Of a stretch of DNA of 64,000 nt, positions 1-64,000 are shown piece by piece. The stretch's first letter is position 1, and each line of letters starts with the position of its first letter. The position numbers and the translations under genes were made by a program. The notes beneath the pieces were generated by a model, which ran no database searches, had not been told where the DNA came from, and saw only the letters and a program-made list of their open reading frames with translations. This DNA comes from Bradyrhizobium quebecense (GTDB lineage Bacteria > Pseudomonadota > Alphaproteobacteria > Rhizobiales > Xanthobacteraceae): the NCBI RefSeq assembly GCF_013373795.3, contig NZ_CP088022.1, forward strand, positions 1,302,001 to 1,366,000, read 5' to 3'.

Positions 1-1
1 G

Positions 2-1144
2 GCACGGAAGGATTACCTGCCGGCGATCCAGGCGCTGGCCGAGTTCTACGCGCTCGGCACCGCCGCCGAGCCGGATCTGCGCGAGGCGGCGTACTGGTAC
101 GAGAAGGCGGCCGAGCGCGGCGATGCGCAGGCGCAGTTCTTTACCGGGCGCTTCTACGCCACCGGCACCGGCGTTCCACCCAGCATCCGTCAGGCTGCGA
201 AATGGTTCGAACGCGCCGCTGAGAGCGGCCATGCCACGGCGGCCCACAACATCGCGGTGTTCTATCTCAACGGCAACGGCGTGACGCGCGATGTCGCGGC
301 CGCGATCAAGTGGTTCGAGCGCGCGTCCGAGGGAGGCATCGGCGCCGCAGGCGTGCAACTCGGCCGGCTCTACTCGGCGGGCAACGGTGTGCCGCGCGAC
401 CAGGTGCGCGCTGCCGAATGGCTCAGCAAGGCGGCCAAGGGCGGCGACGCCGATGCAAAGACGGCCTATGCCCTGTTTCTCATCCAGCAGGAGCCGTCCG
501 AAGCGGGTCTTGCGCAAGCGCGCATGTTGCTCACCGATGCCGCCGAGGTCGGTCATTCCGCCGCGGCATTCCAGTTGGGCGGTCTTCACATGGGAAGGTC
601 CGGTGGCGCCGTCGATCTACCGGCCGCGGCCCAATGGTTCAAGCGCGCGGCAAGTGCCGGCCATGTCGAGGCCCAGCACACATTGGCGTTGCTGTATTCC
701 GATCCCAAGAGCGCCCTCAAGGATCCGCAGGCGGCAGCCGGCTGGATCGTCAAGGCTGCCGATGGCGGCAGCGCCGCAGCGCAGTTCAAGCTCGCGGTGA
801 TGTATTGCACCGGGCAGGGCATCGAGCAGGATCTTGCCCAGGGCGTGAAATGGTACGAGGCCGCGGCGCGCCAGGGCCATACGACCGCGCAATACAACCT
901 TGCCGTGATGCTCGGGCGAGGTCAGGGCCGCGACGCCGATCCGGCGAAGGCGGCCGAGTGGTTCGCGGCAGCTGCGGAGCAGGGCATGGCCGAAGCCCAA
1001 GTCGCCATTGGCGATGCACTGCGTGCCGGCAACGGTGTCGCGCAGGACCGCGATCAGGCGCTGCGCTGGTATCGACTGGCGGCGCAACAGAACAACGAAG
1101 GTGCGCTGCGTCGTCTGCAGGCGATGGGCGAGAGCGTCGGCTGA
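2..1144 (+). CDS. Sel1-repeat (TPR-like) protein, 5' truncated by window edge
   Basis: The frame is open from base 2, so the start lies outside the window. About 380 residues are visible and are almost wholly tandem Sel1-like repeats of roughly 36 residues, with the recurring pattern of an A-x-W-F/Y-x-x-A-A-x-x-G helix, a Y-x-x-G-x-G-V turn and a D-x-x-x-A helix. I count about ten repeats. Sel1 proteins are alpha-solenoid scaffolds; in rhizobia relatives include ExoR-type regulators and polar-development proteins such as PodJ, but nothing visible tells which this is. No catalytic domain is seen. It reads toward the polysaccharide cluster but is separated from it by 328 bases. Family call is secure; function is not. 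Confidence 0.85.
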   Translation, partial: ARKDYLPAIQALAEFYALGTAAEPDLREAAYWYEKAAERGDAQAQFFTGRFYATGTGVPPSIRQAAKWFERAAESGHATAAHNIAVFYLNGNGVTRDVAAAIKWFERASEGGIGAAGVQLGRLYSAGNGVPRDQVRAAEWLSKAAKGGDADAKTAYALFLIQQEPSEAGLAQARMLLTDAAEVGHSAAAFQLGGLHMGRSGGAVDLPAAAQWFKRAASAGHVEAQHTLALLYSDPKSALKDPQAAAGWIVKAADGGSAAAQFKLAVMYCTGQGIEQDLAQGVKWYEAAARQGHTTAQYNLAVMLGRGQGRDADPAKAAEWFAAAAEQGMAEAQVAIGDALRAGNGVAQDRDQALRWYRLAAQQNNEGALRRLQAMGESVG

Positions 1145-1472
1145 GATTGTTGGAGGCGGACATCACGTCGCGCGCAAGCAATGGCAGAGACAGTGACACG
1201 GCTTTGTTTTTGGGCGCGAAGGCACTGAAGCGTGCATGTCCGCGTGACAATCTAGGCAGAACTAACAATGGCTTTCATATCGACGATAGAGAGATTGCGT
1301 TAATGTGGGTTCGCGGAATAAATGCTCATTGCACCTCTGGTTGTGTGAAGATGATCGATAAGAACCGAGAGGTCACGATCCGGAGCGTGTCAGGCAATGT
1401 GATCCCGGGATCGAACGTCCGCGTGACCGGGAAAGAAACTGGAGCCGGCGTTAAACGTTGGCAGGAGATTGA
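1145..1472. other. gene-free stretch upstream of the WbsX gene
   Basis: No convincing ORF on either strand. The part from about 1180 to 1380 is visibly richer in A+T than the flanks and probably carries the promoter of the gene at 1473. The last bases contain the AGGAG ribosome site (1463-1467) for that gene. Confidence 0.4.
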
Positions 1473-3686
1473 GTGGCAATGAACAAGATGGTCGAACGGA
1501 GCGTCAGGGATACGAAGGATATGTTGCCCGTTGCCAGTCCGGTTCAGCAGGAAGACCATCCGCAGAGCCTGTTCCTGGATCCCGATATCAGCGATCTCCA
1601 GTCAGGATCGCGGTTGCGTGGCGCGATCCTCGAATATTCGGGGCGGGGAATCTCGGGTTGGATTGTCGATGCCCAGTCGCCTGCTTCAACGGTTTCGATA
1701 GCGCTCTTTGTCGCTTCCCACTGTGTCGAAGAAGGACGCACCGGCCGATCCATGCCGGCCCGCATCGGTCCGCGGAGCGTGATCGGACGTCCCGGATTCC
1801 GGATCGATCTATCCACGCCGGGTGTGCGCCGTCGGCTGGCGCGCGCCCTCCGAAACACGCTCGTGGAGCCCAAGCATGCGCAGATCTATCTGCGCATCAG
1901 CCTGAACGATGGCGAATACTACGAGATACCGCTGTTCGAGAATTTCACGCCGAGCGAAGTGGTCGTAGCGTTAGGCTTCTCGATCGAAGACTACGATGAT
2001 CTGCTGTTTCCGAACAACGACAACAGGACAATTGCCGGACCGGCGGCCGTCGCCACCAAAGAGGTGCGCTACATTTGTTTCTACCTGCCGCAATTCCATT
2101 CATTTGAAGAAAATGACAGGTGGTGGGGGCCGGGGTTCTCCGAGTGGACCAACGTCGCGCGCATGCGTGCCCAGTTTCCGGCTCACGAATCGCCGTGGTT
2201 GCCGGCCGATCTCGGATTCTATGACGTCCGGCTGCCGGAAACGCGCCGCCAGCAGGGCGACCTCGCGCGCAAATACGGCATCGATGGATTTTGTTACTAC
2301 GTCTACTGGTTTCAGGGGCGACGGTTGCTGGAAAAGCCGCTTCAGCTCCTGCTCGAGGACGGCGAGCCGAACCTGCCATTCTGCATCTGCTGGGCAAACG
2401 AGAACTGGTCCCGCCGGTGGGATGGCTCGGATGCCGAGCTTCTGTTGGGACAAAATCACTCGCTCGACGACGATGTCCGCTTTATCGACGACATGGCCGA
2501 CCTGCTGCTCGATGAGCGTTACATCACTGTCGATGGTCGAAAGATCATCGTCGTCTACAGGCCGTCATTGTTGCCGGACAAGCAGCGTCTGTTCGAGATT
2601 TGGCGCGAGCGGGCCAGAGAGCTTGGAATCGGCGAGCTGCTGATTTGCAACGCGATGACCTTCGGAGAGTTCGATCCGCGCGACGTCAATTGTGATGCTG
2701 CGATCGAGTTTCCGCCGCACACGGTCTCGACGCGGGAGGTGCCGCCGGCCGACGTCGATGCTCCGCCGACCTTCGCCGGTAAGGTGTACGACTATGTCGA
2801 TGCGATGCGATCGTCGATCGGCAAGACCTACGATTTCCCGTTCTTTCCTGCCGTGATGCCGCGCTGGGACAATACGCCTCGCAAGGGCGCGCGCGGTCAC
2901 GTCTTCACCAGGTCCAGTCCGGAGGCGTTTGAGGTCTGGCTTCGCGACGCGACGCTGCGGGCCAAGGGCAACAGCTTCTCCGAGTCGTTGGTGTTCATCA
3001 ATTCCTGGAACGAGTGGGCGGAGGGTGCTCATCTCGAGCCGGATTCGCGCCACGGACGAGCGTTTCTCGACGTCGTGCGAAGGGTGGCTTCGGCTGAGCC
3101 GATTTCGGCGCAGATCCGGAATAGCCCGGATCTGCTCGATTGCCTGAGCAGGCAGGAGCTCGAGTGGGCGGTGAAGGAGGCTTCGACCCATGTCGAAGTG
3201 CTCGCAAACCTGCACCGGTCGGGTCTCACTCATTCGGGCGTGCAGCGTGTCAGGAACGGCACGCCGGTCGAGGCAGAAGGCGCATCCGATAATCCGGCAG
3301 GTTCATTGCTGGTCATCGAGAACATCAATTCGCAAACCGGCGAGCGGGTGATCGTCGATCCGCGCTTCGAGATATTGGTGCGGGGTTGGATCTGCGCGGG
3401 CAATACGTTCGAAGCAAGCCGGCAACGAACGGGATTCCTGGTGCTGTCGGCGTTTGCGCCGGATGGCGCGGTCAATAGCGGGTACTGCCTGATCGTCGAT
3501 TGGCACGAGCGCGTGGACGTGAAGGAGTACATGAAGGCCGAAAGCAAGGACTGCTATTTCGGCTTCCAGCTGTCCTTCTCGATTCGGGATCTGCCGGACG
3601 GTGAATATCAGCTCGCGGTCCTGGAGGTCGGCGACGGCGCCAGCGCGCTGGTGCGGTCCCGCCATTCGATCATCGTGAGACGTTGA
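1473..3686 (+). CDS. WbsX-family glycosyltransferase / GH99-like protein
   Basis: 737 residues. From about residue 195 to 540 it carries the WbsX-type region found in O-antigen and capsule clusters: YLPQFH, a WWGPGFSEWTNV stretch, FCICWANENWSRRWDG and, near the end, NSWNEWAEGAHLEPD. These motifs are typical of proteins with a GH99-like TIM barrel thought to work in surface-polysaccharide assembly. The first 190 residues and the last 150 (after the barrel) are accessory domains I do not recognise. GTG at 1473 lies 5 nt after AGGAG; an ATG at 1479 is an alternative start. The next glycosyltransferase follows within 12 bases of its stop, so the two probably form an operon. Substrate is unknown. 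Confidence 0.85.
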   Translation: MAMNKMVERSVRDTKDMLPVASPVQQEDHPQSLFLDPDISDLQSGSRLRGAILEYSGRGISGWIVDAQSPASTVSIALFVASHCVEEGRTGRSMPARIGPRSVIGRPGFRIDLSTPGVRRRLARALRNTLVEPKHAQIYLRISLNDGEYYEIPLFENFTPSEVVVALGFSIEDYDDLLFPNNDNRTIAGPAAVATKEVRYICFYLPQFHSFEENDRWWGPGFSEWTNVARMRAQFPAHESPWLPADLGFYDVRLPETRRQQGDLARKYGIDGFCYYVYWFQGRRLLEKPLQLLLEDGEPNLPFCICWANENWSRRWDGSDAELLLGQNHSLDDDVRFIDDMADLLLDERYITVDGRKIIVVYRPSLLPDKQRLFEIWRERARELGIGELLICNAMTFGEFDPRDVNCDAAIEFPPHTVSTREVPPADVDAPPTFAGKVYDYVDAMRSSIGKTYDFPFFPAVMPRWDNTPRKGARGHVFTRSSPEAFEVWLRDATLRAKGNSFSESLVFINSWNEWAEGAHLEPDSRHGRAFLDVVRRVASAEPISAQIRNSPDLLDCLSRQELEWAVKEASTHVEVLANLHRSGLTHSGVQRVRNGTPVEAEGASDNPAGSLLVIENINSQTGERVIVDPRFEILVRGWICAGNTFEASRQRTGFLVLSAFAPDGAVNSGYCLIVDWHERVDVKEYMKAESKDCYFGFQLSFSIRDLPDGEYQLAVLEVGDGASALVRSRHSIIVRR

Positions 3687-3697
3687 GGTCGCCGCCG

Positions 3698-4621
3698 ATG
3701 CTCGCAAGTGTCGTCATCGCGTGTTACAAGCACGAGCAGTATCTCGAGGAATGCCTCGAGACTGTCTATCAGCAGACTTTTGCCGACATTGAGCTCGTCA
3801 TCGTCGACGACCATTCGCCGGACAGGAGTTTTGAAGTCGCACAGAAGGTGATCAAGAAGCGGTCGTTTGGAAAGCGCTTTGTCTCCTGCAAGCTGCTCAA
3901 GAACCCACAAAACCTCGGCGCCCACTACACCTGGAACAGGGCATTGTCGCTGACGAGCGGCGACATGATCTTCCTTTTGAATTCGGACGATGCCTTTTCG
4001 AAGGAGCGGGTTCGGCTGTTCGCGGATCAATATGCCAATGAGCGGCTGTTCTTCGGCTTCTCGGCCGTTGAGCCGATCGACGAGCACGGCAAGTCGATCA
4101 GCAACTACCAGTTTCCCACGCGCCTGCGCTATGCAATCGATCGGGCCCAGATCGCAGGTGCGCCGCTGTCATGGACATTCCTGGATTCCCAGATTGCCGC
4201 GTCGACCGGAAACTTCGTCTTCAGCCGTGAACTGCTGCGGCAGGTGGGCTGGCTCGCCGACCTCAAATACTGTCACGACTGGGACTTCGCCCTGCGCGCT
4301 GTCACCAAGGTCGAGCCGACCTATCTCGAGTCCGACCGCTATCTGTATCGACTTCACTCAACCAACAGCTTTCGAAGTCTGAGCAAGGTGGCGGAGAGCG
4401 AGACGAAGGCCTGCATGGAGTCGTATTGCCTGAACGCAATCTCGTCGCGGCCGCAAAACAAGACCTGCCTCAGCCCGTCCAATTTCGGCGATTCGTTCTA
4501 TGGCTTCGTGAAGCTGCACCCGAACTTCAATTATTGGGTCAAGCAGATCTACGCGCCCTATCATCCGGAACATCGGACGGTGGAGTCGAACGATCGGACC
4601 AGACCGCTTCGCTGGCGCTGA
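3698..4621 (+). CDS. family 2 glycosyltransferase
   Basis: 307 residues from the ATG at 3698. It opens directly with the GT-A Rossmann strand SVVIACYKHEQYLEECLETV, then IVDDHSPD (nucleotide-sugar binding) and LLNSDDAF, the DxD-like metal site near residue 95. No membrane segment is visible, so it probably acts at the cytoplasmic face on a lipid-linked glycan. I chose 3698 over the upstream TTG at 3683 because GAGG (3685-3688) is spaced 9 nt from it and the fold starts there. The gene follows the WbsX gene by 11 bases and was probably transcribed with it. Donor and acceptor sugars cannot be read from sequence. Confidence 0.88.
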   Translation: MLASVVIACYKHEQYLEECLETVYQQTFADIELVIVDDHSPDRSFEVAQKVIKKRSFGKRFVSCKLLKNPQNLGAHYTWNRALSLTSGDMIFLLNSDDAFSKERVRLFADQYANERLFFGFSAVEPIDEHGKSISNYQFPTRLRYAIDRAQIAGAPLSWTFLDSQIAASTGNFVFSRELLRQVGWLADLKYCHDWDFALRAVTKVEPTYLESDRYLYRLHSTNSFRSLSKVAESETKACMESYCLNAISSRPQNKTCLSPSNFGDSFYGFVKLHPNFNYWVKQIYAPYHPEHRTVESNDRTRPLRWR

Positions 4622-4642
4622 TCGAGGGAAAGCCTGCCTTAT

Positions 4643-4712
4643 CCGTTCCGATGCAGTCGGAACGGAGCCCTGATTGAGAGTGCGTCGCGGCTTCACGCAA
4701 GCCGCGACGCAC
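4643..4712 (+). terminator. two hairpins after the GT2 gene
   Basis: Two perfect inverted repeats follow the stop codon: an 8-bp stem at 4643-4650/4658-4665 and a 14-bp stem at 4680-4693/4699-4712 with a 5-nt loop. The second is very stable but lacks a T-run, so it may end or stabilise the transcript rather than be a classic intrinsic terminator. Confidence 0.5.
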
Positions 4713-4730
4713 GTCTCTAAGACCGACCTA

Positions 4731-4880
4731 GAGCGGGATGAATTTTGGTTGAATCGGCTTGCCGCGATTTCGGTCGACCGTAACCCCTCACCCGATTTGC
4801 TGTGCAAATCGACCTCTCCCAAAGGGAGAGGTAAACTTCCGACGCCGTTCCAGCTCAACCTAATCTCATCATGCTTTAGC
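4731..4880. repeat. dispersed intergenic repeat, copy 1
   Basis: About 150 bases starting at GAGCGGGATGA and ending near ATGCTTTAG recur almost base for base at 11938-12175. Inside is a short inverted repeat, ACCTCTCCCAAAGGGAGAGGT at about 4812-4832. The copy runs into the last codons of the minus-strand gene ending at 4876. It looks like a non-coding, hairpin-forming repetitive element. Confidence 0.75.
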
Positions 4881-6072
4881 AGAGGTTCTTCGACGCCGTC
4901 TTTGCGGTCGCCTTGAGAACTTCGCGCAGCGCTTCCAGGCGATCGGTTTGGCAGGGCACGGTGGGGACCAGCCAGCCACCTTCGTCATTTTCGTTCCAGG
5001 CATAGATCAGCACCGCGGGGGCCCGGCGATCCGGCGCACGGCTGTTCACCCAGCTGATCGATTGCGCCAGATGGCCGGCCAATTCCTTCTTCGTCGGCGC
5101 GGCATAGAAATTGGTGACGCCATCGCCGGGACGCTGCGACTTTTCCCAGGGCACGGGACGTTCGATGCGCGGGCGCCTGTCCCATCCGGTCATCACCGTG
5201 GGCACGACCGGGACCTGGCTCGCGGAAAGATCGTTCCAGCCTTTTTCGGCATACTTCGCGAGATCTACAAAGCTTCCGCGGCCGTTGCCGGTTGTGATCG
5301 CATATGACCCGACCGCGTCGGCGCCCAGATTGGCGGCTTCCTGGCTCAGGAATTTCGTGTCTCCCGCCAGCACGACGTAGGGATCGGCAAGCCCGGCGCC
5401 GTTGGCGTCGGATTTGAACTTGCCGAGCTGGGTGCGGAGACCTTGCACGCCCCCCCAGCTTCGTTGCACATCCGCTCCCTTGATGAAGCCTAGGAAGTAC
5501 AGCGGCCGATCATTCTCCACCCTCAGATAGTTCTTGTCCGCCATGAGGCCGATGTGCTCCTGGGGCAGTGAGGACAGCTTGGCTGCCGATCCCCATCGCC
5601 CGAGCTCGGTGAACATGCAGTATCTCAGTTCGGCTGCCTTTGGCCGGGCTCTGAACGCGTACAGGGCTTTCGACATCGGGTGGTTTGCGCCGTAGGCGGC
5701 AAACGCCCAATAGTCCAGTCCTGCAAAGATGGCCTGGTCGATCTCCTTGTCCATCTCGGCCTCGATCGAAGCCGAAAAATCGAGCGCGTTGGGATCGCGG
5801 TTCATTTGTGTTCCGAAGAAGGGCGTTCGCCAACGATATTTTTCGGGACCAAGCGATTGCTTCATGGCTTCCGTCGGCTGCGAGCCCGGTGAATACCAGG
5901 CGTCCCATCGGATCGCTCCGACCAGCGGCCGGGAGGGTGCCGCGGCCGCAGCAGGATGGCTGGAACCCAGCACGCTGAGCGAGCCGGGCAGGAGGCTTGC
6001 GGATAACGATGTCAAAAACATCCGTCTCGTAAGCGCGAACGGCTTACGGACTGCTGCATTCTCATTGTTCAT
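4876..6072 (-). CDS. Tat-exported GH99-like (WbsX-related) protein
   Basis: 398 residues from the ATG at 6072, which has GGAGG 7 nt upstream; an in-frame ATG at 6117 has no such site. The N-terminus carries a twin-arginine signal (TRRMFLTSLSAS, then a hydrophobic stretch and AAAAA), so the product is exported folded. The mature part resembles the GH99-like barrel proteins of polysaccharide loci: WDAWYSPG near the start, LDYWAF, and the C-terminal YAWNENDEGGWLVPT, which parallels the NEWAEG end motif of the WbsX gene at 1473. An exported glycan-active protein is the likely role, but catalytic residues and substrate are not established. It is divergent from the gene at 6299. Confidence 0.7.
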   Translation of the reverse strand: MNNENAAVRKPFALTRRMFLTSLSASLLPGSLSVLGSSHPAAAAAPSRPLVGAIRWDAWYSPGSQPTEAMKQSLGPEKYRWRTPFFGTQMNRDPNALDFSASIEAEMDKEIDQAIFAGLDYWAFAAYGANHPMSKALYAFRARPKAAELRYCMFTELGRWGSAAKLSSLPQEHIGLMADKNYLRVENDRPLYFLGFIKGADVQRSWGGVQGLRTQLGKFKSDANGAGLADPYVVLAGDTKFLSQEAANLGADAVGSYAITTGNGRGSFVDLAKYAEKGWNDLSASQVPVVPTVMTGWDRRPRIERPVPWEKSQRPGDGVTNFYAAPTKKELAGHLAQSISWVNSRAPDRRAPAVLIYAWNENDEGGWLVPTVPCQTDRLEALREVLKATAKTASKNLC

Positions 6073-6298
6073 TGGCGACCTCCGATCGTTCCCGTCCGGT
6101 GCGACGGTTTCGTGCAAATGACAGCGAGCCCTCTGCTTCTATTGTATTGATTTTCCTCGAAATAACCTTACAACAGTTAAATGTGAGCGCTACGTGTTAT
6201 AGCCTTATTCTTGTAGGATAAGTGCGCTAATAGGGAATTCGTGGTGCGAACCAATGGTAATTGCTTGTTGATCTCGTGGGGAGCGGCTCAGGTTGGAC
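6073..6298. promoter_or_regulatory. AT-rich divergent promoter region
   Basis: 226 bases between two divergent genes. The stretch 6140-6235 is conspicuously rich in A+T compared with everything around it and must carry both promoters. I could not fix -35/-10 pairs with confidence. Confidence 0.4.
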
Positions 6299-7543
6299 AT
6301 GGAAATTCCTGCATTGTCTAGTTTCAGCTCAGGCGTGAATCTCGATACGCTTCCAGCAAGTGAGATCGAGACAAGGCTTCGAGATTTCTTTTCCGGGCGG
6401 ATCGCAAATCCGAAGCCCGACGACCTCATCCAGTCGGTCGAGCAGTTGGAGCAGCAATACGGCCACTACAAGGAATTCCGGTTTGCAAAGGCGGCAGCGC
6501 TTGTGCAGGCATGTGATTTCGCCGGAGCCCGTGCAATCCTTCTCGACCTCGTCAAGCAGCTGCCATCCGACTCGCGGGTGTTGCATCGCCTTGCGATCGC
6601 GGATCTCAACATGGGATCAGCCCACGAAGCGCAGGACGTTTATCTCTCCGCGCTTGCTGCGGCCCCGAAAAGCGAAAATCTGCGGCGCGAGTTTGCCGGC
6701 CTGCTGCGCGTGATGGAGGCGAAGAAGCTCTATGTCGGGGTCGATCGGAAGAAGCATGGCCTAGCCGTCGTGTGCGCCATCAAGAACGAGGGCGACGACC
6801 TGCTGGAGTGGCTACACTTTCACAGACTGGTCGGAGTGGACCACTTCTACCTCTACGACAACGGCAGCACCGACAACACGCGCGCCGTCATCGAATCCTT
6901 CCCGTGGCCCGAAATGATCACCTATCATTTCGTGGAGGGGGAATTTGGCCAGATGCGCGCGTTCTCTCATGCGATCGACAGCTATCGCAATTGCTCGGAA
7001 TGGTGCGCCTTCATCGATGCCGATGAGTACCTGTTTCCGACCCAGGCCGGCAACATCAAGGACGTCCTGGCGGAGGTTGGATCAGCGCCGGCGGTGGCGG
7101 TGCATTGGCTGAACTTCGGATCGAACGGTCACGATGCGAGGCCGGCCGGCTTGTGCATCGAGTCCTTCACGCGTCGCGCTCCGGACGACTTCCCGGATCA
7201 TTTCATCATGAAGTCAATCATTCGGCCGGACACCATCGTGTCCTACCTGCATCCCCATCAATCGCTCGTTCTGGGCTGCTACGTCCAGGAAGATGGCACG
7301 CCCGTTTTCCCGATCGGCGGCCGCTGTACGGCTCCCAAGCGGGACAAGCTCGTCATCAATCACTACTACACGAAGTCACGGCAGCAATTGCTGAAGAAGC
7401 GTGAGCGCGGCAGGCCGTTGGCCGATGGAGATCCCGAGAAGATCCGCGCGATGGAGTTCTTCACGTTGCGGGATCGCAACGATATCGAAGACGCGACGAT
7501 CCAGCGGTTTCTTCCGGAGCTGAAGAAACTGGTCCAGGCCTGA
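6299..7543 (+). CDS. GT92-type (DUF23-like) glycosyltransferase with helical N-terminus
   Basis: 415 residues. The first 140 form helices that look TPR-like (ARAILLDLVKQLPSD, LHRLAIADLNMGSAHEAQ). From about residue 155 the catalytic part begins: VVCAIKNEGDDLLEWLHFH, then YLYDNGSTDNT and CAFIDADEYLFP, the metal-binding DxD of GT92/Glyco_tranf_2_4 enzymes, and a C-terminal NHYYTKS. Start is ATG 6299 or TTG 6293; the Shine-Dalgarno match is weak for both. A palindromic terminator-like stem follows at 7575. It stands alone between a divergent and a convergent gene. Sugar specificity unknown. Confidence 0.82.
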   Translation: MEIPALSSFSSGVNLDTLPASEIETRLRDFFSGRIANPKPDDLIQSVEQLEQQYGHYKEFRFAKAAALVQACDFAGARAILLDLVKQLPSDSRVLHRLAIADLNMGSAHEAQDVYLSALAAAPKSENLRREFAGLLRVMEAKKLYVGVDRKKHGLAVVCAIKNEGDDLLEWLHFHRLVGVDHFYLYDNGSTDNTRAVIESFPWPEMITYHFVEGEFGQMRAFSHAIDSYRNCSEWCAFIDADEYLFPTQAGNIKDVLAEVGSAPAVAVHWLNFGSNGHDARPAGLCIESFTRRAPDDFPDHFIMKSIIRPDTIVSYLHPHQSLVLGCYVQEDGTPVFPIGGRCTAPKRDKLVINHYYTKSRQQLLKKRERGRPLADGDPEKIRAMEFFTLRDRNDIEDATIQRFLPELKKLVQA

Positions 7544-7574
7544 ATCTGGGAACGGCGATATCCTCGCCGGGGGA

Positions 7575-7597
7575 GGGCGCGCCAAGGCGGCGCGCCC
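7575..7597. terminator. GC-rich hairpin between convergent genes
   Basis: A perfect 9-bp stem, GGGCGCGCC (7575-7583) paired with GGCGCGCCC (7589-7597) over a 5-nt loop. A second perfect palindrome, TTGATCGC-G-GCGATCAA, lies at 7629-7645. Together they sit between the convergent genes ending at 7543 and 7661 and may stop both transcripts. Confidence 0.5.
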
Positions 7598-7660
7598 CAT
7601 AAATTGTCCATTGTGCTTGAAGTGACCGTTGATCGCGGCGATCAACTGCGCAGCGATCGG

Positions 7661-8227
7661 TTACAGGGGCTCTAGCCGGTATTTCGCAAGCAAGTCTTGC
7701 GCAGCTTCGATGTCAATCTTTGCCGGCCTCTGGAAGACAGACATGTTGTTGGCCCGCGCGATTTCGCGCGCGACCGTCCGCACGGAATGGTAGTGGGGAC
7801 GGTTCTCGAAGTCGTGAATTGCGATGAAGGCTCCCGGTGCGGCGTGCAGCACGCACTGCACGAAGCAGGCCACGCGAAACCGGCCGTCGACGAAATACAA
7901 GTCCGCCGTCTTGCTTTCCGGACGCTCCCAGATGCGTTCGTGATAATCGGGCCAGGAGCTCTCTTTCTCCTTCTCCACCGGGTAACCCCACTCGCGCAGC
8001 TTGCCGATATCGACGTGCAGCAGCTGTGGCTGGGTGCTCGCACCGCGCGTGGCGTCGGCGACCTTGGAGAGCCATTCCGAGGAGGAATCAATGGAGATGA
8101 CCCACTCCTTCTTCGTCTGGCAGGCGAGCCAGGTGCTGCCTCCCGACCCGAACTCCAGATAGCGCGTCGAGAGATCCACGAAGCTTTTGAACAATGTCTG
8201 TTCCTGACCGTCCATTGCGATATTCAT
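7661..8227 (-). CDS. SAM-dependent methyltransferase-like protein
   Basis: 188 residues from the ATG at 8227, which has AAAGGA 7-8 nt upstream; a longer reading to 8368 has no such site and would run through a hairpin. It opens with a glycine-rich YLEFGSGGSTWLA resembling motif I of class I methyltransferases, then VISIDSSSEWL (acidic residue after strand 2) and DLYFVDGRFRVACF and AFIAIHDFENR. This suggests a Rossmann-fold methyltransferase that decorates a sugar, in keeping with its place among glycosyltransferases. The match is by motif only and the acceptor is unknown. Confidence 0.6.
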   Translation of the reverse strand: MNIAMDGQEQTLFKSFVDLSTRYLEFGSGGSTWLACQTKKEWVISIDSSSEWLSKVADATRGASTQPQLLHVDIGKLREWGYPVEKEKESSWPDYHERIWERPESKTADLYFVDGRFRVACFVQCVLHAAPGAFIAIHDFENRPHYHSVRTVAREIARANNMSVFQRPAKIDIEAAQDLLAKYRLEPL

Positions 8228-8294
8228 GGCGGGATCCTTTGGTTTCTCGATTTGTTGTCTGGCGGGTGGTTGCCAATCCACCGTTGGAAGGCGG

Positions 8295-8315
8295 TCGCGG
8301 CTCGTCAAGCCGCGA
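8295..8315. terminator. hairpin downstream of rfbB / upstream of methyltransferase gene
   Basis: TCGCGGCT (8295-8302) pairs perfectly with AGCCGCGA (8308-8315) over 5 nt. The same core, CGCGGCT with AGCCGCG, forms the longer stem at 4680-4712. It lies downstream of rfbB's neighbour gap and could end rfbAB transcripts, though on that strand no T-run follows. Confidence 0.35.
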
Positions 8316-8393
8316 TGAGATACGGTTGAATCTTCATCGCGCTTCTCGGCTTCCTGTTGGCTATCCACGCCGATGGCTTGGAGAGAGCGACGA

Positions 8394-9461
8394 TTATTGG
8401 TTCAGCCCGACGCGCTCCACCTTGTAGCCTCGCTCCAGGATCGCGCGCCACCAGGGTTGCTCGTCGACATACCAGCGCACTGTCTTGGCGATGCCGGTCT
8501 CGAAATTCTCCTCGGCGCGCCAGCCGAGCTCGGTCTCGAGCTTGGTGGCGTCGATGGCGTAGCGGCGGTCGTGGCCGGGCCGGTCGGCGACGAAATTGAT
8601 CAGCTGGCGCCGCGGGCCCGCCGCAGCCGGCATGACCTCGTCGAGCAGGTCGCAGATGCTTTCCACGACGTGCAGGTTGGTGCGCTCGTTGCGGCCGCCG
8701 ACATTATAGGTCTCGCCGACCTCGCCGCGCTCCAGCACCAGCGTTAGCGCCTTGGCATGATCCTCGACGAACAGCCAGTCGCGGACGTTCTGGCCGTCGC
8801 CATAGACCGGCAGCGGCTCGCCGGCGAGCCCCTTGATGATCATGTGCGGGATCAACTTTTCCGGGAAGTGATAGGGTCCGTAATTGTTGGAGCAGTTGGT
8901 CACCAGGGTCGGCAGATCGTAGGTCTCGCGCCAGGCGCGTACCAGATGATCGGACGACGCCTTGCTGGCCGAATAGGGCGAGTTCGGCGCATAGGCCGTG
9001 GTCTCGGTGAACAGGCCTTCGTTGCCGAGCGACCCGAACACCTCGTCGGTCGAGATATGCAGGAAGCGGAACTGGTCGCGCTTCTCGGACGAGAGCGTGC
9101 GCCAGTGGCGCAGTGTCTCCTGCAGGATCGTGAAGGTGCCGACGATGTTGGTCTGGATGAATTCGCCGGGGCCGTCGATCGAACGGTCGACATGGCTCTC
9201 CGCCGCAAGATTCATCACCGCATCGGGCTGATATTTCTCGAACAGCCGGCGCAGGACCTGCGCCTCGCAGATGCAGGCCTTTTCGAAGGTGTAGTTCAGG
9301 CTCTCGGTCGAGCCGGGCAGGGAAGCCAGGTTCGCCGCATAGGTCAGCTTGTCGATGTTGACGACGCGGGCGTGGGTGTCTCGCAGCAGGTGCCGGACCA
9401 CGGCGGAGCCGATGAAGCCGGCGCCGCCGGTGACGAAGATCGTCGATCCCTTAAACCGCAT
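8394..9461 (-). CDS. rfbB: dTDP-glucose 4,6-dehydratase
   Basis: 355 residues. Second enzyme of dTDP-L-rhamnose synthesis: it oxidises, dehydrates and reduces dTDP-glucose to the 4-keto-6-deoxy sugar using bound NAD. The NAD motif [15 protein letters not shown] is at residues 11-25, the family signature [10 protein letters not shown] lies near 130-140, and the catalytic YSASKASSD follows. A longer in-frame reading to 9830 only adds residues antisense to nothing meaningful and overlaps rfbA; the ATG at 9461 has GAGG 9 nt upstream and gives the usual family length. It overlaps the end of rfbA by 11 bases, so the two are translationally linked. Confidence 0.96.
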
Positions 9462-10362
9462 GTTTGAATACCTCGGCAGTGCGGGGCTGACCCTGGAACG
9501 AGCGGTAGACCGACAGCAGATATTCGCCGTAGCTGCTCTTGGCGGTCTTCTGTGCCACCCTCGCGAAGGCCTCAAGCGAGATGTAACCCTGGCGCAGCGC
9601 GATCTCCTCGGGGCAGGCGATGCGCAGGCCCTGGCGCTGCTCGAGGATCTGGACGAAATGGCTGGCCTCGACCAGCGAGGAATGGGTGCCGGTGTCGAGC
9701 CAGGCGAAGCCGCGGCCGAGCACCTCGACATAGAGGTCGCCGCGCTCGAGATAGGCCTTGTTGACGTCAGTGATTTCGATCTCGCCGCGCGGCGACGGCT
9801 TGATGCCGGCGGCGATATCGACCACGTCATTGTCGTAGAAATAGAGACCGGTGACCGCGACGTTGGACTTCGGTCGCTTCGGCTTCTCCTCGATCGACAG
9901 CGCCCGTCCGGTGCCGTCCAGCTCGATCACGCCGTACTGTTCGGGCGCGTTGACGACATAGCCGAACACGGTGGCGCCCTTCTTGCGGACCGAGGCGGCC
10001 GATAGCATGCTCGGCAGACCATGGCCGTAGAAAATGTTATCCCCTAACACAAGGGCGACCGAGTCATCGCCGATGAACTCGCGTCCCACGATAAAGGCGT
10101 CGGCGAGGCCCCGCGGGGTCTCCTGGGTGGCATAGGCGAACCGGACACCCATCTCGCTGCCGTCGCCGAGCAGGCGCTGGAACAGCGGCTTGTCCTGCGG
10201 CGTGGAGATGATCAGGATATCGCGGATTCCGCCGAGCATCAGCGTCGACAGCGGATAATAGATCATCGGCTTGTCGAAGACGGGCAGCAGCTGCTTGGAG
10301 ACGACGGTCGTCACGGGGTAGAGACGCGAGCCGGTGCCACCGGCAAGGATAATGCCTTTCAT
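9451..10362 (-). CDS. rfbA: glucose-1-phosphate thymidylyltransferase
   Basis: 303 residues, standard length. First enzyme of the dTDP-rhamnose pathway, joining dTTP and glucose-1-phosphate. The nucleotide-binding loop [13 protein letters not shown] is at residues 6-18, followed by [17 protein letters not shown], and the sugar-site stretch [12 protein letters not shown]. The ATG at 10362 has GAGGG just 4-5 nt upstream. It starts the minus-strand pair rfbA-rfbB and faces rfbC across a 109-base divergent promoter region. Confidence 0.97.
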
Positions 10363-10471
10363 GGTCCCTCACAGTTTGATTATCAAAACATAACATATAG
10401 CGTGCGCCGCACAAGTTTGTTATGAGGTGGAAATTAACATTTCGGGCGCGTCAAACTGGAACAAATGTTAA
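10363..10471. promoter_or_regulatory. divergent rfbA / rfbC promoter region
   Basis: 109 bases, A+T-rich, the only place from which rfbAB (minus) and rfbCD (plus) can be transcribed. It contains a perfect 11-bp palindrome TTGAT-T-ATCAA at 10376-10386, 14 nt before the rfbA start codon; the half-sites resemble FNR boxes but the 1-nt spacing does not fit, so any binding protein is unknown. Confidence 0.5.
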
Positions 10472-11026
10472 ATGAACGTCATCAAGACCGAGCTTCCTGA
10501 AGTTCTGATCGTCGAGCCGAAGCTGTTCGGCGACCAGCGCGGCTTCTTCCTCGAGACCTATCAGTCGCCCCGTTATGTCGAGCATGGCATCACGCGCCCC
10601 TTCGTGCAGGACAACATGTCCCGCTCGGCCTACGGCGTGCTGCGCGGGCTGCACCTGCAAAACCCGCTCACTCAGGGCAAGCTCGTCTCCGTGCTGCGCG
10701 GCAAGGTGCTGGACGTTGCCGTCGACGTGCGTGTCGGCAGCCCGAACTTCGGCAGGCATGTCGCGGTTGAACTGAGCGAGGACAACCGCCGTCAGCTATG
10801 GGTCCCGCGCGGCTTTGCCCACGGCTTCGTGGTGCTCTCGGAAACTGCCGACTTCTTCTACAAATGCGATGACTTCTACAGTCCCAAGGACGAGCTCTCG
10901 ATCCGGTGGAACGATCCGGCGATCGGGATCAAATGGGGCGTCGATAAGCCACAACTGTCGGCCAAGGATGCGGATGCGCCGCTCCTCGCCGACGCCAGCA
11001 ATCTCCCTACCTATGGACAAATCTGA
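10472..11026 (+). CDS. rfbC: dTDP-4-dehydrorhamnose 3,5-epimerase
   Basis: 184 residues, the usual length of this small cupin. It epimerises the 4-keto-6-deoxy sugar made by RfbB at C3 and C5. Seen are GDQRGFFLETYQ, the catalytic-site stretch VLRGLHLQNP with its histidine, KLVSVLRGKVLDVAVDVR and WVPRGFAHGF. Its stop shares bases with the rfbD start (TGATG at 11024), so rfbC-rfbD are translationally coupled. Confidence 0.96.
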   Translation: MNVIKTELPEVLIVEPKLFGDQRGFFLETYQSPRYVEHGITRPFVQDNMSRSAYGVLRGLHLQNPLTQGKLVSVLRGKVLDVAVDVRVGSPNFGRHVAVELSEDNRRQLWVPRGFAHGFVVLSETADFFYKCDDFYSPKDELSIRWNDPAIGIKWGVDKPQLSAKDADAPLLADASNLPTYGQI

Positions 11027-11937
11027 TGCGGATTCTCTTGACGGGAACGCGCGGCCAGGTCGGCAGTGCGCTCAAGCCTCTGCTGGAAGGCTACGGCACC
11101 ATCATCGCGCCGCCGACCGCGGAGTTCGATCTGTCGAAGCCGGAGATGTTGACGGGCGAGCTTGAGAGACTGAAGCCCGATCTCATCATCAATCCGGCCG
11201 CCTATACGGCCGTCGACCGCGCCGAGGACGAGCGCGAGCTGGCGTTCCTGGTCAACGCCAGGGGACCCGAAGCGCTGGCAAAATGGGCGGCAGCGAACCG
11301 CGTGCCGCTGGTGCATTTCTCCACGGACTACGTTTTCAACGGTTCAGGCGACCGGTCGTGGCGCGAGGACAGCCCGACCGAACCGTTGTCGGCCTACGGC
11401 GCGAGCAAGCTTGCCGGCGATCTCGCGATCCAGGCGGCCGGCGGGGCGCATCTGATCGCGCGCACCTCCTGGGTCTATGCCGCAAAGGGCACGAATTTCC
11501 TGCGCACCATCGCGCGGCTTGCCGGCGAGCGTAAGGAATTGCGGATCGTGGCCGATCAAATCGGCGCGCCGACGACGGCACAAGCGATTGCGAGCGCGGT
11601 CGCCGGCATCGTCCTGCCGAACATCACCACGCTGCACGATCAGCTCGCGCGCAGGGGCGGTGTCGTCAATCTCGTTTGCGCCGGCGAAACCAGCTGGCAC
11701 GGCTTTGCAACCGCCATTGTCGGCGGGCTGAGGTCTCGTGGCGTCACGCTCGCGGTCGACAACATCGTTCCGATTGCGACGGCCGATTTCCCGACCAAGG
11801 CGGTGCGTCCGGGCAATTCGCGGCTGGATCTGACGCGGCTCAAGACGCAGTTCGGGGTCGCGATGCCGACGTGGCAGGAAGCGCTCGCACGCGAGCTGGA
11901 CTCGTATGTCCAGCTCGGCGCGCCCGCCCACGCCTAA
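11026..11937 (+). CDS. rfbD: dTDP-4-dehydrorhamnose reductase
   Basis: 303 residues. Last step of dTDP-L-rhamnose synthesis, an NAD(P)H-dependent reduction. The N-terminal LLTGTRGQVGSALKPLL is the TGxxGQ nucleotide motif typical of RmlD; NPAAYTAVDRAED, FSTDYVFNG and the catalytic YGASKLAGD follow in the expected order. It starts inside the rfbC stop and ends one base before a dispersed repeat. With rfbA, B and C the pathway is complete within 3.5 kb. Confidence 0.96.
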   Translation: MRILLTGTRGQVGSALKPLLEGYGTIIAPPTAEFDLSKPEMLTGELERLKPDLIINPAAYTAVDRAEDERELAFLVNARGPEALAKWAAANRVPLVHFSTDYVFNGSGDRSWREDSPTEPLSAYGASKLAGDLAIQAAGGAHLIARTSWVYAAKGTNFLRTIARLAGERKELRIVADQIGAPTTAQAIASAVAGIVLPNITTLHDQLARRGGVVNLVCAGETSWHGFATAIVGGLRSRGVTLAVDNIVPIATADFPTKAVRPGNSRLDLTRLKTQFGVAMPTWQEALARELDSYVQLGAPAHA

Positions 11938-12175
11938 AGCGGGATGAGTTTTGGTTGAATCGGCTTGGCGCGGTCTCACCTCTCCCCGTTGGGGAGAGGT
12001 CGGATTGCTCTCGGCGATGCGAAGCATTGTCCGGTGAATCCGGGTGAGGGCTCTTGCTCTCTCGGTAGACCGTAACCCCTCACCCGATTTGCTGCGCAAA
12101 TCGACCTCTCCCAAGGGAGAGGTGAACTTTCGACGCCGTTCCAGCTCAACTTAATCTCATTATGCTCTGGAGCTC
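11938..12175. repeat. dispersed intergenic repeat, copy 2 (with extra internal segment)
   Basis: Same element as 4731-4880: the two ends (AGCGGGATGAGTTTTGGTTG and the block from about 12064 to 12172) match it closely. Between them lie about 90 extra bases (about 11975-12063) that include another inverted repeat, CCTCTCCCC with GGGGAGAGG. The element starts right at the rfbD stop codon. Confidence 0.75.
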
Positions 12176-12247
12176 AGAATGTGATGCGGCGTCCCCGCGC
12201 CAAGCACGCGGCGTTTGCGCTGGGCCGATGCTGAGACAACAAGCAAA

Positions 12248-12281
12248 AAGCGCGATGGGGATTCAACCTCATCGCGCTTTG
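12248..12281 (-). terminator. rho-independent terminator of ugd
   Basis: An 11-bp perfect stem, AAAGCGCGATG (12248-12258) with CATCGCGCTTT (12271-12281). On the minus strand it is followed by a run of T (complement of the A-run at 12246-12250). It lies 27 bases beyond the ugd stop. Confidence 0.8.
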
Positions 12282-12307
12282 GTATTAGACGGCGCCGGCA
12301 CGGCCGC

Positions 12308-13615
12308 TTAGCGCGGCCGGCCGATGCTGTCGTAGGTGAAGCCGTGCGCGGCCATCTCGTCCGGTCGGTAGATGTTGCGCAGGTCGACGACGACCGGATG
12401 CTTCATTTCCTGCTTGATGCGCTTCAGATCGAGCGCGCGGAACTGGCGCCACTCGGTCACGATCACCAGCGCATCCGCTTGGCGGGCGCATTCATAGGCG
12501 TCCTTGCAGTATTCGATCTCGGGCAATTCCTTGCGCGCCTGCTCCATGCCGACCGGATCGTAGGCGCGAACCTTGGCACCGAAGTCGATCAGGCCGTTGA
12601 TCAGCGGGATCGACGGTGCCTCGCGCATGTCGTCGGTGTCGGGCTTGAAGGTCAGGCCGAGCACGCCGATCGTCTTGCCGCGCAGCTCTCCGCCGAGCAC
12701 GTTGGAGACCTTGCGCGCCATCGCGCGCTTGCGGTTGTCGTTCGCGGTCAGCGTGGCTTCGACGATCTTCAGCTGGACGTCGTGATCGAGCGCCGTTTTG
12801 AACAAGGCGCGGGTATCCTTCGGGAAACATGAGCCGCCATAGCCTGCGCCGGCATGCAGGAACTTGGTTCCGATCCGGTTGTCGAGCCCGATGCCGCGCG
12901 CGACTTCCTGTACGTTCGCCCCGACCTTTTCGGAGAGATCGGCGATCTCGTTGATGAACGTGATCTTGGTGGCGAGGAAGGCATTTGCGGCGTATTTGAT
13001 CAATTCCGCCGTGCGTCGTGCGGTATAGAGGATCGGCGCCTGGTTCAGGTAGAGCGGGCGATAGACTTCGCCCATCACCCTCTTGGCGCGCTCGTCCTCG
13101 ATGCCGACGACGATCCGGTCGGGATGGCGAAAATCCTGGATCGCGGCGCCTTCGCGCAGGAATTCGGGGTTCGAAGCAACCGCGAAATCCGCGTCGGGAC
13201 GGGTCTCACGGATCAGGCGTTCCACCTCGTCGCCGGTGCCCACGGGCACGGTCGACTTTGTCACCACCACGGTGAACTTCTTCAGTGCTGCGCCGATCTC
13301 CTTGGCGGCAGCGTAGACGTAGCTCAGGTCCGCGTGGCCATCGCCGCGCCGCGACGGTGTTCCCACCGCGATGAAGACGGCATCGGCGTCGCCGACGGCT
13401 CCGGCGAGCTCCGTCGTGAAGGTCAGCCGTCCGGCGGCGGCATTGGTCTCGACGAGCTTGTCGAGGTCGGTTTCATAAATCGGGATCTTGCCGCGCTTCA
13501 GGGCTTCGATCTTGCCGGCGTCCTTGTCGACACACACGACCTGATGGCCGAAATCGGCAAAACACGCTCCGGACACGAGACCTACATATCCCGTTCCAAC
13601 CATTGCAATCTTCAT
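12308..13615 (-). CDS. ugd: UDP-glucose 6-dehydrogenase
   Basis: 435 residues, family length. Two successive NAD-dependent oxidations convert UDP-glucose to UDP-glucuronate, a precursor for acidic exopolysaccharide. The N-terminal MVGTGYVGLVSGACFADFG is the Rossmann motif; the catalytic cysteine is in GGSCFPKDTRAL near residue 262; the C-terminal domain shows GVLGLTFKPDTDDMREAPS. The start is ATG 13615, with nothing better upstream. It is divergent from the large glycosyltransferase at 13843 and has a clear terminator. Confidence 0.97.
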   Translation of the reverse strand: MKIAMVGTGYVGLVSGACFADFGHQVVCVDKDAGKIEALKRGKIPIYETDLDKLVETNAAAGRLTFTTELAGAVGDADAVFIAVGTPSRRGDGHADLSYVYAAAKEIGAALKKFTVVVTKSTVPVGTGDEVERLIRETRPDADFAVASNPEFLREGAAIQDFRHPDRIVVGIEDERAKRVMGEVYRPLYLNQAPILYTARRTAELIKYAANAFLATKITFINEIADLSEKVGANVQEVARGIGLDNRIGTKFLHAGAGYGGSCFPKDTRALFKTALDHDVQLKIVEATLTANDNRKRAMARKVSNVLGGELRGKTIGVLGLTFKPDTDDMREAPSIPLINGLIDFGAKVRAYDPVGMEQARKELPEIEYCKDAYECARQADALVIVTEWRQFRALDLKRIKQEMKHPVVVDLRNIYRPDEMAAHGFTYDSIGRPR

Positions 13616-13842
13616 GAATCCGCTCGTCGATCAGTGTGGAGAGGAGGAGTTAGCACTAGCACAATTGGCGCCGATAACGCCAAGTTTTATAACGTATCGT
13701 TTGTGTTGGAGCTCGGCGGCTTTTTGTGCAAACGGTGATCGCCTCAGTGCAGGTGAGTGCCCGCTAATCACCTTGGGCGCGCCATGGACACATTCTCAAC
13801 TTGAAATCGACCGACAATCGAGCCGCCGTTTGAGGGGTGGAC
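13616..13842. promoter_or_regulatory. divergent promoter region ugd / glycosyltransferase
   Basis: 227 bases between divergent starts, with an A+T-rich centre (about 13660-13710). GAGGGG at 13833-13837 is the ribosome site of the plus-strand gene. No specific operator recognised. Confidence 0.4.
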
Positions 13843-16182
13843 ATGAGCACGAAGACGATAGGCAAGCAGAGGCCCTCAGGAGCTGAATACGCGTCGCTGC
13901 AAACGCAATTCTCCAGATACGATCGCACGACGTTTTCTGGATTTGTTTATGACCGCGCCGATCCTACCCGACGCTACGCCGTCGAACTGCTGGTCGACGG
14001 CGAGCCATACATGTCATCATTGTGTGACGAGTTTGTAACAGAGCTTGCCGATGCCGGAATCGGTGACGGTCGATTTGGCTTTACGTTCAACGTGCAGGAT
14101 GAGGTCAGCTCGAACGCTGCGATCATCGAGGCAAGACTGGCAAATATCGGAAGTCCCGTCGGTACTCCGATTCGCTGCGGCGCCGCTGTACCGGAAGTGC
14201 AGTGGCACCGAATCGGCGATATCAAATGGGCCGGAGGCTTGCGCTTCGAGGGCTGGCTCTCGCAGGACGTCGACGAAGACATCGAGATCCTGATCGCGCA
14301 ACGGCCGGTGATGACTGTGAAGCCGACCGGGTGGACCAACGTTGCGCGGGGCAGCGAGTTCGGCGTCGGCCGCCGGATCGACTTTCATCTGCCCGAGCAT
14401 TTTGCCGACGGTCGCGTGCGCGGGCTGTCGGCGCGGACAGTTTCGGGACGGAGCCTGATTTCGGAGCCGGTCGCATTCGTCGCTTTCGAGCGCGGCCTGG
14501 AGCAAACCATCGCGGAGCTCGGACGCTGGGATAGCGAGCGGCTGCGCGGACAATTGTTCGATCAGCTCTTGCCCGCTTCGGTGCCGTTTCACACCTATCG
14601 CAGCTGGAAAGAGCGCTTCTCGCCGACAGCACCGTCTGACGTTCCATCCGAGGCCGCGGTCGTCCTGATCGGGGATGCCAGGGTGGACGAAAGCATCGAG
14701 AGCCTCGAAGCCCAGCGGCACCCGGCCTGGTCGGCGGTGAGCCTGCCGGCGCGGGGGGTCGGTCAGTTCGATTCCAGCGCTGCGCGCGAGTTCGTCGACG
14801 GCGATGCCGCCAACAGTGCGTTCTTCGTCTTCTGTCTGGCCGGGACGATCCTGGCGGAAGATGCCTTGCAGCGCTTCGCCGATGTGTTCGCGTCCGAGCC
14901 CGGTTGCGATCTCGTCTATGGCGACGTCGAGATCGCGGCCGGCGCCGGTGCGGTCTGGCCGCTGGCGTTTTCGGCATTCGATCGCGAACGTGCGCTCGAG
15001 CAGGGCTATGGATCGTATTGCTTTGCGGTGCGCCGGGAACGTGCCGTGGAAGCGCTGCGATCGGCGACGTCGCTCTACGACATCTTCATTGGCTGCGTGG
15101 ATGCTGAGCGAACCTATCATCTGCCGGGATCTGTTGCGGCGTTGCCGCGAATTGATGCGTCCGTCGCAACCGCCGAACTTGTCGCTGCAAGCAAGGCGTA
15201 TTTTGCCAGGACCGGCGTCGAGGCGAATGTCGAGCCGCGGAAAGCGGGGCTTCTTCCAGCTGTGCGGGTCAAGCGGGCGGTCGATTGGAACGAGCGCACC
15301 ACCATCATCATCCCGACCAGAAACCGCGCCGAACTCCTCAAGCGCTGTATCGAGACGGTCCTGCCGGCCGCACATGAGACCAACGCCCGGATTCTCGTCG
15401 TCGACAACAGCTCGAGCGAGCCGGAAGCGCTGGACTATCTCGAGGGTCTTTCAGCCGACGAAATCGACGTCATTTCGGTCGAGGGGCCGTTCAACTTCGC
15501 GTCCATCAATAACGCCGCCGTCGATTGCGTCGACACGGAGAACATCTGCTTCCTCAACAACGACGTCCAGGCGCTCGACGACGGCTGGCTGGCGGAGATG
15601 CTGTGGCGGCTCTCTGCTCCCGATGTCGGAGCCGTCGGCGCAAAGCTGCTCTGGCCGAGCAGCGTCGTGCAGCACGGCGGGGTGGTGCTGGGCGCCAATT
15701 TTTCCGCCGCGCACGCCTTCAACGACCGGATGGATGGTGATCCCGGCTACGGCGATCTGCTCCAGGTGGCGCACGAATGTTCGGCGGTGACGGCCGCGTG
15801 CCTCTTGATGCGCAAGCGCGATTTCGTGGCTGTCGGCGGCATGGATGAGGTCCGCTTTCCGATCAGTTTCAACGATATCGATCTGTGCCTGAAGCTGCGC
15901 CAGCTCGGAAAGCGGATCGTATTCACGCCGGACGCGAAACTCGTTCACCTGGAGTCGGCAAGCCGGGGCCGTGATTCCGCGCCGGACCGCAAAGCGCGCT
16001 TCGGGCGCGAGCTGGCGATGCTGCGCGCGAAGTGGGGCGAGGTGCTGCTCGATGATCCCTATTACAGCCCGCTGCTCGGGCTGGACTCGACGCCGTTCTC
16101 CTCGCTTGCATGGCCGCCGCGGTCATGGAAGCCGCGCGCCAACCTCCCGCCTGTGCCGACTGCTCCTCCGATCGGGATGTAA
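13843..16182 (+). CDS. large glycosyltransferase with C-terminal GT2 domain
   Basis: 779 residues from the ATG at 13843, 5 nt after GAGGGG. The N-terminal 240 residues are beta-rich and unrecognised; a middle part (about 255-470) looks like a degenerate GT-A fold. The clear GT2 domain begins near residue 485: TTIIIPTRNRAELLKRCIET, ILVVDNSSSEPE, CFLNNDVQALDDGW (metal site), then FNDIDLCLKLRQLGKR with the EDxD-like acceptor region. This matches rhamnan or O-antigen-type transferases that work on the cytoplasmic side. Its 3' end overlaps the convergent gene at 16123 by 60 bases. Confidence 0.85.
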   Translation: MSTKTIGKQRPSGAEYASLQTQFSRYDRTTFSGFVYDRADPTRRYAVELLVDGEPYMSSLCDEFVTELADAGIGDGRFGFTFNVQDEVSSNAAIIEARLANIGSPVGTPIRCGAAVPEVQWHRIGDIKWAGGLRFEGWLSQDVDEDIEILIAQRPVMTVKPTGWTNVARGSEFGVGRRIDFHLPEHFADGRVRGLSARTVSGRSLISEPVAFVAFERGLEQTIAELGRWDSERLRGQLFDQLLPASVPFHTYRSWKERFSPTAPSDVPSEAAVVLIGDARVDESIESLEAQRHPAWSAVSLPARGVGQFDSSAAREFVDGDAANSAFFVFCLAGTILAEDALQRFADVFASEPGCDLVYGDVEIAAGAGAVWPLAFSAFDRERALEQGYGSYCFAVRRERAVEALRSATSLYDIFIGCVDAERTYHLPGSVAALPRIDASVATAELVAASKAYFARTGVEANVEPRKAGLLPAVRVKRAVDWNERTTIIIPTRNRAELLKRCIETVLPAAHETNARILVVDNSSSEPEALDYLEGLSADEIDVISVEGPFNFASINNAAVDCVDTENICFLNNDVQALDDGWLAEMLWRLSAPDVGAVGAKLLWPSSVVQHGGVVLGANFSAAHAFNDRMDGDPGYGDLLQVAHECSAVTAACLLMRKRDFVAVGGMDEVRFPISFNDIDLCLKLRQLGKRIVFTPDAKLVHLESASRGRDSAPDRKARFGRELAMLRAKWGEVLLDDPYYSPLLGLDSTPFSSLAWPPRSWKPRANLPPVPTAPPIGM

Positions 16183-18678
16183 CTGCACATCTTCGACCAC
16201 CCAGTCGAGGACGGCGGCAATCGTTTCATCGGCGTCAAAGCCGGACTGCAGCTTCAGGTCGGTCTTTCGGCTACGTCCCGGCGGTGTCGGAAGCCATTCC
16301 GTCGCGGCGGCCGGCAATCCGGTCGCCAGCAGAGCGTCGACCAGCGGATGCCCGAATGCCGGTTCGCCGATGTCGAGAACCAGTTTCGTGATGCCGTGAC
16401 CTTCGATGAGTGTCGCGACGTCGTCGACGGCGATTTCGCCGGTGACCATGACATTCGTCCGCTGCATCAGCTTGAGGTCGTCGAGGGTGGTGCCGAGCAC
16501 GATGATCTCGGCGTCTGCATGGGCATTGGCGATTTGATCGCTGAGCGTTCTGATGAAGCGAAGTTCCGCCGCGCTGCCGCGCAGGGCAAGCAGGGCGAGA
16601 CGCGCCGGGCCGCTCGCGGCAGGACGCCGCGCCGGCCGCACCGGCGGGTCGCTCGGCCTGACAACTTGCAGGCCGAGAACCGAGACCGAAAAGGCTGCTC
16701 CCTCTTCGCCGATCGTGATCACGCCTCGGGCCCGTTCGACAAGACCGGTCCAGTCCGGATGAAGGCCGGATCCAATCGCGGCGCGCTCGGCAAGTCTGGT
16801 GTCGGTGATCAGCAGCTCGTAGGCGAAATGTTGCGTGAGCTGCACGAGACATGCCCTGGGGATGCGGTCCGGTTCCGAAATCTCGAGCGAGCGGATTCGG
16901 AGATCGGCGAGAAGCTGCAGAAGGGCCTCGCGGCCCTTAGCTGTCGCAACGTCGAGTGCGATCGACTGCGGGGCTCCGCCGTCCGGAGCGAAGATCGCAG
17001 CCAGCTGGCGTTGTCCCTCGGCGCGGAAGTGAACGATCAGCCCGCGCTTGTCTTCCGTCGCGAGCTGCCTGCACCGCCTGGTGGCAATCTCGCGGCCAAC
17101 GGCGGAGCCGCAGAGAATGACGTGGGGGCTGGTGGCGCACTGTTCGTTGGAGAGCAGCTTGAGCTCAAGCGCCATGCGGCAATCGCGCAACGGATCGGCA
17201 AGCAGGAACGCCGCGCACTCCGTCGCATATCGCCGGTAACGGTGTTCTAGCACGCGAAGATTGCGCAGCACCAGCGAACGCTTCTCGCCAAGAAACGAGC
17301 GCGAACCTTCGTGTCCGACAAAGACCGAAGGGATGCACACATTGCGGAAGCCGGCCTCCGCGGCGCGTAGGCAGAAGTCGACGTCTTCAAGATAGCCGCG
17401 ATAGAAGTCGTCGGAGAGCTCATGCACGGCGTCGAGGCATTCGCGGGTGATGTAGAGGCAGAACCCGATGCCGTTGGGAATGTCGATGGCGATCCCGGAA
17501 TTTGCCGTGCCGGCAAGCTCGTCCAGCAATTCCAGCTCGTCGGGCGAGGGCAGGGGGTTCGACCGGTTCGGAATTGGAAAGCTGGTATATTCGCCGTTGT
17601 TCGAGAGCGGGGTCGCCGTGCCCACGCCGGGCGTCGATTGCACGGCATTTTGCAAGCGTTGCAGCGCGTATTTCGGCACCGTCGTATCCGAGTTCAGCAG
17701 CACGACATCGCCGGTATCGGTCTCGGCAAGCGCCCGGTTGACCGCGCCGACAAAGCCGAGATTGTGCGCGTTGGTCAGGAGCCGGATGCGCTGCTCGGAA
17801 GCCAGTTCGCCGAGCAGGCGCTTGATATCGGGCTCGGGCGACGCGTCATCGACGGCAACGATGGTCGCGCCCGGCGTGCAGGCCACGGCCGTCAATGCGC
17901 TCTCGATGCAGGCGCGCGTCGCGGCCAAATCCCGGTACACCGGAATGATGATGGTGAGCGGCAGAGTTTCAGCGCTCCCGGCGCGAGGCGGCCGTTGCGG
18001 TGGGGCGCGGCGATCCGGCGCGCGGTTGGCCGGGAGCTGAACGCTCGCGATGACGCGGGCCGCCTGTGCGATCTCGAGGCGCTGCGAGGCCGCGGACGCC
18101 GGCCGCATCAGACGGAAGCTCGCAGCACGTCGTCCATCGAGTGCAAACCTGTGACGAGGATCGGCGGGAAGCTGGACGGTGCTGGATTGATCCGCTTGCG
18201 CCAGTGAAAGGTGCGGGTCATCAGTTCCTCGCCACGTCACCCATCCCTTCACTTCCTCATCCAGGAAATCGATACGGGCGCAGCTGTCCTGACCGCTCTG
18301 CTCGAGCAGCAGGAGAGCGCTCCTGACTGAATCCGGATCGTCATCGCGCCGCGTGACGCTTCGTGCGGCTTCGATCTGCGCAAGGCCGCCGCCCCAAGCC
18401 ATCATTCGCCGCGCGGCGGCAAGGTCGTCCGGTTCGAGCTCGAGCGCTTTGGCTACGCTGGCGACAGCCGCATCCTTGAGATCGAGGCGAAACAGCGCTT
18501 CCGCGCGGAGCAAATGGGCGCGTGCGCCCGGATGCGGCAAGATCCGGCAGCGGCGGTCGGCCAGCGCGAATGCGCGACGGAAATCACGTGCCTCGAGCGC
18601 TCCAACGGCGGCTCGCTCGAGATCGACGTGGTGGAGCGTTCTGGACGTAAAGGCGATCCTGCGCGCGTCGGCGGTCAA
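16123..18678 (-). CDS. large GT2 glycosyltransferase with TPR-like N-terminus
   Basis: About 851 residues if it starts at TTG 18678 (AAGGG about 7 nt upstream, 25 bases after the previous stop); a longer open frame runs back to 18912 but overlaps that gene and reads like noncoding. The first 90 residues form TPR-like helices (ARDFRRAFALADR, LRAEALFRLDLKDAAVAS). The GT2 domain begins near residue 240: LPLTIIIPVYRDLAATRACI, VAVDDASPEP, VVLLNSDTTVPK, then YLEDVDFCLRAAEAGFRN. The last 300 residues resemble a second, glycogen-phosphorylase/GT4-like Rossmann region without a clear signature. It is operonic with the gene at 18704. Confidence 0.82.
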   Translation of the reverse strand: MTADARRIAFTSRTLHHVDLERAAVGALEARDFRRAFALADRRCRILPHPGARAHLLRAEALFRLDLKDAAVASVAKALELEPDDLAAARRMMAWGGGLAQIEAARSVTRRDDDPDSVRSALLLLEQSGQDSCARIDFLDEEVKGWVTWRGTDDPHLSLAQADQSSTVQLPADPRHRFALDGRRAASFRLMRPASAASQRLEIAQAARVIASVQLPANRAPDRRAPPQRPPRAGSAETLPLTIIIPVYRDLAATRACIESALTAVACTPGATIVAVDDASPEPDIKRLLGELASEQRIRLLTNAHNLGFVGAVNRALAETDTGDVVLLNSDTTVPKYALQRLQNAVQSTPGVGTATPLSNNGEYTSFPIPNRSNPLPSPDELELLDELAGTANSGIAIDIPNGIGFCLYITRECLDAVHELSDDFYRGYLEDVDFCLRAAEAGFRNVCIPSVFVGHEGSRSFLGEKRSLVLRNLRVLEHRYRRYATECAAFLLADPLRDCRMALELKLLSNEQCATSPHVILCGSAVGREIATRRCRQLATEDKRGLIVHFRAEGQRQLAAIFAPDGGAPQSIALDVATAKGREALLQLLADLRIRSLEISEPDRIPRACLVQLTQHFAYELLITDTRLAERAAIGSGLHPDWTGLVERARGVITIGEEGAAFSVSVLGLQVVRPSDPPVRPARRPAASGPARLALLALRGSAAELRFIRTLSDQIANAHADAEIIVLGTTLDDLKLMQRTNVMVTGEIAVDDVATLIEGHGITKLVLDIGEPAFGHPLVDALLATGLPAAATEWLPTPPGRSRKTDLKLQSGFDADETIAAVLDWVVEDVQLHPDRRSSRHRREVGARLP

Positions 18679-18703
18679 ATGTCGCCCTTGTCTGCCCGCA
18701 TGG

Positions 18704-19639
18704 TCAGCCCGCCGTCTTGACGGCGTTCTGCCGGCTCCGGAATACGCGTACCCGTCCGTCGAGGCGCGGTGCCTCCTGGCGCGGCATCGGGGGAGCGGGT
18801 TCAGCGTGCCTTGGCTGCCGAGGCGCGAGGGGCGCTGCCTGCGCCCGGTGCTCTTCGAGACTGAGCTTGAGGCCCACCAGGGGTTCCCGGCCCGATGGGC
18901 CCGACACCACAATCCGGTTCCCGGTTACGCGCAGGGCGGGAGCTCCGAGGAAGATGGTTTCGGCGGCGATGGCGTAGCGATCCGCGCCGGGGCCTGTGGC
19001 TTCCAGCGAGAACCCCGTGATGGCGAGCGCGCGTCCCCGGGTTCCGGCAAAGGTTCCGAGCGGAACGAACTGGTTGTCGCCGCGCTGCGGCCTGGCGAAC
19101 TTGACCGCATATTGCAGGTTGAGATCGTGTGGCTTGTTCGGCCATTCGAGGGAAATTCCCTCGATTCGGGCTGGCGCGGCCGGTCCGGCAATCCACGTAT
19201 CCGGGCCGACCGTCACGTCACCCAAACCCGCGACATGCGCGAGCAGCTTGAGGGCGCTCAGCTCGTCAGGGCCGACCTCGGGCTCGTAGGTGTCGAATGG
19301 CTGGCCGGCCGGCTGACCGATCGGCTGCACAGCCGGTTGTCCCTGGCTCAGCGGTTCGATCTTGATATTGGCGGCGGTCGAGCCCCCGGCGCGCCCTGCC
19401 GTGACCTCGACGATCAGGCGGCTTGGCCGGGCCACCGACACGACCAGCGCGGTCTCGGGCGCAAACAGGGTTCCATTGGCCGCATCGGGCCCGGTAATGA
19501 TGTTACAATTGTTAAGGCTGGTGCGATCGGCATAGACGCGCACCACCGGAGGTGATGTCTTGTCTTCCGCGCCATTGTAGCGAACCAGGAAAAGACCCCG
19601 TGCCAGGTCAATGGTTTTCTGCTGAATCTGTTCGTTCAT
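18704..19639 (-). CDS. protein of unknown function in glycosyltransferase operon
   Basis: 311 residues, not recognised. No signal peptide or membrane segment is visible. The middle is rich in beta-prone segments (VVRVYADRTSLNNCNIITG, FAPETALVVSVARPSRLIVEV) around a proline/glutamine repeat of the form GQPAVQPIGQPAGQ; the C-terminus is basic and proline-rich. It starts at ATG 19639, with AGG about 6 nt before, and is followed 25 bases on by the GT gene, so it probably serves the same glycan, perhaps as a structural or carbohydrate-binding partner. That role is inference from position only. Confidence 0.7.
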   Translation of the reverse strand: MNEQIQQKTIDLARGLFLVRYNGAEDKTSPPVVRVYADRTSLNNCNIITGPDAANGTLFAPETALVVSVARPSRLIVEVTAGRAGGSTAANIKIEPLSQGQPAVQPIGQPAGQPFDTYEPEVGPDELSALKLLAHVAGLGDVTVGPDTWIAGPAAPARIEGISLEWPNKPHDLNLQYAVKFARPQRGDNQFVPLGTFAGTRGRALAITGFSLEATGPGADRYAIAAETIFLGAPALRVTGNRIVVSGPSGREPLVGLKLSLEEHRAQAAPLAPRQPRHAEPAPPMPRQEAPRLDGRVRVFRSRQNAVKTAG

Positions 19640-19747
19640 GGTCGCCTGCGAGCCTAACGGAATGGGTCGATATGTTTCCCACAGTGTGCCTCAAAAATCT
19701 ATGTGATAGAAGGGGGCTTAATGTTAATCCGGTGAGATAGTTCGCAC

Positions 19748-21070
19748 GTGCATATCGAAGACACCCTGCCGGTCATGATATCGAGCATGACCCCAATCGA
19801 CGACCGCGCGGCCGGGGGGCGCGCCCGCCCGCCAATGAACGTCCTCTTCGTCCACAACAACTTTCCAGCCCAGTACCGCCACATTGCGCGTGCGCTCGCG
19901 GAGCAGCCCGGAAACAAGGTCGTTGCGGTCGGTTCATCGACCGCGAGCACGACGCGGGATATCCGGCTGCTGAAATATTCGACGACCAAATCGGACTCCG
20001 CGATGGTCCATCCCTTTGCCCGCCGCTTCGATGTCGAAGCGCGGCGTGCCGAAGAGGTCCTGTATGCGCTGTCGTCGCTGTCGGGGCAGGGCTTCGTGCC
20101 CGACCTGATCTTCGCGCATCCCGGCTGGGGTGAGACGCTGCCGTTGCGCACGATGTTTCCGAAAGCGCGGATCATCCTCTATTGCGAATTCTACTACGGC
20201 GCCGAGGGCAGGGACGTCGGCTTCGATCCCGAGTTTCCGATGACGGGCCTCGACGGCAATGTCGCGCTCCATCTGAAGAACGCGACGACGCTGCTGGCGC
20301 TCACGGAATGCGATTCCGGCGTTTCGCCGACGCCATGGCAGAGGTCGACCTTTCCCCGCGAGTTTCAGAGCAAGATCGATGTCATCCACGAGGGCGTCGA
20401 CACCGACGAGGTGAAGCCCAATCCCGTCGCCAGGTTTCAGCTTCCGAACGGCGCGACACTGTCGGCGGACGACGAGGTGATCACCTACGTCTCGCGCAAT
20501 TTGGAGCCGGTGCGCGGATTCCATGTCTTCATGCGATCGCTGCCGAGGGTATTGGCTGCGCGGCCGAATGCGCAGGTGGTGATCGTCGGCGGCAGCGGCA
20601 CATCCTACGGCGCGAATCCACCGAAGGGCTCGAGCTGGAAGTCGATGTTCCTGGACGAAATCAGATCGGACATCGACCTGCGCCGCGTGCATTTCCTTGG
20701 CCGGATTCCCCGGGAACAGTATCTCGCGCTGCTGCAGATCTCCTCGGTGCACGTCTATCTGACCTATCCCTTCGTGCTGTCATGGTCGCTGCTGGAGGCC
20801 ATGAGTGCGGGATGTGCGGTGGTGGCATCCGACACGGCTCCGCTTCGCGATATCATCTCGGACGGCAACGGCCTGCTGGCGCCGTTTTTTGATACTGATG
20901 CGTTGTCGGATCAGGTAGTCTCGGTGCTGTCACGGCCGAAAGCCTTCAAGAAGATGCGGATGAAGGCGAGGAGCTTTGTGCGAGACAATTACGACGCAAA
21001 GCGGGTCTGTCTGCCCCGGATGCTGACGCTCGTCGATGAAGGTGTCCTCCCGCGCACGCACGGGGGATAA
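19748..21070 (+). CDS. family 4 glycosyltransferase
   Basis: Up to 440 residues. The fold starts at MNVLFVHNNFPAQYRHIARAL (in-frame ATG at 19836); the 29 residues before it from GTG 19748 are uncertain. The GT-B features are GFVPDLIFAHPGWGETL in the acceptor half, IHEGVDTDEVKP, then VTYVSRNLEPVRGFHVFMR and, in the donor half, YPFVLSWSLLEAMSAGCAVVASDTAPLRDII, the E-x7-E region of GT4 retaining enzymes. It lies 15 bases before the ParA-like gene and is divergent from the minus-strand operon. Sugar unknown. Confidence 0.88.
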   Translation: MHIEDTLPVMISSMTPIDDRAAGGRARPPMNVLFVHNNFPAQYRHIARALAEQPGNKVVAVGSSTASTTRDIRLLKYSTTKSDSAMVHPFARRFDVEARRAEEVLYALSSLSGQGFVPDLIFAHPGWGETLPLRTMFPKARIILYCEFYYGAEGRDVGFDPEFPMTGLDGNVALHLKNATTLLALTECDSGVSPTPWQRSTFPREFQSKIDVIHEGVDTDEVKPNPVARFQLPNGATLSADDEVITYVSRNLEPVRGFHVFMRSLPRVLAARPNAQVVIVGGSGTSYGANPPKGSSWKSMFLDEIRSDIDLRRVHFLGRIPREQYLALLQISSVHVYLTYPFVLSWSLLEAMSAGCAVVASDTAPLRDIISDGNGLLAPFFDTDALSDQVVSVLSRPKAFKKMRMKARSFVRDNYDAKRVCLPRMLTLVDEGVLPRTHGG

Positions 21071-21085
21071 CGCCAGGAGCTAGCG

Positions 21086-21748
21086 ATGCCGCTTGTCATC
21101 TCGGTTGCCCAGCGCAAGGGCGGGGTCGGAAAGACGACTCTTGCGGTCTTGCTGGCTGCAGAACTGGATCGGCGTACGGGCGTGGTGGGACTGGTCGACG
21201 CCGACTCCCAGGCGTCCGCCTGTCACTGGGCCGAGCCCGGCAATCTGTCGTTTCCCGTCTACCAGCTTGATCCGGAAACCCGGCCGGTTGCCGAATGGGC
21301 CAGGCTGATGCGCCAGATTCCGCATCAGATCATCGTCGTGGATTCCGCGCCCAACGACCGGGTGCTGGGCGCCGTGCTCGCGGTCGCCAATATCGTGCTG
21401 ATGCCGTGTACGCCGTCGGGCCTCGACATCGAGGCCACCGCGCGGACGATCGACATCGTGCGGGAGGTGCGTGCAGCGCGGCGAACCGCGCTCCGCGCCA
21501 TGATCGTGCCGAATCGCGTCGACCAGCGCACGCTCGAGGGCCAGCAGTTGATCGAGGAGCTGGATACGCTCGACGAAGAGATCGGGCCGATGATCGGAAG
21601 CCGCTCGGCCTATGTTCGCGCCGTCGCGCTGGGACAATCGGTTGCCGATTTCGCCAGCGGTACGCCCGCGGATCTCGAGATCAAGACGCTCGCCGATCTC
21701 GTCATGAGCTGGTGCGGGATCGCGCCCCGGCAGCGCATGACGGTCTAG
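21086..21748 (+). CDS. ParA/MinD-type P-loop ATPase
   Basis: 220 residues. The deviant Walker A motif KGGVGKTT with the signature first lysine is at residues 11-18, the Walker A' aspartates are in GLVDADSQASA, and Walker B is IIVVDSAPND. AGGAG lies 6 nt before the ATG. No ParB gene or obvious centromere-like repeat is nearby, so this is an orphan ParA rather than a replicon partition system. Its position 15 bases after a glycosyltransferase suggests it positions or polarises the polysaccharide machinery, as known for some orphan ParA proteins; that is inference. Confidence 0.88.
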   Translation: MPLVISVAQRKGGVGKTTLAVLLAAELDRRTGVVGLVDADSQASACHWAEPGNLSFPVYQLDPETRPVAEWARLMRQIPHQIIVVDSAPNDRVLGAVLAVANIVLMPCTPSGLDIEATARTIDIVREVRAARRTALRAMIVPNRVDQRTLEGQQLIEELDTLDEEIGPMIGSRSAYVRAVALGQSVADFASGTPADLEIKTLADLVMSWCGIAPRQRMTV

Positions 21749-22076
21749 ATTTAACAGAGCGATCCGGCTGCTTCACATCAGGCTAACCGTGCCTGTATGG
21801 GAAGAGGAAATCCCGCGCCACAACCGCCCCGTCATCTGACGGCGGCGTCTGCCGAAACCGCAGGAAAATGCGCCGGAAGCGCCGATAAAGCCGCGATCCG
21901 TTGACCGGCACGCGCGTTATCATTCGGCAGCCGAAAGGCTTGCCGGCGCGGGAACCTGACTTGGTTAACGGATTGCTCGCGCGCCTCTCGGCATTTGAAG
22001 CAAATGCCGCCGCGCGCCTGAGCCCAAGCTCAAGACATTTCCCGTAAATGCTTCCCGGCACGGTGGGGAGTGAAGA
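21749..22076. other. gene-free stretch with a 9-bp hairpin
   Basis: No supported ORF. CGGCATTTG (21989-21997) and CAAATGCCG (22001-22009) form a perfect hairpin with a 3-nt loop. The 3' end holds the GGGGAG ribosome site (about 22064-22070) of the next gene. Confidence 0.4.
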
Positions 22077-22706
22077 ATGTACAACGTCAAGAGAGTGATG
22101 GCCTTGCTTCTGGCCGTCATTGCGCTCGGGACCAGCGCGCAGCACACGCAAGCTGGAATGATCGGCTTCCCGCTGCCGCTGCGCGGCGTGGTCGAGAAGA
22201 TCCGCTTCAGCGAGCCGACGCTGGCGCCGATGGCCTACACCATGTTCTGCATGCGCTATGCCGACGAATGCAGGCAGAAGCCCCGCGCCCGCATGGTATT
22301 CCGCGGTGGTGCCACACGTCTTACCAAGCAGCGCATCGCCGACCTGATCGAGGTCAATGCCTCGGTCAATCGCAGCATCGCGCCACAGCGCAACGCGCGC
22401 GGCCTCGCCGGCGAGGAATGGTTGATCAATCCGGCGCGCGGTGACTGCAACGACTACGCCGTCAGCAAGCGCCATGAACTGCTGGCGCGCGGCTGGCCGA
22501 TGCGCGACCTGCTGCTGAGCGAGGTGGTGACCTCCTGGGGCGAGCATCATCTCGTGCTGGTGGTCCGCGCCGATGGCGGCGACATCGTGCTCGACAATCT
22601 GAACGCGCAGATCCGCAGCTGGTCGCAGGCGCGCTATCGCTGGGTCAGGATGCAGACCCCGGCGAACCCCGATCACTGGGCCGCCGTCGCGCAGGCTGGC
22701 GCCTGA
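22077..22706 (+). CDS. BTLCP-family transglutaminase-like cysteine peptidase
   Basis: 209 residues with a signal peptide (basic MYNVKR, hydrophobic core to residue 18, cleavage near HTQA-G), so it is exported to the periplasm. The triad expected of bacterial transglutaminase-like cysteine proteinases is present: Cys124 in GDCNDYAVSKR, His158 in WGEHHLVLVV and Asp173 in VLDNL. The best-known member, LapG, cuts surface adhesins, but there is no LapD-type partner here, and rhizobia carry several such proteins of unknown substrate. A terminator follows at 22736, so it is probably monocistronic. Confidence 0.88.
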   Translation: MYNVKRVMALLLAVIALGTSAQHTQAGMIGFPLPLRGVVEKIRFSEPTLAPMAYTMFCMRYADECRQKPRARMVFRGGATRLTKQRIADLIEVNASVNRSIAPQRNARGLAGEEWLINPARGDCNDYAVSKRHELLARGWPMRDLLLSEVVTSWGEHHLVLVVRADGGDIVLDNLNAQIRSWSQARYRWVRMQTPANPDHWAAVAQAGA

Positions 22707-22735
22707 ACTTCTGAGTTAGCCCCATCGATTGAACG

Positions 22736-22767
22736 TGGCGCGGCGAGACATTTCGCCGCGCCATTTT
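22736..22767 (+). terminator. rho-independent terminator after the BTLCP gene
   Basis: An 11-bp perfect stem TGGCGCGGCGA (22736-22746) with TCGCCGCGCCA (22753-22763), followed by TTTT (22764-22767). Confidence 0.8.
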
Positions 22768-22868
22768 CGTATGAGGGATGATGAAGATTGCGAGGGCGCT
22801 GCGACAGCATTCCGGAACGATTGCAGGCGTGACCGGTTGATCCCGGTCCAACCCATCGAGGCATCGAC

Positions 22869-23126
22869 ATGAAGCTGGCCGGCCTTGTCACGATTGCGAC
22901 GCTGGTCGTCGCCACAGCCGGTCCCGTGCTCGCACAGGGCACCGGGCAGACCACACAGGGCGCAACGCGCTACTCGATCGACGGCCCGGGCGGCGGTGTC
23001 CCGACATCGCGGCCGCAGGCGACCCAGCCGGTCCCGCCGGCAACACCGGTTTACCCCTATGGAAGGCCACCACGACACGCGGCGCCGGTTGGGCAGCAGA
23101 CCAACGTCCCGCTGGGGTCGCGTTAA
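22869..23126 (+). CDS. small exported proline-rich protein
   Basis: 85 residues, not recognised. A clear signal peptide (MKLAGLVTIATLVVATAGPVLAQ, cleavage after residue 22) is followed by a low-complexity mature part rich in P, T, Q and G with several P-x-x-P-V-Y-P type turns and no cysteines. GAGG lies 7 nt before the ATG. It sits alone between the terminator at 22736 and galE. Small secreted proteins of this composition are common in Bradyrhizobium, with no known role. Confidence 0.6.
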   Translation: MKLAGLVTIATLVVATAGPVLAQGTGQTTQGATRYSIDGPGGGVPTSRPQATQPVPPATPVYPYGRPPRHAAPVGQQTNVPLGSR

Positions 23127-23265
23127 TCGTCACTGCGGCAGCAAATCCGTTTGCTCTTAACGCTATTCCCATCGTCATTTTGCTGCGCCGGACGGAATGT
23201 CGTACCCATGCGATCATTGCGGTGGTTGAGGCGCAGGATTGGTCCGCGCAGGGACGGCATTTTCA

Positions 23266-24261
23266 ATGGCGAGCAGGGGTTCGATCCTCATCACGGGGGG
23301 CGCGGGATACATCGGATCCCATTGCGCCAAGGCGGTCGCCGAGGCCGGGTTTCTCCCGGTCGTCTACGACAACCTCTCCACCGGCCATCGCAATTTCGTG
23401 CAATGGGGACCGCTCGTGACCGGCGACGTCGCCGACCACGACAAGATCGCCGCCACCATCCGCGAGCACAATGCGCTGGCTGTGATGCACTTCGCCGCGT
23501 TTAGCGCGGTCGGCGAGTCCGTCGCGGATCCGCAGAAATACTTTGGCAATAACGTTGCCGGCACGCTCGGCCTGCTGCGCGGCATGCGTGAGGCAGGCTG
23601 CGACCGCCTGGTGTTTTCCAGTACCGGCGCCGTCTATGGCAATGCCGGGCGCGATCCCATTCCCGAGAGCGCCGCAGGGCCGACCGTCAATCCCTACGGC
23701 CGGTCCAAGTTCATGATCGAGCAGATGCTCGATGATTATCGCGCCGCCTATCAGTTCAAATCGGTCTGCCTGCGCTACTTCAACGCCTGCGGCGCCGATG
23801 CATCCGGCACCATCGGCGAGCTCCGCGATCCCGAGACGCATTTGATTCCGCGCGCGCTGATGGCGCTGCTCGGGCACGTGCCGGATTTCGCGATCTTCGG
23901 CGAAGATTATGAGACGCCTGACGGCACCGCGGTGCGCGACTACATCCATGTCGACGATCTCGCCGCCGCCCATATCGCGGCGCTCGAGCTGTTGTTGAAG
24001 GGGGGCGCCGGCGGTGTGTTCAACCTCGGCACCGGCACCGGCTATTCGGTGCGCGAGGTGCTCGACGCGATCCGCGCCGAGACCGGCGAAGCGGTGCCGA
24101 GCGTGGTGTGCGAACGCAGGGCCGGCGATCCGCCGATCCTGGTTGCCGATCCCTCCAGGTCGGAAAGCGGCCTCGGTTTCAAGGCGAGCCGGTCGGGTCT
24201 CGGTCACATCATTCGCTCGGCCTGGGCGTGGCACCAGAAGGCGCATCCGCGCCGGCGATAG
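23266..24261 (+). CDS. galE: UDP-glucose 4-epimerase
   Basis: 331 residues from the ATG at 23266. It interconverts UDP-glucose and UDP-galactose with bound NAD. The NAD loop ILITGGAGYIGSHCAKAV starts at residue 7, VYDNLSTGH follows, the catalytic serine-region FSSTGAVYG is near 120, and the Y-x3-K pair is in NPYGRSK (Tyr about 144, Lys about 148); VRDYIHVDDL is the usual GalE signature. An upstream in-frame TTG (23239) would add nine residues and lacks a ribosome site. It provides UDP-galactose for the glycan made by the preceding cluster. Confidence 0.95.
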   Translation: MASRGSILITGGAGYIGSHCAKAVAEAGFLPVVYDNLSTGHRNFVQWGPLVTGDVADHDKIAATIREHNALAVMHFAAFSAVGESVADPQKYFGNNVAGTLGLLRGMREAGCDRLVFSSTGAVYGNAGRDPIPESAAGPTVNPYGRSKFMIEQMLDDYRAAYQFKSVCLRYFNACGADASGTIGELRDPETHLIPRALMALLGHVPDFAIFGEDYETPDGTAVRDYIHVDDLAAAHIAALELLLKGGAGGVFNLGTGTGYSVREVLDAIRAETGEAVPSVVCERRAGDPPILVADPSRSESGLGFKASRSGLGHIIRSAWAWHQKAHPRRR

Positions 24262-24262
24262 G

Positions 24263-24334
24263 GCATGATCCGGAAAAGCGCGAAGCGGCTTTCCGTTGCG
24301 ACAAACACGGAACGCGTTTGCGCGGAGATCATGC
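24263..24334. repeat. palindromic intergenic element (GCATGATC type)
   Basis: GCATGATC at 24263-24270 pairs with GATCATGC at 24327-24334, with an inner GGAAA...TTTCC stem. It starts 2 bases after the galE stop. The same ends recur at 25820-25871 and, more degenerate, at 31871-31915. The layout fits a repeat I associate with Bradyrhizobium and relatives (recalled, not searched). Confidence 0.65.
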
Positions 24335-24350
24335 TCAAAATGGCGGAAGA

Positions 24351-24737
24351 CTAAGCTGCGTCCGCGCGCGACCTCAGCCGGCCGAGCTGGCTGCGCAGCA
24401 CCAACAGGATGAGGTGACCTGCGCCGATGCCGGCAAGACCTCCCGCCACCTTGACGATCGCGTCGAGCAGGCGGCCGTGACGGTCCGGTGTCAGCAATTG
24501 CATCGCTTCGAGTGTGAACGAGCTGAAGACAACAAAGAGCAAGATCAGCGCGGTACGCCGCGGGTAACCCAACACAAAGGCCATTGCCATCACTGCAAAC
24601 GCGGCGAAGCGCTCGGTCTGAGGATGGAAAAACGACGGACGGTCCTGGACCGGCGACAGCGTCACGAACGCGATAAAGGCAAGCGCAAGCCAGCCCGCAA
24701 TCACGCCAAACCTCCGTATCTTTGAAATATGCGACAA
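24351..24737 (-). CDS. VanZ-like small membrane protein
   Basis: 128 residues with four predicted membrane helices: about residues 10-28, 46-58, 62-77 and 96-114. The pattern of a first helix ending in LSPVQDRPSF, then a helix pair and a conserved E-x-x-Q (LEAMQLLTPDRHGRLLDAIVK) is that of the VanZ family, small inner-membrane proteins of unclear biochemical role, sometimes tied to envelope or glycopeptide phenotypes. It is divergent from the response-regulator gene at 25080 and convergent with galE. Confidence 0.75.
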   Translation of the reverse strand: MSHISKIRRFGVIAGWLALAFIAFVTLSPVQDRPSFFHPQTERFAAFAVMAMAFVLGYPRRTALILLFVVFSSFTLEAMQLLTPDRHGRLLDAIVKVAGGLAGIGAGHLILLVLRSQLGRLRSRADAA

Positions 24738-25079
24738 AGTATTCCCGGTCCTGTACCGCAGACGACCCCAGGCTGGATTAGCGCATCACCCGTGTCAGCG
24801 ACATGGAAATGGTCGCCGAAGGTTAACTTGCCCGCCGATTGTGACAGACACGACGGGTCGTCCTGTTGCCAAATGAAAGGTATCAAAATACCACATGCTG
24901 AAACTCAATCCCACTTGGCGCGCATCTCTCAGTGGGAACCAGTGACGCTTGCGCGGGTTCCCGGGATGTGCACCTGACGAAAAAATAAGGTTTCGCCTGT
25001 GGCTCCATTCATAGGCCGTTCACGGCCGGGAGCCTCATTTGATGCCGGAATATCGCAATGCTCACTCTCGGAGGCCAAA
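24738..25079. other. divergent intergenic region VanZ / response regulator
   Basis: 342 bases without a convincing gene. One long plus-strand reading (24729-24977) has no ribosome site and no protein-like features. The stretch 24880-24915 is A+T-richer. GGAGG at 25070-25074 is the ribosome site of the gene at 25080. It must hold promoters for both flanking genes. Confidence 0.4.
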
Positions 25080-25742
25080 GTGCGTCTGCTCGTCGTTGAG
25101 GATGACCCGGATCTGAACCGCCAGCTCACCACCGCGCTGACGGACGCCGGCTATGTGGTCGATCGCGCGTTCGACGGCGAGGAGGGGCATTTCCTTGGCG
25201 ACAGCGAGCCCTACGACGCGGTCGTGCTGGATATCGGCCTGCCGAAGATGGACGGTATCTCGGTGCTCGAGGCCTGGCGGCGGAACAAGCGGGTGATGCC
25301 GGTGCTGATTCTCACCGCGCGCGACCGCTGGAGCGACAAGGTTCAGGGGTTCGATGCCGGCGCCGACGACTATGTCGCAAAACCCTTCCATCTGGAGGAG
25401 GTGCTGGCGCGGATCCGCGCGCTGCTGCGCCGCGCGACCGGGCATGCCCAGGTCGAGCTGACCTGCGGGCCGGTGGCGCTCAATACCCGGACCAAGCGGG
25501 TCACCGTCAACGGCAACCCGATCAAGCTGACCTCGCACGAGTACAATCTGCTCGACTATCTGATGCACCACACCGGGCGGGTGGTCTCGCGCACCGAACT
25601 GGTCGAGCACCTCTACGACCAGGACTTCGACCGCGACTCCAACACGATCGAGGTGTTCGTCGGCCGCATCCGCAAGAAGCTGGAAGTCGATATTATCCAG
25701 ACTGTTCGGGGCCTCGGCTACATGCTGTCGCCGCCGACCTAA
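25080..25742 (+). CDS. OmpR/PhoP-family response regulator (FeuP-like)
   Basis: 220 residues from the GTG at 25080, placed 5-6 nt after GGAGG; readings from further upstream add residues that do not belong to the receiver fold. Receiver domain: acidic pair VVEDDPDLN at residues 5-12, phospho-acceptor Asp51 in VVLDIGLPKMDG, conserved lysine in VAKPFH. A winged-helix DNA-binding domain follows (YNLLDYLMHHTGRVVSRTELVEHLY, then IRKKLEVDIIQTVRGLGYML). The pair with the kinase at 25952 and its place upstream of the ccm genes resemble PhoPQ/FeuPQ systems of rhizobia; that identity is an inference. Confidence 0.9.
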   Translation: MRLLVVEDDPDLNRQLTTALTDAGYVVDRAFDGEEGHFLGDSEPYDAVVLDIGLPKMDGISVLEAWRRNKRVMPVLILTARDRWSDKVQGFDAGADDYVAKPFHLEEVLARIRALLRRATGHAQVELTCGPVALNTRTKRVTVNGNPIKLTSHEYNLLDYLMHHTGRVVSRTELVEHLYDQDFDRDSNTIEVFVGRIRKKLEVDIIQTVRGLGYMLSPPT

Positions 25743-25819
25743 AGCGCTTTGTCAAGCGAACCGGTCCGCGTGAAGAAAGCGCGACCAAACAAAAGGATGA
25801 GGGCATATCCTGTTCAATC

Positions 25820-25871
25820 GGATCATGCTCTTAGAGTGCTTGATCGGCGTATACGGGCATTGGCATGATCC
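25820..25871. repeat. palindromic intergenic element between regulator and kinase genes
   Basis: GGATCATGC (25820-25828) and GCATGATCC (25863-25871) form a 9-bp inverted repeat and match the ends of the element after galE (24263-24334). It lies in the 209-base gap of the two-component operon and may form a hairpin in its mRNA. Confidence 0.55.
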
Positions 25872-25951
25872 GCGCCGGGAGAACTGGATTCGCCAATGTT
25901 TGAATCCCTGATGTCTGTTGCCGCTGACACGCTGTTCGAGCCCGTGCTCTG

Positions 25952-27328
25952 ATGGGCGGCAGCTCGCTTGCGACCCGCCTGTTCGTCTCGGCGACCGCCT
26001 GGGTGGTGGTGATCCTGGCGATCACCGGCGTGATCCTGTCGTCGGTCTATCGCGACGCCACCGAGCGCGCCTTCGATCGGCGGCTCAATCTCTATTTGCG
26101 CACCCTGATCGCCGAGGTGGCGACGCCGGACGAGCCGGCGGACCGCCAGTTCCAGTCGCTCGGCGAGCCGCTGTTCGACCTGCCGCTGTCGGGCTGGTAC
26201 TGGCAGATCACCCGCACCGACACGGAAAAGGGCGAGACCCGCGCCTCACGCTCGCTGTGGGACAAGAAGCTGCCGAAGCTCGAGGAGCACGGCGCCGAGT
26301 TGACTGCCGCCGGCGTCCGCCTCGGCTATGTCGACGGACCCGAAGGCCAGAGCCTGCGCGTGGTCGAGCGCCCGGTCGATCTCGGCGCCGACGGCAAGTT
26401 CCTGGTCAGCGTCGCCGGCGATGCCACCGAGATCTTCGATGAGACGCGCAGCTTCGACTATTATCTCGGCGGCACCTTCGCAGCCCTCGGCATCGTGCTG
26501 CTGCTGACCACGATCTTCCAGGTGCGCTACGGCCTCGCGCCGCTCAAGCGCATATCCGATGCGATTGCCGATATCCGCTCCGGCCGCGCCGAGCGCCTCG
26601 AAGGCCGGTTTCCGGTCGAGATCGCGCCGCTCGCGCGCGAGACCAACGCGCTGATCGATGCCAACCGGGAGATCGTCGAGCGCTCGCGCACCCATGTCGG
26701 CAATCTCGCCCATGCGATCAAGACGCCGCTGTCGGTGATCGTGAACGAAGCCGGCGCGCATGCCGGCGATCCCTTTGCCAGCAAGGTGCTGGAGCAGGCC
26801 GACCTGATGCGTGACCAGGTCGCGCATCACCTCGAGCGCGCGCGGATCGCCGCCCGGGCCACCATCGTCAGCACCATCACCGACGTCGCCCCTGTTATCG
26901 AGGCGCTGCGCCGGACCATGGAGAAGATCCATCGCGATCGCGACCTCGCGATCGAGGCGAAGGCCGACCCGGCGGCGCGGTTTCGCGGCGAGCGGCAGGA
27001 TCTCGAGGAGATGGTCGGCAATCTCGTCGACAACGCCTGCAAATGGGCGGCTTCTCAGGTTTTCATCGAGGTCAGCGTGGTCCCGCCGGAGGCCTCGGGC
27101 GCCGGCCCCAGGCTGCGCATTGTGGTCGACGACGACGGACGCGGCCTGTCGGAGGCCGAGCGCGCCCAGGTGGCGCGGCGCGGCCAGCGGCTCGACGAAT
27201 CGAAGCCCGGCTCGGGGCTCGGCCTGTCCATCGTGACCGATCTCGCCGGTCTCTATGGCGGCAGTCTCACGCTGAATGACGCGCCGATCGGCGGTCTGCG
27301 GGCCGAGCTCGTGCTGCCGGCGGTGTAG
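25952..27328 (+). CDS. sensor histidine kinase (PhoQ/FeuQ-like)
   Basis: 458 residues. A first membrane helix (about 13-33), a periplasmic sensor part (about 35-170), a second helix (about 172-192), a HAMP-like linker, then the H-box NLAHAIKTPLSVI with the phospho-accepting histidine near residue 254, the N-box VGNLVDNACKWA, and the G-boxes VDDDGRGL and GSGLGLSIV. The order and the HAIKTPLS variant are those of PhoQ-type kinases. It follows its regulator after a 209-base gap that contains a palindromic repeat. The signal it senses is unknown; FeuQ relatives act in osmotic control of glucan export, which is only suggestive here. Confidence 0.9.
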   Translation: MGGSSLATRLFVSATAWVVVILAITGVILSSVYRDATERAFDRRLNLYLRTLIAEVATPDEPADRQFQSLGEPLFDLPLSGWYWQITRTDTEKGETRASRSLWDKKLPKLEEHGAELTAAGVRLGYVDGPEGQSLRVVERPVDLGADGKFLVSVAGDATEIFDETRSFDYYLGGTFAALGIVLLLTTIFQVRYGLAPLKRISDAIADIRSGRAERLEGRFPVEIAPLARETNALIDANREIVERSRTHVGNLAHAIKTPLSVIVNEAGAHAGDPFASKVLEQADLMRDQVAHHLERARIAARATIVSTITDVAPVIEALRRTMEKIHRDRDLAIEAKADPAARFRGERQDLEEMVGNLVDNACKWAASQVFIEVSVVPPEASGAGPRLRIVVDDDGRGLSEAERAQVARRGQRLDESKPGSGLGLSIVTDLAGLYGGSLTLNDAPIGGLRAELVLPAV

Positions 27329-27439
27329 GGCATGATGATATTAGGTTGAATGGCGTTCGCGAAGGCGGTGCGCTCCCGCTGCGCTCGCAGGTGCTGTCCG
27401 TTTTTAATCCCTCGTGCGGTACGCAATCTGTTCTTGCCC

Positions 27440-27453
27440 ATGATCTAGATCAA
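27440..27453. promoter_or_regulatory. FixK/FNR-type box, one mismatch
   Basis: ATGATCTAGATCAA is a near-perfect palindrome that differs at one base from the TTGA-N6-TCAA pattern. Its centre is about 115 bases before the 56-aa gene at 27562. Compare the four exact boxes at 60822, 61277, 61991 and 63049. Confidence 0.35.
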
Positions 27454-27561
27454 AGGATTTAGATCCAATCCCGGGGTTCTCCGTGGGTGAACGGAGTTCC
27501 AGAAGTCGTATTGCGCGGCTTGTTCCCCGTGCAATCATCCCCCGATCTCGGGAGACGGCCC

Positions 27562-27732
27562 ATGAAGGACATGCAGGCGCACTTAGAGAAGCTTCGTGTC
27601 GAGGCGGAAGAGTGCGAGCTAATCAGCAAGCTGGCGACCAATAAGACCAAGAAAGAACTGTTCGCTAAGTTGGCCGCACATCACCGGACGCTGGCCGATG
27701 AAGTCGAGCGGACCATGAAGGAAGCCCGATAG
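27562..27732 (+). CDS. small helical protein of unknown function
   Basis: 56 residues from the ATG at 27562, with GGGAGA 6-7 nt upstream. It is charged and should be almost wholly alpha-helical (HLEKLRVEAEECELISK, then KKELFAKLAAHHRTLADE); no membrane segment. The pattern of two short amphipathic helices with a mid-protein lysine-rich turn resembles the 54-aa proteins at 62276 and 62464, and all three lie downstream of FixK-like boxes. Function unknown. The similarity is weak by eye. Confidence 0.6.
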   Translation: MKDMQAHLEKLRVEAEECELISKLATNKTKKELFAKLAAHHRTLADEVERTMKEAR

Positions 27733-28536
27733 GAACTTTGCGTTCCCATGTGGAAGCCGGGATGGCGCTAATTGCAAGTCAGCTTGAACTACGAGGCCCG
27801 GCGAAGGCCGAACCTTTCTTCTTCACCCCAAAGAAACGGCCCCAGCGCCGGGGGAACGCTGAGGCCGTGTCCAAGTGCTGTCCGTTTTGAGCACCGGGAC
27901 CACGCGACAACGGAACGTCACCGGGGCTGTTCCTAACCGTAAAAAAGAAGCGGCCCCAGCGAGGGGGCGCAAGCCGGGACCGAGTTTGCAACGTCATCCG
28001 ACGCACCCGGCGGGGACGCCGGACGTAAAACAACCGCCAGCCGACACGCCTCGTTCCTGGGGCGCGCAGAGAAACGGCCCCAGCACCCTTGGAGGTAATG
28101 CTGGAGCCGTTCTTTATTCCCATTCTCACGCCGAGCCGCCGGTTGCCGATAATCGGCGGCCCATTCTGGGCTTGTAATTTGATCTTAATGAAATGCCCTG
28201 CCCAATCCCGAAAAGATCGAATCAGCTGCCTGTTCCAGAAATCACCTGTGTGAATCGAACGCAAATAAACTGCCACTTTTTCCCGGGTGTTTGACAAGTG
28301 TCCTGGTTCCCCGGAGCAAGTGTCCGAATTAGGACAGCACCGCTTGCGGGAGAGGCGAGGGGGGCTCGCGGACAATCTTCGCAGACATCATATGCGATTT
28401 GCCCTGCGGAGCCGGCGCAGCCTTTTGGGCGGCGTTGCCGTCAGTATTCCTAAACGCGTTCTTAACGCGCCGACCTCTATCATCGCGGGCGGACGGGCTG
28501 CGGCGTTTGCCGGGCACCTAGCTTTCACGACCGGGC
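27733..28536. other. 804-base gene-free region with repeated hairpins
   Basis: No supported gene; a 198-codon minus-strand frame is made of translated repeats. The left two thirds carry the hairpin repeats listed separately. Near the right end, CAAGTGTCC occurs twice in direct orientation (28295-28303, 28317-28325), 22 bases apart, the first overlapping TTGACA (28291-28296); this could be a promoter with an operator for the gene at 28537. Confidence 0.45.
27833..28112. repeat. tandem GGCCCCAGC hairpin repeats
   Basis: Three units start with GAAACGGCCCCAGC or GAAGCGGCCCCAGC (about 27833, 27947 and 28071). Each is followed after 10-15 bases by its approximate inverted complement (GCTGAGGCCG, CCGGGACCG, GCTGGAGCCGTT). 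The third forms the best stem, AACGGC-CCCAGCA with TGCTGG-AGCCGTT. A related perfect 12-bp stem with the same GGCCCCAGC core occurs at 61169-61219. Confidence 0.6.
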
Positions 28537-29931
28537 ATGAGCCAGAAATCGACCGAGCGGCTGAGGGATTATCTCGCGCAGCTTCCGCCGCAATCGCAGG
28601 CGCTGCTGATGCGGGAGCTGGAGCGCGCCGTCGAACGCGGCGATGATGTCGCCGTCGCCAACCTGGTCCTGGAGCAGCTGCGCAAGATCGTGCGCGGGGC
28701 CGAGCAGGACGAGCAGATCCAGCCGCGCAGCGACGATCCGGCGCGGCTCCTGTTCCGGCCACTCGAGCCGTTCCTCGCCGAGACCAATTTCCCGACCCGA
28801 CCGGGTCAGCTCCGGCGTGCCTCGCTGCTGCCGATCTGGCAGTGGCTCGCCCGCGAGGGCGCGCCCGAGGCCGCCCGCGAATTCGAGACGGCGCTGGCGG
28901 CTGCCTCGGAGAGCGGTCCGATGGAGATCGCCGCGCGCAAGTTCCAGCTGGCGGCAGCGGAAGCCATCCTCAAGATCGCGGGGCCGACCCAGGACGACCG
29001 TCAGCGCGCGCTGTCACGCGTCGGCCCGCCGAGCGTTGTCGAGGACCTGCTGCCGATCGGCCTCGTGTTGCAGGCCCGCGAGGCGCTGGAAACCCTGGGC
29101 AGCCGGCTGCCGAGCCAGATCAGGGTGTTTTCCGATTCCCAGATCGCCTCGGCGATGGAGGCGCTGAAGCTGCCGTCGCTGCAGACGCCGCAACTGCTGC
29201 CGTTCGCATTGTCATTGATCGCGCAGCGGCTCGCCGCGCCATGGCAGATCATCCGCCTCGCGATCAAGATGGCGGCCTCCGACGACGAGCTGCGGGTCGC
29301 GGCAACGCCGTACGGCATCGCCGTCACCATCGCGTTGCATGACTTGTCGTTCGTCGCAGCCTGTCTGCGCACCGACATCAAGCGCGGGCATTTCGATTAT
29401 GTCGGAGAGCAGCTCAAGACCCTGCATGACGGCGTCCGCGGCCTGCGCACCGAGCTCGACCTGCGCAACGATTCCACCTGGGGGCGCCAGCTCACGTCGG
29501 TGCGTGCCGATACCTCCAACGCGCTGCAATCGGAGATCGACAGCGTGCCGGGCCGGGTCCGCCGCATCCTGCGCCAGCGCGCCGACAAGGACATCACGGC
29601 CGGCGCCAAGATCGATCAGTCCGAGGTCGAGGACGCCGCGGCCCTGATCGATTTCGTCGCGGTGTGCCGCACCTACGCCAGCGAGCTCGCCATCAACGAG
29701 GTGACACTGCGGACCTTCTCGGACCTGCAACATTATGTCGAGCAGTCGACCGAAGGGCTGGTGCAGTCGCTGCGCGGCGGCGACGCCCGGGTCCGGTCCT
29801 TCCGCCAGCAGCAGGTCAAGGCCGCGATCCGCTTCTGCGAAGTGCTGTTCGGCCACGACTACGCCTCGCTGATGAACCGGGCGGCGGAGAACGCGGTGAC
29901 CGGCGAGCGGAAGTCGACGCGGGCGGGGTAG
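28537..29931 (+). CDS. conserved-looking cytoplasmic protein of unknown function
   Basis: 464 residues, not recognised. No signal peptide, membrane helix or nucleotide-binding motif is visible. It is rich in alanine, arginine and leucine and should be almost wholly helical; coding quality is strong (high GC at third positions throughout, no long competing frame). A central stretch (about 200-260) reads LLPFALSLIAQRLAAPWQIIRLAIKMAASDDELRVAATPYG. The N-terminus MSQKSTERLRDYLAQLPPQS may be an interaction helix. The ATG at 28537 lacks a good ribosome site. It is a single gene with no informative neighbours. Confidence 0.8.
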   Translation: MSQKSTERLRDYLAQLPPQSQALLMRELERAVERGDDVAVANLVLEQLRKIVRGAEQDEQIQPRSDDPARLLFRPLEPFLAETNFPTRPGQLRRASLLPIWQWLAREGAPEAAREFETALAAASESGPMEIAARKFQLAAAEAILKIAGPTQDDRQRALSRVGPPSVVEDLLPIGLVLQAREALETLGSRLPSQIRVFSDSQIASAMEALKLPSLQTPQLLPFALSLIAQRLAAPWQIIRLAIKMAASDDELRVAATPYGIAVTIALHDLSFVAACLRTDIKRGHFDYVGEQLKTLHDGVRGLRTELDLRNDSTWGRQLTSVRADTSNALQSEIDSVPGRVRRILRQRADKDITAGAKIDQSEVEDAAALIDFVAVCRTYASELAINEVTLRTFSDLQHYVEQSTEGLVQSLRGGDARVRSFRQQQVKAAIRFCEVLFGHDYASLMNRAAENAVTGERKSTRAG

Positions 29932-29995
29932 TGGTACCGCGGACAACTACGGGCGAAAAAGAGCCAGGAATTGCGGTGACATTGTCAGCGCGATT

Positions 29996-30436
29996 CTAAG
30001 ATTTCGAGTCGTCAAATGTGCTTTCCAGCAAGTGCTCGAACAGGCGGTGATCTTGTTCAAATCCATCCACCAACTCCAAAAAATTTGAAAGTGCTTCTGA
30101 AGCACCTCCTCCCCATCTTGGCTCTTCCAAGAGCCTCATAAGCGCTTCGGTAGCTCGAATAACCGAAAGGGCGTCATTGAGATGAGAATCGGAACGCCTA
30201 GCTTCCTTCAAGAAGTTGGAAATTTGCCTGACTTCGTCATGGAGGCCTCCAATTGCCGTTGATCCAGCAATATACGCTTGAGCAACTTTAACCGCTTGTG
30301 CGGCTACTTCAGGCAACGGACGTTTCAATTGCGTCAAGTAGCACGTCATGACATCGCAAGCACGCATCACTGCGGCTCGGTTGCTGGCGCGGTCCTCAAA
30401 CTGGTCAACAATTGTGAGTCTCTCGTAAACTGTCAT
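29996..30436 (-). CDS. small protein of unknown function, low GC
   Basis: 146 residues, not recognised. It should be largely helical (VRACDVMTCYLTQLKRPLPEV, then LNDALSVIRATEALMRLLEE) without export or membrane signals. Base composition is clearly lower in GC than the flanks, with many A/T third positions, which suggests recent acquisition. No Shine-Dalgarno precedes ATG 30436; a start at a later Met near residue 24 is possible. It is convergent with the 464-aa gene and isolated, so nothing around it hints at function. Confidence 0.6.
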   Translation of the reverse strand: MTVYERLTIVDQFEDRASNRAAVMRACDVMTCYLTQLKRPLPEVAAQAVKVAQAYIAGSTAIGGLHDEVRQISNFLKEARRSDSHLNDALSVIRATEALMRLLEEPRWGGGASEALSNFLELVDGFEQDHRLFEHLLESTFDDSKS

Positions 30437-30762
30437 GCGACCGCGCCAGTGTCGGAAGAGAAAGCTTGCACAATTTCGGAATAATGGAAGTGTGGCGCTG
30501 ATTTGCCCGACGTGTCAAGTCGGCATTCGAGCGCCGGCGGCCGCCCGCCGGCACCTTTGCATGGGGTTGTTTTCGATATTTTGGTAATGCGCGCCTTCGC
30601 CCCGAACACGCCGTTGCAATACCGCCGGAACGGCGCCCGAAGTCGCCCGATTCCGACCTTCGGTCGATCCAGTAATTGTCAATTGCCGCGCTTGGCGCCG
30701 GTAGTGTAAAGCGCTTCCAAGGCGGCTTGCCGGAAGCCGCCGTTCCATCCGGGAACCGCTTG
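30437..30762. other. gene-free stretch before ccmI
   Basis: No supported ORF. The section around 30560-30600 (a G/T-rich run ending in a T-rich block) reads like the edge of a dispersed repeat, but there is no second copy in this window to prove it. The ccmI promoter should lie in its right half. Confidence 0.3.
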
Positions 30763-31869
30763 ATGACGCTGTGGTTTGTGTTCGCGCTGATGACGGTCGC
30801 GGCGATCTTTGCCGTGCTGTGGCCGCTCAGCCGCCGCGGACGGGCGGATACCGGCGGCAGTGAGGTCGTGGTCTACCGGGACCAGCTCGCCGAAATCGAC
30901 CGCGACATGGCCGCCGGGATCATCGGCGCTGCCGAGGCCGATGCAGCGCGGATCGAGATCAGCCGCCGGCTGCTCGCCGCCGCCGACCAGAGCGAACACG
31001 AAGCCCCGGTGCCAGGCAGTCTCAGTCTGCGGCGCACAGCTGCGATCGTGGCCCTGGTCGGGTTGCCGGTCATCGCTTCGGGCTTCTATCTCGCGCTCGG
31101 CTCGCCGCGCCTCGGCGACTTTCCACTCGCCGAGCGCAGCCGGGTGGCCGATGCCAACCAGCCGCTCACCAATCTGGTCGCGCAGGTCGAGGCCCATCTG
31201 GAGAAGAACCCGACCGACGGCCGCGGCTGGACCGTGCTGGCGCCGGTGCTGTCGCGCCTTGGGCGCTACGATGACGCGGTGCGTGCCTATCGCAATGCCA
31301 TCACCTATGCTGGCGACAGCGCCGATCGCCGCGCCGATCTCGGCGAGGCGCTGATGGGGGCCGCCGGCGGCGTCGTCACCGCGGACGCCAAGGCGGAGTT
31401 CGAGCGCTCGGTCGCGCTGAATGGCGACGATGCCAAGGCCAACTATTTCCTCGGCCTCGCCGCCGAGCAGGACGGCCGCAAGGCCGACGCCGCCGCGATC
31501 TGGCAGAAGATGATGGCGAAGGCGCCGTCCGACGCGCCATGGCGGCCGCTGGTGCAGGCCGCGCTGGTTCGCGTCGGTGGCGTCAGCGCACCCGCGCTGC
31601 CTGACGGCGCGGTGGCGGCGGCCAAGGACATGAGCGAGGCCGATCGCGGCACCATGATCCAGAGTATGGTCGATCGGCTGGCGACGCGGCTGAAGACCAA
31701 CGGCGACGATGTCGAGGGCTGGCTGCGGCTGGTTCGCGCCTATCTCGTGATGGGACAGCGCGACAAGGCGTTGAGCGCGCTCGCGGATGCCCGTCAGGCG
31801 GTGGCCAATGATGCGGATCGGTTGCGCCAGCTCAATGAGGGGCTGAAGAGTCTCGGATTGGATGGATAA
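30763..31869 (+). CDS. ccmI: cytochrome c maturation protein CcmI (CycH)
   Basis: 368 residues. Two membrane helices at about 3-20 and 92-112 bracket a cytoplasmic loop with a leucine-zipper-like pattern (RDQLAEIDRDMAAGII), then periplasmic TPR repeats (GWTVLAPVLSRLGRYDDAVRAYRNAI, KANYFLGLAAEQDGRKADAAAIWQKM). CcmI is the apocytochrome c chaperone that passes substrates to the CcmF/H haem lyase. I start it at ATG 30763, where the first helix MTLWFVFALMTVAAIFAVLW begins, not at an upstream in-frame ATG (30676). First gene of the ccmIEFH operon. Confidence 0.93.
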   Translation: MTLWFVFALMTVAAIFAVLWPLSRRGRADTGGSEVVVYRDQLAEIDRDMAAGIIGAAEADAARIEISRRLLAAADQSEHEAPVPGSLSLRRTAAIVALVGLPVIASGFYLALGSPRLGDFPLAERSRVADANQPLTNLVAQVEAHLEKNPTDGRGWTVLAPVLSRLGRYDDAVRAYRNAITYAGDSADRRADLGEALMGAAGGVVTADAKAEFERSVALNGDDAKANYFLGLAAEQDGRKADAAAIWQKMMAKAPSDAPWRPLVQAALVRVGGVSAPALPDGAVAAAKDMSEADRGTMIQSMVDRLATRLKTNGDDVEGWLRLVRAYLVMGQRDKALSALADARQAVANDADRLRQLNEGLKSLGLDG

Positions 31870-31870
31870 C

Positions 31871-31915
31871 GCATGATGCCGAAACATGTGCGGCGGTTTT
31901 CGGCGAATGTCATGC
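31871..31915. repeat. degenerate palindromic element in the ccmI-ccmE gap
   Basis: GCATGATGCCGAAA at 31871-31884 and TTTTCGGC...TCATGC up to 31915 form an imperfect hairpin starting one base after the ccmI stop. The outer GCATGAT/TCATGC arms match the elements at 24263 and 25820. It lies in the only sizeable gap of the ccm operon. Confidence 0.5.
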
Positions 31916-31928
31916 GCAAGGATGAACC

Positions 31929-32426
31929 ATGACCAGGAAGCAACGGCGTTTGACACTGATCGGCTGCGCGCTCGTCGTGCTCGCGGTCGCCGCGGGCCTG
32001 GTGCTGAACGCGCTGCGCGATTCCATCGTGTTCTTCTCGACGCCATCCATGGTCGCCGAGAAGCATCTCGGGCCGGGCAAGCGGTTCCGCCTCGGCGGCC
32101 TGGTTGAGCAGGGCTCGCTCAAGCGCGGCGACAATCTCGCGGTGACCTTCACCGTCGGTGACGGCGGCGCGACGCTGCCGGTCGCCTACAAGGGCATCCT
32201 GCCGGACCTGTTCCGCGAGGGGCAGGGCGTGGTGGCCGAAGGCGCGCTCGATGCTGACGGCGTGTTCCGCGCCGACACCGTGCTCGCCAAGCATGACGAG
32301 ACCTACATGCCGAAGGATGTCGCCGATGCCCTGAAGAAGCAGGGCCACTGGAAGGACGACTACGGCGCCAAACCAAACAGCATGCCGAGCGCCTCCGCGG
32401 CGCCGACCCAGGGAGCGATGCGGTGA
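31929..32426 (+). CDS. ccmE: haem chaperone CcmE (CycJ)
   Basis: 165 residues. A single N-terminal membrane anchor (about 9-28) is followed by the OB-fold: [50 protein letters not shown]. The haem is held covalently by His122 with Tyr126 nearby in KHDETYMP. It carries haem in the periplasm to CcmF. The C-terminal tail is flexible, as usual. AAGGA lies 7 nt before the ATG. Its stop overlaps the ccmF start (GTGA at 32423). Confidence 0.96.
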
Positions 32427-34408
32427 TCGCCGAAAGCGGACATTATGCCCTGGTGCTCGCGCTCGCGCTGGCGCTGATCCAGTCGATCGTGCCGATCGTG
32501 GGCGCGCGCTGGCGCGATGCGGCGCTGATGAACGTCGCGCGCTCGACCGCGCTCGCTCAATTGCTGTTCGTCGCGGCGTCGTTCGCGGCGCTGGTGACGC
32601 TGCACGTCACCTCGGATTTCTCGGTCGCAAATGTCTACGAGAATTCGCACTCGCTGAAGCCGCTGCTCTACAAGATCACCGGCGTGTGGGGCAACCATGA
32701 AGGCTCGATGCTGCTCTGGGTGTCGATCCTGGCGCTGTTCGGCGGCCTCGTCGCGGCCTTCGGCAACAACCTGCCGCTGTCGCTGCGCGCGCATGTGCTG
32801 GCGGTGCAGGCCTGGGTCGCCAGCGCCTTCTACCTGTTCATCCTGATCACCTCGAACCCGTTCCTGCGCATCGCCAATCCGCCGATCGAGGGACGCGACC
32901 TCAATCCGGTGCTGCAGGATATCGGCCTCGCGGTGCATCCGCCGATGCTCTATCTCGGCTATGTCGGCTTCTCGATCTCGTTCTCGTTCGCGGTGGCGGC
33001 GCTGCTGGAAGGGCGGATCGACGCCGCCTGGGCCCGCTGGGTGCGGCCATGGACGCTGATGGCGTGGATCTTCCTGACGCTCGGCATCGCGATGGGCTCC
33101 TACTGGGCCTATTACGAGCTCGGCTGGGGCGGCTGGTGGTTCTGGGATCCGGTCGAGAACGCCTCGCTGATGCCCTGGCTTGCCGGCACCGCGCTGTTGC
33201 ATTCGGCGCTGGTGATGGAGAAGCGCAACGCGCTGAAGGTCTGGACCGTCCTGCTGTCGATCCTGACGTTTTCGCTGTCGTTGCTCGGCACCTTCCTGGT
33301 GCGCTCCGGCGTGCTCACATCGGTCCACGCTTTCGCCACCGATCCGACCCGCGGCGTGTTCATCCTGCTGATCCTGTTCGTCTTCATCGGCGGCAGCCTG
33401 TCGCTCTATGCCTGGCGCGCGCCGGCGCTGAAGCAGGGCGGGCTGTTCGCGCCGATTTCGCGCGAAGGCGCGCTGGTGCTCAACAATCTGCTGCTCACCA
33501 CCGCCTGCGCGACGGTGTTCATCGGCACGCTGTATCCGCTGGCGCTCGAGGTCCTGACCGGCGAGAAGATCTCGGTCGGCGCGCCGTTCTTCAATTTCAC
33601 CTTCGCGCCGCTGTTCGTGCCGCTGCTGCTCGCGGTGCCGTTCGGGCCGCTGCTGGCCTGGAAGCGCGGCGACCTGCTCGGCGCGGCGCAACGGCTGATG
33701 GTCGCCGGCATCGCAGCGCTGATTGCGATCGCGCTGGTGTTTGCGTGGACCTATGGCGGCGCGACGCTGGCACCGCTCGCGATCGGGCTTGCGGCCTTCG
33801 TGATCATGGGCGCGCTGTGCGATCTCGCCGAACGCATCGCGCTGTTCCGGATTCCGCTGTCGCTCTCGCTGCGCCGTGCACGCGGCTTGCCGCGCGCGAC
33901 CTGGGGCACGGTCTTCGCGCATGCCGGCCTCGGCGTCGCGCTGATCGGGATCGTCTGCGAGACCACCTGGAACAGCGAATATATCGGCTCCATGAAGCCG
34001 GACGACGTCGCGCGCGTCGCCGGCTACGAGCTGCGGCTCGACGGCCTGAACCCACGGCAGGGGCCGAACTTCCGCGAGATGGTCGCGCAATTCACCGTAA
34101 CGCGGGACGGCGAGAAGGTCAGCGTGATGACGCCGTCGAAGCGCAATTTCACCACCCGCGGCGCCTCGACGACCGAGGCCGCGCTGCTGACGCGCGGCGC
34201 GAGCCAGCTCTATATCTCGCTCGGCGACACCTCGGCCGACGGCGCGATCGCGGTGCGAATCTATCACAAGCCGCTGGTGCTAATGATCTGGTGGGGCCCG
34301 GTGCTGATGGCCTTCGGCGGCATGCTGTCGCTGTCCGACCGCCGCTTGCGGGTCGGCGCGCCGAAACCGGCGGCGAAAGCGGCGCGCGCATTGCAGGCGG
34401 CCGAGTGA
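32423..34408 (+). CDS. ccmF: cytochrome c haem lyase subunit CcmF (CycK)
   Basis: 661 residues with about 14-15 membrane helices. The tryptophan-rich haem-handling motif [19 protein letters not shown] lies near residue 233, [12 protein letters not shown] near 90 and the family's conserved histidines are in [11 protein letters not shown] and in later loops. With CcmH it attaches haem from CcmE to CxxCH motifs of apocytochromes. GTG at 32423 overlaps the ccmE stop by 4 bases and the 3' end overlaps ccmH by 1 base, so translation is coupled along the operon. Confidence 0.97.
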
Positions 34409-34914
34409 TGCGGTCGCGCGCCCTTGCAGCCGCCGCGCTTGTGGCGACCCTGGTGCTCGGTGCGATGCCCGCCCAGGCCGTGCTGCCGGACGAGATCATG
34501 GCGGACCCGGCGAAGGAGGCGAGGGCGCGCGAGCTCTCCAAGGAACTGCGCTGCATGGTCTGCCAGAACCAGTCGATCGACGATTCCGAGGCGCCGCTGG
34601 CGCGCGACCTCCGCCTGCTGGTGCGTGAACGGATCTCGGCCGGCGACAGCGACCGCCAGGTGATCGATTTCCTGGTGGCCCGCTACGGCGAATTCGTGCT
34701 GCTGAAGCCGCGCCTCAACGAGCACACGCTGGTGCTGTGGCTGACCCCGCCGCTGGCGCTTTTGCTGGGCGGTTTTGCGCTCTGGCGGCTCGGCCGGCGC
34801 AAGGCAAATCCGGCCGCCGGCGGGGGCGATTCCAGCCCCGGATTGACGTCCGACGAGCAGGCGCGCCTTGAGCGGCTGCTGGCGGCCGAATCCGCGCCGG
34901 ACAAGCCGCTTTAG
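34408..34914 (+). CDS. ccmH: cytochrome c maturation thiol protein CcmH (CycL)
   Basis: 168 residues. A signal peptide (to about residue 25) is followed by the redox motif [19 protein letters not shown] with Cys49 and Cys52, which reduces the apocytochrome CxxCH, then a C-terminal membrane helix ([19 protein letters not shown]) and a short charged cytoplasmic tail. ATG 34408 overlaps the ccmF stop (TGATG). No ccmG, ccmA, B or C gene is in the window; in Bradyrhizobium these are known to lie elsewhere. Confidence 0.95.
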
Positions 34915-35085
34915 TTCCTTTCTAAGCCCTTAATTTGCATGCGCTATTCTGCCGCAGCGCCGCCCGGCTCAATTACCAAAGTTTAATTCCGCAGCCAGCG
35001 CGCCGTAAGGCTGATGACCCCATGTTCAGACGCATCAGGTGCTCGCCCCAGCACCGACTGATTCTGGCCCTGGAGATATCAAGAC

Positions 35086-36675
35086 ATGACCGACCGTCCC
35101 GACCTCTCGACCCTTCCGTCCTACAAGGCGCCCAAGCGCTCGCTGTTCTCTGCCCGCAAACTCGCGCTGATGGCGTCGGTCGTGGCCGGCCTCGGTGCCG
35201 CCACCTACGGCTTCAGCCCCACCCACAACCCGGCCGACCTGTTCACGACGCCTGCGCATGCGCAGGTCAATAACGAGGTCAAGAAGGTTCAGCAGCCGGT
35301 CGGGTTTGCCGACATCGTCGAGCGCGTGAAGCCGTCGGTGATCTCGGTCAAGGTCAACATTCGCGAGAAGGTCGCGAAGGACGACAGCAACAATAATGAC
35401 GATTCGCCGTTCCAGCCGGGTTCGCCGATGGAGCGCTTCTTCCGCCGCTTTGGCGGTCCGGATGGCTTGCCCCCGGGTCTGCGCGGTGGACCGCGTGGCG
35501 GTGGCGTGGTGACGGGCCAGGGCTCCGGCTTCTTCATCTCGGCTGACGGCTTCGCCGTGACCAACAATCACGTCGTCGACGGCGCCGACAAGGTCGAGGT
35601 CACGACCGATGACGGCAAGACCTTCTCCGCCAAGGTGATCGGCACCGATCCGCGCACCGATCTCGCGCTGATCAAGGTCGAGGGCGGCTCCAACTTCCAG
35701 TTTGCCAAGCTCTCCGACACCAAGCCGCGCATCGGCGACTGGGTACTGGCGGTCGGCAATCCCTTCGGTCTCGGCGGCACCGTGACCGCGGGCATCGTCT
35801 CGGCCTCCGGCCGCGACATCGGCAACGGTCCGTACGACGATTTCATCCAGATCGATGCGCCCGTGAACAAGGGCAATTCGGGCGGCCCGGCGTTCGACGT
35901 GTCCGGTGAGGTGATGGGCGTCAACACCGCGATCTACTCGCCGTCCGGCGGCAGCGTCGGCATCGCGTTCTCGATCCCGGCCCAGACCGTCAAGAGCGTC
36001 GTTGCCCAGCTGAAGGACAAGGGTTCGGTCAGCCGCGGCTGGATCGGCGTCCAGATCCAGCCGGTGACCTCCGACATCGCCGACAGCCTCGGCATGAAGA
36101 AGGCCGAAGGCGCGCTGGTTGCCGAACCGCAGGCTAACGGCCCCGCGGCCAAGGCCGGCATCGAGTCCGGTGACGTCATCACCGCCGTCAATGGCGAGCC
36201 GGTGAAGGATGCGCGCGAACTCGCCCGCACCATCGGTGGCCTCGCGCCCGGCAATGCCGTGAAGCTGAACGTGCTGCACAAGGGTCAGGACAAGACCGTC
36301 AACCTCACGCTCGGCCAGTTGCCGAACAGCCTGGAAGCCAAGGCTGACACCGACAACAACGGCGACAAGGGCAACGCGTCCCGTGGCACCGACGTGCCGA
36401 AACTGGGCCTCACTGTGGCACCCGCCAACAGCGTGGCCGGCGCCGGCAAGGAAGGCGTGGTCGTGACCGAAGTCGATCCCAAGAGTGCTGCCGCTGAGCG
36501 GGGCTTCAAGGAAGGCGACGTGATCCTCGAGGTCGCCGGCAAGACCGTCGGCACCGCCGGTGAGGTGCGTGATGCAATCACGGCGGCGCGCAATGACAGC
36601 AAGAACAGCGTTCTCATGCGCGTGAAGAGCGGCGGTTCGTCGCGCTTTGTGGCAGTGCCGCTGGCCAAGGGATAA
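35086..36675 (+). CDS. degP: periplasmic Do-family serine protease (DegP/HtrA)
   Basis: 529 residues. An N-terminal basic stretch and hydrophobic segment (about 24-42) with cleavage near AHAQ-V sends it to the periplasm. The trypsin-like triad is His162 (TNNHVVDG), Asp192 (PRTDLALIKVE) and Ser265 (GNSGGPAF). Two PDZ domains follow (about 305-400, starting GWIGVQIQPV, and about 425-525, LGLTVAPANS). It degrades and refolds damaged envelope proteins. Placed between ccmH and the second two-component pair, as in other rhizobia. A strong terminator follows at 36807, so the regulator downstream is separately read. Confidence 0.95.
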   Translation: MTDRPDLSTLPSYKAPKRSLFSARKLALMASVVAGLGAATYGFSPTHNPADLFTTPAHAQVNNEVKKVQQPVGFADIVERVKPSVISVKVNIREKVAKDDSNNNDDSPFQPGSPMERFFRRFGGPDGLPPGLRGGPRGGGVVTGQGSGFFISADGFAVTNNHVVDGADKVEVTTDDGKTFSAKVIGTDPRTDLALIKVEGGSNFQFAKLSDTKPRIGDWVLAVGNPFGLGGTVTAGIVSASGRDIGNGPYDDFIQIDAPVNKGNSGGPAFDVSGEVMGVNTAIYSPSGGSVGIAFSIPAQTVKSVVAQLKDKGSVSRGWIGVQIQPVTSDIADSLGMKKAEGALVAEPQANGPAAKAGIESGDVITAVNGEPVKDARELARTIGGLAPGNAVKLNVLHKGQDKTVNLTLGQLPNSLEAKADTDNNGDKGNASRGTDVPKLGLTVAPANSVAGAGKEGVVVTEVDPKSAAAERGFKEGDVILEVAGKTVGTAGEVRDAITAARNDSKNSVLMRVKSGGSSRFVAVPLAKG

Positions 36676-36806
36676 CTATCTATGAGTTGGAACGCGTCGC
36701 CGGCATTCGTCGCCCCCGCCGACGGCGCGTTCCGGGGGGCGGGCCCCTTGCTCGCTCCCTATGTTGCCTTTCGATGGAATATGCCCCCCTCTGTCGGAAG
36801 GTCTCA

Positions 36807-36844
36807 GGGCGGTGAGGTCCCCCAGCTTCACCGCCCACTTTTTT
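36807..36844 (+). terminator. rho-independent terminator after the Do protease gene
   Basis: GGGCGGTGA (36807-36815) pairs perfectly with TCACCGCCC (36828-36836), followed by AC and six T (36839-36844). A second, longer-range inverted repeat GGAACGCG/CGCGTTCC (36699-36706, 36726-36733) lies between it and the stop. Confidence 0.88.
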
Positions 36845-36919
36845 CAAACAATCCGGAATATTCGCGGTCGTCTTGCATGTGCAGGCCGGCCGCGCCATGC
36901 TGACAGAGGGCCCATTCCC

Positions 36920-37621
36920 GTGACCGCAACCGCTCCGCAAATGCGCATCCTGATCATCGAAGACGACCGCGAGTCAGCCGACTATCTGGTCAAGGCATTC
37001 CGCGAAGTCGGCTATATCGCCGATCTCGCCTCCGACGGCGAGGAAGGCCTGTCGATGGCGGAGACCGGCGACTACGACGTGCTGGTGGTGGATCGCATGT
37101 TGCCGAAGCGGGACGGCCTGTCGCTGATCGGCCTCCTGCGCGACAAGGGCAACCGGACGCCGGTGCTAATCCTCTCGGCGCTCGGCCAGGTCGACGACCG
37201 CATCAAGGGTCTGCGCGCCGGCGGCGACGACTATCTGCCAAAACCCTATTCCTTCGCCGAGCTGCTCGCGCGCGTCGAGGTGCTGTCGCGGCGCAATGTC
37301 GGGCCGGCCGAGGAGACCACCTACCGGGTCGGCGACCTCGAGCTCGATCGCCTGTCGCATCGCGTCGCCCGGGGCAAGGACGAGCTGACCTTGCAGCCGC
37401 GCGAGTTCCGCCTGCTCGAATATCTGATGAAGCACGCAGGCCAGGTGGTGACGCGCACCATGCTGCTCGAAAACGTCTGGGATTATCATTTCGATCCGCA
37501 GACCAACGTCATCGACGTCCACATCTCGCGGCTGCGCTCCAAGATCGACAAGGGTTTTGAGCGGCCGCTGCTGCATACCATCCGCGGCGCGGGGTATATG
37601 ATCAGAGATGGCATTAGGTAG
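36920..37621 (+). CDS. OmpR-family response regulator
   Basis: 233 residues from GTG 36920, which has AGAGGG 9 nt upstream; ATG 36941 is the alternative and has no such site. Receiver: ILIIEDDRES (acidic pocket), phospho-acceptor Asp58 in VLVVDRMLPKRDG, lysine in LPKPYSF. The winged-helix output domain shows FRLLEYLMKHAGQVVTRTMLLENVW and LHTIRGAGYMIR, of the OmpR type. It is followed after 3 bases by its kinase. The same pair stands between the Do protease and glnE in other rhizobia; its target genes are unknown to me. Confidence 0.93.
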   Translation: MTATAPQMRILIIEDDRESADYLVKAFREVGYIADLASDGEEGLSMAETGDYDVLVVDRMLPKRDGLSLIGLLRDKGNRTPVLILSALGQVDDRIKGLRAGGDDYLPKPYSFAELLARVEVLSRRNVGPAEETTYRVGDLELDRLSHRVARGKDELTLQPREFRLLEYLMKHAGQVVTRTMLLENVWDYHFDPQTNVIDVHISRLRSKIDKGFERPLLHTIRGAGYMIRDGIR

Positions 37622-37624
37622 ATC

Positions 37625-39079
37625 GTGACGGCCTTCGGCAAACTGATCCGGACCACGGCGTTTCGGCTGACGCTGGTCTACCTGTTCCTGTTCGCGCTGT
37701 TTGCTGCCTCGCTGCTGGCTTATTTCGCCTGGAACACGCGGCGGCTGATCACCGAGCAGATCACGACGACCGTCAACGTCGAGATCGGCGAGATCACCGC
37801 CATCTATAACCGTCGCGGCCTGCACGGCCTGCTGACCACTATGGGCAATCGTGCGCTGCGGCCGGGCGCCAACCTCTATCTCCTGACGGCGCCGAACGGG
37901 CAGGCGCTGGCCGGCAATGTCGGCTCGCTGGCGCCTGGCGTGATGAGCGTCCAGGGCTGGAGCGAGACCGCCTATCGCCGGTTCGACGACCAGGACAAGA
38001 CCGATCACCGCGCGCTGGTGCGGGTCACCGAGATGGATAACGGTTTCCGCCTCCTGGTCGGACGCGACCTCGAGGAGCGGCGGCGGCTGTTCGGCATCGT
38101 CGCCAAGGCCGCGCAATGGTCGATCCTCGTCGTTGTCGTGCTCGGCATCGGTGGCGGTATCTTCGTCGCGCGCCGCGTGCTGCGCCGGATCGACGCCATG
38201 ACCGGCACCACCAAGCGCATCATGGCGGGCGATCTGTCCGGCCGGCTGCCGGTCGGCCGCAGCGGCGACGAGCTCGACCGTCTCGCGGAAAATCTCAATG
38301 TCATGCTGGAGCGCATCGAGGCGCTGATGACGGGGCTGAAGGAGGTCTCCGACAACATCGCCCATGACCTCAAGACCCCGCTGACGCGGCTGCGCAACCG
38401 CGCCGAGGAGGCGCTGGCGCGGTCGGGCTCCGAGGCCGATTATCGCGCGGCGCTGGAGCGGACGATCGAGGAGTCCGACGGCTTGATCCGCACCTTCAAC
38501 GCGCTGCTGATGATCGCGCGCGCCGAGTCCGGCCAGGCGCGTGGCAACATGGACGATTTCGACGGCGCCGACGTCGCCAACGGCATCCACGAACTGTACG
38601 AGCCGCTCGCTGAGGACGACGGCATGACGCTGCAGGTGAAGACCGCGCCGGCGCCGATTCACGGCAACCGCGAATTGATCAGCCAGGCTGTCGCCAACCT
38701 GGTCGAGAACGCCATCAAATATGGCAAGCCCGGAGCGGGCGTGGAGCCGATGAAGGCCGATGCGCGGGAGATCCTGATCGAGGCCCGGCGCGAGGGTGAT
38801 CAGGTCCTGCTCAGCGTCACCGACCACGGTCCCGGCATCCCCGAGGGTGACCGCAAGCACGCGGTGGAGCGCTTCGTCCGGCTCGAGGCGAGCCGCACCT
38901 TACCCGGTTCCGGTCTCGGCCTCAGCCTGGCCTCGGCGGTTGCCACGCTCCACGGCGGCGAGCTGCGGCTCGGCGATGCCCATCCGGGGCTGGTGGCCAC
39001 CCTGGTGCTGCCGGCGCGGGAGGGCGGCAGTGACAGGCTTGCGGCTCAAACGCAGGATGTGCCACAGAAGGCGGCATGA
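37625..39079 (+). CDS. sensor histidine kinase
   Basis: 484 residues from GTG 37625. Membrane helices at about 14-36 and 160-182 bracket a periplasmic sensor part, then a HAMP domain (RRVLRRIDAMTGTTKRIMAGDLSGRLP), the H-box DNIAHDLKTPLTRLR with the histidine near residue 246, the N-box VANLVENAIKYG and G-boxes VTDHGPGIP and GSGLGLSLA. Its stop shares four bases with the glnE start (ATGA at 39076), which ties expression of glnE to this regulator-kinase operon. The signal is not evident from the sensor region. Confidence 0.94.
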   Translation: MTAFGKLIRTTAFRLTLVYLFLFALFAASLLAYFAWNTRRLITEQITTTVNVEIGEITAIYNRRGLHGLLTTMGNRALRPGANLYLLTAPNGQALAGNVGSLAPGVMSVQGWSETAYRRFDDQDKTDHRALVRVTEMDNGFRLLVGRDLEERRRLFGIVAKAAQWSILVVVVLGIGGGIFVARRVLRRIDAMTGTTKRIMAGDLSGRLPVGRSGDELDRLAENLNVMLERIEALMTGLKEVSDNIAHDLKTPLTRLRNRAEEALARSGSEADYRAALERTIEESDGLIRTFNALLMIARAESGQARGNMDDFDGADVANGIHELYEPLAEDDGMTLQVKTAPAPIHGNRELISQAVANLVENAIKYGKPGAGVEPMKADAREILIEARREGDQVLLSVTDHGPGIPEGDRKHAVERFVRLEASRTLPGSGLGLSLASAVATLHGGELRLGDAHPGLVATLVLPAREGGSDRLAAQTQDVPQKAA

Positions 39080-42039
39080 ATGCCGCCGCGCCGGGAAACG
39101 CGGATCGACACCTTCTGGCCGCGCGGTTCGCGGACGGACCGCGTGTCGCCGCTCCCGTATCCGCCGATCAGCGCCTGACCGACTGGTTCGCCGAGCTCGA
39201 GCCGGCGCAATCGGCTGCGCTCGCGGCGCTGCTGGAGCACCCGTTCGCTCGGGACATCCTGCGCGGCATTGCCGAGTTCTCGCCCTATCTGTTCGAGCTC
39301 GCGAGGGCTGATGCCGCGCGGCTGATCCGGATCCTGTCATGCGACCCGGAGTCGCATCTTGCGAACCTGATCGAGACGACCTCGCGCGACGTGCTCGCCG
39401 CCGGCAGCGAGGCCGACGTGATGGTTCTGCTTCGCCGCATGAAGGCGGAGGCCGCGCTGATGATCGCGCTGTGCGATATCGGCGGCGTCTGGCCGGTGAT
39501 GCGGGTGACGGCGGCGCTGACCGACATTGCGGTGAATTCGGTGCAGTCGGCGCTGCGATACTTGTTTCTGCAGGAGATCGCCCGCGGCCGCATGACTGCC
39601 GTCGATCCTGAGCATCCGGAAGCAGGCTCGGGCCTGATCGTGCTTGCGATGGGCAAGATGGGCGCGGGCGAGCTGAACTATTCCAGCGACATCGACCTGA
39701 TCGTGTTCTTCGATCGCACGGCCACCTCGCTCGCCGAGGATATCGAGCCGCAGCCGTTCTTCGTCCGCGTCACCCAGGCGATGGCGCGGATGCTGCAGCA
39801 GCGCTCGGGCGAGGGCTATGTGTTCCGGGTCGATCTCAGGCTGCGTCCGGACCCGGCCTCGACCCAGGTCGCGATCTCGACCGACGCGGCCTTGCATTAT
39901 TACGAGCGCGAGGGGCGTACCTGGGAACGCGCCGCGATGATCAAGGCGCGGCCCTGCGCCGGCGATCCCAAGGCCGGCGAGGCGCTGATCGCGGAGCTCG
40001 CGCCGTTCGTCTGGCGCAAGCATCTGGATTTTGCCGCGCTTGCCGACGTCCACGACATGAAGCGGCAGATGCAGACCTATCGCGGCCAGAGCGAGATCTC
40101 GGTCGAGGGCCACAACGTCAAGGTCGGCCGCGGCGGCATCCGCGAGATCGAGTTCTTCGCCCAGACCCAGCAGCTGATCGCCGGCGGCCGCCATCCGGAG
40201 TTGCGGGTGCGCCCGACGCTGGAGGCGCTCAATGTCCTCGCCGACAGCAACTGGATCACCTTTGAGGCGCGCGACGAACTGACGACGGCCTACGAATTCC
40301 TGCGCCGGGTCGAGCACCGGCTGCAGATGATCGCCGACGAGCAGACCCATTCGCTGCCCGAGGAGCCGGAAGCGGTCGAGCGCTTTGCGCATTTCTTCGG
40401 CTACGAGAATCGCGAGGCCTTCGCCAGGGACCTGCTTGGCCAGTTCAAGATCGTGCAGAACCATTACGGCAAGCTGTTCGAGGGCGACGATCCGACCGGG
40501 AGCGCGAAGCTGCCGGATGTCGATTACGGGGCAGGCCCCGAAGACGGTCGCCTGATCGAGCATCTCGCCAGTCTGGGCTTCAAGAAGCCGGTCATGGTCG
40601 CCGGCACCGTGCAGCAATGGATCAAGGGTGATTATCGCGCATTGCGCGTGGAGGCGACGCGGGCGGCGTTCCTCGAATTCATTCCTGGCCTGATCGATGG
40701 GCTCGCGGATGCCGAGGAGCCTGACGATGCGGTCGCGGCGTTCGACCGTTTCCTCGGCGCGCTGCAGCGGGGTGGCCGGCTGATCTCGCTGCTGAGCCAG
40801 AACCGCGATTTCGTCGCGCTGGTGGCGCTGATCCTTGGCGCGGCGCCGCGGCTCGGTGACATGCTGGCGCGGCAGCCGCAGATCATGGACGGCCTGGTCG
40901 ATCCGCGCTTCTTCGGCGCGATGCCGGACAAGAAGGAGCTGTCGGAGCGGCTTGCCGCCACGCTCCAGGATGCATCGTCCTATGAGGACTTCCTCGATCG
41001 TCTGAGGCTGTTCGGCCAGGAGAGCCTGTTCCTGATCGGCACGCGGATCCTGTCCGGCACGGTGTCGGCGCAGCACGCCAGCACGGCCTTTGCCGACGTC
41101 GCGGAAGGCATCGTGCACACCGTGCACGGTCTCGTCACCGACCAGTTCGCCGCGCAATATGGTCGGATCAAGGGGCAGGAGACCGCGATCGTCGCGATGG
41201 GCCGGCTCGGCAGCCGCGAGATGACGGCGTCCTCCGACCTCGACTTGATCCTGCTCTACGATTTCGACAGCGAGGCGCCCGACTCGGATGGCGAGCGTCC
41301 GCTGCACGGCGCGCAGTATTTTGCCCGCTTCACCCAGCGCCTGATCAGCGCCTTCACGACCCGGACCAATTACGGCGTGCTCTATGAGGTCGACATGCGG
41401 CTGCGGCCGTCGGGGCGGGCCGGCCCGGTCGCCTCGCGGATCGATTCGTTTTCCGACTACCAGGAGCGCGAAGCCTGGACCTGGGAGCACATGGCGCTGA
41501 CGCGCGCGCGCGTGATCTCGTCGTCACCGCAGTTCCGCGAGAGGATCGAGGCGATCATCCGCAGCGTGCTGACCCGGCCGCGCGATGCAGTGTCGACCGC
41601 GGCCGACGTTGCCGACATGCGGCGCGCGATCGCGCTGGAGAAGGGCGAGGACGATGTCTGGGACCTCAAGCTTGCCGCCGGCGGGCTCGTCGACATCGAC
41701 TTCATCGCGCAATATCTGCAGCTCGCGCACGCCTCAGCGAAGCCGGAGATCCTCAGCGTCTCGACGCTGCAGGTGCTGGAGCATGCCGCCAAGCTCGGCC
41801 TGCTCGGCCAGTCCGAGGCCGAGATCCTGCGCTCGGCGGCGCGGCTCTATCATGATTTGACGCAGATCCTGCGGCTGTGCGTCACCGGCAAGTTCAATCC
41901 GGAGACCGCAGGCGAGGATCTGCGGCGCGTGATGGCGCGGGCCGGGGACGCGCCGGACTTCTCCGCGCTGGAGGCGCGCCTGCGCGAGACGCAGAGTGAA
42001 GTGCGCCGCGTCTTCAACGCGATCGTGGGCGGGGGGTAG
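39076..42039 (+). CDS. glnE: bifunctional glutamine-synthetase adenylyltransferase/adenylyl-removing enzyme
   Basis: 987 residues, family length. It attaches AMP to a tyrosine of glutamine synthetase and removes it again, according to nitrogen status signalled by PII. Two nucleotidyltransferase domains are visible: the N-terminal (removing) one with MGKMGAGELNYSSDIDLIVF at about 192-212 and the C-terminal (adding) one with MGRLGSREMTASSDLDLILL near 710-730, each carrying the G-x-x-E/S...SDxD metal site. The repeated VDLRLRP and VDMRLRPSG motifs lie after each. Its start overlaps the kinase stop. A palindromic repeat follows at 42056. Confidence 0.97.
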   Translation: MNAAAPGNADRHLLAARFADGPRVAAPVSADQRLTDWFAELEPAQSAALAALLEHPFARDILRGIAEFSPYLFELARADAARLIRILSCDPESHLANLIETTSRDVLAAGSEADVMVLLRRMKAEAALMIALCDIGGVWPVMRVTAALTDIAVNSVQSALRYLFLQEIARGRMTAVDPEHPEAGSGLIVLAMGKMGAGELNYSSDIDLIVFFDRTATSLAEDIEPQPFFVRVTQAMARMLQQRSGEGYVFRVDLRLRPDPASTQVAISTDAALHYYEREGRTWERAAMIKARPCAGDPKAGEALIAELAPFVWRKHLDFAALADVHDMKRQMQTYRGQSEISVEGHNVKVGRGGIREIEFFAQTQQLIAGGRHPELRVRPTLEALNVLADSNWITFEARDELTTAYEFLRRVEHRLQMIADEQTHSLPEEPEAVERFAHFFGYENREAFARDLLGQFKIVQNHYGKLFEGDDPTGSAKLPDVDYGAGPEDGRLIEHLASLGFKKPVMVAGTVQQWIKGDYRALRVEATRAAFLEFIPGLIDGLADAEEPDDAVAAFDRFLGALQRGGRLISLLSQNRDFVALVALILGAAPRLGDMLARQPQIMDGLVDPRFFGAMPDKKELSERLAATLQDASSYEDFLDRLRLFGQESLFLIGTRILSGTVSAQHASTAFADVAEGIVHTVHGLVTDQFAAQYGRIKGQETAIVAMGRLGSREMTASSDLDLILLYDFDSEAPDSDGERPLHGAQYFARFTQRLISAFTTRTNYGVLYEVDMRLRPSGRAGPVASRIDSFSDYQEREAWTWEHMALTRARVISSSPQFRERIEAIIRSVLTRPRDAVSTAADVADMRRAIALEKGEDDVWDLKLAAGGLVDIDFIAQYLQLAHASAKPEILSVSTLQVLEHAAKLGLLGQSEAEILRSAARLYHDLTQILRLCVTGKFNPETAGEDLRRVMARAGDAPDFSALEARLRETQSEVRRVFNAIVGGG

Positions 42040-42055
42040 CAGGAAGGAAGTTGGA

Positions 42056-42159
42056 CCCGTCATCCTGAGGAGCGCGTAGCGCGTCTCGAAGGATGCACGG
42101 CCACCAGCCGGGCCGTCGCCCTTCGAGACGGCCGCTTCGCGGCCTCCTCAGGGTGACGG
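42056..42159. repeat. large palindromic repetitive element between glnE and fdsD
   Basis: The left arm (42056-42095, from CCCGTCATCCTGAGGAGCGC to TCTCGAAGGATG) and right arm (42118-42159, from CCCTTCGAGACGG to CTCCTCAGGGTGACGG) are inverted complements with small inner bulges. The type, with CGTCATCCTGAGG at one end and CCTCAGGGTGACG at the other, is a dispersed element I know from Bradyrhizobium genomes (recalled, not searched). It separates two convergent operons and may also end transcription. Confidence 0.75.
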
Positions 42160-42179
42160 TGATAGAGCAGGGCGGCTGG

Positions 42180-42401
42180 CTACGCCTGCTGCTTCAGCTT
42201 CTGCAGGGCATCGCGGACGTCGGGGTCGAGACCGGCGCCGCCGGCGTCGAGATGGGCGAAGATCTGCTTGCGCATCCGCGGGTCCCAGAACTTCCAGATG
42301 TGCTCGGATATGCCCTGCACCGCACGGTCGTGCCCCTGGCTGTGGAAGAACTTTCCGATCTGGTTCGCCATATAGACCAGCTTGTCAGGCGACGACGACA
42401 T
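42180..42401 (-). CDS. fdsD: formate dehydrogenase delta subunit
   Basis: 73 residues from the ATG at 42401, with AAGGAG 7 nt upstream; the longer open frame above it overlaps fdhD in the wrong frame. The sequence KLVYMANQIGKFFHSQGHDRA and HIWKFWDPRMRKQIFAHLDAGG is the standard FdsD pattern. The small subunit is needed for assembly or activity of the soluble NAD-dependent formate dehydrogenase. Last gene of fdsGBA-fdhD-fdsD; it overlaps the end of fdhD by 17 bases. Confidence 0.93.
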   Translation of the reverse strand: MSSSPDKLVYMANQIGKFFHSQGHDRAVQGISEHIWKFWDPRMRKQIFAHLDAGGAGLDPDVRDALQKLKQQA

Positions 42402-43224
42402 AGGCGGACTCCTTGCCGGGCACCGCGCCTGTGACGCGTTCCGGGTGCGTAAAGATTTCAAATCCATCGGCGCGGGCGATCGCGGCAAGCGTGATGCCGG
42501 CGGCATCCGCCATCCGTACCGCAAGCGCGGTCGGGGCCGACACGGCAGCAATCAGCGGCGCGCCGATCGCGGCGGTCTTCTGCACCATTTCGACCGAGAC
42601 GCGGCTGGTCACCAGCACGATGCCATCGCTTGCGACGACCTTGTCGCGGGCCAGCGCGCCGGCGAGCTTGTCGAGCGCATTGTGACGGCCGACATCCTCG
42701 CGCAGCGCGACGATGCCGCGCGCCGCGGTCCAGAACGCGGCGGCGTGCACCGCGCGGGTCTGGTGGTTGATCTCCTGCAGCGGCGGGACCGCCGCCACCG
42801 CGGTCATGATCTCGCGCGGCGCGAAGACGCGGCCCGCGGGCACCACCGCGGCCGGCCGGACCGCCTCGCTGATGGAATCAAGCCCGCACAGGCCGCAGCC
42901 GGTCGGGCCGGCGATGTTGCGCCGCCGCTCGGCGATCCGCTCGGCCTTGTCAGGCTTGAGCCACATCCGAAGCTCGATGCCGTCGTCGAGCTCGACGATG
43001 TCGAGGGTCTCGATCTCATCGGCCGATTGCACGATACCCTCGCTCAGGCTGAATCCGACCGCGAAATCGCCGAGGTCCTCGGGCGAGCCCATCATTACGG
43101 CGTAGGTGCCGCCGTTATAGGTGAGCGCCAGCGGCGTCTCTTCCGGGATCAGGCGCGCGCCCTCGCTGAAGACGCCGTCGCGCCAGACCTTCCGTATCGC
43201 CTTGTGGACAGGTTCGCGCATCAT
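42385..43224 (-). CDS. fdhD: formate dehydrogenase sulfurtransferase FdhD
   Basis: 279 residues. FdhD moves sulfur from a cysteine desulfurase to the molybdenum cofactor of formate dehydrogenase, which activates the enzyme. The twin-cysteine loop is seen as GPTGCGLCGLDSI near residue 110; REDVGRHNALDKL and SRVSVEMVQKTA are the other conserved stretches. The ATG overlaps the fdsA stop (TAATG), so it is translated with the enzyme it matures. Confidence 0.95.
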   Translation of the reverse strand: MMREPVHKAIRKVWRDGVFSEGARLIPEETPLALTYNGGTYAVMMGSPEDLGDFAVGFSLSEGIVQSADEIETLDIVELDDGIELRMWLKPDKAERIAERRRNIAGPTGCGLCGLDSISEAVRPAAVVPAGRVFAPREIMTAVAAVPPLQEINHQTRAVHAAAFWTAARGIVALREDVGRHNALDKLAGALARDKVVASDGIVLVTSRVSVEMVQKTAAIGAPLIAAVSAPTALAVRMADAAGITLAAIARADGFEIFTHPERVTGAVPGKESAYVVVA

Positions 43225-46100
43225 TACTCCGCGGCTTCCACCACCGGCGCGATGCGGCGGGAGTGGCGTGCCTGCTCGTCATAGGCCTTCTGCCAATCGG
43301 ACGGACCGTTCGACGGCGAGATCTGCACGGCGGTCACTTTGTACTCAGGACAGTTGGTCGCCCAGTCCGAGAAGTCGGTGGTGATGACGTTGGCCTGGGT
43401 GTCGGGGTGGTGGAACGTGGTGTAGACCACGCCCGGCGCCACGCGATCGGTGATCTCGGCGCGCAGCGTGGTCTCGCCGGCACGGCTCGCCAGCCGTACC
43501 CAGTCGCCGTCGCGCACGCCGCGCTGCTCGGCGTCGTGCGGATGGATCTCGAGCCGGTCCTCGGCGTGCCACACCACGTTCTCGGTGCGGCGGGTCTGCG
43601 CGCCGACATTGTACTGGCTGAGGATGCGGCCGGTGGTGAGCAACAGCGGGTAGCGCGGGCCGGTGCGCTCGTCGGTCGCGATATATTCGGTGATGATGAA
43701 CTTGCCCTTGCCGCGCACGAAGCCGCCGATATGCATCACCGGCGTGCCTTCCGGCGCCTTCTCGTTGCAGGGCCACTGCACCGAGCCGAGCTCGTCGAGC
43801 CTGGCGTAGGAGACGCCGGTGAAGGTCGGCGTCAGCGCCGCGATCTCGTCCATGATTTCCGACGGATGGTTGTAGTGCATCTCGAAGCCCATCGCCTTGG
43901 CGAGCAGGATCGTCACTTCCCAGTCGGCATAGCCGTTGCGCGGCGTCATCACCTTGCGGACGCGCTGGATGCGGCGTTCGGCGTTGGTGAAGGTACCGTC
44001 TTTCTCGAGGAAGGTCGAGCCGGGCAGGAAGACGTGGGCGTAGTTCGCGGTCTCGTTCAGGAAGAGATCGTGGACGATGACGCATTCCATCGCCGACAGC
44101 GCCGCCACCACATGCTTGGTGTTCGGGTCGGACTGCAGGATGTCCTCGCCCTGCACGTAGAGCCCCATGAAGGTGCCCTCGATCGCGGCATCGAACATGT
44201 TGGGGATGCGCAGGCCGGGCTCGTTGTTGAGCTTGACATTCCACATCGCCTCGAACTGCTCGCGCACCGCGTCGCCGGAGATATGGCGGTAGCCCGGCAA
44301 CTCGTGCGGGAACGAGCCCATGTCGCAGGAGCCCTGCACGTTGTTCTGGCCGCGCAGCGGGTTCACGCCGACGCCGGGCCGGCCGATATTGCCGGTCACC
44401 ATCGCGAGGTTGGCGATCGCGATCACGGTGGTCGATCCCTGGCTGTGCTCGGTGACGCCGAGCCCGTAATAGATCGCGCCGTTGCCGCCGGTGGCATAGA
44501 CCCGCGCCGCCTCGCGCAGAGCGTTCGGATCTACGCCGGTCATGATCGCAGTGGCTTCCGGGCTGTGCTTGGGATCGGCGACGAAAGCCGCCCAGTCCTG
44601 GAATTCGCTCCAGTCGCAGCGCTCGCGCACGAAAGCTTCGTCGACGAGCCCTTCGGTGACGATGACATGGGCGAGTGCGGTAAGCACCGCGACATTGGTG
44701 CCGGGCATCAGCGGCAGATGCAGCGCCTTCACATGCGGCGATTCCACCATCTCGGTGCGGCGCGGATCGATCACGATCAGCTTGGCGCCCTGGCGCAACC
44801 GCTTCTTCAGCCGCGAGGCGAACACCGGATGAGCCGAGGCCGGATTGGCGCCGATGATCAGCACGACATCAGTGTCCTCAACCGAATCGAAATCCTGCGT
44901 GCCGGCCGAGGTGCCGAAGGTCTGCGACAGACCGTAGCCGGTTGGCGAATGACAGACGCGGGCGCAGGTGTCGACATTGTTGTTGCCGAAGCCGGCGCGG
45001 ATCAGCTTCTGCACCAGATAGGTCTCTTCGTTGGTGCAGCGCGATGAGGTGATGCCGCCGACCGAGTCGCGGCCGTATTTCTGCTGGATGCCCTTGAATT
45101 TCGCGGCGGCGAAATTCAACGCCTCGTCCCATGACACCTCGTGCCAGGGATCCTCGATCCGCTCGCGGATCATCGGCTTCAGGATGCGCTCCTTGTGGGT
45201 GGTGTAGCCCCAGGCGAAGCGGCCCTTGACGCAGGAATGGCCGCGGTTGGCCTTGCCGTCCTTCCACGGCACCATGCGCACCACTTCCTCGCCGCGCATC
45301 TCGGCCTTGAAGGCGCAGCCGACGCCGCAATAGGCGCAGGTGGTGACGACCGAGTGCTCGGGCTGGCCGATCTCGATCACGGATTTCTCGGTCAGCGTTG
45401 CGGTCGGGCAGGCCTGCACGCAGGCGCCGCAGGACACGCATTCGGAGCCGAGGAAGCTCTCGTTCATGCCGGGCGAGACGCGGCTGTCGAAGCCGCGGCC
45501 GGAGATCGTCAGCGCGAAGGTGCCTTGCACTTCCTCGCAGGCGCGGACGCAGCGCGAGCAGACGATGCACTTCGAGGGATCATAGGTGAAATACGGATTC
45601 GATTCGTCCTTCGGCATCCAGTTGTCGTTTTCGCAGCCGTGCGATTTGGCGAAGACGTGGTTGTCGCCTTCATAACCGTAGCGCACGTCGCGCAGGCCGA
45701 CCGCGCCCGCCATGTCCTGTAATTCGCAGTCGCCGTTCGCGGCACAGGTCAGGCAGTCCAGCGGATGGTCGGAGATGTAGAGCTCCATTACACCCTTGCG
45801 TAGCTTCTTCAGCCGCTCGCTCTGGGTGTGCACGACGAGCCCCGGCATCACCGGCGTGGTGCAGGAGGCGGGCGTGCCGGCGCGGCCCTCGATCTCGACC
45901 AGGCAGAGCCGGCACGAACCGAAGGCGTCGACCATGTCGGTCGCGCAGAGCTTTGGAATCTGGGTGCCGGCCTCCATCGCCGCGCGCATGATCGAGGTGC
46001 CCTCGGGCACCGTGATCTGATTCCCGTCGATGGTCAGCGTGACCATCGCCTCGGATTTGGATTTTGGCGTGCCGAAATCGATTTCCTGGATCAGCGACAT
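43224..46100 (-). CDS. fdsA: NAD-dependent formate dehydrogenase alpha subunit
   Basis: 958 residues. The catalytic subunit oxidises formate to CO2 at a molybdopterin-guanine-dinucleotide centre. In order: an N-terminal [2Fe-2S] domain with Cys52, 63, 66 and 80 (LCATD, GSCRLCLVE, ASC); a His-Cys3 [4Fe-4S] site (ISDHPLDCLTCAANGDC); two ferredoxin clusters (CIVCSRCVRAC, CVSCGACVQAC); the [4Fe-4S] entry of the Mo domain (CAYCGVGC); and the Mo ligand cysteine, not selenocysteine, in CARVCHSPTGYG. The C-terminal cofactor domain shows LLTTGRILSQYN. 12 bases separate it from fdsB. Confidence 0.96.
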   Translation of the reverse strand: MSLIQEIDFGTPKSKSEAMVTLTIDGNQITVPEGTSIMRAAMEAGTQIPKLCATDMVDAFGSCRLCLVEIEGRAGTPASCTTPVMPGLVVHTQSERLKKLRKGVMELYISDHPLDCLTCAANGDCELQDMAGAVGLRDVRYGYEGDNHVFAKSHGCENDNWMPKDESNPYFTYDPSKCIVCSRCVRACEEVQGTFALTISGRGFDSRVSPGMNESFLGSECVSCGACVQACPTATLTEKSVIEIGQPEHSVVTTCAYCGVGCAFKAEMRGEEVVRMVPWKDGKANRGHSCVKGRFAWGYTTHKERILKPMIRERIEDPWHEVSWDEALNFAAAKFKGIQQKYGRDSVGGITSSRCTNEETYLVQKLIRAGFGNNNVDTCARVCHSPTGYGLSQTFGTSAGTQDFDSVEDTDVVLIIGANPASAHPVFASRLKKRLRQGAKLIVIDPRRTEMVESPHVKALHLPLMPGTNVAVLTALAHVIVTEGLVDEAFVRERCDWSEFQDWAAFVADPKHSPEATAIMTGVDPNALREAARVYATGGNGAIYYGLGVTEHSQGSTTVIAIANLAMVTGNIGRPGVGVNPLRGQNNVQGSCDMGSFPHELPGYRHISGDAVREQFEAMWNVKLNNEPGLRIPNMFDAAIEGTFMGLYVQGEDILQSDPNTKHVVAALSAMECVIVHDLFLNETANYAHVFLPGSTFLEKDGTFTNAERRIQRVRKVMTPRNGYADWEVTILLAKAMGFEMHYNHPSEIMDEIAALTPTFTGVSYARLDELGSVQWPCNEKAPEGTPVMHIGGFVRGKGKFIITEYIATDERTGPRYPLLLTTGRILSQYNVGAQTRRTENVVWHAEDRLEIHPHDAEQRGVRDGDWVRLASRAGETTLRAEITDRVAPGVVYTTFHHPDTQANVITTDFSDWATNCPEYKVTAVQISPSNGPSDWQKAYDEQARHSRRIAPVVEAAE

Positions 46101-46112
46101 CGTGATCTCCTG

Positions 46113-47677
<1,565 letters not shown>

Positions 47678-47681
<4 letters not shown>

Positions 47682-48154
47682 CGCTGTGCCTCCGCGACCA
47701 GCGCGTCGATGCGCGCTTCATCGAGCCGGCCGACCAGTCGGCCATCCAGCATCGCTGAGGGTGCGGTGGCGCAGAGCCCGAGGCAGTAGATCGGCTCAAG
47801 CGTTACGCGCTCGTCCGCCGTGGTATTCCCCATGGAAACGCCGAGCTTAGCCTCCGCGCGCGCCGCAAGCCGGTCGCCGCCGGCAGCTTGGCAGGCCTCG
47901 GCACGGCAGAGCTTGAGGACGTGGCGTCCGGCCGGTTGTTTGCGGAAGTCATGGTAGAAGGTGAACACGCCGTGCACCTCGGCGCGGGACAGATTGAGCG
48001 CCTCCGCCACCATCGGGATCGCGGGCTCCGGCACGTAGCCGAAGGCTTCCTGCAGCGCGTGCAGGATTACCAGCGTGGCGCCTTCAAGCCCGGCATGCTC
48101 GGCGATGATCTCCGCGCCGCGCGCCTTGTCCCAAGGTTCGTATCCCAACGTCAT
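47678..48154 (-). CDS. fdsG: NAD-dependent formate dehydrogenase gamma subunit
   Basis: 158 residues, NuoE-like. A helical N-terminal part (LVILHALQEAFGYVPEPAIPMVA, VHGVFTFYHDFR) is followed by a thioredoxin-fold [2Fe-2S] domain with cysteines in LCRAEACQAAGG and YCLGLCATAP. It is the electron-transfer subunit next to FdsB. First gene of the operon; the promoter lies in the 256-base region shared with the divergent LysR gene. Confidence 0.95.
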
Positions 48155-48237
48155 CAGCGCTTCTCACGATCAGTTTTTTGCTTTGCACATGAGAATTGGA
48201 ATCCTTCGAAACATCAATAAAGCTGTCTCATGCGGCG

Positions 48238-48252
48238 ATTGCGAAACGCGAT
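48238..48252. promoter_or_regulatory. candidate LysR (T-N11-A) operator between fdsG and lysR
   Basis: ATTGCG-AAA-CGCGAT at 48238-48252 is an interrupted palindrome, 5 of 6 half-site positions matching, that fits T-N11-A (T 48239, A 48251). It lies 84 bases from the fdsG start and 159 from the regulator, the usual place for a LysR activator site of a divergent operon. Confidence 0.5.
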
Positions 48253-48410
48253 TAATAGCGATGCCGAATGGGCCGATCCGGGATCGCAATAATGTTCTTG
48301 AATCACGGACTTCCGGGACGCTTTGGATTTCGGGATCGCACCCCGATCGTGCTACCTATGGGCACATCGGGCCGCCATTGGGGGCGCCGTTTTCCGAAGG
48401 AGTTTGAACC

Positions 48411-49307
48411 TTGATCGACAAGCTGGAACTTCTGCTGGCGCTGGCCAAGGAACGGCATTTCGGCCGCGCTGCGGAGGCCTGCGGGGTCACCCAGCCAACC
48501 ATGTCGACCAGTCTCAAGCAGCTCGAGGAGATCCTCGGCGTCATGCTGGTGCAGCGCGGATCGCGGTTTCAGGGTTTCACGCCGGAGGGCGAACGGACGC
48601 TGGACTGGGCGCGGCGCATTGTCGGCGACACGCGGGCGATGAAGCAGGAGATCAACAGCCTCAAGGACAAGCTGTCGGGCGAGATCCGGATCGCGGCGAT
48701 CCCGACGGCGCTCGGCATGGTGGCCTCGCTCACCACGCCGTACCGGGCGCGCCATCCCGATGTGCGGTTTCGCATCCAGTCCTGCACGTCCGCCGACGTG
48801 CTCGGCCTGCTCGAAAATCTCGAGGTCGATGCCGGGCTGACCTACATCGAGAACGAGCCGATCGGCAAGGTCCGCACCATCCCGCTCTACAACGAGAGCT
48901 ATCGTCTGCTGACGGCGCCGGATGCGATGTTCGGCGACCGCAAGCAGGTGACGTGGAAGGAAGTCGGCACCGTGCCGCTGTGCCTGCTCACGCCCGACAT
49001 GCAGAACCGCCGTATCATCGATCGCGCGCTGACCTCGGTCGGTGCGGAGGCGACGCCGTCGCTGACATCGAATTCACTGCTCGTGCTCTACACCCATGTG
49101 AAGACCGGACGCTGGGCCAGCGTGATGCCGGCCAAGCTTGCCGAGACGCTCGGCCTTGCCGATGCCGTGCGCAGCATTCCGATCGTCGATCCAGTGGTGG
49201 ACTACAGCATCGGCCTGGTGATCCCGCAGCGTGATCCGATGACACCCTTGATCGCAGCCCTGGTGCAGGTCGCACGCGAGGTCGCGCCGAAGCTGGAGAG
49301 CGCGTAG
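48411..49307 (+). CDS. LysR-family regulator of the formate dehydrogenase operon
   Basis: 298 residues from TTG 48411, with AAGGAG 8 nt upstream, which is a strong ribosome site for a rare start codon. The N-terminal winged helix shows LLALAKERHFGRAAEACGVTQPTMSTSLKQLEE (recognition helix in the second half). The effector domain begins near residue 90 (GEIRIAAIPTALGMVASL). Divergent placement from fdsG and the palindrome at 48238 indicate that it controls fds, like FdsR of other proteobacteria; the inducer is unknown, formate being the obvious candidate. Confidence 0.92.
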   Translation: MIDKLELLLALAKERHFGRAAEACGVTQPTMSTSLKQLEEILGVMLVQRGSRFQGFTPEGERTLDWARRIVGDTRAMKQEINSLKDKLSGEIRIAAIPTALGMVASLTTPYRARHPDVRFRIQSCTSADVLGLLENLEVDAGLTYIENEPIGKVRTIPLYNESYRLLTAPDAMFGDRKQVTWKEVGTVPLCLLTPDMQNRRIIDRALTSVGAEATPSLTSNSLLVLYTHVKTGRWASVMPAKLAETLGLADAVRSIPIVDPVVDYSIGLVIPQRDPMTPLIAALVQVAREVAPKLESA

Positions 49308-49523
49308 CTCTCAGTAATCAGCCGCGGGTCTTCCTCCAACGATCTTATGCTCCACTATTGCCTGGCATGATGCGCCAGAAAGCAATTGCGCGTTGTCTCC
49401 TTGCCTTGAAGCAAGTCCTGGTACCCAACCCGGGGCAATCTTCTGTTGCACGCAGCAACAATGGAACTCACAGACGGTTCGGCGGTTTCATTGCGGCGTC
49501 CCGGTCAGCAAGCAGGAGCTGCT

Positions 49524-51038
49524 TTGAATCGTCGCCAGTTACTCCACGGATCAGCCATGTTGCCGGCACTGATGCTCTTGCCGCAGCGGGAGGCCGCAGC
49601 CGCAGGGAACACGCCGGACGCACCTTTCAACGCGTCGATGGTGAGGGAGCTTGCCCGCAATCTCGCCAGCAAGTCCTTCGAGGCGCCGGACGAGAAGTTA
49701 CCGAATGGCCTGACGGACCTGAACTACGATCAGTACCGCTCGATCCGCTTCGTGCCGGAGCGCGCGTTGTGGCACGGCCAGAAACTGCCGTTCGAAGCTC
49801 AGTTCTTCCACCGCGGCTTCTTCTACAAGAACAAGGTCAAGATCTTTGAGGTCGCGGATGGCAAGGTCAGCGAGGTCAAATACAGCAAGGACATGTTTTC
49901 GTTCGGTGAGACCGTGCCTGCGTTCACCGAGACCGAGCTCGGCTTTGCCGGATTTCGGATCCACGCGCCGATCAACAAGCCGGACTATTACGACGAGGTC
50001 TGCGTCTTCCTCGGAGCGAGCTATTTCCGCGCAGTCGCCAAGGATGAGACCTATGGCCTGTCGGCGCGCGGCCTGTCGATCGATACCGGCGAGGCGAAGG
50101 GCGAGGAGTTTCCGTTCTTCAAGGCGTTCTGGCTCGAGCGTCCGGTGCCCAACGCGACCTCGCTGGTGATTCATGCCTTGCTCGACAGCAAGAGCTGCGC
50201 GGCGAGCTATCGTTTTACGATCAGGCCGGGCAAGACGACGGTGTTCGATGTCGAGGCCACGCTGTATCCGCGTGCCGATCTCGAGCATGCCGGCCTTGCG
50301 CCGATGACCAGCATGTTCTTCTTCGGGCCCAATGATCGCAACGAGGTCGATGACTTCCGGCCGTCGGTGCATGATTCCGACGGGCTTGCGATCTACAACG
50401 GCAAGGGCGAATCCCTGTGGCGTCCGCTGAGCAATCCGCGCGACCTCCAGATCAGCACGTTCCAGGACATCAATCCGCACGGCTTCGGGCTGATGCAGCG
50501 GGAGAAGAATTTCTTCGCCTATCAGGACATCGAATCGAGCTTCGAGAAGCGTCCGAGCCTGTGGGTCGAGCCGATCGGCGACTGGGGCGAGGGCGCGGTC
50601 ATCCTGTTCGAGATTCCGACCAAGGAAGAGATCCACGACAACATCGCCGCATTCTGGCGGCCGAAGGCGCCGCTCAAGGCCAAGAGCGAGACCAACCTGA
50701 CCTATCGACTGCATTGGGGACCTGACGCGCCGAAGCCGCATTCGCTGGCGCGCTTCACGCGCAGCGGCATCGGCGCGCATGGCGAGAACAGCAAGCTGTT
50801 CGTGCTCGACCTGTTCGGCGACAATCTGAAGGGAATCGATCCCGCCAGCATCAAGGGCGTCGTGACGGCGGAGAAGGCCGAGATCACGAACATCGTCACG
50901 CAGCCGAACCCGAATACCGGCGGGTGGCGGCTCAGCTTCCAATGCGCCGTCAAGAAGGATCCGGTCGAGCTGCGTGCCCATCTGGCGCAGGATGACAAGC
51001 CGCTCTCGGAGATCTGGGTCTATCGATGGGCGCCATAG
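49524..51038 (+). CDS. opgG: periplasmic glucan biosynthesis protein OpgG (MdoG)
   Basis: 504 residues from TTG 49524, five bases after AGGAG; ATG 49461 upstream would add 21 residues and lacks a ribosome site. The N-terminus MNRRQLLHGSAMLPALMLLP is a twin-arginine signal. The mature protein has the OpgG beta-sandwich stretches FEAQFFHRGFFYKNKVKI, GFAGFRIHAPINKPDYYDE and FGLMQREKNFFAYQDIE, and an Ig-like C-terminal domain. OpgG builds or branches osmoregulated periplasmic glucans with OpgH, whose gene overlaps it by 13 bases. Confidence 0.93.
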   Translation: MNRRQLLHGSAMLPALMLLPQREAAAAGNTPDAPFNASMVRELARNLASKSFEAPDEKLPNGLTDLNYDQYRSIRFVPERALWHGQKLPFEAQFFHRGFFYKNKVKIFEVADGKVSEVKYSKDMFSFGETVPAFTETELGFAGFRIHAPINKPDYYDEVCVFLGASYFRAVAKDETYGLSARGLSIDTGEAKGEEFPFFKAFWLERPVPNATSLVIHALLDSKSCAASYRFTIRPGKTTVFDVEATLYPRADLEHAGLAPMTSMFFFGPNDRNEVDDFRPSVHDSDGLAIYNGKGESLWRPLSNPRDLQISTFQDINPHGFGLMQREKNFFAYQDIESSFEKRPSLWVEPIGDWGEGAVILFEIPTKEEIHDNIAAFWRPKAPLKAKSETNLTYRLHWGPDAPKPHSLARFTRSGIGAHGENSKLFVLDLFGDNLKGIDPASIKGVVTAEKAEITNIVTQPNPNTGGWRLSFQCAVKKDPVELRAHLAQDDKPLSEIWVYRWAP

Positions 51039-53143
51039 TCACGTCGTCTCGTCCCGACGTCGCGGCAACGGCCGGTGGCTTCCTGCCGCGCGAGAGCCCG
51101 CTTGCGATGTCGGCGGCCGATCTCGGCCAGCCGCCGCGCGCGGTGAGCAAGCCGGTATCGGTCGGTGCGGGCATGTTGATGCGCCGCGCCTTCATCCTGG
51201 TGCTGACGGCGGCGCTGACCGGCGCGGGCGCCTACGAGATGTACATGGTGGTCCAGGTCGGCGGCGTGACGATCATGGAATGGATGGTGCTGGCGCTGTT
51301 CGTCGCACTGCTCGCATGGATCGCGTTCTCGTTTGCCTCGGGGCTGGCCGGCTTCTTCGTGCTGCTTCGGCGCAACGGGAATGCCTTGCCGATCCGCGAC
51401 GATGGTCCGTTGCCGCGGCTCGCGAGCCGGACCGCGGTCCTGCTCCCGACCTACAACGAGAATCCGCATCAATTGATGGCGCGCCTGCGCGCGATATACG
51501 AATCCATCGAAGCGACCGGGCAGGGCGGAAGCTTCGACTGGTTCGTGCTCAGTGACACGCGCGATCCCGATATCTGGATCGCCGAGGAACAGGCGTTCCT
51601 GGCGCTCAGCGATGCCTGCGGCGGGAGGCTCTACTACCGGCATCGCGCCGACAATACGGCGCGGAAGGCCGGCAATCTCGGCGAGTGGATCACGCGGTTT
51701 GGCGGCGCCTACCGGTTCATGATCGTGCTCGACGCCGACAGCCTGATGTCGGGTGATACCATGGTGCGGATGGTTTACGCCATGGAGACCAATCCGCAGG
51801 CGGCGCTGCTGCAGACGCTGCCGGTCATCGTCAACGCGCGCAGCCTGTTCAGCCGGTTGCAGCAATTTGCCGGCCGTCTGTACGGACCGATGGTCGCCGC
51901 CGGTGTCGCGTGGTGGCACGGCTCCGAGGGCAATTACTGGGGACACAATGCCATCATACGGATCCAGGCCTTTGCCGAGCAGGCGGGCCTGCCTGAACTG
52001 TCCGGACGCAAGCCGTTCGGCGGACATATCCTGAGCCACGATTTTGTCGAGGCAGCGCTGATGCGGCGCGCCGGCTGGGGCATCTACATGGCCCCGATGC
52101 TCGGCGGCAGCTACGAGGAGGTGCCGCCGTCGCTGCTGGATTTTGCCGCCCGCGACCGCCGCTGGTGTCAGGGCAATCTGCAGCATCTCGCGGTGCTGAC
52201 GACGCGCCGGCTGCACTGGATTTCGCGGCTGCATTTCATGGCGGGGATCGGCTCCTACATCACCGCGCCGATGTGGCTTGCGTTCCTGCTGCTCGGAATT
52301 CTGATCTCGTTACAGGCGCGCTTCATTCGCCCCGAGTATTTTCCGAAGGGCTTCTCGCTGTTCCCGAACTGGCCGGCGCAGGACCCGGTGCTCGCCGCCT
52401 GGGTCTTTGGCCTCACTATGGCGCTGCTGATCGTGCCGAAGCTGCTCGGCTTCATCCTGTTGCTGGCGCGCTCGGATGTCCGCCGGCAATTCGGCGGCGG
52501 CTTCCGGGCGCTGGCAGGTGTCATCGCCGAGGTGCTGATATCCGCGATGATCGCACCGGTCATGATGGTATTCCAGTCGATCGCCGTCATCGAGATCCTG
52601 CTCGGGCGGGATGCGGGCTGGCAGACGCAGCGGCGCGACGACGGCGAGGTCGAGCGACGGGAGCTCTATCGGAAATACGGCGTCCCGACCGCCTGCGGTG
52701 TCGCGATGGCGGCGAGCGCCTATGCGGTGTCACTGCCGCTGCTGCTGTGGATGTCGCCGGTGATCGTCGGTCTCTTGTTTGCAATCCCGATCGGCGCCTG
52801 GACTGCCAAGCCTGCGCTGCGTGCGTTGTTCATGACCCCGGAGGAGGTCGGGCCGCCGAGCGTGCTGGTGCGTGCCAACGAGCTGGCGTTGTCGCCCGCC
52901 CACGCCTCGGCCCCTGCGCTCGCAATGCTCCGGCAGGATTCCGACTTGCTGCATCGTCATCTCGCGTCGCTAACGCCGACGAGGCGCCGCGGTCCAGGCG
53001 AGATCGATCCTGACCTCGCGATGGCACGCGCGCGGATCGAGGCGAGCGGGAGCTTCGACGAGGCGGTCGAGCATCTCACTCCGCGCGAGACGCTTGCCGT
53101 CCTCGGCGATTCCGTCCTGCTGGAAGGCGTGCTTGCGAAGTAG
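51026..53143 (+). CDS. opgH: glucan glucosyltransferase OpgH (MdoH)
   Basis: 705 residues. A membrane GT2 enzyme that polymerises beta-glucan from UDP-glucose and moves it to the periplasm. Two N-terminal membrane helices (about 50-105) precede the cytoplasmic catalytic domain: TAVLLPTYNENPHQ, WFVLSDTRDPDIW, MIVLDADSLMSGDT and the DRRWCQGNLQHL (QxxRW-type) motif, then about six more helices. It starts inside the end of opgG and is shorter than the enterobacterial protein (about 850), as in other alphaproteobacteria. Convergent with the kinase at 53152, with 8 bases between the stops. Confidence 0.95.
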   Translation: MGAIVTSSRPDVAATAGGFLPRESPLAMSAADLGQPPRAVSKPVSVGAGMLMRRAFILVLTAALTGAGAYEMYMVVQVGGVTIMEWMVLALFVALLAWIAFSFASGLAGFFVLLRRNGNALPIRDDGPLPRLASRTAVLLPTYNENPHQLMARLRAIYESIEATGQGGSFDWFVLSDTRDPDIWIAEEQAFLALSDACGGRLYYRHRADNTARKAGNLGEWITRFGGAYRFMIVLDADSLMSGDTMVRMVYAMETNPQAALLQTLPVIVNARSLFSRLQQFAGRLYGPMVAAGVAWWHGSEGNYWGHNAIIRIQAFAEQAGLPELSGRKPFGGHILSHDFVEAALMRRAGWGIYMAPMLGGSYEEVPPSLLDFAARDRRWCQGNLQHLAVLTTRRLHWISRLHFMAGIGSYITAPMWLAFLLLGILISLQARFIRPEYFPKGFSLFPNWPAQDPVLAAWVFGLTMALLIVPKLLGFILLLARSDVRRQFGGGFRALAGVIAEVLISAMIAPVMMVFQSIAVIEILLGRDAGWQTQRRDDGEVERRELYRKYGVPTACGVAMAASAYAVSLPLLLWMSPVIVGLLFAIPIGAWTAKPALRALFMTPEEVGPPSVLVRANELALSPAHASAPALAMLRQDSDLLHRHLASLTPTRRRGPGEIDPDLAMARARIEASGSFDEAVEHLTPRETLAVLGDSVLLEGVLAK

Positions 53144-53151
53144 GGTGGGGC

Positions 53152-55473
53152 CTAAGCCGCCTCTTGCAGCTTCGCCCGCAAGCTACGCGGATCGCGGGGC
53201 AGGGTGACGCGGACGACGGTGCCGACGCCGAGCCTGGAGCGCAGCTTCATCGAGCCGCCATGCAGGTTGGTGAGCGAACGGGCGATCGCAAGTCCGAGGC
53301 CCGAGCCCTGGTAGCTCTTGGTGAGCTGGCTCTCGACCTGCTCGAACGGCTTGCCGAGCCGCCGCAGCGATTCCGGCGCGATGCCGATGCCGCTGTCGGC
53401 GATCAGGAGCACGATCGAGTCATCCAGCATCTGACCGCGCACCAGCACGCGGCCGTTGTCGGGCGTGAACTTCACGGCGTTGGAGAGCAGGTTGACAATG
53501 ATCTGCTTGACCGCGCGGCGGTCGGCGACGACCGAGATCGTGCTTTCGATATCCGATTCCAGCGACAGGCCCTTGTGCTCGGCGCGGCCGGAGACCACCC
53601 GCAGCGACTCGGCGAGGATGCCGGAGAGGTCGAGCGGCTCCATGTCGAACTTCATGCGGCCGGCCTCGATCTTCGACATGTCGAGAATGTCGTTGATGAC
53701 CTCGAGCAGGTATTTCCCCGAGGTCAGGATGTCGTGGCAGTACTCCGCGTACTTGTCCGAGCCGAGCGTCCCGAACAGGCCGCTGCCCATGATCTCGGAG
53801 AAGCCGATGATGGCGTTGAGCGGCGTGCGCAGCTCATGGCTCATATTGGCGAGGAACTTCGACTTCGCGGCGTTGGCGTCCTCGGCGCGGGTCTTTTCCT
53901 GCGAATACTTTTCGGCGAGGTCGGCGAGCTCGACGGCCTGCCGCTCCAGCTCGGATTGCGAGCGCTGCAGGTCGATCACGGTGGCGCGCAGGCGCAGGTC
54001 GTTGTCAACCAGCTTCTGCTCGTGCGCCTTGATGCGGGTGATGTCGGTGCCGACCGAGACATAGCCGCCGTCCTTAGTGCGGCGTTCGCTGATATGCAGC
54101 CAGCTGCCGTCGTCGAGCTGCGCCTCGAAGGTGCGGGCGCCGGGCGCCGGCACGCCGCTCTCGTGCAGGCGGGTGCGCACCTCGGGCATGCTGCCGACCT
54201 CGATCACGGTCTCATAGGAGGTGCCGGGGCTCACCGCGGTATCCGGCAGCTTGTGCAGCCGCTGGAAGTGCGAGTTGCAGAGCACGAGGCGGTCCTCGGC
54301 GTCCCAGAGCACGAAGGCCTCCGGAATGGTCTCGATGGCGTCGCGCAGCCGGAGGTCGGCTTCCACCGACTTCTCGGCGAGGCTCTTCTGTTCGGTGATG
54401 TCGACGGCGATGCCGATCAAATGCAGGCCGCTGTCGGCCGCGGCGTGGCTGAGCTCGCAGCGGACGCGCAGCCAGATCCAGTGGCCGCCGACATGTCGCA
54501 TGCGGAAGCTCTGGTCGATGTGATCGATCTTGCCCGAGATCAGCTGCTCGGCGATGTCGAACAGGTTGATGTCGTCGGAGTTCACCAGCGCGTTGACCTC
54601 GCCGAAGGTGAGGAGGTCGTTGCGGGTATCGAGGCCGAGCAGGGTGAACATCGACTGCGACCAGAAGATCCTGCCGCGCGACAGGTCCCAGTCCCACAAT
54701 CCGCAGCGGCCGCGATTGAGCGCGGTGTCGATCCGGCCGCGCACGGCGTCGTTGATCAGGTCGCCCTCGCGGGCGCGGGTCGATTGCCAGTGGAAGGCGA
54801 AGCCGAGGATCAGCACCACGAAGCTCGTGGTCGCCGACAGCGTCACCGAGAGCGCGGCGTCCGATCCCCAGATCGGCTCGTTCATCTCCTGGATGACGAC
54901 GACCTGGCCGGGCAGCGACTTGACGAGCTGCGAGATCGCCAGCGCGCCGGTGCCGCCCGGCAACGTCATGTCGCTGACCGCGCCCTGTTGGCCCGGTGCG
55001 ACCAGCAGCTGCGCGGTGGAGACGATGTCGAGGACGCGGTCGTTCTCGCCGGCGCCGTCGATCGGCACGCGGGCCAGCACGCGGTGATCGGCGCCGGTGA
55101 TGATGACGTGGCGGCCATCGGCGATGCCCCAGGACGGGATCAGGTCGGGCAGCAGCTCCTGCATCTGCTCGATATTGGCGAGCCGGTCGCGCCGAACCGA
55201 GGTCAGGCGGTCGAGACGCTCGGCGAGGATGTCGGAGAGCGCGGCCAGGTCGCGCTTCATCGCGCCGCGCTTCTGCCGGTTCTGGTCGATCACCTGGACG
55301 AAGGCGCCGAGGCAGATGGTGATGAGGAAGGCGATGATCAGCGTAGGGACAGCGCGGCGCAGTGCAGGCTCGGCCGTCAAGAGCCTGTGATAGGCCGGTT
55401 TCGCGATCGACTGCGCCAATCCCTTGATCGAATCGGATTGGACGCAAGCGTTCGCTGCATGCGCGCGCGCCAT
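53152..55473 (-). CDS. PAS-domain sensor histidine kinase (PleC/DivJ-like)
   Basis: 773 residues. Membrane helices at about 42-65 and 213-232 bracket an extracytoplasmic sensor part. Two PAS domains follow (about 255-375, with WDWDLSRGRIFWS, and about 385-505, with FVLWDAEDRLVLCN), a coiled coil, then the kinase core: MSHELRTPLNAIIGFSEIM with the histidine near residue 546, VVADRRAVKQIIVNLLSNAVKF, IADSGIGIAPE and SYQGSGLGLAIARSLTNLHGG. The core resembles the PleC/DivJ cell-cycle kinases, which is my best guess. No receiver domain and no partner regulator next to it. Confidence 0.85.
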   Translation of the reverse strand: MARAHAANACVQSDSIKGLAQSIAKPAYHRLLTAEPALRRAVPTLIIAFLITICLGAFVQVIDQNRQKRGAMKRDLAALSDILAERLDRLTSVRRDRLANIEQMQELLPDLIPSWGIADGRHVIITGADHRVLARVPIDGAGENDRVLDIVSTAQLLVAPGQQGAVSDMTLPGGTGALAISQLVKSLPGQVVVIQEMNEPIWGSDAALSVTLSATTSFVVLILGFAFHWQSTRAREGDLINDAVRGRIDTALNRGRCGLWDWDLSRGRIFWSQSMFTLLGLDTRNDLLTFGEVNALVNSDDINLFDIAEQLISGKIDHIDQSFRMRHVGGHWIWLRVRCELSHAAADSGLHLIGIAVDITEQKSLAEKSVEADLRLRDAIETIPEAFVLWDAEDRLVLCNSHFQRLHKLPDTAVSPGTSYETVIEVGSMPEVRTRLHESGVPAPGARTFEAQLDDGSWLHISERRTKDGGYVSVGTDITRIKAHEQKLVDNDLRLRATVIDLQRSQSELERQAVELADLAEKYSQEKTRAEDANAAKSKFLANMSHELRTPLNAIIGFSEIMGSGLFGTLGSDKYAEYCHDILTSGKYLLEVINDILDMSKIEAGRMKFDMEPLDLSGILAESLRVVSGRAEHKGLSLESDIESTISVVADRRAVKQIIVNLLSNAVKFTPDNGRVLVRGQMLDDSIVLLIADSGIGIAPESLRRLGKPFEQVESQLTKSYQGSGLGLAIARSLTNLHGGSMKLRSRLGVGTVVRVTLPRDPRSLRAKLQEAA

Positions 55474-55665
55474 GCCTTAGACCCCCATCTAAGCTGATTT
55501 TTTACCATGTTCGGATGCTCCCCACGTCGCATCCGAATCATGATGATTTGAATCCAGATTTCCCGGGCTGTCGAGAGTCAACGATTCGTTAATGCGAAAA
55601 AAATCTTGTCCAAGAGAGAATCGCCGGGCGCAAAGTGAGTCCGAAACAGGAACGGCTCCGTAGAA

Positions 55666-57039
55666 TTACGCGCGCGTCGGTTCTGCGTGACTGATCACAC
55701 GCTTCACGGTGGGGAATGCGCGGCGCAGCTTGCGTTCGATCTCGTCGACGCTTTCGTGCACCTTGATCACGCTCATCGAGGGCTCGGCGCGGCAATGGAA
55801 GTTGACGATCTCGCCGGCATCGCTGTTGCGGACCCGCACATTATGGATGTCATGGATCGCGCCACCATCGGCAAAGCCGGTCAGTGCGGTCTTGATGGCT
55901 TCGACGCGGTCGGGCTCGGCGTCGGTTCCCCAAGGCAGTTCCGGCTGCAGCGGCTCGATATGGGTGTCGACCTCGACGTCCTCGCCAAAGTCCTCGCGGA
56001 TCGCGCGCTCGAGTTCGTGGGCGATGTCGTGGGCGGCGTCCAGCGCCATGTCGCTGTCGACCTCGAGGTCGATGCCGACGATCAGCTTGCCGCCGATGTC
56101 GTGGACGGTGACATGGTGGATGGCGAGACCGGAATTGCGCGCGATCACCATGATGCGCTCGCGCACGCTCTCATTGTCGTGCGCCACCGGCACCGCGGTG
56201 AAGGTGAGGTCGGCGTCCCCCAACGCCTTGGTCACCGCCTGCTGCGCCCTGCGCTTGATGTCCTCGACGCGGTCGATCGGGTAGGTCCGCGGCACGGTGA
56301 CAAAGGCATCGATGAAATGCGTGGCGCCGACCATGCGGACCCGCAGCCGCTCGACGTCGACCACCCCCGGCACGGCTTCAATGGCAGCGGTGGCCTTTTC
56401 CAGCGCGCCTTCGGGCGCGCGGTCGAGCAGGGTCTCGACCGTCTCCCGCGCCATGCGCAGGCCGAGCAGGGCGATCATCACGGCGACCGCGATGGCGGCT
56501 GCGGCATCGCCCCACCAGAAGCCGAGGCCGGCCAGCACGAGGCCGACGATGACGGCCGCGGATCCCATCACGTCGGAGGCGAAATGCAGCGCGTCGGCGG
56601 CCAGCGCCTGGCTCTTGGTGTCGCGCGCGGCGCGGTGCAGGGCGCGGGCGCGCCACAGATTGACCCCGATATCGAGGACGAGGACGATGAAGGGGATGGC
56701 TGAGATCGACGGCGGCGGCGCGCCCTCGCGCAGATGGCTGTAGGCCTGGACCAGGATGCCGCCGGCGAGCACATAGAGCAGGGCGATGATACCGAGCGCC
56801 GAGACGCTCTCGAACTTGCCGTGGCCGTAATGATGCTCGGCGTCGGCCGGCTGGTCCGACACCCGCACCACTGCCCAGGTGATGATGGTGGCGACCAGGT
56901 CGATCGACGAGTGCAGCGCCTCTGATATCAGCGCCAGCGATCCGATCGCGATGCCGACGACGAATTTTGCGACCGCCATGCTTCCGCTGGCAAGGATCGA
57001 GATCGCGGCGACGGAGGTCTTGGTGGAGGATGCGCTCAT
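55666..57039 (-). CDS. cation diffusion facilitator transporter with extended C-terminus
   Basis: 457 residues from the ATG at 57039, longer than the usual 300-330. The membrane domain (about 10-210) has the two metal sites typical of the family, SEALHSSID (His43, Asp47) and ADALHFASD (His152, Asp156), and the loop HHYGHGKFE. After it, three consecutive beta-alpha modules resemble the cytoplasmic ZT-dimer domain: about 220-300, 300-370 and 380-455. It exports divalent metals (Zn, Fe, Mn or Co) in exchange for protons; the metal is not clear. Last core gene before the island. Confidence 0.88.
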   Translation of the reverse strand: MSASSTKTSVAAISILASGSMAVAKFVVGIAIGSLALISEALHSSIDLVATIITWAVVRVSDQPADAEHHYGHGKFESVSALGIIALLYVLAGGILVQAYSHLREGAPPPSISAIPFIVLVLDIGVNLWRARALHRAARDTKSQALAADALHFASDVMGSAAVIVGLVLAGLGFWWGDAAAAIAVAVMIALLGLRMARETVETLLDRAPEGALEKATAAIEAVPGVVDVERLRVRMVGATHFIDAFVTVPRTYPIDRVEDIKRRAQQAVTKALGDADLTFTAVPVAHDNESVRERIMVIARNSGLAIHHVTVHDIGGKLIVGIDLEVDSDMALDAAHDIAHELERAIREDFGEDVEVDTHIEPLQPELPWGTDAEPDRVEAIKTALTGFADGGAIHDIHNVRVRNSDAGEIVNFHCRAEPSMSVIKVHESVDEIERKLRRAFPTVKRVISHAEPTRA

Positions 57040-57396
57040 GGGCGGCGGTTTAGCAGGGAGTCTGTGAACATCAAGTGTCGTTCGCAACACGCAATCGCAA
57101 CTCACTTGCAAGTGCATCGTTGTGTCAAACTTACGTGTTACGGCTTACTTCGTGCTCCCCCCGGCGAGACCGGGCTTGTTTGTCACCGCCCTCGCAAGAC
57201 GCTTTCGTGTTCTGCGAGAGGACACCTGCCACCGGGGCGTCAAGTCCACACGACTGTATTTTGGCACTCGTTGAAACGCGCCGACACGATCAAAACGCTA
57301 TCAAAATAGGCCTTTGCGCGTATTCTGCTAGCGGGCTGCTTCGGCGGTGTTCGTCAAATCTAGGGCCGGGCCCTAGGCCAACGGGAGCCAAAGCAC
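57040..57396. other. left boundary of the accessory region
   Basis: 357 bases with no supported gene and no tRNA. CCCGGcgagaCCGGG at 57160-57174 is a short hairpin. The region probably holds the promoter and regulatory sites of the recombinase. Confidence 0.4.
57360..57376. promoter_or_regulatory. 17-bp perfect palindrome in front of the recombinase gene
   Basis: CTAGGGC-CGG-GCCCTAG, a 7-bp stem over 3 nt, 20 bases before the recombinase start. It could be an autoregulatory operator or a recombinase arm site. Confidence 0.45.
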
Positions 57397-58758
57397 ATGA
57401 CCGCCACCACCACCACCACCAAGCGCAGCAGCGTCATCCTCACCGACCGCGCCTGCCAGCGCCGCGTCACCAAGCGGACCAAGGTCTACGACCGCAAATG
57501 TCCGGGCCTCTACGCCTCCATCATCCCGGCAGGCACCGCGACCTTCAATTTCAAATTCACCGACAAGCAGACCGGCAAGCAGCGCTCCACCGTGCTGGGC
57601 ACCTATAACCCGGAGACCTTCACGGTCGATCACGCCCGCAGCAAGGTCTATGCGCTGAAGGGCCTCGGCTCGGTGGCTCTGGTCGAGCAACTGCGCCAGA
57701 CCAAGACGGAGCAGGAGGCGCGCAGCAAGACCGTTGCCGAGATCGTCGAGGAGCGAATCGAGTGGATGAAGACCAAGGTGCTCAAGCGGGATGGCGAGAT
57801 GCGGCCCCGGATCGAGAGCTGGGAGGGCGTCGCCCGCCATCTCCGGAACTTCATCGTCCCGCGCCTCGGCAAGAAACTGGCCTGCGACGTCACCAAGCAC
57901 GACATTGCGACGCTCTCCAACGACATCGTGGCAGGCAAGCACGGCGGCAAGGCGTCGGTAGCCAACGCCCGCCATATGCGCCGGGCGGCCTCCGGCCTGT
58001 TCAACTGGGCGGCGGAGGCGGGCCGCGACTACGTCAGCGCCAGCCCCTGCATCAACCTGCCGAAGCTCGACGATGAGTTTCCGCGCACGCGGGTGCTCTC
58101 GGCGGACGAGGTGCGAATTTTCTGGCATGGCCTCGACCGCAGCGACCTGCCGTGGGATTGCCGGACCTGCTTCGCGCTCAAGTTTGCACTGGCGACGATG
58201 CTGCGCTCGGGCGAACTGCTGCCGATCCACCGCGACGAGATCAACACCAGTGAGGGCACCGTGGATATCCCGGCCAACCGGGTCAAGAAGCGGAGGATCA
58301 TCAACCAGCCGCTGTCCGACCTCGCGCGGGAGATCATCACGGAGGCGATGGGCAATTACGACTATGCCTTCACCGGCCGGTTCGGCAACGCACCGCTGGC
58401 GCGGCAGGCGATGTCGAACGCGCTGAAGGGCACCAAGCGCAGCAACGGCAAGACCAAGACGCCCGGCATCTGCGAACTGCTCGGCCTCAAGCCGTTCACG
58501 CCGCACGATCTGCGCCGCACGGCGGCGACGATGTGCGGCAACCTCGGCCTGTCGGAAGCTGGCATCTCGCTCTGCCTCGACCATCAGGCGAGCAAGGACG
58601 AGCACGGCAAGCTGCTGCCAGCGGTCACGAACCGGGTCTACAATCTGGCGACGCGCGCTCGGGTGACCAAGAAGCGCGAAGTGCTCGACCCATGGGCAAT
58701 CGAGCTGCGGCGGATCGTCAGCGAGCCGGCGACGGAAGGGCAGCGGCTGGCGGCGTGA
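57397..58758 (+). CDS. tyrosine recombinase / phage-type integrase
   Basis: 453 residues. The N-terminal 100 residues have the arm-binding fold of P4-like integrases (VYDRKCPGLYASIIPAGTATF), followed by the core-binding domain (WEGVARHLRNFIVPRLG). Catalytic residues are in order: Arg in TMLRSGELLPIHRDE near residue 269, the H-x-x-R in FTPHDLRRTAATMC near 370-373, a histidine in LCLDHQAS, and the nucleophile tyrosine in RVYNLATR near 414. GGGAG lies 9 nt before the ATG. The gene marks the start of the region of tiny genes. No tRNA adjoins it, so the integration site is not a standard tRNA 3' end. Full length and probably active. Confidence 0.93.
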   Translation: MTATTTTTKRSSVILTDRACQRRVTKRTKVYDRKCPGLYASIIPAGTATFNFKFTDKQTGKQRSTVLGTYNPETFTVDHARSKVYALKGLGSVALVEQLRQTKTEQEARSKTVAEIVEERIEWMKTKVLKRDGEMRPRIESWEGVARHLRNFIVPRLGKKLACDVTKHDIATLSNDIVAGKHGGKASVANARHMRRAASGLFNWAAEAGRDYVSASPCINLPKLDDEFPRTRVLSADEVRIFWHGLDRSDLPWDCRTCFALKFALATMLRSGELLPIHRDEINTSEGTVDIPANRVKKRRIINQPLSDLAREIITEAMGNYDYAFTGRFGNAPLARQAMSNALKGTKRSNGKTKTPGICELLGLKPFTPHDLRRTAATMCGNLGLSEAGISLCLDHQASKDEHGKLLPAVTNRVYNLATRARVTKKREVLDPWAIELRRIVSEPATEGQRLAA

Positions 58759-58774
58759 TGTTCCTGTCCGCTCC

Positions 58775-58792
58775 TCAATGCCACCAGCGCTG
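58775..58792. repeat. 18-bp direct repeat, left copy
   Basis: TCAATGCCACCAGCGCTG, 16 bases after the recombinase stop, recurs exactly at 61790-61807, where it is the last six codons (QRWWH, stop) of a minus-strand 55-aa ORF. Here the upstream part of that ORF is missing. It could be an att core or a decayed gene end. Confidence 0.55.
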
Positions 58793-58820
58793 CCGAAGGG
58801 GTGATCTGAGGCTACCGGGC

Positions 58821-58844
58821 CGCGTGGGGATAATTGTCCCCGCG
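58821..58844. terminator. hairpin after the recombinase region
   Basis: GGGGA (58826-58830) and TCCCC (58837-58841) with flanking CGCG on both sides form a stem over TAATTG. No T-run follows. Confidence 0.3.
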
Positions 58845-58905
58845 AACTCGCGCCCGGCCATGGTCTACAATGGCCGCTCAAAAGTGATTCGCGAGGCGAG
58901 ACATC

Positions 58906-59199
58906 ATGTCCAAACGCACCAAGTTTATCGGCAGTAGCACAATTGCCGCTGTCCTCGTTGCGACATGGCCGTCTGCAGCCGTCTCGCCCTGTGACTCCAC
59001 AAGCCGCCAGATTTGCGGCTTGGAACCACACGAGTTGGCACATGGTCCCGAACATGAGCAGCCTGAACCGTTGCACGCTCAGCGCTCTGTCTCCACAGTG
59101 ACCGCGTCATCGTCATCCAACTGGTTTGGCTTTGCTGAATCGGGCGATGCAGCCGGTTTCAACCAAAGGCCGTTCTACGGGATGCCGCCCGTTACGTAA
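58906..59199 (+). CDS. small exported protein, uncertain
   Basis: 97 residues, not recognised. The N-terminus MSKRTKFIGSSTIAAVLVAT resembles a signal peptide with cleavage near AAVSP. The rest is low in structure, with two cysteines (SPCDS, QICGL), several histidines and a serine cluster. GAGG-like bases lie about 10 nt before the ATG. It overlaps the minus-strand ORF at 59192 by 8 bases. Codon use is less typical than in the core genes. Could be a chance frame. Confidence 0.4.
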   Translation: MSKRTKFIGSSTIAAVLVATWPSAAVSPCDSTSRQICGLEPHELAHGPEHEQPEPLHAQRSVSTVTASSSSNWFGFAESGDAAGFNQRPFYGMPPVT

Positions 59200-59344
59200 C
59201 GCGCGGCAGCAAATTCGAGATCGCCAGCGAAGTCTTGGCCTTTGCAATCCTGACTTTGGTTTCCAACGCCAGCGACGGCCAGAGCGCTAGCAAGCGGTCG
59301 AGACGTTCGGTCAAGATCGCGATGTCTGCCGCTTTCGCCTTCAT
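59192..59344 (-). CDS. 50-aa helical ORF, coupled to the ORF before it
   Basis: 50 residues, start MKAKAADIAILTERLDRLLA, all helical with a leucine heptad-like pattern and a basic C-terminal half (ETKVRIAKAKTSLAI). Its ATG shares bases with the stop of the preceding 41-aa ORF (ATGA at 59341-59344). Function unknown; the coupling is the main support. Confidence 0.45.
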   Translation of the reverse strand: MKAKAADIAILTERLDRLLALWPSLALETKVRIAKAKTSLAISNLLPRVT

Positions 59345-59466
59345 TCTGCATTGATGGTGTGGATGGCTTCGCGCAGCAGCACGAAGTCGGCACTCTTGTC
59401 GAGCGCGGCGCGCCTCTCGCGAAACCGCGCCTGCCGTTCGGCATTGGTCAGTGCTCTCTTGGCCAT
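59341..59466 (-). CDS. 41-aa phage-like ORF
   Basis: 41 residues: MAKRALTNAERQARFRERRA, a basic helix, then LDKSADFVLLREAIHTINAE. The first half resembles a motif common at the N-termini of small phage and island proteins (an -NAERQ-R-R-RR helix that may bind nucleic acid). It lies 41 bases after the 106-aa gene and overlaps the next ORF at ATGA. Confidence 0.5.
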   Translation of the reverse strand: MAKRALTNAERQARFRERRAALDKSADFVLLREAIHTINAE

Positions 59467-59507
59467 CGTGGTGCCGTTACCGTAACGCCTATGGCAGCAC
59501 GACCAGT

Positions 59508-59828
59508 TTAAGGCTTCTCGAAAGTCGAGAACTGAACCTTCACAAACCGACGCTTGAAATCCGCCTCTGCCAGCACCTTGGCTTCAGCGGGAGTATGCAC
59601 GCCGGTTGCGACGATGCGAATGTCCTTATCGTCGGCCGCGTCGGTGTTGCATTCGCATTGGGGATCGTCGCGCCGCAGCTTCACGAAGCGAACCGTGTAG
59701 CCGGTGAACGTCTGCTTTCGCTTGACGATCTCAGTTTCGGTGTCGATCTCGTAGACGCCTGTTTCGATAGGTGCTCGAAGCCTGTCACCAAAACGCACGG
59801 AGTCCACCACCCAAAGCAGTTTATCCAT
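59508..59828 (-). CDS. small protein of unknown function
   Basis: 106 residues from the ATG at 59828, which has GGAGGA about 7 nt upstream. It is beta-rich and charged: LLWVVDSVRFGDRLRAPIETGVYEI, KQTFTGYTVRFVKLRRDD, a CECN pair of cysteines, then a helix AEAKVLAEADFKRRFVKV. No membrane or export signal. It follows the 95-aa gene after 13 bases, so the two are probably co-transcribed. Not recognised; phage or island origin is inferred from context. Confidence 0.62.
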   Translation of the reverse strand: MDKLLWVVDSVRFGDRLRAPIETGVYEIDTETEIVKRKQTFTGYTVRFVKLRRDDPQCECNTDAADDKDIRIVATGVHTPAEAKVLAEADFKRRFVKVQFSTFEKP

Positions 59829-59841
59829 GGCTCGTCCTCCG

Positions 59842-60129
59842 CTACATGACGTTGTGGCGCGGCAGCGGGATAAGCAAGCGATCCAGCTCGCGGGTGTGCT
59901 GCGGGCAGAGCACGGCATCGCGCAGCATGTCGCTCTGCGGGACCGCGTCCCAGAGGTTGGTGAGAGGAACCTCCCGCGCCCAGAACATCAGCAAAAAGGT
60001 CCAGCCTTTCGGCAGATAATCCTGACCCTCCTGACCGACCCTGCACGTTTCCCTGCAGCCACGCCACGCACACACCGAGTCCAGCTTTTCGAATTCGGAG
60101 ATCGGCATCATTCGACGTTCAACAGCCAT
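59842..60129 (-). CDS. cysteine-containing small protein of unknown function
   Basis: 95 residues from the ATG at 60129, with GAGGA 6 nt upstream. Cysteines occur as CAWRGCRETC and later as LCPQHTRE, a spacing that could hold a metal ion, with a hydrophobic tryptophan-rich middle (KGWTFLLMFWA). Not recognised. The upstream 34-aa ORF overlaps its start, and a 106-aa gene follows, giving a five-ORF minus-strand string from 60223 to 59192. Confidence 0.55.
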   Translation of the reverse strand: MAVERRMMPISEFEKLDSVCAWRGCRETCRVGQEGQDYLPKGWTFLLMFWAREVPLTNLWDAVPQSDMLRDAVLCPQHTRELDRLLIPLPRHNVM

Positions 60130-60223
60130 TGCACTTCCTCGTTTTTAATTTCGACGGAATCACAGACGCTACAAACGCCAGCCACAAGGCCAGCGCCGCG
60201 ATGATGGTGGTTGTTGTGAGCAT
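60119..60223 (-). CDS. 34-aa single-helix membrane ORF
   Basis: 34 residues: MLTTTTIIAALALWLAFVAS followed by a basic, two-cysteine tail (KLKTRKCNGC). One membrane helix covers about residues 5-22. It overlaps the start of the 95-aa gene by 11 bases. The ribosome site is poor, with only GGGGTG before the ATG, so this is tentative. Confidence 0.35.
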   Translation of the reverse strand: MLTTTTIIAALALWLAFVASVIPSKLKTRKCNGC

Positions 60224-60441
60224 CACCCCATGGCTGCTCTCCTCTGTTCACGCGCACAGTTGCCCCTGCTCTCAATCAGAGCAGGCGTCGGCGCGATTGT
60301 TGTTTTCAGTTAGAAGCAGGGGTCGGGATGCTTCGTTGACGATGCTAACGCCGACCGAATGGGGTTGTCCACGCCGAACAATCGGCAGCGTTGCTCACCT
60401 AAACCAACCTATGATCGAATTGAAAATCCAACTCGCGTAAC
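60224..60441. other. gap without a clear gene
   Basis: 218 bases. The long plus-strand frame through here (60129-60440) has no ribosome site and runs antisense to better-supported ORFs. Nothing else is seen. Confidence 0.3.
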
Positions 60442-60540
60442 TTAGAGCATCGACGCCACGATCTTGATCAACATCGTGATGAACGCCGCCGACGAAATGG
60501 CGAACACCAGCGCGGCGAACTGGTCGGCGAGATCGTTCAT
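60442..60540 (-). CDS. 32-aa single-helix membrane ORF
   Basis: 32 residues: MNDLADQFAALVFAISSAAF then ITMLIKIVASML, one long hydrophobic helix with an acidic N-terminus. Its ATG overlaps the stop of the 49-aa ORF (ATGA at 60537-60540). The coupled pair argues for real translation. Confidence 0.45.
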   Translation of the reverse strand: MNDLADQFAALVFAISSAAFITMLIKIVASML

Positions 60541-60686
60541 GCCGAGATCGCCTTGTCGAGCGCGACGCGCAGCTCGAATGTGCTCTCTGCCCGTTTGCGA
60601 GCTGATGCTGCTCGCTCGGCGTCGTCATCCACGCAGGCGCTGCGCCGCAGTTGATAGTGTCGCTGATAGCTAGCTGGCGTACTCAT
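60537..60686 (-). CDS. 49-aa charged ORF
   Basis: 49 residues: MSTPASYQRHYQLRRSACVD, then a charged helix (ERAASARKRAESTFELRVALDKAI). It ends in the ATGA that starts the 32-aa membrane ORF. No strong ribosome site is seen upstream of the ATG at 60686. Function unknown. Confidence 0.42.
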   Translation of the reverse strand: MSTPASYQRHYQLRRSACVDDDAERAASARKRAESTFELRVALDKAISA

Positions 60687-60821
60687 AAATCGGGGATGTC
60701 CGCTTCCGAGAGCGGAGCGGACGCCTGCCCCCACGGCAGGGATGTCGCCTGGTGACCCAATCCGGACTTAGCGGCACGCTGCCCGACGCACACGTGCCGT
60801 AGGGCCGGACGCCATTCGTTC

Positions 60822-60835
60822 TTGATCCAAATCAA
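60822..60835. promoter_or_regulatory. FixK/FNR box 1 (exact)
   Basis: TTGATCCAAATCAA fits TTGA-N6-TCAA exactly with perfect TTGAT/ATCAA half-sites. At the class II spacing (-41.5) transcription to the right would start at about 60870, which is the first base of the 27-aa ORF. Confidence 0.62.
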
Positions 60836-60869
60836 CGAGCGGAACGGTAATGGTTCCAGCGTTCACAGC

Positions 60870-60953
60870 ATGAAATGGGACGGGATAACGATAGCCAGTT
60901 GCGCCACAATAGCATTTTCCGTGCTGATCCTAATTATGATCTTTATGATGTAG
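60870..60953 (+). CDS. 27-aa membrane peptide ORF (possibly leaderless)
   Basis: 27 residues: MKWDGITIASCATIAFSVLI followed by LIMIFMM. One membrane helix, short acidic/basic N-terminus. There is no ribosome site, but the FixK box at 60822 predicts a transcript starting on its ATG, so it could be a leaderless mRNA. A second 27-aa membrane ORF follows at 61048. Confidence 0.4.
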   Translation: MKWDGITIASCATIAFSVLILIMIFMM

Positions 60954-61047
60954 TCGGGCGCTCCCCTGCAAAGAGGAATAGTGAGCAATTTTGCTCAGAC
61001 GAGAGCCAAGCCGCGTGCTGATTTAGCAAGCACCGGAGGATTGCGCT

Positions 61048-61131
61048 ATGCCTGAGATTTTTTTCCGTATCGGCATTGTCGTGCTGGGACTTTGCCCGGT
61101 CGCCCTTTCTGCATTTGCTATGTTCATGTGA
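61048..61131 (+). CDS. 27-aa membrane peptide ORF
   Basis: 27 residues: MPEIFFRIGIVVLGLCPVAL then SAFAMFM, a single membrane helix with one basic residue. GGAGGA lies 7 nt before the ATG, the best ribosome site among the tiny ORFs here. It would be read from the FixK box at 60822. Very small hydrophobic proteins of this sort (CydX, KdpF) usually stabilise a larger membrane complex; which one is unknown. A 12-bp hairpin follows at 61169. Confidence 0.5.
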   Translation: MPEIFFRIGIVVLGLCPVALSAFAMFM

Positions 61132-61168
61132 CCACCTGGCCCGCCCCGCTCCAAACGGGCTGGTAGAT

Positions 61169-61219
61169 GGCCCCAGCAACTGCCTTACCCCTACACACGC
61201 CCCCAAGGTTGCTGGGGCC
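61169..61219 (+). terminator. 12-bp hairpin after the twin 27-aa ORFs
   Basis: GGCCCCAGCAAC (61169-61180) and GTTGCTGGGGCC (61208-61219) are perfect complements over a 27-nt loop. It carries the same GGCCCCAGC core as the repeats at 27833-28112. No T-run. Confidence 0.5.
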
Positions 61220-61276
61220 ACTCTCAGCAAGAGGCCGCCTCTCGGTTTCCAGCCCGAGACCTGCGCGGATTGCTTA

Positions 61277-61290
61277 TTGACCTAGATCAA
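61277..61290. promoter_or_regulatory. FixK/FNR box 2 (exact)
   Basis: TTGACCTAGATCAA fits TTGA-N6-TCAA exactly. TAATAA at 61316-61321 lies about where the -10 box of a class II promoter would be, with a predicted start near 61325, 71 bases before the 69-aa gene at 61396. Confidence 0.65.
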
Positions 61291-61395
61291 CACTCCGCCG
61301 GTCTATCGGATTGCCTAATAACGTGGTCGACAAATAGGCACACAGACCAGACAGCTTTTGCCGTTCACACAGTGTGACAACAGGGAGTGGGTGCA

Positions 61396-61605
61396 ATGAG
61401 AGCTTTTTCAATTGTCGGACTGCTGTTTGCAGCAGTGGTGTTGGCGACGGTTCCGGTCTCGCCGCAGGTGACACCGCGCGGCGTGGAGTTAAGCGTTGAT
61501 CAAGCGCAGGCCTACACGTACCGGCGCGCCCGCGTGACTGCGCGTCGTGTCGACCGTCGCGTGTACCGCCATACGCGTCGCGCCGTGCGGCGCGGTGTCT
61601 ATTAA
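61396..61605 (+). CDS. small exported arginine/tyrosine-rich protein
   Basis: 69 residues from the ATG at 61396, with GGGAG about 8 nt upstream. A signal peptide (MRAFSIVGLLFAAVVLATVP, cleavage near SPQ-V) is followed by a very basic mature part of about 45 residues with repeats of RR-R-V and Y-R-H (YTYRRARVTARRVDRRVYRH), ending RRGVY. It is preceded by an exact FixK box, so low-oxygen induction is likely. A basic, tyrosine-rich secreted peptide could bind nucleic acid, membrane or acidic polysaccharide; no function is known. Confidence 0.6.
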   Translation: MRAFSIVGLLFAAVVLATVPVSPQVTPRGVELSVDQAQAYTYRRARVTARRVDRRVYRHTRRAVRRGVY

Positions 61606-61619
61606 CAGAGCGCGATGGG

Positions 61620-61785
61620 CGCGCCTCGATCACTCGCCCGCGCCGACGAGGTGATTGAGTAAATCACTGCGGTTCGTGCATGTCGTTTGCTGCAGCGCAT
61701 GAGTCTGTTGTTGGCCCCATGGCGGACATTCGCCGAGACATCGTCGATGTCTGCTTTTGGGGGCAACGCGGACCAGCCGCACGCG
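61620..61785. repeat. fragment of a dispersed Bradyrhizobium-type repeat
   Basis: Read on the minus strand this stretch translates to strings such as SALPPKADIDDVSANVRHGA and IYSITSSARAS, which I recall as typical of spurious ORFs all over Bradyrhizobium genomes because they come from a repeated sequence. No second copy lies in this window, so the call is from memory. Confidence 0.4.
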
Positions 61786-61789
61786 GTCT

Positions 61790-61807
61790 TCAATGCCACC
61801 AGCGCTG
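61790..61807. repeat. 18-bp direct repeat, right copy
   Basis: Identical to 58775-58792. Here it is the 3' end of the 55-aa gene. Integrases often recombine into the 3' end of a gene and restore it, so the pair is a candidate att site about 3.0 kb apart. Confidence 0.45.
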
Positions 61808-61957
61808 TTGGAGCTTCTTGAGCAACTGCCGCAAGTCGTCAATATACTCCTCGATGTTGGCCCGCGCCTCGTCCATCTGCCACACCCGGCGCTTGCGCTT
61901 TGGCTTTGGCGCAGGCTTCGTTTTCGGCGGAGGTGGTGGTTCGTCGTCGCGCATCAT
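61790..61957 (-). CDS. 55-aa proline/lysine-rich small protein
   Basis: 55 residues: MMRDDEPPPPPKTKPAPKPK, a basic stretch, then an acidic-basic helix (MDEARANIEEYIDDLRQLLK) and the tail QQRWWH. No ribosome site is seen. The exact FixK box at 61991 would place a minus-strand start at about 61956, on the ATG, so this too may be leaderless. Its last six codons are the 18-bp repeat found next to the recombinase gene (58775). Function unknown. Confidence 0.5.
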   Translation of the reverse strand: MMRDDEPPPPPKTKPAPKPKRKRRVWQMDEARANIEEYIDDLRQLLKKLQQRWWH

Positions 61958-61990
61958 AGGTAAATCATCTCGCGACGAGATGAGGGGCCG

Positions 61991-62004
61991 TTGATGTGAA
62001 TCAA
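61991..62004. promoter_or_regulatory. FixK/FNR box 3 (exact)
   Basis: TTGATGTGAATCAA fits TTGA-N6-TCAA exactly. Being symmetrical it may serve either side: at -41.5 it would start transcripts at about 61956 leftward (55-aa gene) or 62039 rightward (54-aa pair at 62276/62464). Confidence 0.6.
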
Positions 62005-62275
62005 CAAGTTGAAGATGCGGATGGTTCTTGCTGCGCCGCTCACTACACGGGAGGGCCGCCCGGTCCGTATTGGCGAGGCCTGTGAATAGCCGGGCGCGTG
62101 GGCAATCGAGCTACCACGCGGATCGTCGGGGCGGCCGATGCTGAGATGCGGACGGCGGCGTCATGTGGAAGCGGCGCTGTCCTATATTTCATGCCGCGCT
62201 TAGCAATAAGCCTTGCGTCGCGTCAGCAATGGGAGGCTAGTGCTGGTATCAGCGCGCCACGCTATGGAGAGCGCC
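62005..62275. other. gap before the 54-aa gene pair
   Basis: 271 bases. The plus-strand frames that cross it have no ribosome sites and look random. A 24-codon frame at 62015 (start MRMVLAAPLTTREG) is too short to support. If box 3 drives the genes to its right, this is a 5' leader of about 235 bases. Confidence 0.3.
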
Positions 62276-62440
62276 ATGCAAAACTACATAAACCACGAAA
62301 ACATCAGGCGGTATCACAAACTCATCGCGGTCAGCGAAAGTAACCAGTGTCGCAACGAAGCGCGCCATGAAACGTTGTTGCGACTGCTGGCCGAAGAAAG
62401 AGCTAAGGACGTTGGGCCGGGTGGCTCGACGGAAGAATGA
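62276..62440 (+). CDS. 54-aa helical protein, first of a paralogous pair
   Basis: 54 residues from the ATG at 62276, 5 nt after GGAGA; an upstream ATG (62264) would add four residues. Two predicted helices, NHENIRRYHKLIAVSES and HETLLRLLAEERAK, joined by a short polar linker, and a Gly/Glu tail. The NI-x-x-Y-x-KL and L-x-x-EERAK patterns and the exact length match the next gene. It is not recognised outside this; small two-helix proteins of this sort occur in several copies in Bradyrhizobium. Confidence 0.6.
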   Translation: MQNYINHENIRRYHKLIAVSESNQCRNEARHETLLRLLAEERAKDVGPGGSTEE

Positions 62441-62463
62441 CGCATCGGTGCGTGGAGTTCTCC

Positions 62464-62628
62464 ATGGCGGACTTCATCTTCGAGGCGAACATCGCCCACT
62501 ACACAAAGCTTCTGACCGCAGAAACCGACGTCGGAAAGATAGCTATGATCCACAAGTTGATCGTGGAGGAGCGCGCCAAGCTAGCCGAGTGGCACGCTAA
62601 AAACCCAAGACCAAAAGCGGCAGAGTAA
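62464..62628 (+). CDS. 54-aa helical protein, second of the pair
   Basis: 54 residues from ATG 62464, with GGAG about 6 nt upstream; a longer frame starts inside the first gene's stop (62437). Helices EANIAHYTKLLTAETDV and IHKLIVEERAKLAEWHA, then a basic tail (KNPRPKAAE). It is the same length as its neighbour and shares NI-x-x-Y-x-KL-x(3)-E and L-x-x-EERAK. 23 bases separate the two genes. The stop lies within a symmetrical hairpin at 62615. Confidence 0.62.
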   Translation: MADFIFEANIAHYTKLLTAETDVGKIAMIHKLIVEERAKLAEWHAKNPRPKAAE

Positions 62629-62637
62629 ATGCCGCTT
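62615..62637. terminator. bidirectional hairpin between convergent small genes
   Basis: AAGCGGCA (62615-62622) and TGCCGCTT (62630-62637) are perfect complements over GAGTAAA. The loop contains the stop codon of the plus-strand gene, and the right arm touches the stop of the minus-strand gene. Confidence 0.65.
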
Positions 62638-62786
62638 CAGTTGTCTTCTGTGATCTTGCCCTTGCCGCCGCAAGTCTTACACTTGATCGGATAGATTTTG
62701 TGACCGGGCTTCGCCGACTGCATTACGGCCGGGAAGCCCGTTCCATTGCAGTGCGGGCAGATACGCTCTTTGATCTTCGTCTGCAT
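62637..62786 (-). CDS. 49-aa zinc-ribbon protein with DnaJ-type CxxCxGxG motifs
   Basis: 49 residues from the ATG at 62786, with AAAGG 6-7 nt upstream. Two CxxCxGxG motifs, CPHCNGTG (residues 10-17) and CKTCGGKG (about 36-43), make one zinc site like half of the DnaJ cysteine-rich domain, joined by a short loop (FPAVMQSAKPGHKIYPIK). It could be a free-standing thiol or zinc chaperone. It follows the 42-aa membrane gene after 33 bases and would share the FixK box at 63049. Confidence 0.7.
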   Translation of the reverse strand: MQTKIKERICPHCNGTGFPAVMQSAKPGHKIYPIKCKTCGGKGKITEDN

Positions 62787-62819
62787 ATTGAGCCTTTCTG
62801 GCCCCTCAGTGTTGGACCA

Positions 62820-62948
62820 CTAATTGTCAGGCGCGATCGCCGGCGGCAGCGGCTGCGTGGGCAGGATATCAGTATCAGTCTGATGCCCTCGCCACAGGGC
62901 AAGAACAAACACCAAGACGCCTGCGGTTATGATGATCGCCCCACGCAT
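62820..62948 (-). CDS. 42-aa single-span membrane protein
   Basis: 42 residues: MRGAIIITAGVLVFVLALWR, one membrane helix, then a periplasmic, proline-rich tail (HQTDTDILPTQPLPPAIAPD). AAGG lies 7 nt before the ATG. The exact FixK box at 63049 is 107 bases upstream (centre to ATG). First of a probable two-gene unit with the zinc-ribbon ORF. Function unknown. Confidence 0.55.
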   Translation of the reverse strand: MRGAIIITAGVLVFVLALWRGHQTDTDILPTQPLPPAIAPDN

Positions 62949-63048
62949 GCGAACACCTTGGACCCTCCGGCCAATACGCACAATTTGACAGAAGTCGAAG
63001 ACCGCCTCAGTGAGCTTTAAGCGTAGGCTATTGCTCGCAGGCCCCGCT

Positions 63049-63062
63049 TTGACTCTAATCAA
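63049..63062. promoter_or_regulatory. FixK/FNR box 4 (exact)
   Basis: TTGACTCTAATCAA fits TTGA-N6-TCAA exactly. At -41.5 a minus-strand transcript would start near 63014, giving a leader of about 66 bases before the 42-aa gene. Confidence 0.62.
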
Positions 63063-63151
63063 TAGCCCCAAGGCCAAAGTGTACTTGGCTTGAAGTTACT
63101 TGCGCGAGCGGGGCTGGGTTTTTCCCGGTCCCAATTTCAAATGCGTCAGCA

Positions 63152-63187
63152 GGGATCGCCAAGAATTTGAATACTCTTGGCGATCCC
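63152..63187. terminator. 13-bp perfect hairpin just left of the IS66 end
   Basis: GGGATCGCCAAGA (63152-63164) and TCTTGGCGATCCC (63175-63187) are perfect complements over a 10-nt A+T-rich loop. No T-run. It ends 7 bases before the IS66 left end. Confidence 0.55.
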
Positions 63188-63275
63188 GACGTTGGTAAGC
63201 GCTGTTCAGCGGCCACCTTCCGGATGACGGGGTGATCTGCGAGTCTGCGGTTCGGTTTGGACCGTTAGGCTTAGA

Positions 63276-63734
63276 ATGGACACAGAGCATAGTGCTATCA
63301 CGGAGCCGGTGCGGCGGCTTGAAGTCTTCACCGGAGCCGGCCGTCGGCGGAAGTGGAGCGATGGGGACAAGGCGCGGATCGTTGCGGAGATCGTGGCGAG
63401 CGGCGACTCGGTCTGTTCGGTAGCCCGACGGCATGGATTGTCACCGCAGCAGTTGTTTGGCTGGCGACGTCAGTTGCGAGAAGCAGCAGGCGGTCATTCC
63501 GCAATAGAAGAAGTACAGTTTGTGCCGGCGGTGGTGGATGCCGCGGTGCCGGCGCCCGCTGTTGACCGGGAGCGCAAAGCGGTGCGCTGCAAGGCCAAAG
63601 CGGATACCCGGGCTCGCCGTTGCGATGCCGGGATTATCGAGATCGAAGTCGACGGCATCATGATCCGGGCCGGTCGTGGTGCGGATACGACGATGGTTGC
63701 GTCGATTGTCCAGGCGCTGAAGGCGAGCCGGTGA
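63276..63734 (+). CDS. tnpA: IS66 family accessory protein TnpA
   Basis: 152 residues. A helix-turn-helix of the IS3/IS66 Orf1 type is at about 25-68: RRRKWSDGDKARIVAEIVAS, SVARRHGLSPQQLFGWRRQL. The C-terminal end IEIEVDGIMIRAGRGADTTM is the usual IS66 TnpA tail. It lies 81 bases inside the left end. Its stop overlaps the tnpB start (GTGA at 63731), the typical IS66 coupling. Confidence 0.92.
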   Translation: MDTEHSAITEPVRRLEVFTGAGRRRKWSDGDKARIVAEIVASGDSVCSVARRHGLSPQQLFGWRRQLREAAGGHSAIEEVQFVPAVVDAAVPAPAVDRERKAVRCKAKADTRARRCDAGIIEIEVDGIMIRAGRGADTTMVASIVQALKASR

Positions 63735-64000
63735 TCGGTCCGTCGGGTGCGGTCCGGGTGATGGTGGCGACCAAGCCGGTGGACTTCCGTAAGGGGATGG
63801 AAGGGCTCGCGACCCTGGTGCGCGAGAGCATGCGGGCAGATCCATTCTCGGGAGCTGTCTATGTGTTCCGGGCCAAGCGGGCGGATCGGATCAAGCTGGT
63901 GTTCTGGGACGGAACGGGTCTGTGCCTGTTCGCCAAGAGGCTCGAGGATGGGATCTTCCGCTGGCCGAAGATCGAGGACGGCGTGATGCGCCTGTCGGCG
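63731..64000 (+). CDS. tnpB: IS66 family accessory protein TnpB, 3' truncated by window edge
   Basis: 90 codons are visible from the GTG at 63731. The start VRVMVATKPVDFRKGMEGLA and then VYVFRAKRADRIKLVFWDGTGLCLF are the signature of the IS66 Orf2 family (usually about 115-120 residues), so only the last 25-30 residues are missing. It is needed for transposition together with TnpA and the DDE transposase TnpC that should follow. Confidence 0.93.
   Translation, partial: MIGPSGAVRVMVATKPVDFRKGMEGLATLVRESMRADPFSGAVYVFRAKRADRIKLVFWDGTGLCLFAKRLEDGIFRWPKIEDGVMRLSA

Follow-up and report, generated by a model that had tools for sequence, protein, structure and literature searches.

Does the row of palindromes in this stretch of Bradyrhizobium DNA mark one set of very small genes that is switched on at low oxygen, as the initial annotation proposed? 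Our sequence analysis points to a mobile stretch in which a FixK-type regulator and matching boxes, several of them in front of real, unnamed and very small proteins, would make up a portable low-oxygen set. The features on which this reading draws are collected in Table 1; "the window" is the whole 64-kb stretch of DNA that was analysed.

Table 1. Features at the integrase-side island, in window coordinates
Feature	Position	Strand	Remarks
Phage-type integrase	57397..58758	+	PF00589, 4.4e-16; borders the island
Box 1, FixK-type	60822..60835		Exact TTGA-N6-TCAA; upstream of F and G
F, 27-aa single-TM peptide	60870..60953	+	ATG one base past the TSS that box 1 predicts; by eye, Shine-Dalgarno absent
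G, 27-aa single-TM peptide	61048..61131	+	Strong Shine-Dalgarno; family conserved in the genus
Box 2, FixK-type	61277..61290		Exact TTGA-N6-TCAA; upstream of A
A, 69-aa secreted basic protein	61396..61605	+	Family without a name, 378 homologues in the database; signal peptide judged by eye
Interspersed repeat of the genus	61633..61778		Many short high-identity matches (query positions 854-999); outside the module
H, 55-aa ORF	61790..61957	-	Start codon coincides exactly with the TSS that box 3 predicts; weak support as a gene
Box 3, FixK-type	61991..62004		Exact TTGA-N6-TCAA; divergent, between H and B
B, 54-aa helical protein	62276..62440	+	Immediately preceded by a conserved promoter-like block of its own
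C, 54-aa paralogue of B	62464..62628	+	23 bp downstream of B; predicted two-helix hairpin
D, 49-aa zinc ribbon (DnaJ_CXXCXGXG-like)	62637..62786	-	Multi-copy in the genus
E, 42-aa membrane peptide	62820..62948	-	Upstream of D
Box 4	63049..63062		Core match only; weak matrix score
IS66 element with left target-site duplication	63187..64000 in window		Element 63195-65701; DDE_Tnp_IS66 2.2e-103

The boxes and their resemblance to FixK sites

The four exact TTGA-N6-TCAA sites lie where they had been reported and are the only exact matches in the window. Their number indeed exceeds chance, since 100 dinucleotide shuffles gave a mean of 0.56 sites and a largest count of 3, with 0/100 reaching four. 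Genome-wide, the pattern occurs 166 times in 9.17 Mb, against 36 times for the pattern read backwards, and a single micro-oxic island of the same genome (fixG/oxidase/Hsp20/CBS/Usp) holds 27 of the 166 sites. Because of this excess and of the sites in the micro-oxic island, we read the motif in this genome as a FixK-type box.

Matrix scoring, a check named in the initial annotation, set boxes 1-3 (20.7, 22.5 and 19.2) among the 27 island boxes (16.5-23.2), whose inner bases they resemble in addition to carrying the TTGA-N6-TCAA core. Box 4, in contrast, has the core only, and its score of 14.5 lies below all island boxes and level with what random N6 gives on average (14.3, sd 3.5).

The small genes and their homologues

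The strongest case is that of A. Box 2 is followed by a -10-like element (ATTGCCTA) that is kept in the genome's own A paralogue, in G070 and in G124; the distance from box to A is shared by that paralogue and G070. Close homologues of A outside the window carry a box within 400 bp in 3/9 loci; at 9 other A loci the box density within 3 kb reaches 0.287 per kb vs 0.018 genome-wide, and that of the reversed pattern is 0. Antisense low-complexity matches of A were removed before counting, and a remote A locus in G142 that BLAST did not match stands outside all counts (by eye, the 125 bases before it hold no box). A plasmid search with A as query returned 0 matches. Among A2, secreted proteins related to A, a box at -74 to -80 is kept in 8 loci; it is present in 6/7 homologue rows, in 3/4 remote rows and, at -74 to -77, in 5/5 full-length homologues that adjoin regulators of the clade described below. 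For V, another secreted protein, a box was found in 2/8.

Box 1 is retained before F/G in one G070 copy (L094), where the sequence is identical and spaced 34 bp from F, and as a variant at a similar position before F in G049 (L099). Among other homologue rows, 2/5 for F and 3/12 for G have a box. Against two distant copies, the dN/dS of F is 0.15 and 0.20, and against the three others 0.50-1.00; that of G is 0.15-0.34 where defined. A sigma-54 promoter before the box-less G genes (TGGCACAAACTGCACTTTGC) was considered, but its spacing does not match the sigma-54 consensus. From the own-genome lists, two partial G matches inside long frames and two B/C matches with E above 0.1 were removed before counting.

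The ORFs exist as initially described, one attribution excepted: box 3 is 285 bp from B, which makes it an unlikely promoter of that gene. Instead it ends 33 bp before the minus-strand H, an ORF absent from the initial annotation. An H-like ORF in G011 (L129) shows the same 33-bp box spacing, and a box precedes H homologues in 1/2 rows. For B, dN/dS is 0.06-0.21 (10 homologues), and 2/10 rows of other homologues have a box; for C the count is 4/13, and a further C paralogue lies 338 bp after a box in the genome's own micro-oxic island. An AlphaFold model of the B/C family forms a two-helix hairpin (helices 2-19 and 23-46, mean pLDDT 89.8).

Boxes are rarest before D and E. Only 1/37 rows of D homologues has one, that row being a 13-residue partial, and no exact box precedes the E homologues (0/2). 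D shares two CXXCXGXG-like knuckles with the DnaJ zinc ribbon and anti-TRAP; unlike DnaJ, it is free-standing and has no J domain. It reaches 32.7 bits against PF00684, at the cut-off score, and falls far under the cut-offs of the NCBIfam anti-TRAP and DnaJ models. D excepted, the very small secreted and membrane proteins match no family in Pfam/NCBIfam searches. Judged from sequence, B, C, D and G evolve as proteins under purifying selection. Box 2 ranks as the best supported of the four sites, box 1 as fairly, box 3 as moderately and box 4 as weakly supported.

It is quite possible, if short of probable, that the cluster is partly chance or relic, with just boxes 1 and 2 at work and B, C, D and E independently regulated on a recombination-prone island. 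Such a history would accommodate the weak box 4, the promoter block of B, the lack of boxes at D and E elsewhere, and modules that match different genomes piecewise. It fits less well with the C paralogues, which recur near boxes (in the micro-oxic island, among others), and with a simulation in which 137 sites (the exact non-island number is 139) were scattered at random and at least 4 fell within 2227 bp in 11/20000 scatterings.

A FixK paralogue beyond the IS66 element

The IS66 element is flanked by an 8-bp duplication (left 63187-63194, right 65702-65709), after which come box 5, at 66109, and a FixK paralogue at 66364-67029, just right of the window in window coordinates. The insertion separates the four-box cluster from this gene; without it, five boxes would stand in 2.8 kb beside the paralogue.

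The protein has the domains HTH_Crp_2 (6.2e-19), cNMP_binding (1.4e-12) and Crp (5.2e-12). Its best solved relative is FixK2 (4i2o, E 6.6e-63), and its recognition helix (LGLTLETVSRALS) is identical to that of FixK2 in the alignment. The contact residues are L195, E196 and R200. At the homologous start position the gene lacks an ATG, and TTG was assumed. Against the NCBIfam FixK equivalog NF050806 (Caulobacter FixK) it scores 214.9 bits, under the cut-off of 300. The redox-active Cys183 of FixK2 is Ser here, and 0/24 clade members have Cys at this position (two of the 24 were read by eye). Because of this replacement, we regard the gene as a FixK paralogue whose control need not be redox-based like that of FixK2; excerpts of PMC9104804 describe C183S FixK2 as oxidation-resistant. 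The loss of Cys183 does not set the local regulator apart, since Ser is also the commonest residue in 30 other fixK genes (27 Ser, 3 Cys).

The local regulator belongs to a clade supported 100/100 in the tree. A FixK2-consensus box lies within 300 bp upstream of the aligned start in 22/24 clade genes vs 0/30 other fixK genes, although for one ordinary-type fixK in this genome an exact box stands at -319, just beyond the limit; the reversed motif gave 0/24 and 2/30, respectively. Clade members (>=67% identity) occur in 20/98 genomes, own included, and also on plasmids, with one internal stop noted (the G070 plasmid copy). The clade is only partly tied to small secreted proteins, A2 and V both being absent nearby in 12/20 loci examined. 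Box clustering was rejected as a mark of the clade, as ordinary fixK loci are richer in boxes (0.258 vs 0.170 per kb).

These data bear on a second and rather unlikely explanation, namely that boxes 1-3 are ordinary chromosomal FixLJ-FixK2 targets and that the local paralogue is a passenger or decaying and contributes nothing. Excerpts of PMC6515984 state that in micro-oxic cells of B. diazoefficiens the proteins of three other FixK paralogues went undetected, and in the present genome another gene is nearer FixK2 (4i2o, E 9.5e-82) than the local one, which apparently starts with TTG and has been cut from the cluster by the insertion. However, a decaying passenger is hard to reconcile with so wide an occurrence with just one internal stop, with the box retained by nearly all clade genes and with the unchanged recognition helix.

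TTGA-N6-TCAA is also common to FNR-type proteins. That another CRP/FNR protein (NnrR or FnrN/AadR type) binds the sites, the cue therefore being nitrogen oxides or full anoxia, is nevertheless very unlikely, for the nearest regulator resembles FixK2, and the oxidase/fixG island has boxes similar to boxes 1-3. In favour of this reading, the motif is the general site of FixK-type proteins (PMC5582078, in excerpt), 22/25 HTH_Crp_2 matches in the genome exceed the family cut-off, and one gene of the micro-oxic island shares 40% identity with the local FixK.

A probable FixK module gained by lateral transfer

The single regulon initially proposed survives in part. In its favour are the FixK-type boxes, the adjoining FixK paralogue with its own box, and the partial conservation of boxes 1 and 2; box conservation upstream of homologues was found for A2 and for part of F, G and A, but B, D and E homologues mostly have no box, and box 4 is weak. 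We reject common regulation for B, because a conserved promoter-like block of its own precedes that gene, and doubt it for D and E.

We consider it probable that the segment represents the target half of a FixK-driven module acquired by lateral transfer, comprising a local regulator, a row of boxes and small genes, that was later split by the IS66 insertion. When oxygen falls, a protein of FixK2 type, be it the FixK of the cell itself, the local one or both, would bind the boxes as a class II activator. Box 2 would then drive the secreted A, box 1 F and G, and box 3 H and perhaps B-C; for box 4 a role is doubtful. By class II geometry, transcription would begin at the start codon of H and one base before that of F, and F and H would therefore be translated from leaderless mRNAs. 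This start geometry (within one base), with no Shine-Dalgarno by eye, fits F and H as well as the F copy in G070 and the H-like ORF of G011. The sequence itself shows the boxes, the regulator and its clade, conservation in part, and selection on coding; binding, induction and leaderless starts are what we infer. For nosR, excerpts of PMC5582078 place the FixK2-dependent start 40.5 bp away from the axis of the box and another start at 67.5, and leaderless-type starts are described for B. japonicum in excerpts of PMC4842269. As for function, the kinds of protein encoded and their neighbourhood alone suggest that, when oxygen is low, the products most probably work in the envelope or in the respiratory chain.

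More tentatively, the whole FixK-paralogue clade might represent portable low-oxygen modules, each bringing a regulator gene under a FixK box of its own together with a local set of very small secreted or membrane proteins that boxes control; these modules would move on integrase islands and conjugative plasmids and plug into the host FixLJ-FixK2 system. Some members would carry leaderless micro-genes, the FixK box setting the start at the ATG.

Relation to known FixK systems

The FixLJ-FixK2-FixK1 regulon of Bradyrhizobium diazoefficiens has in common with this locus a FixK2-like activator and the box consensus, given as TTG(A/C)-N6-(T/G)CAA in excerpts of PMC5582078. Its CRP/FNR genes fixK1, bll2109, bll3466 and nnrR are under FixK2 (PMC9104804, in excerpt). 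Unlike that regulon as the cited excerpts describe it, here the island, bordered by an integrase, has a FixK paralogue adjoining densely spaced boxes that precede very small genes. The FixK paralogues Bll2109, Bll3466 and Bll7696, whose transcripts are micro-oxically induced (PMC6515984, in excerpt), are FixK-like as is the local clade, which may include some of them. The excerpts make no mention of their targets, whereas the local clade is partly tied to small secreted proteins and also has members on plasmids. A physically linked local target set would give FixK paralogues targets that are directly testable, and, in bacteria that need low oxygen for their nitrogen-fixing life, would open an approach to these very small secreted and membrane proteins. 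The same genome holds a second cluster, with boxes, a regulator 75% identical to the local one and an A protein 94% identical.

FixK-type boxes beside a predicted FixK paralogue

We confirmed that the four TTGA-N6-TCAA sites (boxes 1-4) lie exactly where the initial annotation had placed them and that they are the sole exact matches within 64 kb. Their number also exceeds chance, as it had claimed, with 100 shuffles of the window averaging 0.56 sites and never reaching four. Genome-wide (9.17 Mb), the motif has 166 matches and the reversed pattern 36. Of the 166, 27 fall within 58 kb at C1:144816-203276 (C1, a contig of the own genome). Seven genes of that region were checked, and they encode a COX1-type oxidase subunit, FixG, a heavy-metal P-type ATPase, an Hsp20, two CBS proteins and a Usp protein, as a micro-oxic island should. 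This indicates that TTGA-N6-TCAA is a FixK-type box in this genome. Scored with a matrix built from these 27 boxes, whose range (16.5-23.2) is thus measured on its own training boxes, boxes 1, 2 and 3 (20.7, 22.5 and 19.2) fall within the island range, whereas box 4 (14.5) falls outside it and, being close to the value for random N6 (14.3), fits the core only.

The stretch is marked as a genomic island by an integrase and, to the right, a DUF5906 gene that we take to be primase-like; its GC content is 0.575 in 60780-63110 and 0.642 in the first 57 kb of the window. Beyond the window's right end, at C1:1368799-1369020, is the strongest HTH_Crp_2 match that the genome contains. The gene concerned has cNMP-binding and Crp domains, FixK2 (4i2o, E 6.6e-63) is the solved structure closest to it and its recognition helix is identical, and judged by sequence it is a FixK paralogue, with a box of its own (box 5). 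An IS66 element with an 8-bp duplication, CGACGTTG, separates boxes 4 and 5; subtracting the element and one duplication arithmetically leaves them ~545 bp apart, with five boxes in ~2.8 kb. At C1:2939.8-2942.7 kb the genome carries a second such set, in which three boxes accompany a regulator with 75% identity, another secreted protein and a copy of the secreted protein A that is 94% identical.

Features of the island and its surroundings (window coordinates unless marked C1)
Feature	Position	Strand	Description
sRNA BjrC80	36685-36842		known from Bradyrhizobiaceae, 135 bits
Integrase	57397-58758
Box 1	60822		TTGA-N6-TCAA
F	60870-60953		small ORF, single-TM
G	61048-61131		small ORF, single-TM
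Box 2	61277		TTGA-N6-TCAA
A	61396-61605		small ORF, secreted
Repeat	61633-61778		interspersed
H	61790-61957	minus	small ORF
Box 3	61991		TTGA-N6-TCAA
B	62276-62440		small ORF
C	62464-62628		small ORF
D	62637-62786	minus	small ORF, zinc ribbon
E	62820-62948	minus	small ORF
Box 4	63049		TTGA-N6-TCAA
IS66 element	63195-65701		between boxes 4 and 5
Box 5	66109		box of the FixK paralogue
FixK paralogue	C1:1368364-1369029		2.4-3.0 kb past the window's right end

Coding status and possible leaderless mRNAs

Pairwise counts showed purifying selection on B (dN/dS 0.06-0.21, 10/10 rows) and, where defined, on C (0.08-0.24), D (0.16-0.54) and G (0.15-0.34), which argues that these four are real genes. 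A (0.25-0.77) is supported as a gene by its many homologues, 378 in a large protein collection where C has five. F is likely a gene, with ratios of 0.15 and 0.20 against two distant copies and 0.50-1.00 against three others. H (0.45 and 0.26, both from partial matches) and E, left out of the counts owing to gaps, are uncertain as genes. C, a paralogue of B, is modelled with good confidence as a two-helix hairpin (mean pLDDT 89.8). Among A-H, D alone reached a Pfam cut-off, scoring exactly at it; in the profile search no NCBIfam cut-off was reached by A-H or by three relatives, namely the secreted proteins A2 and V and a G-like peptide. The interspersed repeat, with short near-identical matches across many genomes of the genus, yields several spurious-looking ORFs.

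At nosR of B. diazoefficiens, a FixK2-dependent start lies 40.5 bp from the box axis, and a second site at 67.5 bp (PMC5582078). Applied to box 2, the 40.5-bp spacing predicts a start at 61324, 72 bases before A. With that spacing, boxes 1 and 3 would place starts at 60869, next to the first base of F, and at 61957 on the minus strand, where H begins. A Shine-Dalgarno sequence can be made out by eye at A, B, C and G, and none at F and H; an H-like ORF in another genome (G011) keeps the 33-bp gap between box and H and again has no Shine-Dalgarno. We infer that F and H may be made from leaderless mRNAs. In B. japonicum, 320 starts fall at most 10 bases ahead of a start codon, and 192 of these coincide with it (PMC4842269).

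Conservation of the box upstream of homologues

The initial annotation proposed that the four boxes control one low-oxygen set of very small proteins. With the window's own copies left out and boxes counted up to 400 bp upstream, A2-type secreted proteins have a box in 6/7 rows (plus 3/4 remote rows of a separate search), D in 1/37 (via a 13-residue partial match, some rows being the same place twice), E in 0/2 and B in 2/10. The other counts were 2/5 for F, 3/12 for G, 4/13 for C, 1/2 for H and 2/8 for V. B has its own conserved block directly upstream in the other genomes aligned, and box 3 lies 285 bp off, so that box 3 more likely serves H than B. Close A homologues have a box at 3/9 loci, namely the own paralogue (-119), G070 (-118) and G122 (-125), and none within 400 bp upstream at G053, G152, G124 and three loci of named genomes; in G124 the box and its -10-like element persist, followed by a different small secreted gene.

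Within the own genome, a box lies no more than 400 bp upstream of 3/9 family members outside the window (~0.07 expected from 166 sites): the A paralogue, C1:162195, which sits in the box-rich island, and C1:3765437. Around nine other A loci, 3 kb flanks contain 16 boxes in 55.8 kb, or 0.287 per kb against 0.018 genome-wide, and no reversed motif. Three of the nine have none. In the named genomes, four boxes lie within 3 kb of A in B. erythrophlei GAS478 and likewise at one locus of B. barranii 1S5, whose other locus has none. The proposal is supported in part, and the finding extends beyond its coordinates.

Six loci (L098, L100, L101, L103, L104 and L109) carry TGGCACAAACTGCACTTTGC or close variants ~80 bp before box-less G genes, a motif absent from the window copy of G. 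It may be another promoter, and the G gene thus seems rewired.

A clade of FixK paralogues

The FixLJ-FixK2-FixK1 cascade and the FixK2-dependent CRP/FNR genes fixK1, bll2109, bll3466 and nnrR are already known (PMC9104804). Three FixK paralogues had induced transcripts and no detected proteins (PMC6515984), and FixK2 is named once in the available text of a paper on USDA 110 small ORFs (PMC5082802). Titles and abstract openings yielded no FixK-linked set of very small proteins, an absence of little weight because the main regulon paper lay outside the scope of the search.

FixK-like genes occur in 96/98 genomes of the genus (E 1e-30), and the closer type (67-76% identity) in 20/98, our own included. 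In a tree of 55 rows the closer type forms a single group of 24 (support 100/100), along with both island regulators and a copy on the own 187-kb contig. TTG(A/C)-N6-(T/G)CAA precedes the aligned start by at most 300 bp in 22/24 clade members against 0/30 other fixK genes, from which we predict that the clade regulators are themselves under FixK control. Within the same distance, the exact box is found in 8/24 clade members and the reversed motif in 0/24 and 2/30, respectively; an exact box stands at -319 before one of the 30, a gene of the own genome. Box density is not raised around clade regulators (0.170 per kb versus 0.258 around 20 ordinary fixK genes).

V lies within a few kb in 8/20 fetched clade loci, five of which also have A2, preceded in 5/5 by a box between -74 and -77; neither is nearby in the other 12. 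Five Bradyrhizobium plasmids bear a gene 67-69% identical to the regulator; the one from B. barranii is typed conjugative, and the small hypothetical proteins next to its regulator do not match A-H.

L214 and L216-L219 share a double-fixK arrangement (ordinary fixK, box, A2, V and new-clade fixK within ~5 kb). A 29-aa single-TM G-type peptide lies 69-139 bp downstream of fixK in 3/20 ordinary loci: L237 (G082), L238 (G027) and L239 (G088). In G011, a FixK-like gene matched in two pieces and possibly broken (L129:7268-7926) lies 2.4 kb from a B/box/H arrangement.

Possible role of the products

The secretion, membrane and zinc-ribbon types, together with a cbb3-subunit-like cytochrome c at another G/C-family cluster of the own genome, suggest that the products may act in the envelope or in respiration. 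In this third cluster (L182, ~9.0-10.6 kb; C1:3764003-3765595), a box accompanies a G-like peptide, the small cytochrome c and two C-like proteins. Genes of the G- and C-like types are likewise grouped close to boxes in G108, G120 and G138.
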